NCBI GenBank assembly: GCA_024220525.1
Contig: JAMYWO010000057.1
Location: 26,991 to 90,990, forward strand
From: Cochliopodium minus
Taxonomy: Eukaryota; Discosea; Himatismenida; Cochliopodiidae
DNA: 64,000 bases
Reading direction: 5' to 3'
Below, piece after piece: positions 1-64,000 of this stretch. Below the pieces are notes generated by a model, which saw only the letters and a program-made list of their open reading frames with translations, made no database searches and had not been told where the DNA came from. The position numbers were made by a program, and so were the translations under genes. Every line of letters starts with the position of its first letter. The stretch's first letter is position 1.

Positions 1-1
1 C

Positions 2-2226
2 AAGTTGAAGAAGCCTGACAGTCTCTATGATATTAGCAATCCTGTCTTTGAGTACCTCTATTCGGGAAATTCCGCGATGTACCCTTGCAAGGAGTTTGCC
101 AGCAAAGAGTGGATGTCTTTTTGGAAGAGATTAGGAATGAATTCCACTCCATCAGAAGAAGAATTTAAAAATTGTTGTTTCAAGATATCTCGTGAATTTG
201 GTAATTTTTTTTATTATTTTTTTATTATTATAAATTTTAATTTATTATTAATATTCTAATTTAAAAGGAAATTTGACACATATACCCGATCGTCTTGTGA
301 AATTGTTGAATCATATCATCCTGATGATCTCAAACAACAAAAATCTCTACAACGTAGTATCTGACATCGACTTTTTCCCCGCAAAATGGGACGAAAGAAC
401 TATTCAGAAGAACATCATGTACAGAAAGATAAAAGACATAGAAATTGAAATACAAAGGAATCTTGTTTGGAGCATCGTGCCATTCTTCCCCAAAGATTTA
501 AACATCACCAAATCTTTCCTCGAAAACTGCCACAAAATGGATCAATTCTCCGATATTTCGATGGTTTTCAAACACCTGTCAAATTTCCACGATGGAAAAA
601 TAGTTGATAAATCTCCTAATTTCTCTAATTCTATTAAAGAGATCTATTCCTTTTTGAACAATTTTAGTCGCCAAGAGTTGTTGCCTTACAACAAAGATTT
701 CGAAAGACTGTTTTTGGTCTCCAATTATTGCTCCCCTCAATCCTTTGTTACCGCTTCCCAACTTAAATTCAAATGTGACGATTTGTTGAAACCTTATATC
801 TATCAAGTTCCCGAGGAGATCTACAAGAAAAGTAGAAACTTGTTAACTATGTTCCAGGTAAATTTTTTTTATTTTGTATTAAATATTTTTTTGTAATAAA
901 TATTTTTTTTTATTTAAAATTTTTTGTTAAAATTTTTGATTTTAAAAAAAGGTTTTGGAAGAACCATCTCTTGAAGATTATCTTAATATTGGTTTCTTGA
1001 TTTACACCCAAAACAAAAACACTTCAGTAGATCCTAATCAATTAAAGACCCTCTACTTCACCTACCAAAAACTTCTGCTGTTCATTCAAAAAGATCACAA
1101 TCTCGTACACAACTTGAAAAATGTTTATTTGCCTGACACTTCCCTTTTGCTCCAACCTATTTCCAAACTTTGCTACTTAGATGTAACAACACTTGAAGAC
1201 AAAGTCGATTTAAAAATGACAAATTGTGTCCACAAAGATTTTAATTTCGTAATTTTTTTTTTTTTTAAAAATTTGTTTTTATATCAAAAATTTCTGAAAA
1301 AGATTGCATCGAAATTGAAGATAACAGGACTAAGCAGTGTTGTAATTGAAAAATATGATGACAGTGTGAAACAAGTAGAACAAAAATTGCCATCGTTCTT
1401 TCCACAGCTACAAAAAATAATCACAAGCAAAGAATTCAGGGAAGGACTCAAAAGAATCTATTTGCACGAAAGTACCAATACAAGCAACAAAATAATCAAG
1501 AAAATAGATTTTTTTTCGAAATTTACTTTGAAATGTCTTCAATCTATTTCGAGTTGTTTCTTTGATTCCAGAAATAATAAAAATGTCACCAAAAAGATCC
1601 AAAGCAATAAACAAGATTGTTTCATTGATGTTCAAACGAATACTATTTATTTATCTCAGCCACCCAATTCTTACACTTCTCTTTCGTTGGTGTCTTGTAT
1701 CATTTCCAAAAAGATATCAGAGTATCTTGGTTGCCAAAACATCAACATTTCTCACATCCAAACTATTCTTACTGTTTCCAATCCCACAGAGATTGACAGC
1801 ATTCTCAACTGCTTAGGTATAGATCAAAAAAAAAACAATGATCAATCTCTTTTACATACTCTTGACCCCCAAACTATGCTCAAACACATCAAGATTTGCC
1901 CTCTAGCTTACTATTCAATCGGTGAAACTGTTGCAATAAAGAAACACAATGATACTTCTTATTCTTTTGGGACGATAACCAACATTGATCAAAAAGATGT
2001 ACATTTCGTCAATAGTTTCCAGATACATCTCGATGATAACAGCAACAAAAAAGTTTACTTGACCATCTTTTCCGCATTTGTCTTCAAGTTGAGTAGCAAT
2101 GGGATCATAGACAAAAACTCTTCTTCATATCTATCGTACAAACAAATATTCTTGGAAGAAATTGAAAAAAGTGGAAATGAGTACAAAAATCTTCTTTTGG
2201 AAAGATTCAATTCAAAGTTATTATAA
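2..2226 (+). CDS. Sacsin-like protein, C-terminal part (5' end outside window)
   Basis: The frame is open from base 2, so the gene begins upstream. Exons are read as 2-200, 268-857, 952-1248 and 1303-2226, about 670 residues, with phase-consistent GT..AG joins. The 1249-1302 intron is 54 nt, so the frame stays open through it. The text resembles the repeated modules of sacsin: a segment with a conserved Trp and 'KRLGM', a later 'NVYLPDTSLLL' followed by 'LCYLDV', and a helical segment 'EFREGLKRIYLHES'. Sacsins are very large chaperone-like proteins with HSP90-type ATPase modules; no ATPase core is visible in this part. The last ~200 residues are not recognised. The family call is from visual resemblance only. 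Confidence 0.6.
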
Positions 2227-2287
2227 CAACACTGAATAAATAAAATAGTTTTATTCCCTCTAAAAATTTTTAATGTTTGGAGTTTTT

Positions 2288-3124
2288 TTATTTTGCAAAT
2301 TGCATGAAGGCAGGGAAAAGAAGGGGAAGGAGAGAGGTAAGGAGAAGTGGAGAACCTCTGACTGTTTTGGTGAAGAATGCCTTAAGATCAGAGAAGATAA
2401 CCAAAATGAAAAACCTCAAATAAAGGAAAGATCTGTTCTTCCTTGAAAGGACATCTACTTGTTCTCTGAGTAAATTAAACAGAATTGGTAATCTAAGGAT
2501 TTAAAAAAAAAAAAAAATTAAAAAAAAAAATTAATTTTTGGATGAATTCTTACCTCAATAGAGTTACATTGAATAAAGATAATATTGATACTATTGTTTC
2601 GAAATAGGTTGGGTTGATGGATGGGAAGAAGCCGAGGATTGGAACAAATGAATGCAAGATATAGAACAAATTCTGCAATTGAATTTGTGATAGAAGGAGG
2701 ATTTTATCAGGGTTTCTGAGACTAAAGATTAATTCCATGAATTTCACTGTTTTATCGCTATTTCTCAGCAATTCAAATATTGATTTCTCTGATGATCTGT
2801 TTTTTTGGATTATATTCACACATTCTTCTAAATTGAATCCTATTTCCCAAAAAAAGATTAATAAAATATTGATGTTGGGATTTATTTTATCTTGATAATA
2901 AAAATGAAAATATGTACTGTTTATTTACCAACTGGGATGTATTTCAATTTTTGATTTCTTTTCAATGCAATTATAAAGGAGATAAGATGACATAACAAAT
3001 TGGTCATATCCCTTGATATTTTGGCTTTCAATACCATGGGTATAATTTTTGCTTTTTGGTTCATATTGATCAGATTTTCTAATCCCATCGCAAATCCTCT
3101 TTTGGATAAAGCTGATGCAAGCAT
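2288..3124 (-). CDS. Unrecognised helical protein
   Basis: Three exons on the minus strand: 3124-2929, 2827-2554 and 2492-2288, with consistent phases (1 and 2) and GT..AG introns. The protein is about 225 residues, mostly leucine-rich helix, ending in a hydrophobic stretch 'LLLTSLLPLLFPAF'. The ATG at 3124 is the first in frame, but the frame stays open upstream without another ATG, so a further 5' exon is possible. I do not recognise the family. It is convergent with the sacsin-like gene and only about 60 bp from its stop. Confidence 0.45.
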
Positions 3125-3363
3125 TATGATGTAATCATTCGATAAATTGAGACTATCAATTATGTAAAGAAAATGAAAAATTAAGAAATTTGAATAAAAA
3201 TATAAGTTTCCATTTACTTCATTTTTTTTATATATATATATTTTAAAAGATATATTTCATGAAGATAAATATTCTTTATTGTCCACATGTGAATCTTTTA
3301 ATTTTTTTTCTTTTTAAGGAATAAAGAAAAATTGAAATAAGAAGGGGAATTTATTAAAATATC

Positions 3364-4263
3364 TTAACGTCTGCAAATTCCAGTGACTCCATTAAGATAT
3401 GTGCAAGTTGGAGCACAAGGAGTCAAGTATTGTCTAAGAGAAAGGAAGACTCTTCCAGGTCTACGGCTATATCCTTGTCCGTTACCTCCACGTTTGTGAT
3501 TGTAATGTCCATTTCCATCATGATGGTTATCATTGTTATCCCAATGATCATCGTGTTCCCAATCGTGTTCTTGGTCGATATCGTTAAGATGGCAGCTGGC
3601 TACTGGTGCGCTGCTTTTGCAGTGTGGTTGAACATAGACAGAGTTAAGTTCGGTCCTGAAATGGTGGGTAGGAACGATGGAGAAGATAAATGGTTGGGTC
3701 CAGTTTCCAGTTACCTCATTTGCACCTTCGTATACTATTAAAACAAGAATGGAGGTAAAATATAATTTATAATAATTTTGAGTTCAAAATTTCTCTTATA
3801 ATTTTCTTGTTTTAATTTTTTTGGGTTACCTTCTACAATGTTAATGATGGATCTAAATCCACGGGTATAATAGTTATCAGGTTCTGGAATATGAACACAT
3901 ACAGCATGAGCATTCAAGTCATCAATAGGTGCTCCATTTACATCCAAGTTAAGGCATCCACCAGTTGGAACTTTTGCAATTTGGACTTTTATAATGGAAG
4001 AAATAAAATTAAATATGATATTTTTTTTTATGATAAGTTTTCAAAAAGTTACTTGATTGAGAATAAAAGTCTCTGCATGATCCTCTAAAATAGATTTTCT
4101 ATCAAAACATTTGAATTTTAAATTTGATAATAATTGTTTGTAGAAAAATTTTTACGAATATTAAATTTTCTAATGCCAATTCTCTAGTATCATCACTCTT
4201 TTCAATGAGGGATCCATAGCATATTGCCAAAGCAACCAATAATACAAATAAAATTTTGTTCAT
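3364..4263 (-). CDS. Secreted protein with His/Asp/Asn-rich tail
   Basis: Four exons: 4263-4156, 4098-4053, 3985-3830 and 3734-3364. The N-terminus 'MNKILFVLLVALAICYG' is a clear signal peptide. The middle carries 'GGCLNLDVNGAPIDDLNAHA' and scattered cysteines. The last exon codes for a polar stretch dominated by His, Asp and Asn (for example 'DQEHDWEHDDHWDNN'), followed by 'RRPGRVFLSLRQ' and three cysteines near the end. The His/Asp tract suggests metal or matrix binding, which is inference. The last exon is visibly GC-richer than the surrounding DNA. The exon 1-2 acceptor (4099) was chosen to keep the frame. No known family recognised. Confidence 0.6.
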
Positions 4264-4571
4264 TTTTTTTTTATATTTTTATAATTAATTTAAATTAAAA
4301 GGGTACTCTTTCAAATTTTTTAGGAAGTGCTTTATCCAAAAAAAGAGAACAAGTTTTTTGATCAGGAGATTATTGGATTAAATCTTTTTTTTTGAATTTT
4401 GATTGGATAAGGAAAATAAATTTATTAATAAATTTCACTTGAATCTCATATTATTTGTATTGGATGTATATTACTTATCAAATGGTTTTTATTGAGATAA
4501 TATGTAATTTTATGAGTTTATAAATCTTTTTTTCTAATTTTTTTCAAAATGCCAAAATTTTGAATAAAAAA
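4264..4571. other. Intergenic, divergent promoter region
   Basis: About 300 bp of A/T-rich DNA between the divergent secreted-protein gene and the F-box/ankyrin gene. It probably holds both promoters. No distinct element could be recognised by eye. Confidence 0.4.
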
Positions 4572-6386
4572 ATGAGAAATGAAAAAAGGAAGAGAGATTC
4601 AAGTGAAAGTGAAGAAAAGAAAAATAAAGAAAAATCAATCAAATTTGGTGCTTTTGACAATTTGCATAAAGATTTATGCATCCATATATGCTCCTTTTTG
4701 GAAATAGATTCGACATCCAAATTATCAAGGACCAATAAATGGTGGAATTCCAAATTGGACAATGATAGGGTAAAGAAAAACATTTAAAAATGAATTTCAA
4801 ATTCATTTTTTATGAATAAAGGTTTGGAAGAAATTCATTGTTGATTTAGAATTATATGAATCATATAAATCTGAGATAGGATCAATGAAGACATTTTTGA
4901 GAATGGGTAAGATTAATATTTTAATTTTTTCTTAGAACTTTTCAAAGATAAAAAAAAAAAAAGAAAAAGGATTGAAGATATTGAAGGAAATGGGATTCAA
5001 TAAAGATCCAAAAAAATTGATGAATGTATTAATAAAAAAAAATCTGGACAATTTGACAAGTAAATTTTTCTCTGAGAATTTTTAAATGTAAAAATAATGA
5101 AAAAAAAAAAGAACAAGGAATCTACACACTTTTGCATTCGGAATGTACAAATTGGGTATCAAGGCTTCACGTAGTAAAATTTGCAGTGGATTTCAGATGC
5201 GACGTGAATACGAAAGTAAGAAAGGAAGAATACGACGATTACTTCAATAGAACGGAACAGCCAAAGTTTATCAGACTTTCCACGCCTCTTTTGTTGCAAT
5301 GCGAAAAGAAAAACGTCAACAGCGAGATTGTAGAGTATTTGATAGACCATGGGTCTTATTGCAACGTGAGAAACAACAATGGAGACACTCCCTTGCATCT
5401 TTTGTGTGCTAAAGAAAATTCTTCTTTGAAAAGCATAAAAAAACTAATTGAGGGGAAAGCCTCTGTTAATATTATCAACGATGATATGAAACTTCCCATC
5501 CATTTCTCTTCTTCGCACAAATATGGAGGAGAGTTGGTGAAACTACTGATCCAAAACAACAGTGACGTCAATTCCAAGGACAATGACAAAAACACTGCTT
5601 TCCACTACATGTGCATGCGTCTCCCTGCTTTATCTTCTTTGGTCTCTCAAATTTCCACGGAGGATTTTGATTTCTCCATCAAGGGTAAAGAAGATAAGAC
5701 TCCATTGCACTTTTTCTGTATGAACCCTTCTCTCGATATTTCTTTTTTGAGTTTTCTTCTTGGGAAGGGCGTTTGCGTTAACGAAGTAGATGCAAAGTTT
5801 GATTTTTTTTTTTTTTCTTTATTACATTTTTTCAATTTTTTTAATTTTTTTATTCTTTATTTTTTATTTTTTCATTTTTTTTTTTTCTTCAAAAAAAGGT
5901 TGAACACTGCTGCACATTTACTCATCTCCAACAAAAATTTCTCCCTCCCTCTTTTGAAATTTCTGGTCGAGAAAAAGGTTGATCTTTCTCTTGGCAACAG
6001 TTTTGATTATACTCCTTTGCATTTCCTTTGTTCTGTCCACACCTTTGACCTCCCCACACTCCAGTTTTTTTTCGAGAACAAGGCTGACTTGAACGCAAAG
6101 AATTATGATCACTGCACCCCTTTTCATTTGTGTTCAGCTAAGAAAGAATTGTCACATGATATTTTTCAGTATTTTCTGGAAAATAAAGCTGATTTGAATA
6201 TAAAAGGTAAAAAAAAAACAAAAAATAAAAATTAAAATTGTTTTTTTCATTTTTTTTTTGGAACTATCCAAAGATAAATCTAACAATACCCCTCTTGGTT
6301 TGGCTCGTCATAATTTTGACTTGAAAAAGAAGATTAGAAAAAAACTCAACCTTGAGTTTGATCAATTTATTCAAAAGTTTAAATAA
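4572..6386 (+). CDS. F-box and ankyrin repeat protein
   Basis: Exons are read as 4572-4769, 4822-4906, 4964-5059, 5112-5796, 5899-6206 and 6274-6386. After a charged N-terminus comes an F-box: 'FDNLHKDLCIHICSFLEID' then 'SKLSRTNKWW'. From about residue 150 there are at least six ankyrin repeats, with repeated 'TPLHFLCS' and 'NKADLNAKN' type motifs. F-box proteins normally recruit targets to SCF ubiquitin ligases, and here the ankyrins would be the substrate reader (family knowledge). The 5797-5898 intron is poly-T and a multiple of three, so a naive translation would run through it as a false Phe-rich segment. The start is the first in-frame ATG. Confidence 0.75.
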
Positions 6387-6457
6387 ATTATTTTTTATTT
6401 TTATTTTTATGTATATACAATAAAATTATGGACAAAAAAAAAAGTTGTATTCTTTTT

Positions 6458-8386
6458 TTAATACAAAGAAATGATAGAGTGACTTTGTTTATCACTAAAA
6501 CCACTTTTATCTTCGACTTCAAAATCTTGGATATTAAAGTTTGTAGCGTCAGTCGCCTCAGAAAACAAAACATGTCCACTGATATCCACTTGAGGAACGA
6601 CAGTGTACAAAAGATAGACGGGAGAAATAGTGAGGAAGAGAAAAGTTCCAGAAAGCCAAACGAGGAAAGATTTTGATAAAATGGCCATCATGATAGGAAT
6701 TCCAATGACAACAAAGACAAAAGAAAATAAGAAGAGATATTTCAGCACATTTCTCATGTTGAAAGGCAAAACGAGTTGTTTATCTGTTTGCATTGTTGGA
6801 GGGGTCTTTTTGAGTAACTTGAGGATGAAGGGGATGATGTCTTCTTTCGAGATAAAGGTGACGTGGGTAGAGAAATGGTAGGTGGTGTCCCCACTTGATT
6901 TGATAATCTTCACTTTGTCGATATCTTTGAGTAAAACAGAAACAATATTGGTACAAGTTCCATCTAAAGAAAAATTATTTTTTTAAAATAAAAAATAAAG
7001 TTTAAAAAAAAATTTGAAGAAAAAAATTTATTTAACAAAAAAAAAAATTTTTTACCATTAGATATTGCCATGACTCTTTTGTTTGTGATGATGTAGTTTT
7101 TCTGGTATCTGTAGGTGTTGAAAGTAAACTTTGAGACAAAAAAGTTAGGCAAGATAACAATAACGGAGATAATCCCCAAAGTTATCTTCCAACTGTTTTC
7201 TCCCTTCAACAAAACAGCCATCATCAAACAAAAAGAGAAGGGAAGCAAGGTAAGAACGATTGAAAAAATCAAGTAGAGCTTGAACACCACGTTTTTGTTG
7301 AGGTGTTCTTTAAAACTAAGCTTTTGTCCAACTTTAATTATTTTTTCTCCAGCAAGAAAATTTTTTTGGAGAAATTCTATTTGGTTTTCGTGTAATATTC
7401 CAAGTGTCATGTTTATGTTTGTTTGATCGTCCATCAGAATCCTTTTGTTGCGTTTTTTGAATAATGAGCCTATGTAGAGTTGTTTTTTGAAGATCATTAC
7501 CAAAACGGAAAGAAGCAAAATAGCTGTTAAAAAAAATGTGAAAAAATTAAAGTTTTTTTTTTTTTTTTATTTTTCATTTTTTATTTTTTTTAATTATAAT
7601 TATTTTTATTATTTATTTTTTATTTTTTTTTAGATATAATTTTTTTTTATTTTTTATTTTTTATTTTTATTTTTTTAATTATAATTATTTTTATTTTTTA
7701 TTTTTCATTTTTTATTTTTTATTTTTCATTTTTTATTTTATTATTTATTTTTAATATTCATTTTTAAAGCTGTTGTTAAAATTACCCACTCCACAGCATG
7801 CGAAAACCAAGGCCATTGGATTGTCGAAGAATGTGCTTCCAGCTGGTACAAATAAGAAAAATCCTGACAAAAACAAAATCATGATGATGATCATGCAATT
7901 TGTTCTGAGATCAGCGATCTTTTTGCAATCTATGCACAAATCACTTTTCAAAAAAGATGAATCATATTCTATGTATCCTGTTAATTGATTGGAACATTCT
8001 GCGCATGATGGATGTCCATCTATTTCTTCATTTCTTTGCCATGGTCTTAGATAATGCATCCTTGATTGATAGATATGATAGAATGGGATCAATAGCAACA
8101 ATATGAACCAGACTATCATCCCTGCTTTTTGATTTTTCATGCAGATGTAGGGATTGAGGGTTAATTTCTGCAGAAAGCATTTTAATTCTTCACAATCATA
8201 GATATCTGTTGTATTGTTTGGGCAAGTTATATTATTATTTGTTGTATTGAAGCAATATTTCTGTGTTGGGCACCAAGAACAATTGGAATTTAGACAATTT
8301 CCACAATTTTTGTAATCTCCACATTGTGTTGCCAATGAATTATAAATAAATACAGATGACAATAGGATCAATAAACTAAATTTCAT
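6458..8386 (-). CDS. PSI-domain multi-pass membrane protein with PH-like segment
   Basis: Three exons: 8386-7786, 7523-7056 and 6963-6458. The first intron (7524-7785) is a long A/T tract. The join restores one continuous membrane helix, which is why I treat this as one gene. In order: a signal peptide 'MKFSLLILLSSVFIYNSLA'; a Cys-rich PSI-type module ('CGNCLNSNCSWC') with several N-glycosylation sites; a TM helix; a cytosolic four-Cys knuckle ('CAEC' and 'CIDC'); two TM helices; more TM helices; a segment 'YIITNKRVM' typical of bacterial-type PH (bPH2/YdbS) domains; and two final TM helices. Surface receptor or trafficking protein; exact role unknown. Confidence 0.65.
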
Positions 8387-8554
8387 TTTTTTTTTTTTTT
8401 TTTTTTTATTAAATTTTTTTTTTTTTTATTTTTCTATTTATCTTTTTATTTTTCTTTGGAATTTTCTTTTTCCAATAAAGAATTTTCTATTCATAGAATC
8501 ACAAATCTCTCAAACTCAAAAAAAAAAATCTTGGTGACCTCTTTTATATACACT

Positions 8555-9131
8555 TTAATTATTATTTAACAAAAATTCATATTCTTTTTTATCTTCTATA
8601 ATATCCAATTGGATGATTTGATCATTATCTTGATTTTTATTTTGAATATTTATCAATAGCTCTTTATTCTTGCTCACAGAGAAATGAATTCCTTTTTGAC
8701 AATATACAGTGTTCAATTCATTAATTTTGAGCTTTAAATCAATCATCATCTTGTTGATTCTTCTAATAAATATTATCACTATCATCATAATGGCCACAGC
8801 CTCAAGGAATACATAAATTAAAATAAATAGCATGAATTTCCCATTTGTAATCAAAGTCAAGCTCACCACTATGATGGGCATCAATACAAACATTGGCAAT
8901 ATAAAATATATTCCAATGAGATTCACTATTCCAACCACTTTGTTAACAGATTGTATGGTATTTTTATATTCAATTTCATTTAACTGTGTGAAAAAACGAA
9001 TTAAAATAAATACAAAACGAATAATTAAATATATTTAATTTTACAATTCCTTCAAATTCAACATTTAAATATTCTTCATTATATCTGAATCTTGTTCCAG
9101 ATTTTTCCAATGGGATGATGATTTGATTCAT
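8555..9131 (-). CDS. Golgin-A7/ERF4-like membrane protein
   Basis: Two exons: 9131-9045 and 8983-8555, about 170 residues. The N-terminal 'SGTRFRYNEEYL' region and the C-terminal helix 'INKMMIDLKLKINELN', followed by an acidic strand 'IQLDIIED', match the layout of ERF4/Golgin-A7 proteins. Those proteins are cofactors of DHHC protein palmitoyltransferases. Between the two halves lie two TM helices (starting 'VGIVNLIGIYFILPMFVLM' and 'GKFMLFILIYVFLEAVAIMM'), where human Golgin-A7 has a shorter hydrophobic segment. The family call rests on visual similarity and position of motifs. An unrelated two-TM protein is the alternative. Confidence 0.5.
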
Positions 9132-9373
9132 TCTTTTTTTTTTTTTTTTATTTTTTTAAATTGAAAAATCTCTTTTTAACTTTAAATCCCTCAAATTTCT
9201 TTAAACTAAAAAAATATTCCTAAAGGTCAATTTTTATTCCCCAACATAAAATGAAATTTCTAAATTTTTTTTCTTCAACAATTAATATCTTTAAGCTCTA
9301 ATGTTATATTTAAAAAGAAAACAATTTGCTGGAAATTTAAATAAAAATAATTTCACACGAATAATAAAAAAAT

Positions 9374-10405
9374 TCAATTATATTCTTCAATGTCTTCAGA
9401 ATCAAAGTGGATGTTCCTCGAAAGAGTGTTCTCTTTTTTAAGATCGCATCCAAGAGTAGGACCAACAGAGAGAACAAGTACAACAGTCAAAAAACAAGAC
9501 AACATGGTATAAGCAAAATAAAACACAGGTTGGGTAACACCAGGCCAAGAAGGAGTAGTTTTGGAAGGCCACAATGAATTACTATTTTCTGCATTATGAA
9601 TGAAAACAGACAACAAAACACAACCCTTGTTTTTGTTAACGACATATGCCATTATGATGGACGTGCTAAGTGAAAACAAACAAAAGGTGAACAAATTGAG
9701 TTTATTTTGATTAAGTCCGTCTACGAAAAAAGCAGGTAAATGCCAAGGACCCCAAACTGTTCCTATAATAATTTAAGATTAGTTTATTTCTATAAAAAAT
9801 TTTTTTTTTACCCACTATCATTGCTGAAATTAAAGGAGCCACGTTTGTCAAATATGGATAATTTCTGGCAATAGATCTTTGCAATCTTGGCTGTAAAAAA
9901 CCTCTCCAACCAAACTCCTCACTTACAGCTCCAATAGGCAAAGCAATCAACTAAAAATTTGATTAAAAAAAAGATTTATTTATGATTGAAAAACTTGGAA
10001 ATTTCTTGCCCATTTCAATAAAAATTTTGATATTGATGTGGATGGAATCAATTCTTTACCTCCAAAATATTGATAGATCCCAATCGCAATGAAATCCATG
10101 AAATAGACACCAATCAAGGAAAATACCCAGAAGCCTATGTTTATTTTTGATAACTTTTTCAGTGAAAAACTATTTAAAAAAAATTTCTTTAGTCCCTCTT
10201 TGCCATCTATTGCTGCAGTCAAGATAATCGCCATCAATGTGGGCCCCCAAGAGATCAATATCAAGATTATGAAGATCCAGGGTGCTTGGAGGATTGTTTT
10301 CACCTTGTGTCCTATTCCAATCATGGTAAATCCTATTCCATATGAATATAAAAACACAAAAATGAGATATGCAATTGATCCATCAAAATATTTTAATAAT
10401 TTCAT
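9374..10405 (-). CDS. CPBP-family intramembrane metalloprotease (CAAX-protease-like)
   Basis: Three exons: 10405-9995, 9950-9812 and 9762-9374. All three CPBP/ABI motifs are present: motif 1 'SEEFGWRGFLQPRL' (EExxxR), motif 2 'WGPWHLP' (His) and motif 3 'FIHNAENS' (HxxxN). These residues form the glutamate/histidine active site in the membrane. Several TM helices precede motif 1. The family includes Rce1, which trims prenylated CAAX proteins, and bacterial ABI proteins. The motif-1 form resembles the bacterial-type branch more than Rce1 (inference). The C-terminus is polar and acidic. All catalytic residues are present, so it is likely active. Confidence 0.8.
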
Positions 10406-10892
10406 TTTTTTTTTAATAAATGATCTCTTTGGAAATCTCCGATTACCAAGTCTATATCATTCTATATTTTATTGTTTTGCGTTCTATGAAATTGATATAT
10501 ATTTTCCTGAAAAAAATTTTCTCTTAAAATCATTTTTTTTGAATTATTCAAATAATTTTTAAACTCTTATTATTATAAGACTTTTGAATCATCTTTCATT
10601 GGAGTTTTGGATGTAGGATAATAGTTCCAATTTGAACAAAGGGAGGTCAATTTTTTCAAAAACTCGTATTTTATTTTGTTTTGATTTGAAGTTTAAAAAA
10701 AAATTTTAAAAGTTTGTTAATCTTAGTGTAGTTTAAAGATAAAGATCAAAGTTAAATTAAGCGTAAAACTATAACATTCTAGGTTAACAAATCAAGAATT
10801 AAGTTGAAAACTATTCAACAGTTTATGGTCATAATTTGTATAAAAATATGAATATTATTTGAATATGGCTTTTATTCAATTTAGGTAAATAT
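10406..10892. other. Intergenic, no gene seen
   Basis: About 490 bp of A/T-rich DNA between the CPBP protease start and the end of the SPRY-like gene. Open frames here are shadows or too short and low-complexity. No RNA gene, repeat or clear regulatory element is visible. Confidence 0.5.
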
Positions 10893-11871
10893 TTAAGAGA
10901 AATATTCAATCTTTTTTAAAATTTCTAAAATGATCACTTTGGGAATCCTTACGATACCTTGTTTTTGAAGTCTCTTACAAACAAACAAAAAGTAGAGAAC
11001 CATTTCCTGAAATTTTTTTCCGAAATAAAGATGTTTTTCAGTCGACCAAGTGTAAAAAAAAAACTCTATTTCATATCTGTCTTTATCATGTACAACATCC
11101 AACGCAAATATCCAATCAGTAAATCCACTCGGGATTGGAAATGTTTTATCTTCAAAATTTTTTACGACATCACCATCCCTTTTTTTTAATTATTTAGTTA
11201 TTTTTTTATTTTTAATTGACATTTTTTCACCTTGAAAAAGTAAGATTATTTTGGCTATAGTCAACTTTTACAGTGAATTTTTTGTAAGTTGTAGTTGAGT
11301 ACCAATTTCCCCAAACATTGGACAAGTTTTTTCCCATTTCATCCAAATAAAATGTATCACTCCATGGTGAGTAAAATATTCCCTTTGAAATATATGATAT
11401 TATTATAGAAATTAGATTCATATGAAATTGTTTTGTATAAATCTTTATCGAGCAAAAACCAAGAATCTCATCAAAATATTTTCTTTCTAAATCATAAGAT
11501 AAGTTATTCTCGTGAATAATGATTCCAAAATCATTTGCATTATAAAGAGAAAGTGGTTTCAATTGCAATTTTCATATAAAAATATCACATATTTCAAATG
11601 AATTTTTTTTATAAACTCCATTTACCTTTTTATTTGTGGCACAATAGTTAGATAAATTTCCATTTATATCAAAGTTCGTCTTTGGCATAATTCCAAATAA
11701 TGTTTGTGCAGGACCTGTATACAATATGGTTATTCTCATTTCCATAGAGCAAGGGATGATGGATGTGCCAATTCCACAATCGAATTTATTATGTCCATTT
11801 TTGGTGATTATATAATTATTTTCTTTCTTTTTATCCAATTTGAGACTTTTATTAAAATCCAGAAAATCCAT
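10893..11871 (-). CDS. SPRY-like protein with an in-frame TGA
   Basis: Coding runs from ATG 11871 to 11575, meets TGA at 11574-11572, and continues in the same frame to 11231, then exon 2 (11178-10893) to TAA. The first part has a SPRY/B30.2-like look ('TLFGIMPKTNF', then 'ANDFGIIIHEN' after the TGA). The C-terminus 'RIPKVIILEILKKI' is a module that recurs in nearby genes. No GT..AG intron removes the TGA without creating another stop. Options are a recent nonsense mutation, a sequencing error, or stop readthrough. Other genes here end in TGA, so general reassignment is unlikely. Partial or broken gene; function unknown. Confidence 0.5.
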
Positions 11872-11957
11872 TTTTTATTTCAAAATAATAAAAATAAAAA
11901 CAATCTTAAAAATAAAAATAAAAAAATTGAAAATGTTTTTGAAAACGAAATTGTTTT

Positions 11958-12443
11958 TTGTTCAAAATTGAAATATTAGATGAGAATGAAAGAAATATCA
12001 AACAAAAATATTTTGTTTTAGAATGGGTTGAAGGAGATAATTTGGGAAATTTTTCTCCTAAAAAATTGATTTCTCAAAATAAATTTGAAAATGGAAAACT
12101 TTTTTGTGAAATGATGATTTATTTGTTTCAACAACAATTTTATTTTTGTTGATTTTGGAAGTTCACATTTTATTGGAGAGAATGGATTTGAAAAAGTAAA
12201 AACAAACACTCCTGATTTTAGCCTTCCTGAACAAAATACAATGTTTTTCGAGTGATTTTTATTCATTGGGAATAACATTTGATGTTGTTTTGAAAATTAT
12301 TGAACAAAACTTTGGAAAATTTAATTTATCAAGTGAAATGATTCAAAGAATGAAAAAGAAAAAAATGAAGAAAGAATTGGAGTTAATGAATGTATTCAAA
12401 TCATAAAATCAAAATACAATGACATTCCTCTTTTAAAAAACAN
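11958..12443 (+). pseudogene. Decayed protein kinase fragment (ROCO-kinase-like)
   Basis: A kinase domain can be read in pieces over several frames. The hinge is 'YFVLEWVEGDNL'. After a frame change come the DFG segment 'FVDFGSSHF' and the 'PDFSLPEQN' APE-like region; then, in a third frame, 'SSDFYSLGIT' and later 'ERIGVNECIQIIKS'. The catalytic loop (HRD) is absent, and no N-lobe lysine or glycine loop is seen upstream. The stretch before the hinge ('ILDENERNIKQ') resembles the matching part of the ROCO kinase at 17781-24201 ('ILDDSIRNIQQ'), so it is probably a dead paralog. It runs into the ambiguous base at 12443. Confidence 0.65.
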
Positions 12444-12632
12444 ATTTTTTATTTTTTATTTTTTATTTTTTATTTTTTATTTTTTATTTTTTATTTTTTA
12501 TTTTTTATTATTTATTATTTTTTTAATTTTTTATTTATTTTTATATTTTATTTCTTTTATTTCATTCTTATTTTAATTCACTATTTTATTCAAAAATAAT
12601 ATTTTATTTTTATTTAAATTTTTTTTTATTTT
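12444..12632. repeat. Low-complexity (T)nA tract after single N
   Basis: Starts right after the undetermined base at 12443 with about ten near-perfect TTTTTTA units, then irregular T/A. This is simple-sequence DNA, likely the reason for the uncertain base. Confidence 0.8.
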
Positions 12633-13811
12633 TTAAATTCGTTTTTTTACCATGTCACAAACACCCGTTTTAGAATCAGGCAAAGTATGAAAATGTAAAC
12701 GAGCATGATTGGCACTTTCCAATAAAAGAAGAAAGTCAACACTTTTACCGGAAATGGGGAAATTGACATTAATCATTTTTTCCTTGTACATTTCTTCCAA
12801 AACTTTTTTTCCATAACAACTCGTTATTTGCTTGGCTGTTGCATGAAAAGGATCAAAGTATAATTCTGTACACGAATCTTTTATTTAAATGAAAACTTTA
12901 ATATGTTGAGATAAACACTGTAAGTGAGTATAATATTGTTTTCTTATGAAAAATATGGGATTCAATTTAGAATCTTTGATGGATTTAGAATATTATAATC
13001 TTTGATGAATGTCAAAATTTGCACCATAAAATTTGGATATACTAGTATTGATCCAATTATCTTGATCATTTGTATATTTTGATTTATATTGATCCTATTA
13101 TCGATCATTTTTACTGCAAAATTTTCTTTACCATCCCATACTGTCACCCACAATGATTTATTTGAACATTCTTTTTCGAAATAATTCCATGGATTCTTTC
13201 TTCCTACATAGACATCACTATCACTAAGCATTATATGTCTTTGAAGTGCCAATTAAAATTAAATAATAAAATTTAAAAGATTGTTACTGATATGTGTGAT
13301 ACAATTCAAATTGTTTGACAAATTGTTCAACCACAAATAATCTTTCATCATGTAATGTGACATACTGAATCATTTTGGCATCAAATTGTACTTGCAAAGA
13401 ATTTTCCCAACCCTCACAAATAGAAATGGGGGAATCAGAAGTGTGGATGGTAATCAAGCCTTCATTAAAGTTTTTGGAAGATCTACATAAAGGTTCTGCA
13501 AATTTATTCAATTGATCATCTTTCAAGTTTTTATCAGACCAATGATCCACTTGATTAGTGATTAATACTTGAAAGATTATATTCTTTGTTTTTGGAAACG
13601 TTCCATTATTGAGGAATTTAAATTTATAATTTGCCATTTCTATCCAGGCAGCATTTTTGGGAAAATTTGCTTGAGGATTAAATGTTGTTTTTGATTTAGG
13701 TGTTTGAAGGGTGATAAGATTGAAATTCGAATCTGGTATTTTTGTGTAGAGTGAATACATAAAGAAAAAAAAGATGATAAAACCGATATATACAATGTAC
13801 TTTATCTTCAT
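12633..13811 (-). CDS. Putative type II membrane glycosyltransferase-like protein
   Basis: Exon 1 (from ATG 13811, or 13832) has a cytosolic Lys-rich start and one TM helix ('YIVYIGFIIFFFFMYSL'), giving a type II membrane layout. It continues to 'DERLFVVEQFVKQFELYHTY'. The next exon opens with 'IMLSDSDVYVGRKNPWNYF', which fits the pattern of GT-A-type glycosyltransferases (an acidic DxD-like centre followed by an NP-F motif). A last coding block (12874-12633) has 'FDPFHATAKQ' and ends 'MVKKRI'. The junction between the second and third blocks could not be placed without a stop, so that exon boundary is unresolved or the gene is damaged. A paralog lies at 54023-56577. Confidence 0.5.
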
Positions 13812-13860
13812 TTTTTTTTTTTTTAAAATCATTTTTTTTTTTTTAAAAAATCATTTAATT

Positions 13861-15784
13861 TTATAAATCATAATAATTGATAGATATCAAATTGATAATT
13901 ATCAACTGAATGGGTTTGGGAAGTTTCAAATTTTTGTGAAAATTACAACAAAACAAAAAAATGTTGACTTTATCACGGAAAGACTTGGGGTAAATGAGGT
14001 GGTTTTCTTTGTCCCACAATGTTTGTTTTTCTTCATACAAATTTGTAAGCTTTGTGATGACATCTATGCCATGTTGTTTTGCCAACCCAGTGATCGTTTC
14101 ACCCTAAACAAAAAAATATAAAAATTAAAAATTAAAAATTAAAAATTAAAAATTAAATAAAAAAAAATTTTAAAAAAGAAAAATTTACTTGTAAATTAAC
14201 TAATTTGTAATTATAATGAAAAGAAATGAGGATGACAACTAGTTTTAAGTAATTATCATAAGAAGAAAACTTTTCTTGAATCAATAAATGAAGAACAGTC
14301 CTCTTTGAATAATCAACGATGTTGGGGTTAAATCCATAGTCAAGAATTTTCAGAATAAATTTGAAATTAGAAGACTGTACAGAGTCGTAAAACATCTCAA
14401 AATTGTTCATGAAAATTGTCTTATTTGCTCCTAAAGTAAAAAAATTATAAATAAACTTTCTATCATTTTTTTATTTTATTTTTATTTTTTATTTTTATTT
14501 TATTTTATTTTTTATTTTTTATTTTTATTTATTTTATTTTTTATTTTTTATTTTTATTTTTTTTTATTTACCATTCTCAATTAAAAGCTTGATTATAGAG
14601 AAATTTTTGGCTTTACAAGAAACATCTAAAGAAGTATCCTTCTCAGATTGTGAAAGCTCTTTCTCCAAAAAAAATTTGACAATTCTTTTTTTCGCTGATT
14701 TATTCTCACATATCTTTGGTAATAAAATAAAATAAAAAATAAAAAAATATAAAAATAAATATATAAAAATAAAAAATAAAAAATTTGAAATAAAATATAA
14801 AAAATAAAAAATTAAATAAAAAATAAAATCATAATTTACAATAGGTAAAATGGGTTTGAGAGAAATATCATTATTGGGGGTTATCAATTTCAAAGTCCTT
14901 AATGAGAGGTTTTTGTTGAGAGCATAAATATGTATGGGAAACCAACTTTTGTTGTTGGGAACATTTGGGAAAACTAAAAAAATTGAAATTAAAAAAAATA
15001 AAATATTAAAAAATAAAATAATAAATGGGGTTTTAACTTTTAGCTTCTAATAAAATTTTGACTAAGGAATGAGTCATGTTGGGGTTGAGAAAAGCACTAT
15101 GCAAACAAATTTCAGAGTTATCATTTTTGGAGTTGATGTTGGCTCCATTGTTTAAAAGCAAATTTAGGATTTTGGAATTAATTCTTTCGTTTTTACAGGC
15201 GAAATGAAGGATTCCGTTGGAAAAATAATCAATACTTTTCACATCTGCTTTTTCTTTTATCAATAATTCTATTATTTCCAATTTTAAATCTTTATTTTTA
15301 AGTGCAAACATTATGGGTGTAGATTTCAACTAAATTTTTATAAAAGGATAATATAGTTAAATAGAAGGATATATGAATCATTTAATGTTATACCTTTGAT
15401 GGGAAATTTATATTTGATCCATTCTTTAATAGATATTCGATTGATTCCACTGTAGAATTTGAATTCAAACACTCTAAGTGCAATGGTATGATATGATCGA
15501 TTGAATGAATATTCAAATCAGCTTGATTAACATTGTACAATAAAATAATCCTATTCATATGAATATGAAAAACCAAAAATATTACCTTTATTTTCAATCA
15601 AATATTTTGCACATTCTGAATCACCCTGATTATTTTGGACGAGCTTATAAATTGCAGTTTGTGAGTTTTTATCAGCATAATTAATATTTGCTTTATTCTC
15701 AATGAGATTCTTAATTAAGGATAGATCCGAGTTCAATTTGGAACATTCTTTTAAAAGATCCAAATCAAATTCATTTGAAATCAT
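13861..15784 (-). CDS. Ankyrin repeat protein
   Basis: At least seven exons on the minus strand, from ATG 15784 to the stop at 13861, joined by A/T-rich GT..AG introns with consistent phases. The first half shows clear ankyrin repeats ('LIENKANINYADKNSQTAI', 'LLKNGSNINF', 'LLLNNGANINSKNDNSE'). Later exons are more divergent but keep the ankyrin pattern ('ILDYGFNPNIVDYSKRT'). The last exon has a helical tail rich in Lys, Leu and Ile. No other domain is visible. One intron in the 14700-14830 area is pure T/A repeat. It probably acts as a protein-binding scaffold; no specific partner can be inferred. Confidence 0.65.
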
Positions 15785-15809
15785 ATTCTTTTTTTTTTTT
15801 AATTTTAAA

Positions 15810-17717
15810 TTAATTCAAATTTTTAATTTTGAAATCTTTGCTTTCCTTTATCCTTCTGAATCTTTGCATCAAAACATAAATCAAATACAAATCAATGACG
15901 ACCATAACAACGAGAAAGGAAATAACAGAAAAAAAAATGACGATGATGAATTGTCGAGAATAACCATTATTCACTGAAAAACTGTTCTGAGAAAAGTTGT
16001 CAAAATTTTTTTCAATTAAAAAATAGTTTGAACTTTTAAGGGTGCACGCTTTGGATGTACATTTGGATGTGTATCCTGACGTGTCGTATTTTGTGACGGA
16101 AACATTGAATGAAACATAGTATGATCCGAATCCAAACATATTTTTAAAGTAAACAAATTGTGTCTTGTTGAATGTTAGTGATATCTAAAAAAATAAAAAA
16201 GAAATATTAAAAAAAATTTTATTTTTAATTAATAATATCAGGCAAAATTTATTATATGAAAAAAAAGAAAAGAAAAATAATACAGGAGTTTGAAGTTGGT
16301 CACACTGGTAAGATTGTTGAAATTGTCGATAAATTTTGGAAAGGTTTCTGAAAGAAAGATAATCACAATCACACACAAAAAAATTGAAAGGAACATCAGA
16401 GTCAACGTAGAGAGAGGAAGAGGGATGAAACACCATGGTGAGATTTTCCGTATTTGCTTTGTCTGTTATTTTGAAAAATATGTTTTCCCTGCTATTAATT
16501 ACTGGTTTTTTATCAAAAGAGTATGAAACAAAATCTAAATTATTAAAAAAAAAAAATTTTTTTTAATAAGAAATCAATTTAGAAAATAAAAGTAAAAATA
16601 AATTTAAAAAATGAAATTAATATTTTACAAAAAAAAAAAAAAAAAGTAACCATCCGAAGAATCACTAATGAAACTATAAGATTTGAAACGATCTCTCTCT
16701 AACAAAAATTGCCCGCCATATAAATAACCATCAGCAGAATCATTGACGTTGACAACGAAATAGACTAAAACCAAAATGACAAGAATGAAAGCAAATAAAA
16801 GAACAAAAAACCACAAAAAAGCGAAAAGTTTTTTAGTTTCTTCAGAAGTGCACTCTGTTTTTGGCTGTTCTTTTACAAGCAATACTGAAAAATGAATAAC
16901 AAAATTTAAAATTTAAATAAAAAATAAATAAGCATTTAAATAAATTCTATATTAAGGGATGAGAATTTAAATGGTAAATTTTAACCTGTGTTTGTGTCTG
17001 TTACTCCTTCTCCCAATAAATAAGATGAATCTTCAGTGTGGAATTTTACTATTATTATGGTTCCTAAAAAAACGTTGAATTAAAAAAAAAAAGGTTTAAT
17101 TTAAATTATTATATATTGATATATAGAATGAAAATAAGAGGTGGATCACCCAAAATAAATAAAAGAAAATTCATGATCAATCCGCATAAAATGAACAACA
17201 ATTTATCAAGCCAGATCATCACAGAGTATGATTTAATGATGATAATAATAGATAGAATGATCACATAACACGATACAGTTGTATAGATAGTGGTAAAGAT
17301 GTTGAAAAAGATTCTGAATCTTTTATTGTCAGTGAATTTGAATCTGTGTGTCACATAATTCATCGTTATTGAAAAAAACATTGTTATCAAGAGGAATGCA
17401 AGATAGAGTATACTTTTATCCGAACCCATTATTTTGGTTAAATCCTGTTATATAAAGATATCAAGAAAATATGAAGAACAAAGTAATTTTACAGTCATTA
17501 TGATACCAAAGTAGAGGATATTCTGATTCAATACACTAACCACCATATGTATTTTCGATAATCTTTTTTGATTGAATGTTGATTCCTCGTCTTTGAAAAT
17601 AGAATGATTTTTGAAGGAATTGACAAGTGTCAATGTGACCGAAAACAATCCATAGATGATAACAGGAATGGAATAGGATACTATTTTAACAAATATATCC
17701 CCTGAAGTGGTGCCCAT
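15810..17717 (-). CDS. Multi-pass membrane protein with extracellular Cys domain
   Basis: About seven exons, from ATG 17717 to the stop at 15810, all joined in phase. The N-terminal half has about five TM helices ('FVKIVSYSIPVIIYGLF', 'ILYLAFLLITMFFSITM', two more near 17280-17160, and one near 16800 'FAFLWFFVLLFAFILVIL'). A region of roughly 200 residues with paired cysteines follows ('FVCDCDYL', 'CTSKACTLKSS'), then a single TM helix ('FIIVIFFSVISFLVVMVV') and a short basic cytosolic tail. The family is not recognised. The layout is receptor- or transporter-like. Confidence 0.5.
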
Positions 17718-17780
17718 AAAATTTAAAGTATTTAAGTCCTATGTTGCAATTTTTTTTTATTTTTTTTATTTATAGATAAA

Positions 17781-20700
17781 TTAAAAATAGTTTTTCAATT
17801 CCTCAAAGTGATTTAGTTTTTGTTGGAGAGATAAAATTTCTTCTTCCTTTTCTTTAAGCAATTTTTTGGTGTATTCTAATTCTTGATCTTTTTCTTCAAT
17901 GATTCTATCTTTTTGTTCGATAATCCTTGTTTGTTGTTGAATCAACAAATTCTTTTCTTCTATCACCAAGTCTTTTTGTTTTAAATCTTCTATAAACTCT
18001 TCATTTCCCATTTCCTTTCTATTATCTTCTTCCAACTCCTTCTCCAAGACATTCTTTAGTTCGTTTTTCTGTTGAGGGAAAACAAAAAAATTGTTTTTTT
18101 CTTTTTTTTCTTTGCAAGTTTTCAAATAAATGAAAATGTCAAAGAAATAGTTTTTATCTTGGCAATAATCGAGAATGCTGTCCGTTATATCATCTACAGA
18201 GTATCTGTCATTGTAATTATCTACGTTAATTACATACTTCTCGAGTAAAAACCTGAGAAAATCAGAGTATCGGATGGGATAAACAGAAAGAAGAGTTTTA
18301 GAAAGAGAATAAATATCGCTTTTTTCTGTTAAAATTGATTCTTGTTCTTTGGGTTTGTATTTGTCAAGTCCAACCTTTCAAAAAAAAATAAAGTTTTAAA
18401 TAAGAAAAAAAAAATGGTTTTTTAAAAATAAAAAATTAAACATGAATCAACTCCAGTTCTTTCTCATCTACTATTGCAGACACTCCAAAATCAATGAAGC
18501 AAAAATAAATAGAATCATCGAGATAATAATACATTATGTTCTTGGGATTGATGTCTCTGTGGATTATTTTGTGATGATGCAACAACTTGAGCTGATTGAA
18601 AAGAATGAGGGCCATTCTAAGAAATTCAGATTCATTTTTGACTTGATAATGAATGTTAGTCAAAGCATTCCCACTGATCCACTGCAAGACAATGTACCTA
18701 ACAAAAAAATCAAAATAAATCTCAATAAAAAAAAAAAAAAAAAATTTATAAAGTAACCTTTGTTGGATATTCCTTATTGAATCATCTAAAATGCAAATGA
18801 GCCTTGAAGTACTCAATTCATGTATCTCATCAATTTTTTTCAGTAAAAAAATCTCATTTTTCCAAGCTTTAATATTCTCCTCCTTTTCGCTAATTCTTTC
18901 TTTGATTGCGACTTCTATTTTGGTCTTTTGATGCATGCCCAATGAAACGATTCCTTGGCCACCTTTTGAGATCTGTTTTTTCCAAACAAAGTTATTTTTG
19001 ATCAAAAACTTTTCACTCAAACAAATTTGGCAACTTTTTGTTTTTTCGTTGAATTCAAAGAAATTTCCACAATTTATCTTTAAAAATAAAATAAAAGAAT
19101 AAAAATGAAAAATAAATAATAAACAAAATATAACAAAAAATAAAATTAAAAGAAATAAAAAATAAAAGAATAAAACATAAATAAATAAAAAATATGGAAA
19201 TAAAAATAAAAATGAGAAAAATGATTAAAAAATAAATAATAAACAAATATAAAACAAAAAATAAAATTAAGAAGAATATTTTTACACATTTTGAGATTTC
19301 GCTATCGATAGTTTCACTTTGATTGTCATCTTCTTCTATACTAACAAAAGTACGTTCAACAGTGTAAGAGATAGGCATTTTAATTTTAATCCACTCTGAC
19401 AAAAACTCACGAAGAGACTCATCGATTTTGTTGAAAACTAAAGTACACTCATCTATGTTGTTTGTCCTCACAAAAAGATCTATTCTCACTTTGTTTTGTG
19501 ACTCATGATGCGTGTTCATTTCTATTATAGTGGACTGTTTGTCTTGTTCGAATCTCTTGAAATTTGTGTGCAAACTTTTTAAATTAAAAAAATAAAAATA
19601 AAAAAATAAAAAATAAAAATAAAAAATTTGAAATAAAAAATAAAAATAAAAAATTTGAAATAAAAATTTTGAAATTAAAAAATAAAAAATAAAAAATAAA
19701 AAACTACTTGAAGATGAATCCATCGGACCAATAGATCTCGTCAATCATTTCAGACACGAAATTGTTTCTTATTTTTAAAATGATTCTTTTCCAGATGGAA
19801 GAAGGTTTGAATGGCAAAAAATACTTTAACACCCATTGATGCTTTCTCTTTATGTCCTCGTATTTAGTTTCTTTGTCGTTGGAAAGGTGGATGTTCTGTG
19901 GTTTGTTTTTGGGAAAAAGCAAAGGTACCTGGTAAAAATTAAAATAAAAAAAGGATATAAAAATAAAAATAAAAATAAAATCAAAAAAGTTATAATAAAA
20001 ATAAAAAATTTAAAAATTAAAATTTATTAAAATTTTGTTATAATTTATAAAAATAAAATAATATTAATGAACTAAAATTTTTCCAAAACAAAATTTGTTA
20101 TATTTGATTTACCACATAATTATTTGTCTTAAAGTTTTTGGAATCAATCTCGATGATCTGCAAAATGATGTCAAAACGCACCAAAATGTTGTAAAGAAAC
20201 TCAGTGTTGTCAGAAATGCTGATCAGCAAATTGTACTTGACATCCTCATCCAAATTATGGACGAGTTGAGTGATATCTTTATTAAATTTATTTAAAACAT
20301 TTTCATTGTTTTCTAATTTTAAATTGAAAACAATTTCCTCAAAATCACAAAATAATTTCTCAAAACTGATTTTCTCTATCCTGCTCTTTTTTGTTTCAAT
20401 GGGGTCGTTCCATATCTCTTCTATACTTAGATCTGAGTTGTTTTTGATGTATTTCAGCTTTGCTTCAATCAGCTTTTGACTCTTCTTTTTAAATAGGCCA
20501 AACGTGTATCCTTTTTTCCAAGAAAAATGAGATTAAAAAATAAAAAATTGATTTAAAAATAAACATTTTAATAAATAATAATTGAAAACAAAATTTTAAT
20601 AAGATTAAAAAATAAAATGAAACAAAAAATAAAATATAAAATATAAAAATTGAGTAAATTAAGAACTTAAAAAAAAATTACCAACTTTTTGTTCAATGAA

Positions 20701-23700
20701 ATGATAGTAGATCTCTTCAATAATTTTGGAAATTCTCATTCTTCCAAAATTCAAAATGGATTTGAAAACGTTGTTGAACCACTTGGGATCACATACAATG
20801 GTTTTCTTGAGAATGTCGTTGTTGTTGAAATAAATGATCATTCCTAATTGATGCAGTTCGCACAATATCCTCTCCAGTTTTTTCACATCCAACACTTCTT
20901 CTTTCTCTATCAAAAAATGAATAAATTAAACTTTATAGGCCGAAAAAAAGAAGAAAAAAATCAAAAAAACATTCACATTTTCATAAAAAAAAATTTTGGA
21001 AAAAAAAAAGTAAAGAAATTAAAAAAACACTTTAAAAGTAATAATAATGAAATATAAAGTAAAACAATTAGGAAATAAAATCAGAAAAAAAAAAATCTAA
21101 AAAAAATAAAAAAAGATAAAAAATAAAATTAAAAAAAAAAAAAATTAATAATACCCCTATCAAAAACTTTATCTATGCTTATTTGTTGCAACAAAGTATC
21201 GACTTCAAGAAAAGGATCTTTCTCTTTGTTTATTAACAAAAAATGTTTGATTTTATCATAAACGATTTTGTGCTCAAAAGTCAAAGTGACACTACTCTCC
21301 ACGTTTCTGAAATCACTCTTAAGAATGGTCATTAACTTTTTAATTCCGCTAGATTCTATGTCCACTTTTCTGTTCTCTAAAAGAAGAAAGATCAGCTCCT
21401 CCTTTTTTTCTATGTTGTGAATCCTCATGCTGATTCTGTTTTGCTCAATCAAATTTCTTATATCTACAAAAAAAAAAGTTAAAAAAAAAATTAATTTCAG
21501 CAAAAATTGAAATAAATTAAAAAAATAAAATTAACAAAAAATGTGATCAAAAAATTTTGTAAGTATAAATTAAAATGGACAAAATAAATATTAAAAAAAT
21601 TAAAAATAATTAAAAAAAATAATCAAAAAAAGGTTACTTTTATCAATTTGTAACAAAGTGTTTTTAAGATCAACCATGGGAATGAGATCAAGTTTGGTTC
21701 CAATCAAAACTAAATTACATTTTTTCCCCACATTACTCTCCAAGAAATGCAGCCAGTAAAGAATTTTGTTTTCCGTCAATAATTTATCCATAGGAAGAGA
21801 CAAGTCAAACAAAAGCATGTACACACATCCCACAGAAAAAAAGAATGAGTGAGAAAAATGATATTCCTCATGTCCTTTTCAGTTTCAAAATATTAAAAAT
21901 AAAAAAATAAAAAATAAAAAATAAAAAATAAAAAATAAAAAATAAATAATAAATAATAGAAAATAAAAAATAAAATAATCTTTTTACCTGCAAAATCCCA
22001 TAAACTGAGAAAAAAGAAAGAATGAAAAGGAAAAAAAAGTAATGTTATTTGAATTACCTGAAAAAAATACCTTCTTTCTCATCTTCCCATCTTTCAATGT
22101 CGACCTATTATTTGAAACAAAAAAGAATAAAAATAAAATATTTTTAAATAAAATAAATAATAAATAATTAAAAATTTAAATTAAATTTAAATTAAATCTT
22201 TACACCGTGAGTCATTTCATCTTCTGTTTTGTTTTTTTGGACATCTTTAGTGGCGTGCTTGTTTAATAACTCACTCGAACATCCCATCAATCTTTTTTTG
22301 AGAGATGTCTTTCCCACGTCCTTTGATCCAATAATCATCAATCTTACCCCACTGAACACTTTTTCTTTATCATCATCTTCCAAAATTATAAAAAAAAAAT
22401 TAATAAAAAATTATAAAAGAATGACAACAAAAAAAATAAATAAAATAAAAATAAAAAATAAAAATAAAAAATAAACAAAGAAAGAATGAACGTTAAATAA
22501 AAAATTCTACCCACACCGAACTGAACAAAATATTTCAAACCTTTTTCTTCTAAAACACCTCTACCAGTAGGCTTCCCTTTGTTCAAGGTGCCAGAAAAAA
22601 TCTGAACAAAATCCTCGTTATTTTTGCTGTTCAAAAGAAAGTCTCCATTCTCCGTTTTGTCAAAGGTGAGGTTGTTTCTCGTGTTTTCGTGAAGTTTTTC
22701 GAACTTTTCCAGTAGCATTTGGATTTGAGATTCTCCTTCTTTAAAATATTTTTTGAGGAAATAATAAAAGTGAGGGAAATTGTCCGCTCCTTTGTTTAAA
22801 ACTTCCGTCAACTGAATTTTGTCATTCAAAAAAATGGATTCAATCATTAACTTGTTTACTAGTTTTTCGTTTCCACAAAAAATGATATCTATGTTTCTGT
22901 CGTTGAACTTGTTAATTTTGAGGGGAATTTTCTCGATCGTATTTTCAGAGGAGATAAGCTGTCCAAAATGGTTGGACCCAAAAACTACCAGTGATCTATC
23001 TTTCTTCAATATCACAGTATGGTTTGAACCTAAAATAAAAATTAAATAAAAAAAGGGGATTAATAAATTATAATCAAAAAATTTCATTTATCAATAAATT
23101 CTTTGATACCAGTGTAAATATTCAAAATATAGGAATTGGTTTCTTGTAACAAGCAAATGGGTATTGGAATCATTTGAATATCTCCCACTCCCAGCTGTCC
23201 AAATTTATTTGATCCAAAAGCAAACAAACTTCCATCTTTCTGCAAAGCAAGAGAATGATTTTCACCACAATGTATCGATTTGATCTTTATCAATTCTTTA
23301 ATTTTAATGGGAGTATATACATCTTCCAAATTTCCAAATCCCAATTGTCCATATTTGTTAGATCCAAAACTGTGAACAGAACCATCGTATTTCAAAATTA
23401 AATTGTGGTATCCTCCACATTCCACTGATTCTATCATTTCATCTTTTAACAATAAAAAAGGCAATAAAACATCCCCATCGTTATTTGCATTGTTCGTGGA
23501 AAAAGAAAGATTATTATTGAGAGAATTATTGTTTGAAATTAACTCGTTTTTTCCTATTCCCATCCCAACTTGTCCAAATTGATTTGATCCAAAAGCAAAC
23601 AAACTTCCATCTTTCTTTAAGATCATAGAATGAAAGGAACCAGCATGAATGGAACTCACTCCGTCACTTTCTGATTTGTAATTTTCTTTTGATATCTTCT

Positions 23701-24201
23701 TAAAACTGAGAAGATTGGTGGTATTTCCTTGGCCCAATTGACCATGATCGTTTTTTCCAGTACTCCATACTTGTCCATCAACTGATTGTTAAAAATGGAT
23801 TGAAAAAATATAAATTATAATTTGGAAGCGAACCATCCAAGATCAAGCTGTGATATTTTCCACAACAAACAGATTTGATAGAATTTGTGCTTGAAAATAT
23901 TAATAATCTGCTCTTATTTATCGTTTCTAATTTATTTGCCCCTATTTGTCCAAATTCATTACTCCCACAAACTATAATCCTTCCACACTCTTTGAATATA
24001 AATATTAATAATTAAGGATTTAATTTCCTTTTGATTACTTGTTAGCAAAATTGTGTGATTCTCTCCTGAATGGCAATTCAAAATTGTCGCATTGAATTGA
24101 TCCAATGATACATTCAATTCAGATGATGTATTCTTACCAAAACATAAGATTTCTTGTTTGTCTTTTTCTTTGTAATCGACCAATATCGTATGATCTCCCA
24201 T
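17781..24201 (-). CDS. ROCO protein: RCC1 repeats, Roc GTPase, COR, protein kinase, coiled coil
   Basis: A multi-exon gene of about 1,600 residues. The N-terminus has RCC1/beta-propeller repeats ('SLFAFGSNQFGQVG', 'SVHSFGSNKYGQLG', 'SLVVFGSNHFGQL'). The Roc GTPase has P-loop 'GSKDVGKTS', 'DFAG' followed in the next exon by 'HEEY', and 'GTKLDL'. The Q normally after DxxG is His. The COR region includes 'VCDPKWFNNVF'. The kinase has 'KGGQGIV', the VAIK lysine, 'HRDINPKN', 'DFGVSA' and 'KSDIYSL', so the catalytic residues look complete. A C-terminal coiled coil of about 100 residues ends the protein. ROCO proteins such as LRRK2 are dimeric GTPase-kinases; the RCC1 head here stands where LRRK2 has LRRs. 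Confidence 0.8.
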
Positions 24202-24375
24202 ATTTTTTTAATATTTAAAAATAAATATAAAGAAAAAAAAAATGAAAGAAATCATTCGAATTTTCAAAACAATCACATTTGTTTTTGATTTGCGATGTTC
24301 AAAAGTTAATTATATTACTTTTCATTTTCTTTTGATTCAAATAAAATTAAAAAAAAATCGAAATTTAGAATATTA

Positions 24376-25356
24376 ATGGATAAAAAACAACTCAGGGTCG
24401 TATTTTTGGGACCTCCTGTAGTATTTTCTTCTTAATGACATCAAATAATTAATATTATTTCAAAGGGATCTGGAAAAGGAACTCAATCACAAAAGATAAA
24501 GGATAAATATCCTATCTGCCATCTTTCATCTGGGTAACATAATCAATTGATTTGTGAGAATTATCATAAACTCTAATTTCAATTTAAACTCAATAGTGAC
24601 ATGTTGAGAGCAGCAGTTAAAGCTGGCACAGAACTTGGAATCAAAGCTCATCAATTCATGAGTGTAAAAAGTTTTGAAAAAAATTTCTTTGACAATTAAC
24701 AAGTTGATTCATATATTATAGACTGGTCAACTTGTTCCTAATGAATTGATGGTTGATTTAATCGAAGAGGCAATAAATAGGCCAGAATGTTCAAGTAAAA
24801 AAATTTGGTTGTTATTGTTTGAATAAATTTAAAAAAAAAAGATGGATTCATTTTGGATGGATACCCCAGAACGATAGAACATGCTGAATCTGTATATATT
24901 TTTTTGAAATTATCTATTTTAAATTTTCATTTTGATTTTAGCTCGAGGAAATGCTCAAAAAGAAGAATCAAGAATTGAATGGGGCTATTGAGTTTAATGT
25001 ATCTGATGAAATTGTATTACATAGATTGCTTGGAAGATTATTGCATCAACCGAGCGGAAGAACCTATCACGAAGTATTTCAACCTCCAAAAGTGTCAATG
25101 AAAGATGATATTACTGGTGAACCACTTATTAGAAGAGATGATGATCAAAAAGATACCATTGTGAAAAGGTAATCCACCAATATCTTGAAAAAAAATTTTT
25201 TGTAAAATTACCTATTTTTAAAGATTGAAGATTTATCACGATCAAACTACACCCTTGCTTAAATATTATAAGAATAGAGGAATTTTGGTCACAATAGATG
25301 CATCCAAATCTGCCAATGAATGTTTTGAACAAATCAGAACCGCATTATTTAAATAA
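24376..25356 (+). CDS. Adenylate kinase (long form)
   Basis: Reversibly transfers phosphate between ATP and AMP. Exons start at 24376 ('MDKKQLRVVFLGPP', then intron, then 'GSGKGTQS'), so the P-loop is split by an intron. Further motifs are the AMP-binding 'HLSSGDMLRAAV', 'GQLVPNELM', 'GFILDGYPRT', a full LID domain ('GRLLHQPSGRTYHEVFQPPK') and 'ITGEPLIRRDDD'. The length fits long-LID AK2-type enzymes. No targeting peptide is evident, so it is probably cytosolic. Several introns are about 60 nt. It is divergent from the ROCO gene with about 170 bp between starts. Ends at TAA 25354-25356. Confidence 0.88.
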
Positions 25357-25517
25357 ACAAAATTATTTCAAAAGGCAATTATTCCAAAGTTAAAAATATT
25401 GATTCATACAATCAAACTTGAATTATAGCAACTCAAAATACAATCTTTTTTGATAAATAAAATCCTTCACGGCTTTTAAAAAAAAAAAAAAAAATTGAAG
25501 ATAAAACTGAAAATAAA

Positions 25518-25841
25518 ATGTGTTTCAAGGTAGTTTGTGATAAATGTAAGGTATAGAATATAAAGCATTAAAATTTTAAAGTAAAAATATTAAACATCTT
25601 TATCAACCATAAGCTAAAAATTTAATAAATTTTCAAAATATTAAACCCAAAAAGCTATTTACATGGAAAGGATGCGGTAAACATATCCAGAGTACTTTGT
25701 CTGGCCTCAAAAACGAAGAGTAAGATTTTTTCATTAAATTTAGAAGATAAAATCCAATTTTGTTTCGAAAATAGGATATGCCAATGTTTGGAGATTAATC
25801 GCCAATTGTATCCAGTTGAAAAGAAAGATGAAAAAAAATAA
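25518..25841 (+). CDS. Small Cys-rich (zinc-ribbon-like) protein
   Basis: Three tiny exons: 25518-25550, 25655-25719 and 25775-25841, giving 54 residues. It opens with 'MCFKVVCDKCKK', then 'TWKGCGKHIQSTLSGL', then a Cys pair 'CQC', and ends in a Lys/Glu tail. The pattern (CxxC, a 'W.GCG.H' motif, a late C-x-C) matches a widespread small protein family of fungi, plants and bacteria with unknown function that probably binds one zinc ion. The gene would be missed by length-based gene finding. Phases 0 and 2 are consistent at both introns. Confidence 0.65.
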
Positions 25842-26045
25842 GAATTAATGTTTTAAAGGAAAATTAAAATAAATGTTCTTATATACAATTATATTCACTA
25901 TTTTCAAATTTAACAAATACATTATTACCTTTCATTTTGTTCCCAATAAAGATTTAATCTGGTGGTACTCAATGAAAAATATCGTTATGGAAAATAAAAT
26001 AAAAAAAATTAGTTTCACAAAAATAATAGATATTGCATTTGAAAA

Positions 26046-27417
26046 ATGGGAAACAAAATAGAAAGATTATTTGAAGAAAATCAAAGCAATGAAAATACCT
26101 CCAAAGAAGAACAAAAAAAATTTTTTAAATTGTTGAACAATTTATTTATTAAATACGATAAGGGTAAACCGAAAGAATTTTGAGAAATATCAGAAAATAA
26201 ACCATATTTATCAACCAATTTAAGATAAATCTGGACAAATAGATAGAGAAGAATTCAAGGATCTGGGTAGAAATTTCATTTTAATTCTAGAAAATTAATC
26301 TTTTTTTTTTTTTTTGAATCCTTAAAGCAAAAGGTTAAATTTTTAAACCAAATTTTCAATTATCAACTTTAAAAATTGATTATCATCAGAATTTTGTGAA
26401 GTTGAATTCAAATCTTATCATCAAGACTTCCATAGTTTCGAATCTAGTAGCGAATTTCTCGATTTCTTTGATGATATATTCGAGGTAAGCGAACATAAAT
26501 TCGTTAATATCTAAAATTATTTAAAAATTCAATTTCAGGATTGTGATGCTGATTACAGCAATCAAATTTCATTCGATGAATTCAAACAATTTGTAAAAGA
26601 AAGGAGAATAAGATTCAGAATGGATTTTAATAGTGCTTTAAAAAGTGATAATGTTTCGGAAATCAAGAGATTTCTTCCTAAATTACACAACAAAAGAGAT
26701 TTCAACAAAGCATTTCAATTAGGGTTCAAAAAAAATAATCAAAAAATTATTTCATTCTTAAGTGAGAAATATCCCAATGTATATGTACTTGGGGGAATCA
26801 AATACAATGCAATAGGAGAAAAGACCCAATCATATCTCTCACATTTATGTTCCGAAAAGTAAAAAAAAGATCACCATTATAAATGAGAAAACATATTTCA
26901 ATTTCCGTTTCATTATTATATAAAAATTTAATTATTTGATTTTCCGCAGTGAATCCGATAAAGCTTCAATTGAACTATTGATTAAAAATAAAGCGGGTAT
27001 GAATTTTTTATTTAAATAAAATTCTTTGTTAATTTCTTTTCCAAGATTTGAATCTCCAAGATAATCCATCCTTTAGTACTCCTTTGATACATATATGCTC
27101 GAAAGATGAACCAGATAAAGAGCTGATTAAGCTCTTTTTGGATAACAAAGCCAATCCAAATGCAAAGAATAAATCTGATGAGGTGGCTTTCCATTCTTTG
27201 TTCAACAAGAAGCGATTCGATCTTTTGAAAATTCTTTTCGATTATAAAGCAGATCCCAACATTGAATTTCCTGATTTGTCTCATGCATTGACCTCTTCTT
27301 TCGCAAATGATGATGAAGAAATGATAAAGTTTTTATTGCAACATAATGGTAAATCATAATTTTTTTTTTTTTAATTTTATTTTTTTATTTTTTTATTTTT
27401 TTATTTTTTTATTTTTT

Positions 27418-27453
<36 letters not shown>

Positions 27454-30400
27454 TTTTTTTTTTTTTTTTTTTATTTTTAAATTTATTCACTAAACTTTTT
27501 AATTCATTCAAACTTCTTTTTCAGCAAACCCTAATTTAAGTAACATGGATGGGAAGACTGCTTTTGATTTGGCCTTGCAATCGCAAAACTTTGAGATCAT
27601 AAAGATGATGTTGGGAAAGGGAATGCAAATTAACCAGCTTAGGGGAGAAAAAATGAATAGTTACCTCATTGATGAGTGCAGCAAAAAAAAACCCAACACA
27701 GAAATCCTTGGTAAAAAAAAATAATTATTTTCACATTTTTCTTTTTTTCTTTTTTTTTTATCTTTTTCATTGTTTTTATTTTTTTTATTTATTTATTTTC
27801 TTTTTTTTGTTATAAAATTTTTATTTTTAAAGATTTGAATATTTTTTTGAATTTTTTTTTTGATTATTTTTTGATTTTTGAATATTTTTTTGAATTTTTT
27901 TTTGATTATTTTTTAATTTTTGATTTTTTATTTTTATTATTTATTTTTTATTTTTTATTATTTGGAAGAACTTTTGCTCGAACACAAGGCAGACCCAAAC
28001 TTAGTGAACAGAAACAACAATTCTGCACTCCACGCACTATGCAGAGATTCAGAACTAAACATAAAGCAAATAGATCTTTTACTCCAACACAAAGCAGATG
28101 TTTCCTTGTTGAATTCTTATGGAGACAGTGCTCTTAACTATTACCTCGTCAACCCTTTTCTGCAATTTGATTTGATAGATGTTTTAAAGTCGAAGAAGGG
28201 ATTAGTTTTGTCCGTCAATAGCTCTTTTCATTTCTCTCTTGCTCGTGAATGCTCCAAAGAAAATCCTTCTCTGGAACTCATAAAGGTAAAATAAATTTAT
28301 TTTTTTTATCTTGAATTAAAGTACATTATTATCAAAATTTCAATTTTTATTTATTTTCAACAAGTCTGATTTCTATTTTTTATTTTTATACTGATTTTTC
28401 TTTCTCTTTAGTTTTTTTTGAAATATAAAGCAGATGTTAATGTGAGAGAAGCTGGCAAAGTTGGATCTACCACATTAGTAAGCTCTTTTCAGCGTCCCAA
28501 CTTGACTACTGAAATAAGAAAATTATTACTAGACAGTGATGGTTAACATTTTTTGATTGAATATTATTTAATTATTTTTGATTACATTCAATTATTTTTA
28601 AATATTTTTCAATTTTTTTTTTTTTAATTTTCATTTTTTTTTTATTATTTAAATCAGGCGATCCCAGTATCACAAACAAAAACAATGAGACAGCATTACA
28701 CACAGCATTGTGGAACCCCAACATCACAGAAAAAGACATACAATTATTATTAGATAGAAAAGTAGATGTCAACCTTTCCAACATTAACAACGAAACTCCT
28801 CTTCACATCCTCTGTTACAACCCCAATTTGTCTGTGAGCCTCCTTAATTTTTTTTTGGGATTAAAATGTGATACTAATATTCTCAATGATTGTGGTGAAA
28901 CCCCTTTTTGTGTTTTATGGTAAAAATTTTTTTTAAAATATTTTTTTTGTATTTAAAATTTTTTTTTGTATTTAAAAATTAATTTATTTCTTCGTTCATT
29001 TTTTTTGTAATGTTTATTTTTTTTTTAATTTTTATCTCATTTTTATTTCCTTTAAATAAATTTCAGAAATGATGATAATATTTTTTTTTAATTGGAAAAA
29101 AATTAAAATTTATTTTAGTTGCAACAAGAAAGTAAATTTGGAAATGGTGAAACTTTTTATTGAAAACAAAGCGGAAATAAACTGTAGTTCAAACATGTCC
29201 AGTTCCATAGAAATAAGTGATTTGGGAATCACCATTACCTCGAGTAGTTCTGGCAATAATCTTAAAAAATCGAACAACGAAAAAGTTGACGTCAATAAAA
29301 ACATCAGCCAAAGTGTTGACTTGAATATCAAAAACAAAATGGTTGATAAATTTATTTCTGGTGAAACTGTAACCTTAAAAAATAGGTGATTATTTCATTT
29401 AAGTAGAATTGTTTTTATTGAAAAATTTTTTTTTATTTTATTTTTTTTTAAATATTATTTTATTGATTATTTTTGTTTTTCAAAAAAAGATCTAGCTCAG
29501 TATCCTCACCATCAGATAAACCAAAAACACCATTGAACAACCTTGATAAAAAGTCACATTCACTTGCAGCACACAACTTTAAAAACAAAAAAAACAGCAG
29601 AACTTTCACCAACTCCACCCCTATCTTGCCCGACCTCTACACCAGTTTCAAATCTGTTTCCTCCACTCATCTTTATTATCCCCTAACTCCTTGGTGCAGT
29701 GTCCTAGAAAATGAATTTACCCCTCTTGATGTTTTAGGTAAATAAAAAATATTTTGTTCAAAATAAATTGTTTTTTTATTAAAAATATTTTTTTTATTAA
29801 ATTTAATTTTATTTTATTCCAATTTTTATTTTAAAAGGCTATTTCGTCGAACAGAAAGCAGACGTGAACGCCACATTCAAAGATCCAGAGTCTAACAAAT
29901 CGATATCCCCTCTCGCCACACTAGCCATTCACACCCCCATTTCTCTGTGCGATAAAATAAAGCTCCTTTTACATGCCAAAGCAGATCCTCTCGTTTCTGT
30001 TAATGGATATCACCCCATTCACATCCTATTTGGTACTTTTAAATCTTATTTTTTTTTTTGATAATTTTATATTTTATTCTATTTGATTAAATAAATGATT
30101 AGGTTCCAGTCCAAAAGAAATAACAGTGGAAATAATTAATCTTTTTTTAGATAAAGAAGGATATGTTAACTCCAAAGGTCCAAATGTAACTAACTTTTTT
30201 TTTTAATTTATTACACGATTAAAAGTAACTTTAAAATTAATTTAGGGTAAAACATTGCTTCATTTTTCTCTTCTGAAAGATGTGGACGCTTCAGTAGTGA
30301 AATTTTTAGTGGAAAAAGGAGCAGATCCCAACTTAGAAGATAAATTTGGCTGTGATGTTTTGTCTAGTGTTGTATTCCAAAAAGACTTTGATGATAAACT

Positions 30401-30689
30401 ATTTGAAAAATGTAGTTATCTTGTGGATCATTCTAATAAAGATTCAAGTAATTCTTTTCTTTTTTTTTTTTTTCAAATTTTCATTTCTTTAGAAAATTTT
30501 CTTGGACATGTTTGTGCTCATTCTGTAAATATTGATCATATCAAGTTTTTTCTTTCAAAAGGATTCGATCCCAAGGCAAAAAATGATAAACAACAAGATT
30601 GCATAGAAATTTTGAAAAACAACACCAACATCAAAGACATTTCTGACTATAATCTTTTTTTTATGAACTATCACAAATCCCACAACTGA
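26046..30689 (+). CDS. EF-hand and multi-ankyrin repeat protein
   Basis: A long gene with many exons. The N-terminus 'MGNKIERLF' (Gly2; myristoylation possible but not a perfect consensus) leads to one canonical EF-hand loop ('DKDKSGQIDREEF', split by an intron) and a second, longer acidic loop ('DCDADYSNQISFDEF') that may bind Ca2+ poorly. From about residue 150 there are well over a dozen ankyrin repeats ('NKADLNLQDN', 'LLLEHKADPNLVNRNNNSA', 'LLDRKVDVNLSNINNETP', 'LVEKGADPNLEDKFG'). A Ser/Lys-rich linker lies near 29200-29700. Ends at TGA 30687-30689. It is likely a calcium-responsive scaffold (inference). Exact junctions near the poly-T introns (27360-27500, 27720-27960) are provisional. 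Confidence 0.7.
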
Positions 30690-30848
30690 TTATTCATCCT
30701 TTTATTTTAAAATAAATTTGTATTTAAATTTTTTTCATTTTTTCTTTTTTCATTGAAAAAGAACCCATCTTAGTTTCAAGATTTTTTGAATCAAACATCC
30801 ATCAGTTTGAGAATAAACCACACTTTTGAAAAAAAAAAAAAAAAAGGG

Positions 30849-32197
30849 ATGCTTAATCTCATTAGAATGAAGAATGAGAACAGATATATTGAAGAATTAG
30901 AATCTGGTCCAATCAGAATTGAAAGCAAAGAAGCTATTATAAATCCGATAGGTCATTTAAATTTGTTTTTATCATTTTAAAGGCAAATTTAAATTATTAT
31001 GGTTATTTTAGGGACTAATAGCCAAAAATTCTTTTCTGAAAGTTCAATATCAATAAAGGAAAAGATTTACATTCCTATTATCCATCAAAATTCCCTTAAC
31101 TTTTTAATTGTTGATATGGAAAGCAAAAATGTGGAAATAGATCAAAGTGGAACTTTTGAAGGAAGATTGTATAGTGCATATTGTGTGATTGAAAATGAAA
31201 TTTTCATTTATGGGGGTAAATTCAATTCAATCCTTGATTATATAAATTCAATTTAAAATTTCTTGATAGGAAATCTTTCAAGTGCTAAAAACAGCTTTCT
31301 AAAATTTGACACCACAAAAAAAAAATGGGAAAACATAACAGAAAAAACAAGAGGAACAAAACCACCCTTTGACTTGTGTTTGGGGAAATTTATTTACTTG
31401 AAAGAAAAGAACTGCCTCTTATTGAGCCTAGGAAATTTCAAAGATCATGCCTTTTTTTCCTTTTTCAAATTTGATCTTAAAGAGATGGAATGGTCTTTTT
31501 ACAATCAAAACGATAAACTTAACATCACCCTCACTTTTTTCATCAATTTTTATCATAATTCCAATTACTACTTAAGAGAAAAATCTCTCTATTTTTCTTC
31601 CCTTAACAATGATCCCTATCTTTCTTTGAATTGTTTTAATTTGGGTAATCATCATAAAATTTGATGTATTTATTTTAAAGTTTTTAATCATTTAAAAGAA
31701 AATAATGAGTGGAATTCTTTGGAGAATATTATTGAATACAAAACATTTACGAACAAAAGACAACCATTTACGGTATCATTTTTTTTTTTTTTTTAATTTA
31801 TTTATTTTAGAATTTTTAAAAGAGTTGCTCGAAAAATAGTTCTTTGATGGGCAATAATTTTCTCTATAGTGAATCTTGGTTCAGTTTGGGAATTTGGGAG
31901 AATACGAAATCAATCATTTACAATTTAAAAACCAAAAAAATGAGGGAAATTCACACTGACCTTATGTTTGTTCATTCTACTGATGAGAACATTCTTTGGT
32001 GTTCTTCGAAAGGATTTCATGTCACTCCTTCTCTTTCCAACTGGTCTAAGCAAAACCTTGTTTATTTTCCTTTTGCTTTTACGCAGCTCATTGTTTTGTT
32101 GTTGATGATAAAGAATAGGAGAGGAAGTAATTTTTCTCTATTGCCCAAAGTACTTGTTTTTGAAATTTATCAAAAAATCTTTTCTTATTATTTTTAA
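30849..32197 (+). CDS. Kelch-like protein with PK-[IV]-E-I C-terminal module
   Basis: Starts at ATG 30849 (first good in-frame ATG; a short upstream exon cannot be excluded). Several A/T introns. Kelch-like blades are visible: 'ENEIFIYGG', then a W at the expected spacing ('KFDTTKKKWENI'), then 'NCLLLSLGNF' with 'FKFDLKEMEWSF'. The C-terminus has 'LLPKVLVFEIYQKIF', a short module also found at the ends of the genes at 10893-11871 and 32759-34844. It is likely a protein-interaction beta-propeller. No catalytic residues seen. Confidence 0.5.
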
Positions 32198-32758
32198 TTA
32201 TGTTTAAACTAAAAAAGTAAATTAAGTTATCAATCCATTTTCTTGTATCTTAAGAATTTATTTATTAATTAATATTTGAACTTCAATACAAAGCATTTTT
32301 ATTCGTTATTAATATTATAAAAAAATTAAAAATTTGCGCAAAAATTAAAAATAATATATAAAAATAAAAAAAAAAAATTTTGATCTGTATTTATATAAAA
32401 GATTGGATTATATGACATCGAGCAAATAAAATCATTAATAGCAGGAATAGGTAATTATAGAAAAATTATAATATTGAACTCAATAAAATAATGAAAATAA
32501 CCGCCAAAATAATCAACAAATCATTAAATATTTATTTATATTCAGATCCAATTAATCAACAGTTTTTTTTCAGAAAAATATAATTTATGCTCTTCCGAAT
32601 TTTGCATCTTCAGGAGAATAAGGATTGGGCCCAATCCCTAAAAAGAGGTAGAAATATCACCACATGGATATCCCCTATGATAAAAAATAATTTTGAACTT
32701 TCTTTTCAAACAAAAAACAAAAAAAAAATCCAAACAAATGTTAAAAAGATCATCAGAA

Positions 32759-34844
32759 ATGGGATTTATAGAAGATAATAAAAGAATAAAAGCAAATCCT
32801 GAATTTAGCATTTATCAACAATTGCTCATGGCCATCTATCTCTTTTTTGGGTTAGGAATAAAAAAAAACATAGAATGGGGAAAAATTATGATAGTTCAAA
32901 TAATCCAACAAATTAGAGCAGAGGATATACTGTATAATGGTAACAAAATTTATATATAAATACTACTAAAAAAATATCGTTATAAATTTTTTTTTTTAGT
33001 ATAAAACCATCCAATAGTTTTATATTTCAGTGATAAAAAATATAAAATATATATATATATTTTATATTTTTTGCGCGTAAAATCTTATGAAAAACACATT
33101 AATATTTCTCTTTATTCCTTAGAATCAAATAATATTCAGAATAATGATATTGATATCCAAAATGGTAAGAAAAATTAACAAATGAAAAAAAAAAGTCTGA
33201 AATTAAATTAAAAATAATACCCAATCAACTTTACATTTATCTTTGTTATAAAATTTACTCCTATGCTCCTCTCTCATATTCATTTTTAAAATATTTTAGG
33301 AAATGAAGAATGTATATTGAAGGGTATCGGGATATTATTTCAGGTTGAATCCATTGTAAGAGAAAATCCAAGAGATCCAAAAGAATATTTCGAGGATTAT
33401 ATCCAAAATTATAGGTACGATGTTGAAAAACATGAAATGGTGGGATTTGCTTTCTACTTCATAGGGAAACTTTATGAAAAGTCAAATAGTGAAAAGTGCA
33501 TTCAATACTATGAAGAGTCTATTTCTCTTGGAAATTGCCTATCGAAGCATTCTTTGGCCAATATTCTCTATGTGGGGAAATATTCCATAGAAAACAAAGA
33601 GAGATCATTATCATTATATAAAGAATCCAATTATTCTGTGGCTATGTAAAAAAATTTGTGTTTTTTCTTTTATTTTCAGCAAAGATAATATTATCTTTTT
33701 TTATTTTTTATTATTTATCATTATTATTTTAAAAGGTACGATCTTGCAATGATTTATTATAGAGAAAGAATTTTTGAAAAAGTAAATCCTCTCTTGGAAC
33801 GTTCAATGAATTTAGGAAATGAAGAAGCAGTGCGAACTCTAGCCCTTTTTAACCAGCATTCAAATGAAAAACTATATATAGAACATCTTCACAAGTCAAG
33901 TGAATTGGGAAACGGGCTTTCTATGGTTTTTTTTTCTTTCTTTTTCTTTATTAATTTCTCATTTTTTTTTTCATTTTATTCTTTCTGAATATTTTTCTTA
34001 TCTTAAAAAGATTGAACTCGCTTATCTTTACCAATATGGACAAATCGTTGAAAAAAACTTGGATAAAGCTACAGAGTTATTTGAAAAAGCATTCAAAATT
34101 GGGAAATTAAATGACAAAGAATTAATTGTAATAATATCAAAATCATAAATTTACAAAAAAGATCAATTCAAATTTTTAAATAATTTTAAAATATGTAAAT
34201 TTTATTAATTTTGATTACTTTAACATATTAAAGGCAAATCTTGGGTCCCTGTATTATGTAAAAAAGAATTTTAAAAAAGCAGTTGAGTACTTGAAAATAG
34301 GAACAAAACTAGGCAGTGCACCAGCAATGTACTTTTTATCCAATCTTTACGCAAGGGGAGAAGGAGTCAAACTTAACTATCAAAAATCTTTTAATCTTTT
34401 AGAAGATTCTGCTATTTTGAAATACAAAGGTGCGCTGGAAAGGCAAGTTTTTTCCCAAATTATTCATTGAAACTTAAATTTTAGAAAGTTTGAAAATTAA
34501 AGTTTGAAAATTAAGTTTCTTTTTTTAGGTTGGCTTATGTACACCTTACAGGAGGTCTAGGTCAAAAAAAGGATTTGAAAAAAGCACTCTATTTGTTAGG
34601 GAGATTAGAATCCTCACACTATGAGTTTTGCAAAAATTCAAATTTGAAATATACCAATCTTTTGACCAAAAACATTTCCTCTAAAAAAGAAGATTATCAT
34701 AAATTTTCAAAGTTCTCTTGTGACATTAACAGCAAGATCATTTTCTTGTTCTTGTGTTTTAAGCACATGTCACCCAAAGTGACGGTCCTCATTGCGGAAA
34801 AAATAATTGGTTTTCTTTGGCATTATGAACAAGACTCTTTTTAA
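32759..34844 (+). CDS. Sel1-like repeat protein
   Basis: Starts at ATG 32759; a 182-nt intron (about 32940-33121) and later A/T introns are spliced in phase. The N-terminal exon carries 'LLMAIYLFFGLGIKKN' and 'IMIVQIIQQIRA'. The body is a series of Sel1-like/TPR-type repeats: 'GFAFYFIGKLYEKSNSEKCI', 'YEESISLGNCLSKHSLANIL', 'IELAYLYQYGQIVEKNLDKA', 'APAMYFLSNLYARGEGV'. It ends with 'VTVLIAEKIIGFL', a weak version of the C-terminal module seen in its neighbours. Sel1 proteins act as adaptors, for example in ER-associated degradation or signalling. Confidence 0.65.
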
Positions 34845-34959
34845 AAAAAAAGACTATTTTTTTTTTTTTCAAATTTTTTTTTTGTAAATACTTAAATTAA
34901 ATTCAAGTTAGACAAATCATTCCTAGAAATATATTTAATACAAAGATTGTTTTCACGTT

Positions 34960-37318
34960 TTATAAATTGTCATTCTCTTCAGGATCATGAGAATGATCAA
35001 TCATTTTTTTTTCATGAGATTTTAAAGTCGAACTTTTCTTTTGATCAGAGGAACCACTACTCTTGTTCTTGGAGATTCCCCACTTGAAAGGGTCGAAGAG
35101 AAGGAAGAGGAGGTAGGCAGGAAACACTTCTACCAAAAAATAAGCAGTCAAACTAAAGTTTATGGAAGGATTGGAGTCAAAGGTGATGTACAATAAATCC
35201 ACAATTTGTATTATGAGTGCCAATGATACGACCAACAGAATGCAAGTTGTGAGAAAGAGATGTTTGGGGATGTGTGTTTTACGAGTCTTCCAGCCTTTTT
35301 AAAAAAAAATTTAAAAAAATTTAAAAAAAGAAAAGAATATTTTTTTAAAAACCTTTGTAAGACTGATAAACAAAAGTTCCTCCATATATCCAAGCAGCGA
35401 TGATAATGAGGAACGCAATGCCTGCGATGATACACTTGTAAACGATGTCCAACGTCCTGATGGCGTTGCCTGATACTGTCGCAGCGACGATGCAAACTAC
35501 AACGAAAAAGGTGTAAAGAAGACTAAAAAAAATGAGAAAAAAATTAAATAATTAATAAAAAAATTAATAAAATTAAAATTAAAATTAAAATTAAAAAAAT
35601 CAAAAAAAATTTTTACCCAAGAAAGACGAAAACAGGGATCATAAGTCTTTTGTAGAAATTGGACGAGGAAGAGAAGGTCTTGTTGATCTGTGACCAGAAG
35701 ACCACTACGAAGATGAAGATGGAGAGAAAGATGTAGTAAGGAAGTTCTGCCAAAGCGAAATATCCCGCCGTGTTCGACTCTGAAATTTTGTCAAGTTTTT
35801 CTACTCAAATAAAAAAAATTAATAATTTAGTGATGATTTTTATTTTAGATGGATTATTTTATTTTTTATTTGTTTTTTTTATTTTTATTTTAGATGGATT
35901 ATTTTTTATTTTTTATTTTTAATTTTGATTTTTATATTTTATTTTTTTTCATTTTTTTATTTCAAATTTTTATTTATTGATTTAAAATTTATTTATTTTT
36001 ATATTTATTTTTACCAATGGAAAATAGGAGAAAATAAACACCACGAAGACCACTGTAGATCATTAATAAAATGAAACAAATGGTGGTAATCTTGAATTTC
36101 TGCTTTATTATCATCAAATACACCAACGTCATCGCGGTCACTGTGAAAAGAAGAAACATCATAGCTGTCAAAGCATACAAGCTCTATTCCCAAAAACAAA
36201 AAAAAAATCAAAAAATCAAAAATAAAAAATCAAAATTAAAAAATGAAAATTAAAAAATAAAAATTTTTTTAAAAAAATAAAATAAAAATAAAATAAAAAT
36301 AAAATAAAATAAAATAAAATAAAATAAAATAAATAAATGATCAAAACAATCAAAATAAAAAATAAAAAATTAAAGATTTCAAAAAATAAAAATTTTGATT
36401 CAAAAAAATAAAAATAAGAAAATAAAAAAGAAAAAAATAAAAATGAAAAATGGAAAAAAATTCATTTTTGTGTAATTACTTTCTGGACATTCCTATGGTC
36501 AACAAAAATGGAATCACGAGTGGCCCAATCCTTGTAAACTGCCACAGCGAAAACAGTTATAGAAGCAGAAGGCAGGTAGGCGCAGTACTGGTTATTGATT
36601 ATCGTCACATTGACTCCTAACGGTGTGAACGTTTTAAGATTTGTTGTTTGTGCGAAATCCAGCAATGGGAAGTCTACAAGATAAGAACATTTTATTTTGT
36701 GTGTTTCAAAAAATTTCAAATTTTTTATTTTTTGTTTCAAATTTTTTATTTTTTGTTTCAAATATTTTATTTTTTATATTTTTTATTTGAAATTTGAAAT
36801 TTTTTATTTGAAATTTTTTATTAAAACGTTTTAATATTTATTTTTTAAATTTTTTTTATTTTTATTTTATTTTTTCATATTTATTTTATTTTATTTTTTA
36901 CATTATTATATTATTTTTTATGTAGACTTTGATTTCTTTTTTTATATTTAAATGTGAAAATAATATTATTTAATTCTGAATTTTTAAAATTATTTACTTC
37001 ATAATAAAATTTTATTATTTTTTATTTTTCAATTATATTTTTTTTCATTTTTTTCATTTTTTCATTTTTATTATTAAAAGGTACCTTTAGGGTTGTAAGA
37101 GATATTTTTTTGAACACTAAAACACAGCAAGTAGGTGCTGTCTTCCACTCCAAGGGTAGTAGTAGTTGTACGAACCACTTGCGTATCCATACTTCTAGCA
37201 AAATAATTGGTAGCAAATATAGAAGATATGTTTAATTGGAATCCTTTTATAAATAAAAATAAAAATAAATAAAAATAAAAATAAAAATAAAAATAAAATA
37301 AAAATAAAAATAAAATAA

Positions 37319-37349
<31 letters not shown>

Positions 37350-38268
37350 TAAAAATAAAAATAAAAATAAAAATAAAAATAAAAATNTTATTTTTATTTT
37401 ATTTTTATTTTTATTTTTATTTTTATTTTTATTTTTATTTTTATTTTTATTTTTATTTTTATTTAAAATTTTAATTTTTGATATTTTATTTTTGATTATT
37501 ATTTTAAATTAATTTAATATATTTATTTTTATTTTTATTTGATACCTGAAAAATAACGTTAGGAGAATGGGTAGGGAATAAAGAAAGATCTGTCAAGTTA
37601 AATTCATGGTGAATGTAAGAAACATGTTCTATAGGTGAATCCAAAGAGAATGTGTTATTAAACAAATAGTGTTCTGGAAACCTTTTTTCTTCATTAAAAA
37701 AAAAACATTAAAAAATAAAAAAAAATTTATTTGAAAATAAAATTTTTAAATTAAAAATTATTTGAAAATAAAATTTTAAATATAATAATTATTTGAAAAT
37801 AAAAATAAAAATATAGAAAAATTGTTCAACTTATAGCTTTCGTTAATTGGTCATAAGGAAGATCTCTGTAGGGAATGAGCTTTTCTGAGTGAAGTACTTT
37901 CGGAGCCAAGATCGAAAAATAACACAAACTACCTTTTATTAATAATTTTTTTAAATTTTTTTAAATTTTTTTAAATTTTTTTAAATTTTTTTAAATTTTT
38001 TTAAATTTTTTTAAATAATTAAAAGTTTTTAAATTTTATTTTAAAATTTTTTTTTTACTGTAACGACGCTCATATATCCAAAAATTATCATCTTCTTTCC
38101 AGGTATTACCAAAAGCTTTGGGAATGATTACATTATCCAAATAAGGACGATACCCATCTGCTTCTGCCTTGTGACTGAAAGGAGTGTTGTAATCAGAAAA
38201 TCTTAAACCATGTAAACACAATTTTTCTCTCCATTTGTTTTTCCATATCGCATAAAATACTGATGCCT
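34960..38268 (-). CDS. 7TM protein, TOM1/THH1 or GPR137-like, with luminal N-domain (5' incomplete)
   Basis: The C-terminal half is a 7TM core. Exons 36183-36015, 35779-35617, 35522-35353 and 35294-34960 join in phase. Text such as 'FALAELPYYIFLSIFIFVVF' and 'YLLFLLFDPFKW' resembles the TOM1/THH1 and GPR137 families of lysosome/vacuole 7TM proteins. The N-terminal part (36480-38268) is polar, with several N-x-S/T sites, as expected for a luminal or extracellular domain. The 5' end is lost in the 447-N gap. One junction (exons near 37560 and 37243) did not give consistent phase; the intron there contains a single N in a T/A repeat. Confidence 0.55.
37247..37460. repeat. Inverted simple repeat (TAAAAA)n / (TTTTTA)n with central N
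   Basis: About 140 bp of AAAAAT-type units, then one undetermined base (37387), then about 70 bp of the complementary TTTTTA-type units. The whole is an A/T palindrome inside an intron. The N suggests an unresolved or artificial join. Confidence 0.8.
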
Positions 38269-38975
38269 TTCATTTATTTTATTTATTATTATTTTATTAT
38301 TTTTTATTTTTATTATTTATATATTTTATTTTATATTCATAATTTATTCTTTTAAATTATTCTTTCTCATTTTTTTTTATTGTTAAGCTGCTATGTCACA
38401 ATTCTTCATTTTTATTTTTTATTTTTTATTTTTTATTTTAATCATTTTTTATTTTATTCATTTTTTATTTTTTATTTTTTATTTTTTATTTTTTATTTTT
38501 TATTTTTTATTTTTTATTTTTTATTTTTNNNNNNNNNNNNNNNNNNNNNNNNNNNNNNNNNNNNNNNNNNNNNNNNNNNNNNNNNNNNNNNNNNNNNNNN
38601 NNNNNNNNNNNNNNNNNNNNNNNNNNNNNNNNNNNNNNNNNNNNNNNNNNNNNNNNNNNNNNNNNNNNNNNNNNNNNNNNNNNNNNNNNNNNNNNNNNNN
38701 NNNNNNNNNNNNNNNNNNNNNNNNNNNNNNNNNNNNNNNNNNNNNNNNNNNNNNNNNNNNNNNNNNNNNNNNNNNNNNNNNNNNNNNNNNNNNNNNNNNN
38801 NNNNNNNNNNNNNNNNNNNNNNNNNNNNNNNNNNNNNNNNNNNNNNNNNNNNNNNNNNNNNNNNNNNNNNNNNNNNNNNNNNNNNNNNNNNNNNNNNNNN
38901 NNNNNNNNNNNNNNNNNNNNNNNNNNNNNNNNNNNNNNNNNNNNNNNNNNNNNNNNNNNNNNNNNNNNNNNNNNN
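38269..38975. other. Low-complexity DNA and assembly gap
   Basis: 38269-38528 is T/A repeat, ending in about ten TTTTTTA units. 38529-38975 is 447 undetermined bases. The 5' end of the 7TM gene and the start of the plus-strand gene at 38976 are hidden here. Confidence 0.95.
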
Positions 38976-39283
38976 TTCTTTTACCTCTTACAAATGGAGA
39001 AACGCTTCTTATTTCCCTCCAAACAAAGCTCAGATTTCAAGATACTGTCAGCCAATCTTCAGTAAATGATATAGATGAGATTCATGATGCTACCAAAAAA
39101 TTAGCAAGTTCTCTTTCAGAGAAGGGTTCCAAAATTCATCATTTTCTTTCTATTTTAATTACAAACAAAGCAATCAGCGATTCTGAAAATGCAAGCAAGG
39201 TTGTAATAATTAAAGATCAAGATTACAAGAATTTTCTTGGTTTCTCATTCTCCCAATTTCCTTTTCTTGACAACTTCTTCTAA
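38976..39283 (+). CDS. 3' fragment of an unrecognised gene (starts in gap)
   Basis: About 100 residues in an open frame from the edge of the gap to TAA, with 'LPLTNGETLLISLQTKLRF', 'EIHDATKKLASSLSEKG' and an end 'FSQFPFLDNFF'. The codon pattern looks coding, unlike the surrounding A/T. No domain is recognised, and the protein cannot be judged without the missing 5' part. Confidence 0.45.
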
Positions 39284-39565
39284 TAAAAAAATTCAAACAA
39301 AAACATTTTTTCATTAAATCCTATGATTTTTAATTAAAAAGTTCTTAAATAAATATTTATTATTGATTTACCAACCGGCCTGGATAAAATCTACTTTCTA
39401 TAACTTTTTGCAAATTCAGTATTTTCGTTTTGGTGTTACGAATGATAATGATTTTATAGAAAAACAATCGATAAACACTGCACGTAGTTTAAATTTTTTT
39501 GTTTCAAATTTTACAAATAAAATAGTTTTATTTTAGGAAATTAACTTTACTAATATTTAATAAAA

Positions 39566-40424
39566 TTATTTGAAGAAACTTTTGTAAATTAATATCCCTG
39601 CAAAAGATCCGAATAGAGCTCCTGCAATTATTGGTTTATAATCATATCCCTTTGATAAATTTTCATCTTTCGAACAAAAATTAATAAAAATTTTAATAGA
39701 AATTAAATTAAATTATTAAATTATTAATTATTAAAAAAAAATAAAAAAAAAATATTTTGAGAGCAATTTATTTCTCCGCGTTTTAATAAATATGGGTTTC
39801 CATTGACAAAAAGAATTTTTTGAATATAATTTTGATATTTTTATAAAATAAAAAATATAAATTTACTTAATCTGATCAACAATGATTCCACTTTCTTTTT
39901 ATCTTCTTCAAGTTTGCTTCCTTTTTCGAGCAATTCATTATGAATACTGCTTAATTTTTCACTTTTGGATAGAATGTCCTTCTCATTTGATTCTATTTCA
40001 ATTTCTTTACTCCTCAATCTTTGATCTTTTTCCACTAACATGTCTTTAATTTCTGATAATTTTGTCATTAATTCATTGTTTGCAATTTGTTGTTCGAGTA
40101 TTTTTTTTTCTTTGAGAGTTAAATCGTGTTCTCTATTTGTCAATTCCTTGTTTCTGAGATTTAATAGATTGCTTATGTTTGAAATATTTTTCCCCACTGA
40201 ATAAATAGAATTAAATTGTTATTGAAATACGAAGGAAATTAATGTTTTTTGAGATTTTTACATTCATCTTGTTTTTTTGTTATTTCTGATTGTTTTTTAA
40301 ATTCATTTAATAGAATTCTTTCTCTGTCTTCAATAGGCAGCTTAGACCTTTCTTCTAAGGTTTGAATATGTTCACTATCATTATTTTCTTCTGTATTTGG
40401 ATTATTCGATTGATCATCATTCAT
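39566..40424 (-). CDS. Coiled-coil, tail-anchored protein
   Basis: Exon 1 begins at ATG 40424 with an acidic, Asn-rich start and 'RSKLPIEDRERILLNEFKK'. Exon 2 (up to about 39869) is a long heptad-patterned coiled coil ('LMTKLSEIKDMLVEKDQRL'). The last exon (about 39670-39566) gives a hydrophobic end 'PIIAGALFGSFAGILIY' plus a few basic residues. That layout fits a tail-anchored membrane protein facing the cytosol (tether, SNARE-like or organelle adaptor). No SNARE signature was recognised. Divergent from the USP gene with about 90 bp between starts. Confidence 0.55.
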
Positions 40425-40511
40425 TTTTTTTTTTTTTTTTTTTTGAAGGAATAATCAAATCCCACAAATATCTCAATAAATCTCTTTTTTATAAAATTAA
40501 AAAAATTTGAA

Positions 40512-42495
40512 ATGTCTGAGACAGAAAATCATGAAATAGAAGAAAGAATAAATGAGAAAGAAAATAATGAACAAAATAAAGAGATTTTAACATCTTCTGA
40601 AGAAAGAGAAATATATATGACATTAAAAAATGATGTAATGAAAAAAGGAGACGCTTACTATCTAATTTGTTCAGAATGGTGGTCAAGATGGAGGGATTAC
40701 ATTGGATGGAATGCAAATAAAGATGAAAATAAAGAAACAGTCAGACCATCAGAAATTGATAATAGAAAACTTTTAGATGAAAATGGTCTTTTGATCAAGG
40801 AAATGCAAGAACATAATGACTATATGATCATTTCTGAACCTCTTTGGAAGAAACTTCATTCATGGTAATAAAAAATATAAATTTTTTTTTCGTATTAAAA
40901 ATTTATAAAACAAAATAGGTATGGAGGAGGCCCAGAAATCCAAAGAAAAGTAATATCAGACCTTTATAATAGATTGGCAATAGAAGTGAGATTATTGACA
41001 ATCAAATTCATAAAATCATCAGATATGGAAAATGTTGTTTTTCATCAATTCAGCAAAACATCAAAAGTAAGAGAGGTCACCAGTTCTATTTGTGAAAAAT
41101 TGGGATTAAAAGAAAATGATGTACGTTTATGGGATTTCCATAATGAAAGAAAATTGAAAATTTTGACAGATCCTTATGAAACAATGGAAGAAGCGAGAAT
41201 CATCAACAATCAAAAAATCCTTTTGGAAGAAAAAAAAAATGGAAAATTTGAAAAACTCTCGGAGAATCAATCCAGGTACCTTAATTCAAAAACACTAATC
41301 GAGTCTTTTTTTTTCAATAATTTTAATTTTCTTTTTTTAAGAGAACCAACAACACCAGGACTATGTGGATTACAAAATTTGGGAAATACTTGTTATATGA
41401 ATTCAGGGATACAATGTCTTTCTAATATAGCGCCAATATCTGATTATTTGATTAAAAAGAAATTTGTGGAAGAAATAAACACAGTGAATCCAATTGGAAC
41501 ACATGGTGAATTGATCAATGAATTTGCAGAACTAATAACAGAAATCTGGTCAGGAGAATGTAGCAGTATTGGACCAAAAGATTTCAAATTTAAACTTGAA
41601 AAATTTGCTCCTCAATTTTCTGGTTACAATCAACAAGACAGTCACGAATTCATTTCTTCTTTGCTTGATGGTTTACACGAAGATATCAACAGAATAAAAC
41701 AAAAAAAATATACTGAAGGTGATGACAATGAAACCTTGACTGATCTTGAAAACTCTCAACTTTCTTGGAAAACTCACAAAGAGAGAAATGATAGTTTCAT
41801 TGTGGATTGGGTATAAATTTCAATACTACAAAACATAAAGATGTAATTATTATAATTATTATTATATTATTTTAACTATAGTTTCATGGACAATTAAAAT
41901 CAACAATTAAATGCCCTAAATGCCCCAAAGTGTCAGTAAAGTTTGATCCAATGATGTATCTTCAATTGCCTTTGCCCCAAAAAACAACAAGAGAAATAAA
42001 AGTTTTGGTCATTCCTTCTGATTTGAATGTTAAACCCTCTTATTTCCTCCTTTCTGTTCCTAAAGAGGGCTCTATAGAAGATGTCAAAAAACAAATTGCT
42101 CTCCTCTCCAATCAACCTTTCCTAGAAGGAAATACAGAAAACACAGAAAACACAGAAAAGATAGAGATAGGGGATAGAAGAGTAGAGGAAAGAGTAAAAG
42201 TAGAAAACATAGAGATAGGGGATGTTTACAATCACAAATTTTTCAAAATATTTAAAAATAATGAACCTCAATCATCTATTCAAGATAGAGATGTAATTCA
42301 TGCTTATTGTCTTTCTTCTTCCCTCTCCCCTCCTTCTTCCTCTCCTGAAGAAGACAAACAAGAACATATCCCCTTCGTTACTGTAATTCTCATCCACAAA
42401 TCCGTGGATCTCTCTTCCTCTTCTTCCTCTTCTGGTATTTCTTTATAATCAATTTTATTTATTTCTTACTAATTTTTCTTTCTTTATTTATATAT

Positions 42496-42526
<31 letters not shown>

Positions 42527-43582
42527 TATATATTTATTTATATATATATTTATTTATATTTATTTATTTATTAAAGGAAATAAAACTTTTGGATCACCAT
42601 TGATAATGAAAGTGGCAAGTAAGATAAAGTATGAGGAATTGAGAAAAGAGATGTTTTCTAAATTGCAAAGAATAATAAAAGTAAAAGATGTCATCCCCTT
42701 CCATATTCGTCTTGCTAATGAATATGGTGAAGAAAAAAAGGCTTTCGAAGATCATGAAGATGTTCCCTTGGAAAACAAAAGGTATTTAATACACCAATGA
42801 TATATTATAATTTATTAAATATTTTTTTTATTTTTATTTTTATTTTAAATATTTTTATTTTAATTTTTATTTTAATTATTAAATGATTTCTTTATAATTT
42901 AAAAAGCGTTCTGGTGATAGTTTGGGACAGAGAAAATTTGCAAGATGTGTATGATGAAGCAGAAGCAAAGAATGTAGGAGAACATTCATCAATGAACCCG
43001 TCCAACACTAAAAGTGAAAACACGATAAACATTGAAAAATGTTTGGAACTTTTTTCTGCAGAAGAACAATTGGATCCCGAAAACGAATGGTATTGCAACA
43101 AATGTAAAGAACACCAAAGAGCGTACAAAAAGATAGACGTATGGTCTCTTCCAAAGATACTTGTCATCCAATTGAAAAGATTTTCTTACAAAAACATTAT
43201 TTTCAGAGAAAAGTTGGAGACTTATGTCGACTTTCCCCTCGAAGACTTGGATCTTTCCCAGATTGTTAAAGGCCCTTTTGATCCAAAAGAGGCACCTGTT
43301 TATGATTTGATGGGCATTTCTCAACACTTTGGAGTTTTGGGAGGAGGTCATTACACTGCTGTTGCAAAGAATCCAAACAATAAAAAGTGGTACAACTTTG
43401 ATGATAAACATGTCAGTGAAATAAGCGAAAAAAAAATTAAATCAAGTGCTGCTTATCTCTTGTTTTATCAAAGAAAAGATACTATAGATAAAGATTTTGT
43501 TCTTGGCAATCCTAATACTGATCAAAATTCTTCCCCTCAGAATAATTCTCGAGATGACAAATCAAATAATGAAAATAATTAA
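40512..43582 (+). CDS. Ubiquitin-specific protease, USP4/11/15-type
   Basis: Domains in order: an N-terminal DUSP domain ('GDAYYLICSEWWSRWRDYIG', 'EPLWKKLHSWYGGGPEI'); a ubiquitin-like domain after it; the USP Cys box ('GLQNLGNTCYMNSGIQCL'), with 'YNQQDSHEFISSLLDGLHED'; zinc-finger pairs ('CPKCPK', 'CNKC'); a long insert containing a second ubiquitin-like segment; and the His box ('FGVLGGGHYTAVAKN', then 'WYNFDD'). Catalytic Cys and His are present, so it should be active in removing ubiquitin. DUSP-UBL-USP is the USP4/USP11/USP15 and yeast Ubp12 layout. Introns lie at about 40865, 41277, 41814, 42435 and 42780. One intron near 42500 is a TTTA repeat. Confidence 0.85.
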
Positions 43583-43738
43583 TTTTCAGAATATTAAACA
43601 ATATTAAAAGTTTCAAAAATTTGAATTGCAAACTAAAACAAGATAATTAAGATCTTAATTTGTTTATAAATATTTATTCTCTATTAAATATATAATACAA
43701 AAATATAAAAAAAATCTCAATAAAGGATTTAATTTTGA

Positions 43739-46700
43739 ATGAGTGATGAAATTTTTGAAGTGGTAATATAACGATATTAATTGAAAGTTGTATCATTATT
43801 AAATTGTTTAAATTAGATTGAGCCTCTTGTTGATGGAATTACAAATTTGATTTCTTCTGCATATACAAAAGATCTCGTAGAAATGAAGGAAGCTTCCCAA
43901 GTTATTGCTGTAATTTCTAAATAGAATTTAATAAATATCTATATTTTTTCTGATAAAATTTAAATAACAAATTTTTTAAATCAGGACCAAACTGACAAAC
44001 TTGTTGAATTGGTCAAGGAAAGAGTTATTAATATTAATGATCAAATACTTGTTAATGAAATGGTGATTTCTATTAAGAATGTTTCATCAAAAGTGGTTGG
44101 TAAAAAATTCAAAAAATATACAGTATTTTATTTTATAAAATTTTGTTTCTTGCAGCATTGAGATTGGCTTATAATAATGTTGCCAAAAGTGATGAGAAAC
44201 AATATAAACAAGCTTTTGCTGTTGCGGCAAAAGAGGTTGGAGATTCATTGAGAGAGCTCATGTATACAATGGATACTTCTTATGCAAAAAGAATTTCCGA
44301 AGCTGTTAAAAAGGCAAAACCTTTAGTTAAAATTATTGGAACATCTGCTAGAACCTCCAAGGACGTACTTTTGGATAATGCTAAAAATTTCGCATCAGCA
44401 AATATAGTTGGTAAATTCCAACCAAATTTTTCTTTTTTTTTTTTAAATTTAAATTTACATCATTTTAAAAGTGATCCAAGCAGGGGAAGATGCATCTAAA
44501 GCAACATTGGATAATGAAAAGAGGGAAGTATTTGGAGAATGTGTTTCTGATATTAAAAAATATTCCTCTGATCTTATTATTGCTTGTAGAAATTTATCAG
44601 ATAGACCCAATTCTGAAGAATTGATTGATAAAGTTGTTTCTTTGGAACAATTCTTGTTGGCTGCTTATCTCAGATTAGAATCTACTGCTAAGATTCTCAA
44701 AGAATTATCTTACTTTGGAAGAATTGGTGCTACTATTTCTGAGTAAATAATACCAATTTTTTAATTTTATTATTTGAAGAAAATAAAAATAAAAAATTAT
44801 AAAAAATAAAATAATTATTAAAATGAAAAATAAAAAATTATGAATATTAATTAATTAAACAATTTTTGAACAGGTTAGATGATTTATTAGGAAGATTAGA
44901 GCATTTGAAACAAACAAGTAATAGATGTTATAATGCAATAGGAACAAATGATTACCTTAATGAAGCAAAGGAAGTGACACAACAAGTAGTTGCTTTGTTT
45001 AAAGAAGCTCAAAAAGTATTGGATAAAACTGATGATCCTGTCATTAAAAACAAACTTCAACAACTCATGGGTAGTTTAAAATCAAAGGTTTTTCTATTTT
45101 TTTATTTCATTCATAAAATCAACTTTATTAAACTTTTGATAATTTTAAATTAAGTATATATTTAATATAAATTAAGTATATATTTAATAATTATAAATCA
45201 AGTATATATTTAATAATTATAAATTAATTGTATATTTTTAATATTTATAAATTAATTGTATATTTTTAAGATTTATAAATTAATTGTATATTTTTAATAT
45301 TTATAAATAAAGTATGTTTTTAATTTTGTTTTTAGTAATTAGTACAGTTTTAAAATTACTTTTATTGAATTAATTTTATTCTTTGTATAACAAAAAAGGC
45401 GAGTGAGTTTGTGAAAGCTTCAAAAGAGAAACATCAAAATCCAAACATGAATGGAGGAAGAGTGAAAGAAGCAAAGAAAGAACTGGATGATTGTATTGAT
45501 CATTTGTATTCTTTATTTGATCCTCACACAAAAAGAGGATTAAATCAACAAGTCATTTACGGTACTGAAGTCATTTTGGTCATTGCTGATAATCTTATTT
45601 CATCTTCTCGTTCTAAAGATGATACTTCTACTTTTTCCAAAGACTTGCTTCTTTGTGCGGATCAGGTTTTTATCTTTTTTTTCTCATTTTTAAAATTTTT
45701 CAATAAATTTAATTTTATTATTTTTAATTTATTATTGAAATTAAAAATTTATTTCATTTTAATTTAATTTATTCATTTATTATTTTTAATTTATTAATGA
45801 AATAAAAAATTTATTATAATTTATTTTATTTTCTTTTATTCAATATGATGAAAAAAAATGAAAGGTGGTGGTAGATACAGAGACATTGGCATCTCAAACA
45901 GAAAATGTGATGGTAGGAAAAAAGATAAAAGGAGTGTCAAGAGAAATAAGAGTGTTGTGCACCCAGTTGATAGAAGTATCCAACTCCCCTTCTCTCAACT
46001 ATTCTTCTCAACAAAAACAGGATTCTCTTCGTAACAACCTCGAAAAAAAACTCTATGAATTAAAAAACATGGCTATTGATTGGCAAAAATATGAAGAAGA
46101 GTATGAACGTAAAAAAGAAGAAGGTACCCTTTATTTTCTTTATTCATGTTATTTTTGTTATTCATATTTAATATATTTTATTTTTGTTATTCATATTATT
46201 CATATTTTAACATTATTTGCTATTATTATTTATTATTTATTATTTTTTTTATTTTTGTTATTCATATTATTCATATTAAATATTTTTCATTCATATTTTC
46301 TATATTTATATTACACAAACTTTTTGCACATTATTTTTATTGTTTATACTTTATATTTCATAACATTAATTTTAAATTTACAATTTTAAATTTAGAGAGG
46401 AAAAGAAAGGAAGAGGAGGAGAGAAGAAAGATGGGAGATTCACTATTAGTGAAAGCAGCAAAAGAACAATCAAATAACGCAAACATTGTTGCACGTGAAG
46501 CTGAAAAATATGCCAATTTGTTAAAAGACCCTCTTCTCAAACAACAAATCTTGCAAGGTGCAAACAATGTCAAACTTTTGGGTGAAAAATTGGTAAATTC
46601 AAAAAAAAATTTTTTCTGTCATCTGAAAAAATTTTGTTTTTTAAACTTTTTTTTTTAAAATTTTTTTTGTTTATTCTTATTTTTTGTCATTTTATTTTTA

Positions 46701-47457
46701 ATAAAATTAATAGGTGAAGAGTGCAGAGAAATACGATAAAGAACCAAACAACAGGGAGTGGGAAGAGGAATACAGTGAAGCACAAAGAAAATTGGGAGAA
46801 GGGATTGGATACATCGTAAAACTTACAAACAATAATTCTCTTTTAGAAAGTTTTGGAGGATTAGAGAGATTGTTGGGAGGAAGCAGAGAAGGAGTAAAGT
46901 TGGCAGAAGAATTAATGAAATTCATAGAAGACATTAACCTCAAAATGAAAAAAGATCCTTCTTTCACTGTAGAAGGTTCTAAACTCATAACCGAAAAAAC
47001 CAAACAGCTCGCTTCTATTCTTCGTCAAATGGGTATACTCTCTTTTATTCCAATCTTTTTTATTTTTTAAAATTGAATTTCCATCAAAATCATTTCACAA
47101 AATTCAACCATTTTTATCAATTGCAAATATTTTTCTAAATTTTCAATTTTCTCTTTCACAAAAAAAAAAGCAAAAGAAGAAACAGAACCAAAATTTAAGG
47201 AACAATTCACAACATTTGCAAACGGATTGAATGATAAGGCGTTGCAAATTAAAATTCTTTCTGCAGTAAATCTTGCGGAAGGAGGATCAAAAAACAGTAA
47301 CCAAGTTTCATCTGCTTGTAACGTTTTGAAAACGAATCTTAGTGATTTAGTTTCTGCTTTGCATGTTGCTGCTCTCCAAAGTTCTATTCGTCAAACCAAC
47401 AAACAAAGTGAAGCCATTGCTAAATTAGCTCAGGCTTTCATCAATACTAACAAATAA
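43739..47457 (+). CDS. Vinculin/talin-rod-like helical-bundle protein
   Basis: About eleven or more exons from ATG 43739 to TAA 47455-47457, around 900 residues and almost entirely amphipathic helix. The start 'MSDEIFEV', then 'IEPLVDGITNLISSA', resembles the vinculin/alpha-catenin N-terminus. Later parts show talin/vinculin-type helices rich in Ala and Lys ('FAVAAKEVGDSLRELMY', 'AKEQSNNANIVAREAEKYAN', 'LHVAALQSSIRQTNKQ'). A charged Lys/Glu/Arg hinge lies near 46100-46430. Proteins of this kind link actin to membranes or adhesion complexes. No FERM or I/LWEQ module is visible. The choice between vinculin and talin rod is not settled. Confidence 0.6.
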
Positions 47458-47555
47458 AAGAAAATTTTTGAATAATCACCATTAAAACATTTTTTCTGAA
47501 AATATATTTTTTCGAATATTATATAAAATATTATATTAAAAAAATTGTAAACATA

Positions 47556-50500
47556 ATGAGAGGAATGTTACAAATCCTTTTAGTTTGTTCATTATTTTAT
47601 TGTCTAGCTCAAGGAATTCAAGACAATTCATTGACTCCTTTTTATGCTTATATCTCAAATGATAATTATACAAACATTGGAAATTTTTCTGGAAGCATTT
47701 TGGATGCTCAAATTTGGGATTTAAACTATGCCATCATGAAGTTGAACTCATCAATAATAAACGAAAACTTAATATACTTTTTGATATTCACAGATGGTTC
47801 GTATTCTGCCTCTTTCAATCTAAAAAACAAAAATTTGGGTTTGATATCTAATTCTTCATTTTTTGGAATATCACCCAAAAATAAGGTAAATATTTTGCAA
47901 GAAGAAAGTGAATTTTTTCTAGAATTTTCTGGGGGTGTTTTGAATGTAACCGGGATTACTTTCAAAGGATATTCTCAAAATATCTTCAAAATATCCTCTT
48001 CTCCTTCTTCTTTTTTCGAAGAATGTATTTTTACAGATAATACCTCTCCTTCTTTAATTTTCTCGGATAGCAATAATATTGTTTTGAAAAGGAATTATTT
48101 TGAAAATAATTCTATCAATGGTGATAACATTGGGGGATCTGTTCAATTTATTGAAAATAATGAAAATATTCAAATCTTAAATTCCACTTTTACGAATAAT
48201 TCTGTGGGGAATATCGCAAAGGGATCTTCCATTTACTTTTACACCAATAATTCTCTCATTCTTTTTCAATCTGTTTGCTTTTTTAATAATTCAGCTTACA
48301 ATTTTAATAATGCAGGAGGTGTTTATTTTGACAAGTAATTTTTTTTTATAAATTTTCTTTTAATATTATATTTTAATTAAACAAGTAATAACAAGAATGT
48401 TGCCTTTGAAAACTGTACATTTGGAAAACATGTTGCTCATGATGGAGCATCAATATATATATACAAGGAAAATAGAAACATAACTTTTGAAAGTTGTGTT
48501 TTTGTAAACAATTCTGCCAACTTTCATGCGAGTGTATTGTATGTTTATGAATCTAATAGTAACATTTCTTTTACCAAATCCAATTTTACTGGAAACTCTG
48601 CGAAAAGTAGTGGTGGAATCTTTTATATTCATGAACACAATAATCTTTTTTTTTTGGATAGATGTTTTTTTCAAAACAACATAGTAATTCCATTTTTATT
48701 TTAAAATAATAAATATTAAATATTTAATTTTGTTAAAAATAATTTTATTTGTAATAAATATTAAATTAATAATCTGAATATACTTTAGGCAGAAAACGGA
48801 GGGGTGGCAATATTTCACAACTCTGGATTAGAAATAAAATCATCTAGTTTTGTTAATAATACAGCAAAATCAAATGGAGGGTGCATTTATTACAACACAG
48901 AAGAAAATTCGGAAAATAGTACTTTTGTTTCTTTTTCAAACAAATGGGAAAACAATAGAGGAGGAGATGGCTCAGTTCTAGTGTTGTTAGGAAAAATAAA
49001 AGTGAGAATTGAAAATGATTTAGTTCAAAATAATGTGGCCAGTCAAACATCCGCTTTTCATTTAAAAACAGAATTTCCAATTCACCTTTACAATTCTTCT
49101 TTCTTTCAAAATTTTGGGAATGAAGGTTCCTCTCTTTATTTAGCTTCTTCAAACTCTTTTTGTTCCATTACTGTGAATAGCTCAAGTTTTTGTGAGAACT
49201 ATAGCAACACCAATGGGAGTTCTATTTATTCCCGTGATTGTATTCTCCTTGTAATATTTGAAAATCTTTTTTTTTATTTAATAAATCTCTTTCTAAATTA
49301 ATTTAGGTTGAACACTCCACTTTTAATTCTAATAACGCAATCAGTGGAGGATCAATTTACAGCAGATTGAATTTTACATCACAGTTTGTTAACATTTCTT
49401 CTTCAAATTTTAGGTAAACAAAATAAAAAAGTAGAACTTTTGCAATAAAATAAATTAATTAATATATTAAAATTTAAATTTTTTTGTTTTGAAAAAAGAT
49501 GTAATAAAGCAAATTATGGAGGGTCTATCATGATAGAAGGAAATTATGGAGAGAATAACAACCAAGAACAAAGTATAAAAGGGTGCAGCTTTAATGGAGA
49601 TGTAGGAATGGAGGGAGGATCTTTATTTATTTTTTTCACTTCTAATTCTCTTTCTTACAATGAGACAGATATCCCTTCTTTATTCACTATTTCCAATTGT
49701 AAATTTAACAATGTTGAAGCCTTAGGTAATGGAGAGTTGATATTAGGTAATGGAGGAGCAATGAAGGTAAATATTTTGTTGATTATTTTTTTTTTTCAAA
49801 ATTTTTTTTCATTACTTCAGGTTCATCTTCCCTTTTGGTTTAATGGAGAAAATTCAAATTTACTTTTATCTGTAATAGAAAATGTAGCAAATGTTTGTTT
49901 TTCAATTAATAATGGAGGAGCTTTCTATTTTGGAGATACTGGTCCTTCTGTCGATCTTTTGTCTCCCTTCCTTTCTTTTCATGTTGAAGGGAATACTTTT
50001 ACAAAGTAAAAAAAAAAAATTTTAATCTTTTTTTTTTTTTATTTCATGATTTTAATAGTAATCGTGCCCTTGGAGGAGGAAGCTTGTTTTGGAAGGTACA
50101 TTTTTTTTTTTTTCATTTTAATTTAAATTATTTTTTGAATTTTATTACACAAAAAAAAAAGAGTAATTCTTTTCTCCCTTTGAATTTATCCATTCCATCT
50201 CTAAATTTTAATCTTTCAAACTCTTTTAAAAATTCAACTGCCAACTATGGCCCTTTTTTTGCTTCCTCTCCTTTTTTTATTTCCCTTCTTTCTCCTTCCC
50301 TTTCTTCATCTTTCAAACTCCCTTCTTCCATTATTTATTCTCCCCATTCAATAAATATAGAATCCTCTCCCTTCATAAACAAAGTGATTCCTTTTTTTGG
50401 AGGAATAGAGTTTGAAATAACCTTTCAAGTAAAAGATTTCTATCAACAAAATGTAGAGTACATCTCTGAGAATTACTATCAACTCCCTAATATTCACTTG

Positions 50501-52978
50501 AAAATAAATGAAAGTAATAGCGATAATAGCATCACTCTTACTTCTCCTTATTCTAATAACACTGCTTCTGTCTTTAAAAATGGACAAGTTATTTTCAAAG
50601 ATCTTTTAATAAACATTAATTTTAACATTGAAAATAACATTTCTTTGGTTGCTTCTCTTTCTAGTTTTGATAGTTCTACCACTTTTGTTAATTATGCAAT
50701 AATGTTAAAAAATATGGGTTGCCCTCTCGGTTATAGGCTTGTAAAAGATATATTTGCTGGAGTAAATTGTGTTCAATGTGATTTTGGACAATATTCTCTA
50801 AATAATTCACAATGTTATCAATGCCCTTCTATTTCAAATGTAGAAGAAAATAATAATTATGCTTCTTGCATCTCTCCTTCTCCTTCTCCTATTCCAAATC
50901 CAACAAGTAATTTAATTCGATTTAAAAAAGGTTTTTGGATCTATCCTAATCATACAAATCCTGAAATTATTTTGAAATGTGGAAAAAATTCAAATTGTTC
51001 TCAAATTACTTGTTCTTCTATATATTCTAATTCTTCTCTTGACTGTTCTTTGGAAATACCAGTCAAACATAATTTTACATGTGTTGGTCATAATTTTACA
51101 TTTGGTTGTGGTATTTGTTATGAGGGTAAGTTTATTTCAAAATAGAATAATTTCTTTTTTTAAAAAATTCATTTTTTAAAAAAGGCTATACAGGTTTAGT
51201 TTTTTGTTAATTTTTGTATTATTATTTCAAATTAATATCAAAAAAAAAAGATTTTTTATGTAGTAAATGTAATTACGGATATTATAGGAAAAATAACAGA
51301 GCATGTGTGAAATGTGGTACCATGGGTCATAAGAAATTAACTGTTTTGATAGTTTTATCAATTCTAATCATTCTATTGCTCCTTTTTACAAAAAATACAT
51401 TATTTTTAATTATGGTTCAATTGATTCTCTTTTTGATTCTTGCCATTCTTGGAATGGCCACTTTATGGTATTAAGAAAAATTTTTCATTTTAAATGATAA
51501 TACTTATTTATTTGTTACAATTTACATAAAAGGGTTATTCAAATACAAGCACTCTTAGTAATTTTCATGTTAATAATAAATCAAAAAAAAAGCAGTTCAC
51601 ATAGATCGTCTCAAGGTCTGGTGAAAGTACTCATATTTCACCTCCAGACACTAAATTTACTTACTTCTTATATAACTTGGCCTTCTTCTTTTGAAAAAGT
51701 GTTTGGAGTTTTAAAATCACTAGATCTTCACTTGAATGGATTTGATTGTCTCTATTCAAAAAAATCCTTTCCTTTTTCTCCTCTCATCTCTTTTATTGTG
51801 AAAATGTTTCTCCCCTTTATTTTCATCATCTCTTTGATTTTGATAATCTTCCTTCAAAACTCGATTTCCAAATCTTGTAAAAAATACTTTTCTAAAAAAA
51901 ACTACAAACTTCCCAAAGAAATGAAAGACAATTTTATTTTTTCACAAGATGATGACTTATACTATTCGGGAGGTGAAGAACAAAGTGAGGGATCGATAAA
52001 TCAATATTTTGAAAAAAAGATAGAATGGTGGCCTACAATTTATAAAATAAGTCTTTTTGTTATTTACATATGTTATTTCGATCTTACTAAAACAATATCT
52101 CAAAATTTTTCTTGGAAGACTCAAACAGTCTCAAATTATAATGGCTTAATACCAAGTTACATTACAAAACATCCATACATAATTTGTAGTATTAATCCTC
52201 TCTTTCTTTCTATACTCATTACTTCTTCATTTTTTGCTCTTCTTTACATTTTTGGAATACCCCTTTTGTTTACTGTTTTACTCAAAAAATTTTCTTCACA
52301 AATTAAGAAAAATTTGGAAATTACTTGGCTTGGTTTTTATTATAAAACTTACAAAACCAAATACTTTTGGTATGAATTAGTTTGGTAAAATTTTTTATTT
52401 TTTCATTTCTTTTCTGAAAAAAAAAAATTAAATTAAACAGGATGTCAAGAAGAGCATTGATCGCAATTTTTTTCAATATTTTCCCAAACAACATCTATTT
52501 GAGAGAAAATGCTACAATTTTTATTCTGTTCTTTTTTATTGCTGTAAATCAGTTTGTCAGGCCTTTTAATACTTTTATTGAAAACATCTTTGAACTTATT
52601 TCTTCTTTGGTAATTATTTTTACATATATTATTCTTATTGATCACCATCAACCACCAAACAACTTGACAATACTAATCATAATTGCAAATGGGGTATTTT
52701 TGGCTTTTCTTTTCTTTTATCTCATCTTTCCTCTTGTCCAAAAATGCTTGAAAAAAAAAATAACTTTCAATTTTTTTGATCATCCAAAACAAAAAGAGTT
52801 AATTATACTTGAAAACGAAGAACTAAAAATTCAAAATGAAGAACATTTGAAAAACATTGAAGAAAAAGATCTCAAATTACTGAAAAAGAGAGAAAAGATT
52901 GAAAAAAAGGAAAAAATAATTAGTGAATTGATAAATGAAATGGAAGTTCTTAAAACAAAATTAAAAAAAGATAATTGA
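47556..52978 (+). CDS. Surface protein: beta-helix (pectin-lyase-like), Cys-rich stalk, multi-TM, coiled coil
   Basis: Starts with a signal peptide ('MRGMLQILLVCSLFYCLA'). A long region of right-handed beta-helix type repeats follows, with recurrent 'NNSA', 'GGSIY' and 'FENCTF' motifs and very many N-x-S/T sites, as in pectin-lyase-fold surface proteins. Next come a Cys-rich stalk with a GCC2/GCC3 or EGF look ('CVQCDFGQYSLNNSQCYQC'), then about eight TM helices including 'YKTKYFWYELVW' followed by 'RRALIAIFFNIF', and a cytosolic coiled-coil tail rich in Lys and Glu. This resembles protist multi-TM proteins with a TRP-like C-terminal membrane block. Likely a glycosylated surface receptor or channel; some junctions are provisional. 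Confidence 0.6.
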
Positions 52979-53000
52979 TTAATAAAAACTATTTATTTCC

Positions 53001-53938
53001 CTAAAAAATTAAACAATTTTCTTTTTTTTCATTTGATTTTCCTATTCTAATCAAGGGAACTATGGTAATTTTAGATTTGTATGAGCAATGTACTGCAACT
53101 GAATAATAGGTATCTTCATCAAAATCAGGAATATCAAGTTCAAAAGAAGTATTCCTGAAGCTAGATGTTATTGAGAATTTCCTCTCGAAAGGGTACAGAA
53201 CAATATCAACAATGTGGTCTTTACAACCAAAAAAAATTTTAATTTCATCTCTCAACATTCCATCTTTTAGAACCTCCCCATCATGATCTATTAATAATAT
53301 AATAATTTTAATTATTAATATATTATTATTAATATATTGATTAATTTTTTTACAAATAATAATTGTATTTTGGAAATGAGGGAAGGCATTTAGATAAATG
53401 AACTCTTTCTCTTTAAATTTTGAAGGAATGAATCCTAATCCTAAATGATAACTAGAATTAACAACTTTAAATTTCCATTTCTTTGTCTTCTTGAAAAAAT
53501 TTCTTTCACTTTTCGACTTTAAACCTTTAATGAGTATGTTTTCTTTTGAAGGTACAGCTGTGTATGGAGAACGATATTTCGTTCCTCTGATAGTTCTTTT
53601 ATAATCTTCCAATTTATAACCTTTCAACCCTCTTTTATCCCATTCATCAGTTTTATAATTCTGAATGAAAATCTCTTTCCAACTACCAATCAATTATTCA
53701 AGATGGAAAGAAAGTTATTCTCAAAGAAATTAAATTCTTATTTTATATACCTCATGTCTTTGCCATATTCATTTTCATATTCGCCAAAATAAAACAGATA
53801 TAATCTTTTCCATATCAAATCATTTCTGCTAATTTCTGTCATTCTTTTATTGGTCAAAGAAAAATTCATCATACTTTGAAAATCAAGGAATGAAAAGATG
53901 ATGAGGGTAGTATTTTTATCAAGAGAATCAAAATTCAT
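53001..53938 (-). CDS. F-box and SPRY-like protein
   Basis: Exon 1 from ATG 53938 has an F-box: 'LIIFSFLDFQSMMNFSLTNK' and then 'WKRLYLFYFGEY'. After the intron comes 'SWKEIFIQNYKTDEWDKRG', a usual F-box sequel. The rest is SPRY-like ('YHLGLGFIPSKF', then, after an intron near 53290-53355, 'DGEVLKDGML' and 'IKIFFGC', 'DIPDFDEDTYYSVAVHC'). F-box/SPRY proteins such as FBXO45 bring targets to ubiquitin ligases. This is one of three F-box or SPRY genes in the window. Confidence 0.65.
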
Positions 53939-54022
53939 TTTTTTTATTCAATAAAATTAATTTTTATAACAATTTAATTTTAATTTTAAAATAAATAGAA
54001 TTATGATTTATATATATGAAAT

Positions 54023-56271
54023 TTAACGATAACCAATTATGGGAAACCAATAATTATTGGGATCTTCTGAATCAGAGTAACAAGTAACTTCGTTTCCATC
54101 TTTAAAGCTTTCATGATGAGAGTGAAGAAAACAACCCAACTTTTTGTGCCTCAACATGAAAGGTTTAAAAAATTCCACAAAAGTTCCATTCTTCACAATG
54201 ATCTCCCAACTCTCTTCTTCTATTCCTTCTTTTGCATCGTCATGCCACTTTGCTGTAACTAATTTCAAAAATATTTTTATATTATTTTTTATTTTTTATT
54301 TTTTATTTCAAATTTTTTATTTTTTATTTCAAATTTTTTATTTCAAATTTTTTAATTTTTATTTTTATTTTAAATTTGAATATTTTTATTTATTTTTATT
54401 TCAAAATTTTACCTTCTTGTTGTTTGGAGACAGGAGAAAGAGAAAGAGGAACGAGATGGAGGTATTTGCCAGAATTATCGTGTCGAAGGCGAACGAGATC
54501 ACCAGTACGAAGAAAGGAAGGAGAAGAAAGAGAAGGGTTCACATGTTGAATGTGCCAACCGTAATCTGCCAACAATTCGTGCATGTAAAATGCATACACC
54601 ATCTGTCCCTTTGATCCACTTTCGTAGAATCTTTCTTTTGAGTACAACCTAATCAAAAAAAATGAATAAAAAAAAATTAAATTTTAAAAATAAAATAATC
54701 AAGTAATAATTAAAAAATGAAAATAAAAATTAATTCTGTTTTTTAAAATGAAAAATAAAAGGTTTATTTGTTTATAAAAGGTTTAAATTTATTTTATTAT
54801 TTTAATTAAAAACATTGTGTTTTTTAAATTTATTAAATTTAAAAAATAAAAAAATGTATTTTATTATTTAAAAAGTTTTATTTATTTATAAACCTAAGAC
54901 CGGAGCTAAGGTGGGTGAAGCGGACATGTTGCATGTATCTGACTCTCATCCTCTTTTTTTCTTTTTTGGCTTCTTCTCTTTTTCTTTTCACCAAAAATTT
55001 CTCATTGTTACAAATTGAAATTGTTTTTTTAATTTCCATTTTGTGTTCTCTTTTTTCCACTATCCTCTTTCCTAAAAAAAAATGTTGTTTTTATCATAAT
55101 AAATATTTTTATTCATTATTAATTTATTTTATTTTTTTATTTTTTTATTTTTTTATTTTTTTTATTATTTTTATTTTTTTATTTATTTATTTTTTTTATT
55201 ATTTTAATTTTTTATTTTTTCATTTATTTATTTTTTTATTTTTGTTCATTTTAAACCTTGGTAAACATGGGAGAGTTGAACAGAGAGATCATGAGTGTAG
55301 GGAGGGTAATGTGCTTTTCGACTAACAACGGCAGAATAATCAACAAATTTGAAAGATTCAAAACATTTCTCCTCTTCTTTTACTCCCATCTTCCACAATG
55401 CCACATTCAATGATCCCTTATTTTTGATTTTATTATTTTTATTATTTTTATTTATTTTTTATTTATTTTATTATTTATTTTATTTATTTTATTTATTTTA
55501 TTTATTTTTATTTATTTATATTTATTTTTATTTATTTTATTTATTTTTATTTATTTATTTATTTATTTATATTTATTTTTATTTACTTATATTTATTTTA
55601 TTTATTTTTATTTATTTTTTTATTTTTTATTTTTTTTTACTTCACCACAATAATGGTTGGCGGAAAGATGACGCAAGGAGAAATCTCTGACAAACAGCCT
55701 TTCGTGATTCATTCTCCACAAAATTTCCAAAAAATCCATAGAGTTTGCTGCAAACGGCACATATCCCGCTTTCACATTCTTTGAAATAAAATTTAACATA
55801 AAAAAATAAAATAAAAATAAAATAATAAATAATAAAAATTTGAAATAAAAATTAAATAATAAATAATAAAAAATTTGAAATAAAAAATTTGAAATTTGAA
55901 AGTTGAAATAAAAATCCAAAAAAAAAATAATATAAATGAAAAATAAAAAAATAAAAAATAAAATGGATAATTAAATGAAAATAAAAATAAAAATAAAAAA
56001 ATATTTTTGAAATTACATCATGTTCCATTTGGGTAAGAGTGAGGAAACCATAACAATCATTGATTTGATCACGCAAAGAAGGATTGAGGTTATGTTTTAA
56101 ATAAAGGCATTGATCATCCCACCCTGTTAAATGTATTTTTGTTTTCTTTGAACATCTCTTCTCCATCTCTTCCCACATCTCTCCTTTCAATATATACACG
56201 TCATGATTACTCATCATCATTTTTCTATTTTATAAATTTTATTATAACTTTTATTTTTATTTTTATTTTTA

Positions 56272-56302
<31 letters not shown>

Positions 56303-56577
56303 ATAACTTTCATTTTTATTTTTATCTTTATTTTAATATTTATTTTTATTTTAATTATATTTTTTATTTTATTTTATTTATTTCTATTTCATTTTATTTT
56401 ATTTATTTTCATTTATTTTTTTATTTTATTTTATTTTACTTGTAGAGATGGTAGAGTTTAAATTGGCGAATAAATTGTTCAACAACAAAAAACCTTTCAT
56501 CTTGTACACCCACATGCATTCTCAGCTTTGATTTGAAATAAATTGATAATGAATTCTTCCAATTTGAACAGACCTTT
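54023..56577 (-). CDS. Glycosyltransferase-like protein fused to MIR domain (5' truncated)
   Basis: The first visible exon (56577 downward) has a splice acceptor but no upstream exon. It carries 'DERFFVVEQFIRQFKLYHLY', and the next has 'MMMSNHDVYILKGEMW'. Both match the gene at 12633-13811 ('DERLFVVEQFVKQFELYHTY' and 'IMLSDSDVYVGRK'). That paralog has a TM and about 140 more residues upstream, which are missing here. Further exons include 'GYVPFAANSMDFLEILWRM'. From about 55070 on, the protein has MIR repeats ('MQHVRFTHLSSGLR', 'GDLVRLRHDNSGKYLHL', 'QQE' then 'VTAKWHDD', 'FFKPFMLRHKKLGCFLHSH'). MIR domains occur in O-mannosyltransferases and SDF2. Probably a broken gene. Confidence 0.55.
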
Positions 56578-56630
56578 TTTTTAACACATTTTAAAATAAA
56601 TTTTTTAAATTAAATTTTTTAATTATTTTA

Positions 56631-56720
56631 TAGAGATGTCCAAAAATATTACAACAGTTTAAAATTTGTTAGTAAACATTTTATATCCGCTAACAAAGTT
56701 GTAATATTTGGACATGTCTA
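56631..56720. mobile_element. MITE-like foldback element (mariner-type ends)
   Basis: A 90-bp near-palindrome. The left arm 'GATGTCCAAAAATATTACAA' pairs with the right arm 'TTGTAATATTTGGACATGTC' with one mismatch and a 2-bp gap, and an inner pair TTTGTTAG / CTAACAAA extends the stem. Both ends are TA, as expected for Tc1/mariner insertion. It lies 54 bp upstream of the truncated glycosyltransferase-MIR gene. A diverged copy is at about 58444-58522. Confidence 0.65.
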
Positions 56721-56808
56721 ATAAATAAACAAAATTATACAATATAGTATTTAACTATTCATCTTTAAATTTTTTTTTATTTTTTTTTTAAGATCATAAA
56801 GAATCTCA

Positions 56809-57775
56809 ATGAAACAAAGTTCAACTTCTTGTTTTTCTCAACACAACATTTTCTTGAAAGGTAAAATAATAAAATAAAAAATAAAAAATGAAATTTAAAA
56901 AAATAAAAAATTAATTTTAATAGAAAATGGAGATGTTTATTCATTTGGAAATAATTATTTTGGACAATGTGGAACAGGAAATACAAGAAATGTACAAACA
57001 CCTACCAAAATAATGAATAATCGGAAAATAAAATCTATTGTCTTGGGACTATATAATTCTTTTTATTTGGAAAGTAAATTTTATTTTTATTCACTATTTT
57101 AATTTTTATTTTTTTATTGTTATATTTTATTTTATTTTTTATTTTATTTTTTTAATTTTAATTTTTAATTTTTAGATGATGGAAATTTGTATGGATGTGG
57201 TAATATTTTATTTAAATGTTTAATATTTTTAATTAATTTATTTAATTTTATTTACTTAGGGAGCAATCATGTTGGACAATTAGGAATAAAAAATAATAAA
57301 ACAATTTTATCAACATTTACATTCATTTATCCAAAGGTTTCTCAAATTTGTGCTTCTGACACACTATTTATTATTCAAAAAGGTAATTTAATTTTACTTT
57401 TTATTCTTATTGAAATTTTAAATTTGAAATTTTATATTTTAAATTTTTATTTATTTTCAAGATTTATTTTTATTCTTCAAATAAAAAACCAATTTTTATT
57501 TAGAGTTTATCAAATAATTTACAAAAAAAAATGTTTTTAAAAAAACTTTCATTAATTTTTAAATAATTTAAATTTTATGAAGAAATTTTTTTCAATTTTT
57601 TTGTTTTATTTTTTTTTAATTATTTAATTTTTATTTTTTAATATTTTTTTAAGATGATGGGAAAATATTTTGGTGTGGAAAATGGGATGGATTAAATGTT
57701 GAAAGTGATGGTTTTACAGAAATAAACATTGATAATGTCATCTCTTTTTCTTGTGGACACGACCATATTTTGTTT
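56809..57775 (+). CDS. RCC1-like repeat protein, 5' part (cut at N 57776)
   Basis: Starts at ATG 56809 ('MKQSSTSCFSQHNIFLK'), with A/T introns and RCC1 blades after it: 'NGDVYSFGNNYFGQCG', then 'DGNLYGCG' with 'SNHVGQLGI', then 'DGKIFWCGKWDGLN' and 'SCGHDHILF'. It ends at the undetermined base 57776, after which the DNA is unrelated. The blades resemble those of the ROCO gene at 17781-24201, so it may be the head of a similar large gene whose rest lies elsewhere. Confidence 0.65.
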
Positions 57776-57776
57776 N

Positions 57777-57801
57777 ACTCGCTACGCTCGTAGAGCACTA
57801 G
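57777..57801. repeat. Partial copy of the 42-bp GC-rich repeat, at contig edge
   Basis: The first bases after the N are 'actcgctacgctcgtagagc', the 3' half of the 42-bp repeat found at 58622 and beyond. Its 5' half is absent. This supports a contig edge or join at the N. Confidence 0.8.
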
Positions 57802-57834
57802 ATTTTGGTTGAAAATTTATAATTTTTATTGTGA

Positions 57835-57970
57835 TTGGATGGATGGAAAAGTTTGGGTATAAGTTTTTTTGTTAGTGAGGTTGGGTTAGAAAAAAAAAAA
57901 ATTAAAAATAATTACTTAGGATGGATGGAATAAAAAGTTGCGGTATAAGTTTTTTTTTGTTAGTGAGGTT
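57835..57970. repeat. Direct repeat block A/B, copy 1
   Basis: Block A contains 'ggatggatggaaaagtttgg' and 'gttagtgagg'; block B contains 'ggatggatggaataaaaagt' and 'gcggtataagt'. Both recur in the same order at 59149-59270, bracketing the GC-rich repeat array. A weaker relative of the block is at 59296-59330. No coding in it. Confidence 0.8.
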
Positions 57971-58621
57971 TGGAAAAGATTTTATTTTTAAAAAATTAAA
58001 TTAGAATGAAAATTTTAATTTGCAAAACTTATTGAGATTAAAAAGATTGTTTCGAAATGTTTATTTATTAAAATGTCTGTGCTTTTTGTTAATGGAGTTT
58101 GGCTTTGAAAATGTAATTAAAATTTTTGAAATAAAATTAAAGATGATTTAAAAGTTTGTTTTCTTACCTAAATTTTAATTAAAGATGGGTTTGGGAAATC
58201 TAAAATTTATTTTGTTTAAAATGAAGCTCACTTCGTTTAGTGTGACTCTTCTCTTGTAGAGCTCTTTAATTAGGGGGGTGAATATTGATTAAATATAAAA
58301 ATAATTTGAAAAGTGTAAATTTTTTTTTAAATATTTAGGATTATTTTAATGTATACCTCACTTAGTTGGGAGTGAGTTGCTTCCAAGTTAAAGAGATTTA
58401 ATGATGAGAATTATTTTATAAAAATAATAAAAGAGCAAAAAAATAGGGATTACAACAGTTTATATTTTTTTAACAAAAATTTTATATCCTCTAACAAAAT
58501 TTGTAAATTTTGGAGAGGTATAGCAAAAAATTAATAAAAAATTTGATCAAAATTAATAATATTTTTTTTTATTTCTTCAAAAAATATTTAAAAAAAATAA
58601 CCAATAATTTAATTTCTTGAA
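57971..58621. other. Non-coding region with degenerate repeats
   Basis: No convincing gene. Contains diverged relatives of the 42-bp repeat at about 58225-58266 and 58353-58395 and a diverged copy of the foldback element. Otherwise A/T-rich. Confidence 0.55.
58444..58522. mobile_element. Diverged second copy of the foldback element
   Basis: Contains 'attacaacagttta' and 'ctaacaaaatttgtaaattt', matching 56649-56709, with degraded ends. It lies on the other side of the N at 57776, which supports both sides coming from the same genome. Confidence 0.5.
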
Positions 58622-59102
58622 TACCTCACTTCGTTCGGCGTGACTCGCTACGCTCGTAGAGCCATTTTTTTTGGTTGAAGATTTATAAATGTGGGGATTT
58701 TTATAAAATATTTGAAAAAAATTTTAAAAGAGAAAAAAAAATTTTAATTTTTTTTAATTTCTTGTATACCTCACTTCGTTCGGCGTGACTCGCTACGCTC
58801 GTAGAGCCCTTGAGTTGGTTGAAGATTTAAAAATAATGAAAAATTTGAATAAAATGCTAAAAGAGAAAAAAGAAATTTATAGAAAAAAATTGTTTTTTTA
58901 TTCAATTTCTTGTATACCTCACTTCGTTCGGCATGACTCGCTACGCTCGTAGAGCCATTTATTTGGTTGAAGATTTATAAATGTGGGGATTTTTTATTAA
59001 ATATTTTGAAAAAAATTTTAAAAGAGAAAAAAAAATTTTTATTTTTTTTAATTTCTTGTATACCTCACTTCGTTCGGCGTGACTCGCTACGCTCGTAGAG
59101 CC
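58622..59102. repeat. Tandem array of ~146-bp units with GC-rich 42-bp core
   Basis: Four near-identical 42-bp cores start at 58622, 58767, 58915 and 59061 (spacing 145, 148, 146). Each contains 'cacttcgttcggc' and the palindrome CTACGCTCGTAG, about 60 percent GC in a background of about 20 percent. Between cores is A/T-rich spacer with the shared words 'ttggttgaagattta' and 'ttaatttcttgta'. Only one base differs between core 3 and the others ('ggcat' for 'ggcgt'). Confidence 0.88.
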
Positions 59103-59148
59103 ATTGATTTGGTTGGAAATTTGTTTATTTTTTATAGGGCTTGGATGG

Positions 59149-59270
59149 ATGGAAAAGTTTGGGTATAAGTTTTTTTGTTAGTGAGGTTGGGTTTGAAAAA
59201 AAAATTAAAATATTTACTTAGGATGGATGGAATAAAAAGTTGCGGTATAAGTTTTTTTTGTTAGTGAGTT
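59149..59270. repeat. Direct repeat block A/B, copy 2
   Basis: Near-identical to 57835-57970, same order and orientation, starting just after the last 42-bp core. The pair brackets about 1.2 kb of repeat DNA. Confidence 0.8.
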
Positions 59271-59635
59271 TATTTTAATAAATAAAAAATTTATAAGATG
59301 GATGGTTGCAAAAGTAAAGGTATAAGTTATTTTTTAAATTGGAGTTCTTATAAATATTAATTAATTAGTTGGTGATTGGAAAAGTAAATAAGGTAATGAG
59401 AGTTTCCTAAAAAAAAATAATTTTCTTTTAAAGTTGAGGAGATGAATGATTGATTGGAAATGTTAAAAAGAATTTTTTTTTAATTTTGAAGTTAATTATT
59501 ATTAATGAGAAAGAATAGAAACTATAAATTTATAATAAAAAATTTGGTTTTTAAAAATTAATTTGGTAAATTTATTTAATAAAAAAAAAAAAGAGTTATT
59601 TTAAAATAAAGATAGATAATTATTTTTTAATTGAT
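59271..59635. other. Non-coding A/T-rich stretch
   Basis: About 365 bp between the second direct repeat and the endonuclease stop. Apart from a weak third block-A relative at 59296-59330, nothing is recognised. Probably the 3' flank of the endonuclease gene. Confidence 0.5.
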
Positions 59636-60822
59636 TTATTTGGTTAAATCAATGAAAATAGAGTTTTTGGAGGAAGGAGAGGTGGAAGAAGAAGTAGTAG
59701 TAGGTAAAGAAAGAGGGGAACGAGATGGAAAGTTTATTCTAAAATAAAGAGATTTAGGGAAAAGTTTGCAAGAGCATTTAGAATTTTTATTGCAATGTTG
59801 TCTACTCATGTTATCAACGTGAGATTCTAAAAGGAGATGATGAGGGTTGATACAAGCTGTATTGTGGCAAAGGTGAGAGGCTTCAAGTCTTTGGTGACTT
59901 TTGAGATTCTCAAACTTGTATTGGTTGGTATACCATAGAACGGCACGAGTGTGGGTAAAATGAATCTTTTGAAAGTCTATTTGAAAAGGAGAATTTGAAG
60001 TTTTACCTGAACAAGAATCCTTAGTTAATGATTGCCAGCAACCTGTTTCACTTTTAATATCAACATTCATCAAAATATTGAAGATTCTTATGGAAAGAGT
60101 TTTTGGATCTTTTTTGGTGATGATGTGAAGAATAGGATGAATTTCTGGATTTTCAAACATCTCAAATGGTACATTGAACACTTGGCTATTTAAATAACTA
60201 TGAATGAAATGTGCTAAAATATAAAATGATAAAGAAAAAATGAAAAAAATAAAGGAATTCAAATTTAAATATTTATTAGAAAAAATTTTTTAAAAAATTA
60301 AATAATAAATTTTTATTTAAAAAAATAAAAATAAAAAGTTTTAATACCTTTTTCTAAAGGTTGATGAACAAAACGAGTTCTTATAATAGGATGAGGGGGA
60401 TTATAAAAAGACTTTTCGTTTGTTCCTCTAAATATTTTTTCTTTTATTGAGGGTAGTTTTACGATTTGTTTGTCGTTATTGTTTTTAGAGGTGTTTTTTT
60501 TGTTGTGAAGAATAGTGCAAAGAGGATTTTTTAATGGTGTTGATTGTTTATCGACTTTCTCAATATTTTGTTTAGTAATTTCAAAGTTTTTTGGAAGAGG
60601 AGTCAAAGAGAAACTGTTGAAAGGTTGTAATTCATCCTCAACTTCAATTAACCTTTTGCTTTTTCTGTTTTTTGGAAGAGGAGGGAAATGGGATATTTTT
60701 GGAGGTTGTACATCGTCCTCAACTTCAATTATCCTTTTGCTTTTTCTGTTTTTTGGAAGAGGAGGGAAAGGAGAACTTTCAATAAGATGTTCATCTATTT
60801 CAATAGTTCTTTTGGTTGTCAT
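59636..60822 (-). CDS. His-Cys box (I-PpoI/zf-His_Me-like) endonuclease
   Basis: Two exons, 60822-60348 and 60213-59636, phase 1, about 350 residues. The C-terminal half has a zinc-binding endonuclease signature: 'SETGCW', then 'ASHLCHNTACINPHHLLLES', 'NMSRQHC' and 'CSCKLF'. This Cys/His arrangement is that of the His-Me finger (HNH superfamily) enzymes such as the homing endonuclease I-PpoI. The N-terminal half is basic and repetitive, with the unit 'PPLPKNRKSKR' followed by 'IEVED' present twice plus partial copies; it may be a nuclear-localisation or DNA-binding part. It is divergent from the Rep-like gene across the 51-bp array. Confidence 0.75.
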
Positions 60823-61743
60823 TTTTTGTTGAAAATCTTTTTTTTTAAAAAATTAATAAATTTGTTGGGGTTTTTTGTTTTCATGAGTTATAAATAAATT
60901 AATGTAAAAAGAATATTTTTTAAAATTTTTGGAAAGAATTTTATTGTTTTACTTTGTTATTTGTTTTTGTAGTTTTTTTTTTTTTTTTTTTACTTTTGTT
61001 TTTTTTCAAGATGAAAGTTTAAACTCAGTTTTCTAAGAAAATTCCTTGTTTATTTTTATTGTGAAAGTTTAAACTCAGTTTTCTAATAAAATTTATTTTT
61101 TTTTTTGTGAAAGTTTAAACTCAATATTCCAAGAAAATTACTAATTTACTTTTTATTGTGAAAGTTTAAACTCATTATTCTAAGAAAATTCCTAGTTTAT
61201 TTTTTTTTGTAAAAGTTTAAACTCAATATTCCAAGAAAATTCCTAGTTTATTTTTTTTTGTAAAAGTTTAAACTGATTATTCCAAGAAAATTCCTAGTTT
61301 ATTTTTTTTTGTGAAAGTTTAAACTCAATATTCCAAGAAAATTCCTAGTTTACTATTTATTGTGAAATTTTAAACTCAATATTCCAAGAAAATTCCTAAT
61401 TTACTTTTTATTGTGAAAGTTTAAACTCATTATTCTAAGAAAATTCCTAGTTTACTATTTATTGTGAAATTTTAAACTGATTATTCCAAGTAATTCCGAG
61501 TTTACTTTTTATTGTAAAAGTTTAAACTGATTATTCCAAGAAAATTCCTAGTTTATTTTTTTTTTGTGAAAGTTTAAAATCAGTTTTCTGATAAAATTCC
61601 TAGTTTAGTTTTTATTGTAAAAGTTTAAACTGATTATTCCAAGAAAATTCCTAGTTTACTATTTATTGTGAAAGTTTAAAACAGTTTTAAATAAATTAAA
61701 ATTATTAAAATTTGAAAAAAAAAAAAAAAAGTAAAAAACAAAA
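60823..61743. promoter_or_regulatory. Intergenic region between endonuclease and Rep genes; candidate origin/promoters
   Basis: About 920 bp between divergent starts. It holds a poly-T tract (about 60970-61000) and the 51-bp array. A single repeat-rich intergenic region between divergent genes is the usual place for origin and promoters in small replicons; the role here is inference. Confidence 0.45.
61011..61690. repeat. Array of about 14 units of ~51 bp with GTTTAAAC (iteron-like)
   Basis: Units start near 61011, 61061, 61107, 61158, 61209, 61260, 61311, 61362, 61413, 61464, 61514, 61566, 61617 and 61668 (last one partial). The conserved part is 'gtgaaagtttaaact' followed by 'ccaagaaaattcctagttta' and then a variable T-rich spacer. 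GTTTAAAC is an 8-bp palindrome, and most units keep it; those at 61362 and 61464 have 'attttaaac' and the one at 61566 ends 'tttaaaat'. The regular spacing is about five helical turns. Confidence 0.9.
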
Positions 61744-63765
61744 ATGAAAAAATTTATTGTTTTAGATGTTGGTTTTGAAGAAGAAGGTAAAAAAAATATA
61801 AAGTAAAGTAAAGATTTTAAAAAGAAAATAACAAATTGTTTTTTTTATAAAAGGAGGGGAGGATCAATCGAGGATTGGAAGAAAGAGAGCTTTGGAAAGT
61901 AAATTAGAAGTGGGTGATTTGGAAAGTGATGAAGTGGAAATTGTTGAAAGAATTGATCAAGTAGAAAGAGTGAGGGAAGAAGTTGAACGAAAAGAAATTA
62001 GGAATGGAGATGATTTGGATTTCTCAAGTGTCAATCATTTATTTGAAAGTTTCAACAAAGTGCAAATTGAAAACAAAAAACTTTCATCAAAAAGTTATGT
62101 AATTCTTGGAGAAACGAAAAATAAATTTTCAGAGTTTTTGTGTAAAGTGAGGAAAGCTTCTGATGGTATTGAACGTGTTGCGATGAGGTGTTTGGAAAAG
62201 AACAACAAGAGCAACATTTTGTGTCTTTTGACAATTAAGAGACAAGTAAAAAATTGTTTTCAAAAATATTTTAATTTAAAAGATGATATTTTTTGGGGAA
62301 TTTTTTATAAATTTATTTTAAAGTTTAAAGCAAAAATTAAAAAAATTTTTTTATGAAAAGAATAAAAAGTAGTTTATTTAAATTTAAAAATAAAAATTAA
62401 TTTAAACTTTTATTAAATAAAAAATAGAAAAGCTTGAGAAGAAATAGTTGGAGAAATCATCTTGGAATTCAAACAAAATCATTATTCAATATTGTAACAG
62501 CCAAAAATTTGAAGGATGAACAGTACAGGATGTTTGTGAATGAAGAAGGAGAGGTGATACAAGAGGGTTTGGATCATTTGATGGGAGTAGAAACAGTGTT
62601 GTTGAGCAAAAAAGAGCAAAATGCAAAGAAAATGAAAACAGATTTGGTGATTGATGAATTAAACAAGGGAAAAACGTTGAATGATATTAGAGTGCAATAT
62701 GCTTCATATGCGTTTCACAACCAACAAAAAATTGCAAACTGGCAAAAGTGGGTTTCAGAACAAAAAAGAAAACAAGGAAAGTTGGAATGGAATGGAATGA
62801 AATTTAATAACAAAGAAATTGAAAATTGGGTGAGAGAAAACATTGGTGTCGAAAAGAGAATGATGAGAGAAAAGCACCTGTTTATTCAAGGAGAAACATT
62901 GTTTGGTATAAAAATTTTATTTTTTATTTTACTTTTTATTTTTCAGCCAATTTTAAAAGAAAATTTTGAGTTTTTCTTTTTATATTTATTTTATAAAAAA
63001 TTTTTTTATTAAATTTTTTTTTTAAAATTAATTTTTTTTTAAAATTTTTTTTTTTAAATTTATTTTATTTTAAAAATTTTAATTAAGTTTTTCTTTTTAT
63101 AATTATTTTATAAAAATATTTTTTATTAAATTTTTCTTTTTAAAATTTATTTATAAAGATTAAAAATTTTCTGTTTATTATCTCATTAATATTTTAATGA
63201 TTAATTGTTTATTCTTTTTTAAAAAAAAAAAAATTAAAGATTAATTGTTTATATTTAAAGTGGTTTTAATTTAAATTTGGATTTACCTGTTTTGGGGTTT
63301 TTTAAATAATTAAGTTTAATAAAAACTTTTTCATTTTTTTATTTTGAAATAAATTTGATTAAAATTTTAAAAATAGGAAAAAGTAGTCTGAAACTATATT
63401 TGAAAAACTATTTCTATGTGGAGGAAGTCTCTTATATAGAAAGTTTTTATCCAGAATTTGATGTCGAGAGTGTAGAGGTGTTGTTTTTTGATGATGTGAG
63501 TGTGTCGAAAAGTAACGACAAAGACAAAAGAGACACAATCAAAAATTTGTTGTGTGGAAGTGGATGTGATTTACCAGTGAAAGGAAAGAAGTTGAAGTTG
63601 GAAAGGAACGTTCCAGTTATTTTCACAAGCAACAACAGTTTTGAAGAAGTTTTCAGGGGTGGTGGTATCCATATGGAGAGTTTGGAGAGTCGTTTCAAAA
63701 TCTGCTTGTTATCTGAACGTTTGACAATTCAAGGATATGACTACAAAAAACAAGAAGTGATTTGA
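61744..63765 (+). CDS. Rep-like protein with SF3 helicase domain (CRESS-DNA-virus-like), intron-containing
   Basis: Four exons: 61744-61786, 61854-62245, 62428-62905 and 63377-63765; about 433 residues; all phases fit. The C-terminal part has SF3 helicase motifs: Walker A with its glycine half (GETLFG) ending exon 3 and K-S-S opening exon 4 after a 471-nt intron; Walker B 'VEVLFFDD'; and motif C 'NVPVIFTSNN'. The region before it ('DLVIDELNKGKTLNDI', 'YASYAFHNQQKIANW') matches the linker seen in CRESS-type Reps. Further upstream, the places where HUH endonuclease motifs are expected read 'NILCLL' and 'FVNEEG', lacking the usual His pair and Tyr. An acidic N-terminus of about 70 residues precedes it. 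ATPase probably active; nicking probably not. Confidence 0.65.
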
Positions 63766-64000
63766 AAAAAAAATGGGGGGGTGGGTTCGGCTGGCCCAAT
63801 CCTCTCAATATTTAACACTTAAAAATGTTTGGGTTGGGGGAAACAAGGGACAACGTTCAAATTTGTTAGGCAAGCTTCCCAACCTAAAAGCTTTTTAAAT
63901 CAACGGTAGAAGACTTAGAAAATTTTCACATTTAACTTTGAGAAAAAATTTTTTTAATCCTTAAAAATTCGAAAAATATTTTTAGAATATTTAATAAGGA
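63766..64000. other. 3' flank with G-rich segments
   Basis: After the Rep stop there is a run of seven Gs, then 'tgggttcggctggccca' (a possible short hairpin) and a second G-rich block near 63830-63850. No gene recognised. The window ends in A/T-rich DNA. Confidence 0.45.

Follow-up and report, generated by a model that had tools for sequence, protein, structure and literature searches.

At the right end of the window (the whole 64-kb stretch of DNA that was analysed) lies an island, from position 57777 to about 63.77 kb, in which two divergent genes are arranged around a common upstream region. The divergent nuclease and helicase genes of the preliminary description proved to be real and correctly placed, and both are interrupted by predicted GT..AG introns, as had been proposed. 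The features of the island and its edges are as follows.

57776, no strand: single N, an assembly joint at which an RCC1-like exon breaks off and the island starts
57777-59635, no strand: repeat-rich left part with no recognised gene (plus strand G 311, C 127)
57777-57970 and 59082-59271, no strand: direct repeat of about 190 bp, 89% identity between the copies
58449-58522, no strand: host MITE-like repeat in degenerate form, matched at least 39 times on other contigs
58607-59122, no strand: 148-bp tandem unit, 3.5 copies, carrying a CTCACTTCGTTCGG...CTCGCTACGCTCGTAGAGC core
60822-59636, minus strand: His-Cys box (I-PpoI-like) nuclease gene, 350 aa, start codon at 60822, one predicted intron
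60586-60775, minus strand: 81-bp in-frame repeat, 2.3 copies, in nuclease exon 1, encoding a 27-aa repeat with the basic stretch PLPKNRKSKR
61012-61680, no strand: 51-bp tandem array, 13.2 copies, the common upstream region of both genes (87% matches, TRF score 944)
61744-63765, plus strand: SF3 helicase (Rep-like) gene, 432 aa, three predicted introns, SF3 motifs and a Parvo_NS1 match
63822-63997, no strand: host interspersed repeat at the right island edge, with matches on contigs C54 (84%) and C41 (86%)

The nuclease is encoded by two exons (60822-60348 and 60213-59636) on either side of an intron at 60347-60214, according to the predicted splicing. Its earlier assignment as an I-PpoI-like enzyme was borne out by a Pfam profile search, in which the protein matched PF05551 with E = 2.3e-11 (44.4 bits against a cut-off of 27), and by the I-PpoI chains in the PDB, matched over 35 residues with E about 1e-5 (1.3e-5). 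The catalytic core is kept, with ASHLCHNT...DN aligning with I-PpoI; the roles of the conserved catalytic His and Asn in nucleases of this type are those given in PMC9587614. Endonuclease matches were also obtained from PHROGs, and three weak matches to phage records (E 2e-3 to 4e-3) were seen. Within the 64-kb window no Rfam family, be it of group I introns or of rRNA, reaches its gathering score, so that the location in a mobile group I intron, a trait of His-Cys box homing endonucleases of the I-PpoI group, found no support here.

The helicase gene comprises exons 61744-61786, 61857-62245, 62428-62905 and 63377-63765, joined across GT..AG introns by predicted splicing; position 61854 is also possible as the start of exon 2. 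The SF3 motifs follow one another in order (Walker A GETLFGKS, Walker B VLFFDD and motif C TSN), the Walker A motif arising by the removal of intron 3. Parvo_NS1 (PF01057) is the only Pfam family above its cut-off, and marginally so: the whole protein scores 20.5 bits against a gathering score of 20 and the last exon 22.9 bits against the same cut-off (E = 4.7e-5), with a match that spans 72 of the 271 profile positions. None of nine decoys matched Parvo_NS1, one of them hitting another family at E = 0.0035, and in the control genomes PF01057 gave matches at E up to 1 in 6 of 14, none above the cut-off. DUF5906 stayed below its own cut-off, PHROGs gave nothing of note and NCBIfam nothing useful, and the PDB searches produced no match save one irrelevant ribosomal protein at E 1.1. 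Because the Parvo_NS1 and CRESS SF3 domains are mutually alignable, according to PMC10433990, the Parvo_NS1 match alone cannot choose between a parvovirus and a CRESS virus.

This protein had been taken for a CRESS-like Rep with an SF3 helicase. The SF3 part of that reading stands, whereas the CRESS part is not supported by the motif, origin and family tests. The HUH endonuclease motif (H-hydrophobic-H/Q) with Y-x-x-K is absent from the N-terminal domain of the helicase protein, the only strings of this kind in the protein being HNQ at residue 241 and YDYKK at 424, and no Pfam nickase family matches the N-terminus. Viral_Rep, Gemini_AL1 and RNA_helicase, three of the families that the preliminary description had named for a search, gave no match in the helicase. 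The CRESS nonanucleotide NANTATTAC occurs on neither strand of the island, which is weak evidence because, at the density found in the host (13 sites over the two strands of 57.8 kb), no more than about 1.4 would be expected in the island. Five short island stretches were folded in the search for an origin stem-loop and none was more stable than shuffles; a pattern scan for CRESS Reps that could serve as a comparison set retrieved none. A degenerate nickase domain below detection may be present in the N-terminus. By eye, the length and layout of this domain are compatible with a degenerate HUH domain, an observation backed by no tool result.

The repeat-rich intergenic region described earlier corresponds to the 51-bp array, whose unit has a palindromic core, AGTTTAAACT. 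Allowing up to three mismatches, the unit pattern has 12 matches in the genome, all inside the array, and its backward control has 0. No dispersed copies of the GC-rich repeat in the left part were found in the host: of seven matches listed besides the query, one (L018) lies in the island and the other six are without the core.

The strand composition of the island is new evidence beyond the preliminary description. Between 57777 and about 63.77 kb, G is abundant and C scarce on the plus strand, in the two divergent genes as well as in their four introns and in most of the DNA between genes. The G/C skew of 57777-64000 is 0.377, against -0.129 to 0.093 in 104 overlapping segments of the same size from the rest of the 64-kb window; three overlapping 3-kb segments of the island give 0.37-0.41, and 28 non-overlapping host segments of 3 kb from the same contig give -0.166 to 0.114. 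When counted in 250-bp bins, the skew is positive in 21 of 24 for the island versus 108 of 230 for the host. It is positive in each gene, in every intron and in the non-coding parts other than the 51-bp array, the sole large part of the island without it (-0.04). The fourfold sites of both genes hold 46 G and 6 C on the plus strand (p = 1e-8 for G:C), together with 117 A and 56 T; this excess of A over T at silent sites is contrary to the T excess that deamination of cytosines on the G-rich strand would, in its simple form, produce. A coding effect was rejected as the source, the sign in the island being independent of gene direction. On another contig, a 3-kb stretch (L040) has a skew of -0.408, which is explained by one repetitive Ser/Thr/Pro-rich ORF on one strand. 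Skew produced by transcription of the two genes should flip with gene direction, yet their fourfold sites and introns share the same sign, so that this transcription is probably not its origin. A strand bias independent of gene direction is a trait of asymmetrically replicating replicons, and the asymmetry seen here is better explained by asymmetric replication in the past than by transcription.

Both edges of the island are bounded by N, at position 57776 and, beyond the right end of the window, in 10,844 bases from 64001 onwards that are all N; a scaffolding error is therefore possible and, given these joints, neither the extent of the island nor its chromosomal linkage is proved. An extrachromosomal replicon or viral contig from this nucleus, scaffolded at the N joints and still free, would agree with the interruption of the RCC1-like exon by the single N, with the long run of N on the other side and with an island composition that differs from that of the sequence sampled to either side of it. 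Such an artefact is rather unlikely, as a host MITE-like repeat lies inside the island, a host interspersed repeat is contiguous with its right end and the two island ends are without overlap of note. It is also opposed by the repeats shared with host sequence (about 144 kb compared), for which the island, with 3 matches, is on a par with four equal host segments (4, 0, 0 and 2). The same two host repeats make a contaminant from another organism unlikely. When compared with the majority of 10 other copies, the MITE-like copy shows four pyrimidine-to-purine and four purine-to-pyrimidine changes, and is thus unbiased on 8 informative changes; the right-edge repeat shows no C loss. No terminal direct or inverted repeats of note were found at the island ends. 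The small circular virus or plasmid whose layout was first suggested finds support in a strand asymmetry like that of asymmetrically replicating DNA, but a free plasmid is less well supported: because of the host repeats inside and at the end, an integrated, now chromosomal element, another option offered at that time, is the better fit.

We favour, with roughly even confidence, the view that the island goes back to a small nuclear replicon or virus, once copied asymmetrically and now chromosomal. Copying of the ancestral element would have been of the rolling-circle or strand-displacement type. The 51-bp array may have been its origin and initiator-binding region, with the units as iterons, and also a two-way promoter; the helicase would have bound and unwound this array, and the nuclease would have supplied the nick or break priming replication or insertion. 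The element would have integrated later, leaving the skew as a fossil of its earlier life. A more specific proposal, which we consider quite doubtful, is a nuclear replicon of a new type in which nicking moved from the HUH domain (missing or inactive in the SF3 protein) to the divergent His-Cys box nuclease, with both proteins acting on the 51-bp iteron origin. If the favoured descent is right, strand composition can expose former replicons in eukaryote chromosomes even where protein divergence defeats classification, the pairing of a helicase with a homing nuclease would join the possible copying modes of small DNA elements, and the question whether homing nucleases can act as replication nickases would gain a concrete example.

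Neutral decay at 5% divergence would be expected to leave about 6 stops (2.2 + 4.0) over both genes, and 0 are observed. This absence of stop codons is a weak argument, tied to the neutral age of the insertion, for a recent integration or for selection acting on the proteins. The open frames would also suit a domesticated host locus, in which two old captured genes serve the host, the array is a promoter satellite of the ordinary kind and a local non-replication process accounts for the skew, as would the introns in both genes, the host repeats inside and the failure to find a second copy of the nuclease or helicase protein in the readable 44.65-Mb genome. Domestication is nevertheless unlikely in view of the plus-strand sign, which the introns share with the fourfold sites of the two genes, contrary to what transcription in gene direction should give, and of the MITE-like copy, which is unbiased on its few changes; a one-way long transcript across the whole island may still produce such a skew. 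A homing or transposon-like mobile element, whose nuclease would cut a target to spread, as proposed for KolobokP in PMC9587614, and whose helicase would aid replication in transposition, is very unlikely, since the I-PpoI-like nuclease on the strand opposite its partner gene and the direct repeats in the left part of the island are set against the failure to find a second copy of either protein, terminal repeats of note at the limits of the island or a match to any transposase family in the five ORFs that were scanned.

The descent from a nuclear replicon or virus can be placed beside several known systems. The collections searched gave no relative of the gene pair and hence no phylogeny, and the papers listed by the literature searches include no description of an SF3-plus-His-Cys pair, which is not proof of absence. 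Parvovirus NS1 is alike in its Walker A, Walker B and motif C and as the only Pfam family above cut-off, and unlike in the weakness of the match, in the N-terminal nickase not found here, in the three predicted introns of the helicase and in a partner gene that is a nuclease, not a capsid. As to the traits of a whole parvovirus, namely the NS1 nickase domain, a capsid gene and terminal hairpins, no nickase domain was found, the five ORFs scanned contain no capsid family and the island ends at N. With CRESS-DNA Reps and their endogenous copies, reported from Entamoeba, Giardia and other protists in PMC3198968, the island shares the SF3 domain, the divergent layout round an intergenic region and the eukaryote genome, but it is without HUH motif, nonanucleotide, CRESS Pfam match or capsid family in the scanned ORFs. 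In KolobokP transposons too, as described in PMC9587614, a mobile element's main gene is accompanied by an I-PpoI-like nuclease encoded on the opposite strand; unlike here, that main gene codes for a DDD/E transposase, and long direct repeats lie at the element's ends. A precedent for spliceosomal introns in the genes of DNA viruses of unicellular eukaryotes is provided by the intron-rich mirusviruses, which, according to PMC12768974, differ in being large and giant viruses with homing endonucleases within introns. I-PpoI and the other His-Cys box homing endonucleases have PF05551 and the conserved core in common with the nuclease, and the Didymium HEG, according to PMC9548176, has a spliceosomal intron in its His-Cys box gene, comparable to the one predicted here. 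The present nuclease departs from them in its helicase partner, in the lack of a group I intron or rRNA Rfam match in the window and in its 27-aa N-terminal repeats, in which PLPKNRKSKR may have a role in nuclear localisation.

The island lies on contig C57 (JAMYWO010000057.1; 189,414 bp of a 44.65 Mb assembly in 598 contigs), of which the window covers 26991-90990, and contains a His-Cys box (I-PpoI-like) nuclease gene and a Rep-like SF3 helicase gene, placed divergently on either side of a tandem array. Its features, those of the adjoining host DNA and the assembly joints are as follows.

12443, 37387 and 57776: assembly joints, single Ns
38529-38975: assembly joint, 447-base N run
~56634-56720: second copy of a MITE-like repeat (short host hairpin), in the RCC1-like host gene region adjoining the island
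58449-58522: degenerate copy of the MITE-like repeat (hairpin, ~75-90 bp), inside the island
59636-60822, minus strand: nuclease gene, two exons, 350 aa
61012-61680: array, period 51, 13.2 copies, 87% matches, score 944 (TRF)
61744-63765, plus strand: helicase gene, four exons, 432 aa
63822-63997: host interspersed repeat at the right edge, found at 2 other places, with matches on contigs C54 (84%) and C41 (86%)
L036 1501-1675 and L037 1501-1613 (sampled host loci outside the window): the 2 other places of the right-edge repeat

All four predicted introns of the two genes have GT..AG borders, and the predicted splicing model is favoured because removal of helicase intron 3 yields a Walker A motif spanning the exon junction. 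The nuclease matches PF05551 in Pfam (E = 2.3e-11) and I-PpoI in the PDB (E ~1e-5), and the block aligned with I-PpoI keeps the catalytic His and Asn, as named in PMC9587614. An 81-bp in-frame repeat within exon 1 encodes a 27-aa repeat whose basic stretch, PLPKNRKSKR, may act in nuclear localisation.

The helicase carries Walker A, Walker B and motif C. Parvo_NS1 was the sole Pfam family over the cut-off of 20 bits: the last-exon ORF scored 22.4 bits, its trimmed form 22.9 and the whole protein 20.5; none of nine decoys matched this family, and one reached E 0.0035 with another. A six-frame genome search with PF01057 placed the helicase site at 20.7 bits (E 0.0035), the same search giving matches under the cut-off, with E up to 1, in 6 of 14 control genomes. 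A parvovirus-type SF3 helicase is thus a lead rather than a filing, and Parvo_NS1 and CRESS SF3 domains can be aligned with each other according to PMC10433990. The preliminary description had called this protein a 'CRESS-like' Rep; the label fails because the N-terminal half showed no Pfam family over the cut-off, no PDB relative and no HUH motif, a defining feature; a strongly degenerate domain might go undetected in these tests.

The plus strand of the island is rich in G (57777-64000: G 1058, C 479), with a skew of 0.377, or 0.389 if ended at 63765, and of 0.37-0.41 in its 3-kb windows. The rest of the window, in 104 overlapping windows of island size, ranges from -0.129 to 0.093; the extremes are -0.166 and 0.114 in 28 non-overlapping 3-kb windows of C57, and -0.158 and 0.165 in eight loci on other contigs, of which one was short and another contained 1362 N. 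Ten further 3-kb windows, drawn from five more 6-kb samples on other contigs, comprise nine between -0.089 and 0.189 and a single one at -0.408, so that strong skew alone is not unique to the island. This last window lies in host locus L040 (contig C31), within a one-strand open frame of 1052 codons (2844-5999), with Ser/Thr/Pro-rich tandem repeats, that accounts for the local skew of -0.41.

What distinguishes the island is a skew sign independent of gene direction. The same strand is G-rich in both divergent genes, in all four introns and in the non-coding DNA except the array, the sole large part of the island where the skew is absent; among 24 bins of 250 bp, the skew is positive in 21. 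Plus-strand fourfold sites read A 74, C 1, G 20, T 26 in the nuclease and A 43, C 5, G 26, T 30 in the helicase; coding-strand totals for seven host ORFs are G 52 and C 82. Such a bias would not arise from a process linked to transcription of this gene pair; asymmetric replication can produce it.

Several observations suggest that the island is chromosomal. Outside C57, at least 39 matches to the MITE-like repeat are spread over 39 contigs; the search gave at least 46 altogether, of which seven, counting the query, fall inside the island on C57, with 40 of 251 candidates scored. In an alignment with ten other copies, from which two matches shorter than 55 bases were left out, 11 sites of the island copy depart from the majority of the ten, against 3 to 14 in the others; the four pyrimidine-to-purine and four opposite changes of the island copy reveal no bias, in small numbers. 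The right-edge repeat shows no loss of C either, with four C gained and one lost by the island copy at the sites on which the other two copies concur; in L037 this repeat directly adjoins a MITE-like copy. As neither repeat shows the bias, it seems to end at the host repeat and to be older than the MITE-like insertion. Against 144,046 host bases the island gave three matches and four equal-sized host segments 4, 0, 0 and 2, and so it shares repeats like host DNA.

These features fit a former replicon that is now within a chromosome. This reading is less than certain, as both edges are bounded by N: on the left a single N (57776) interrupts an RCC1-like exon, and to the right of the window 10,844 bases read N. 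Comparison of the island ends gave no terminal repeat of note linking them. The single Ns at 12443, 37387 and L006 2985 adjoin low-complexity repeats; one in L037 does not.

In the readable sequence of the genome, N stretches being unsearchable, the helicase last exon matched its own site and one chance-level site (E 1.25), the full protein its own exons only, PF05551 a single site, and PF01057 one site over the cut-off and one under. The array-unit pattern has 12 matches, all inside the array. No confirmed relative was obtained for the gene-pair proteins among viral contigs or for a nuclease piece among prokaryote genomes, nor any relative of the helicase among plasmids and phages; the nuclease gave three weak phage matches. 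As these collections hold few eukaryotic sequences, such absence carries little weight. Published work describes Rep-like genes in protist genomes (PMC3198968), a Didymium His-Cys gene bearing a spliceosomal intron (PMC9548176), a mobile element pairing an I-PpoI-like nuclease with a transposase (PMC9587614) and intron-rich viruses with predicted nuclear reproduction (PMC12768974); the literature searched yielded no description of a His-Cys box nuclease paired with an SF3 helicase.

The component parts and the strand bias are observed, and from them we infer how they acted. The array, where TTTAAA is invariant in all 14 units cut (the last otherwise degenerate), would most likely have been an initiator-binding region and two-way promoter, with the helicase most likely unwinding DNA there and the nuclease probably cutting DNA, thereby priming replication or insertion. 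Both frames are open where 2.2 + 4.0 stops are expected at 5% neutral divergence, which is mild evidence of selection and depends on the age of the insertion.

Outside the island, 4 of 10 ORFs scanned match Pfam at E <= 0.01 (ankyrin, kinase, RCC1, ubiquitin hydrolase). The successive open frames at 47472-52978 resemble a multi-exon gene for a large membrane protein that has an Asn-/Ser-rich repeat-like part and hydrophobic C-terminal stretches; one piece (48789-49298) was without a Pfam match. To the right of the N gap, a coding-like stretch at L006 845-3080 (C57 from 101835), one frame of which had no Pfam match, contains tandem protein repeats (TIDEISKYKEHLSNSQWQSLVSLF) and, after them, a P-loop-like stretch, and may be Crinkler-like.
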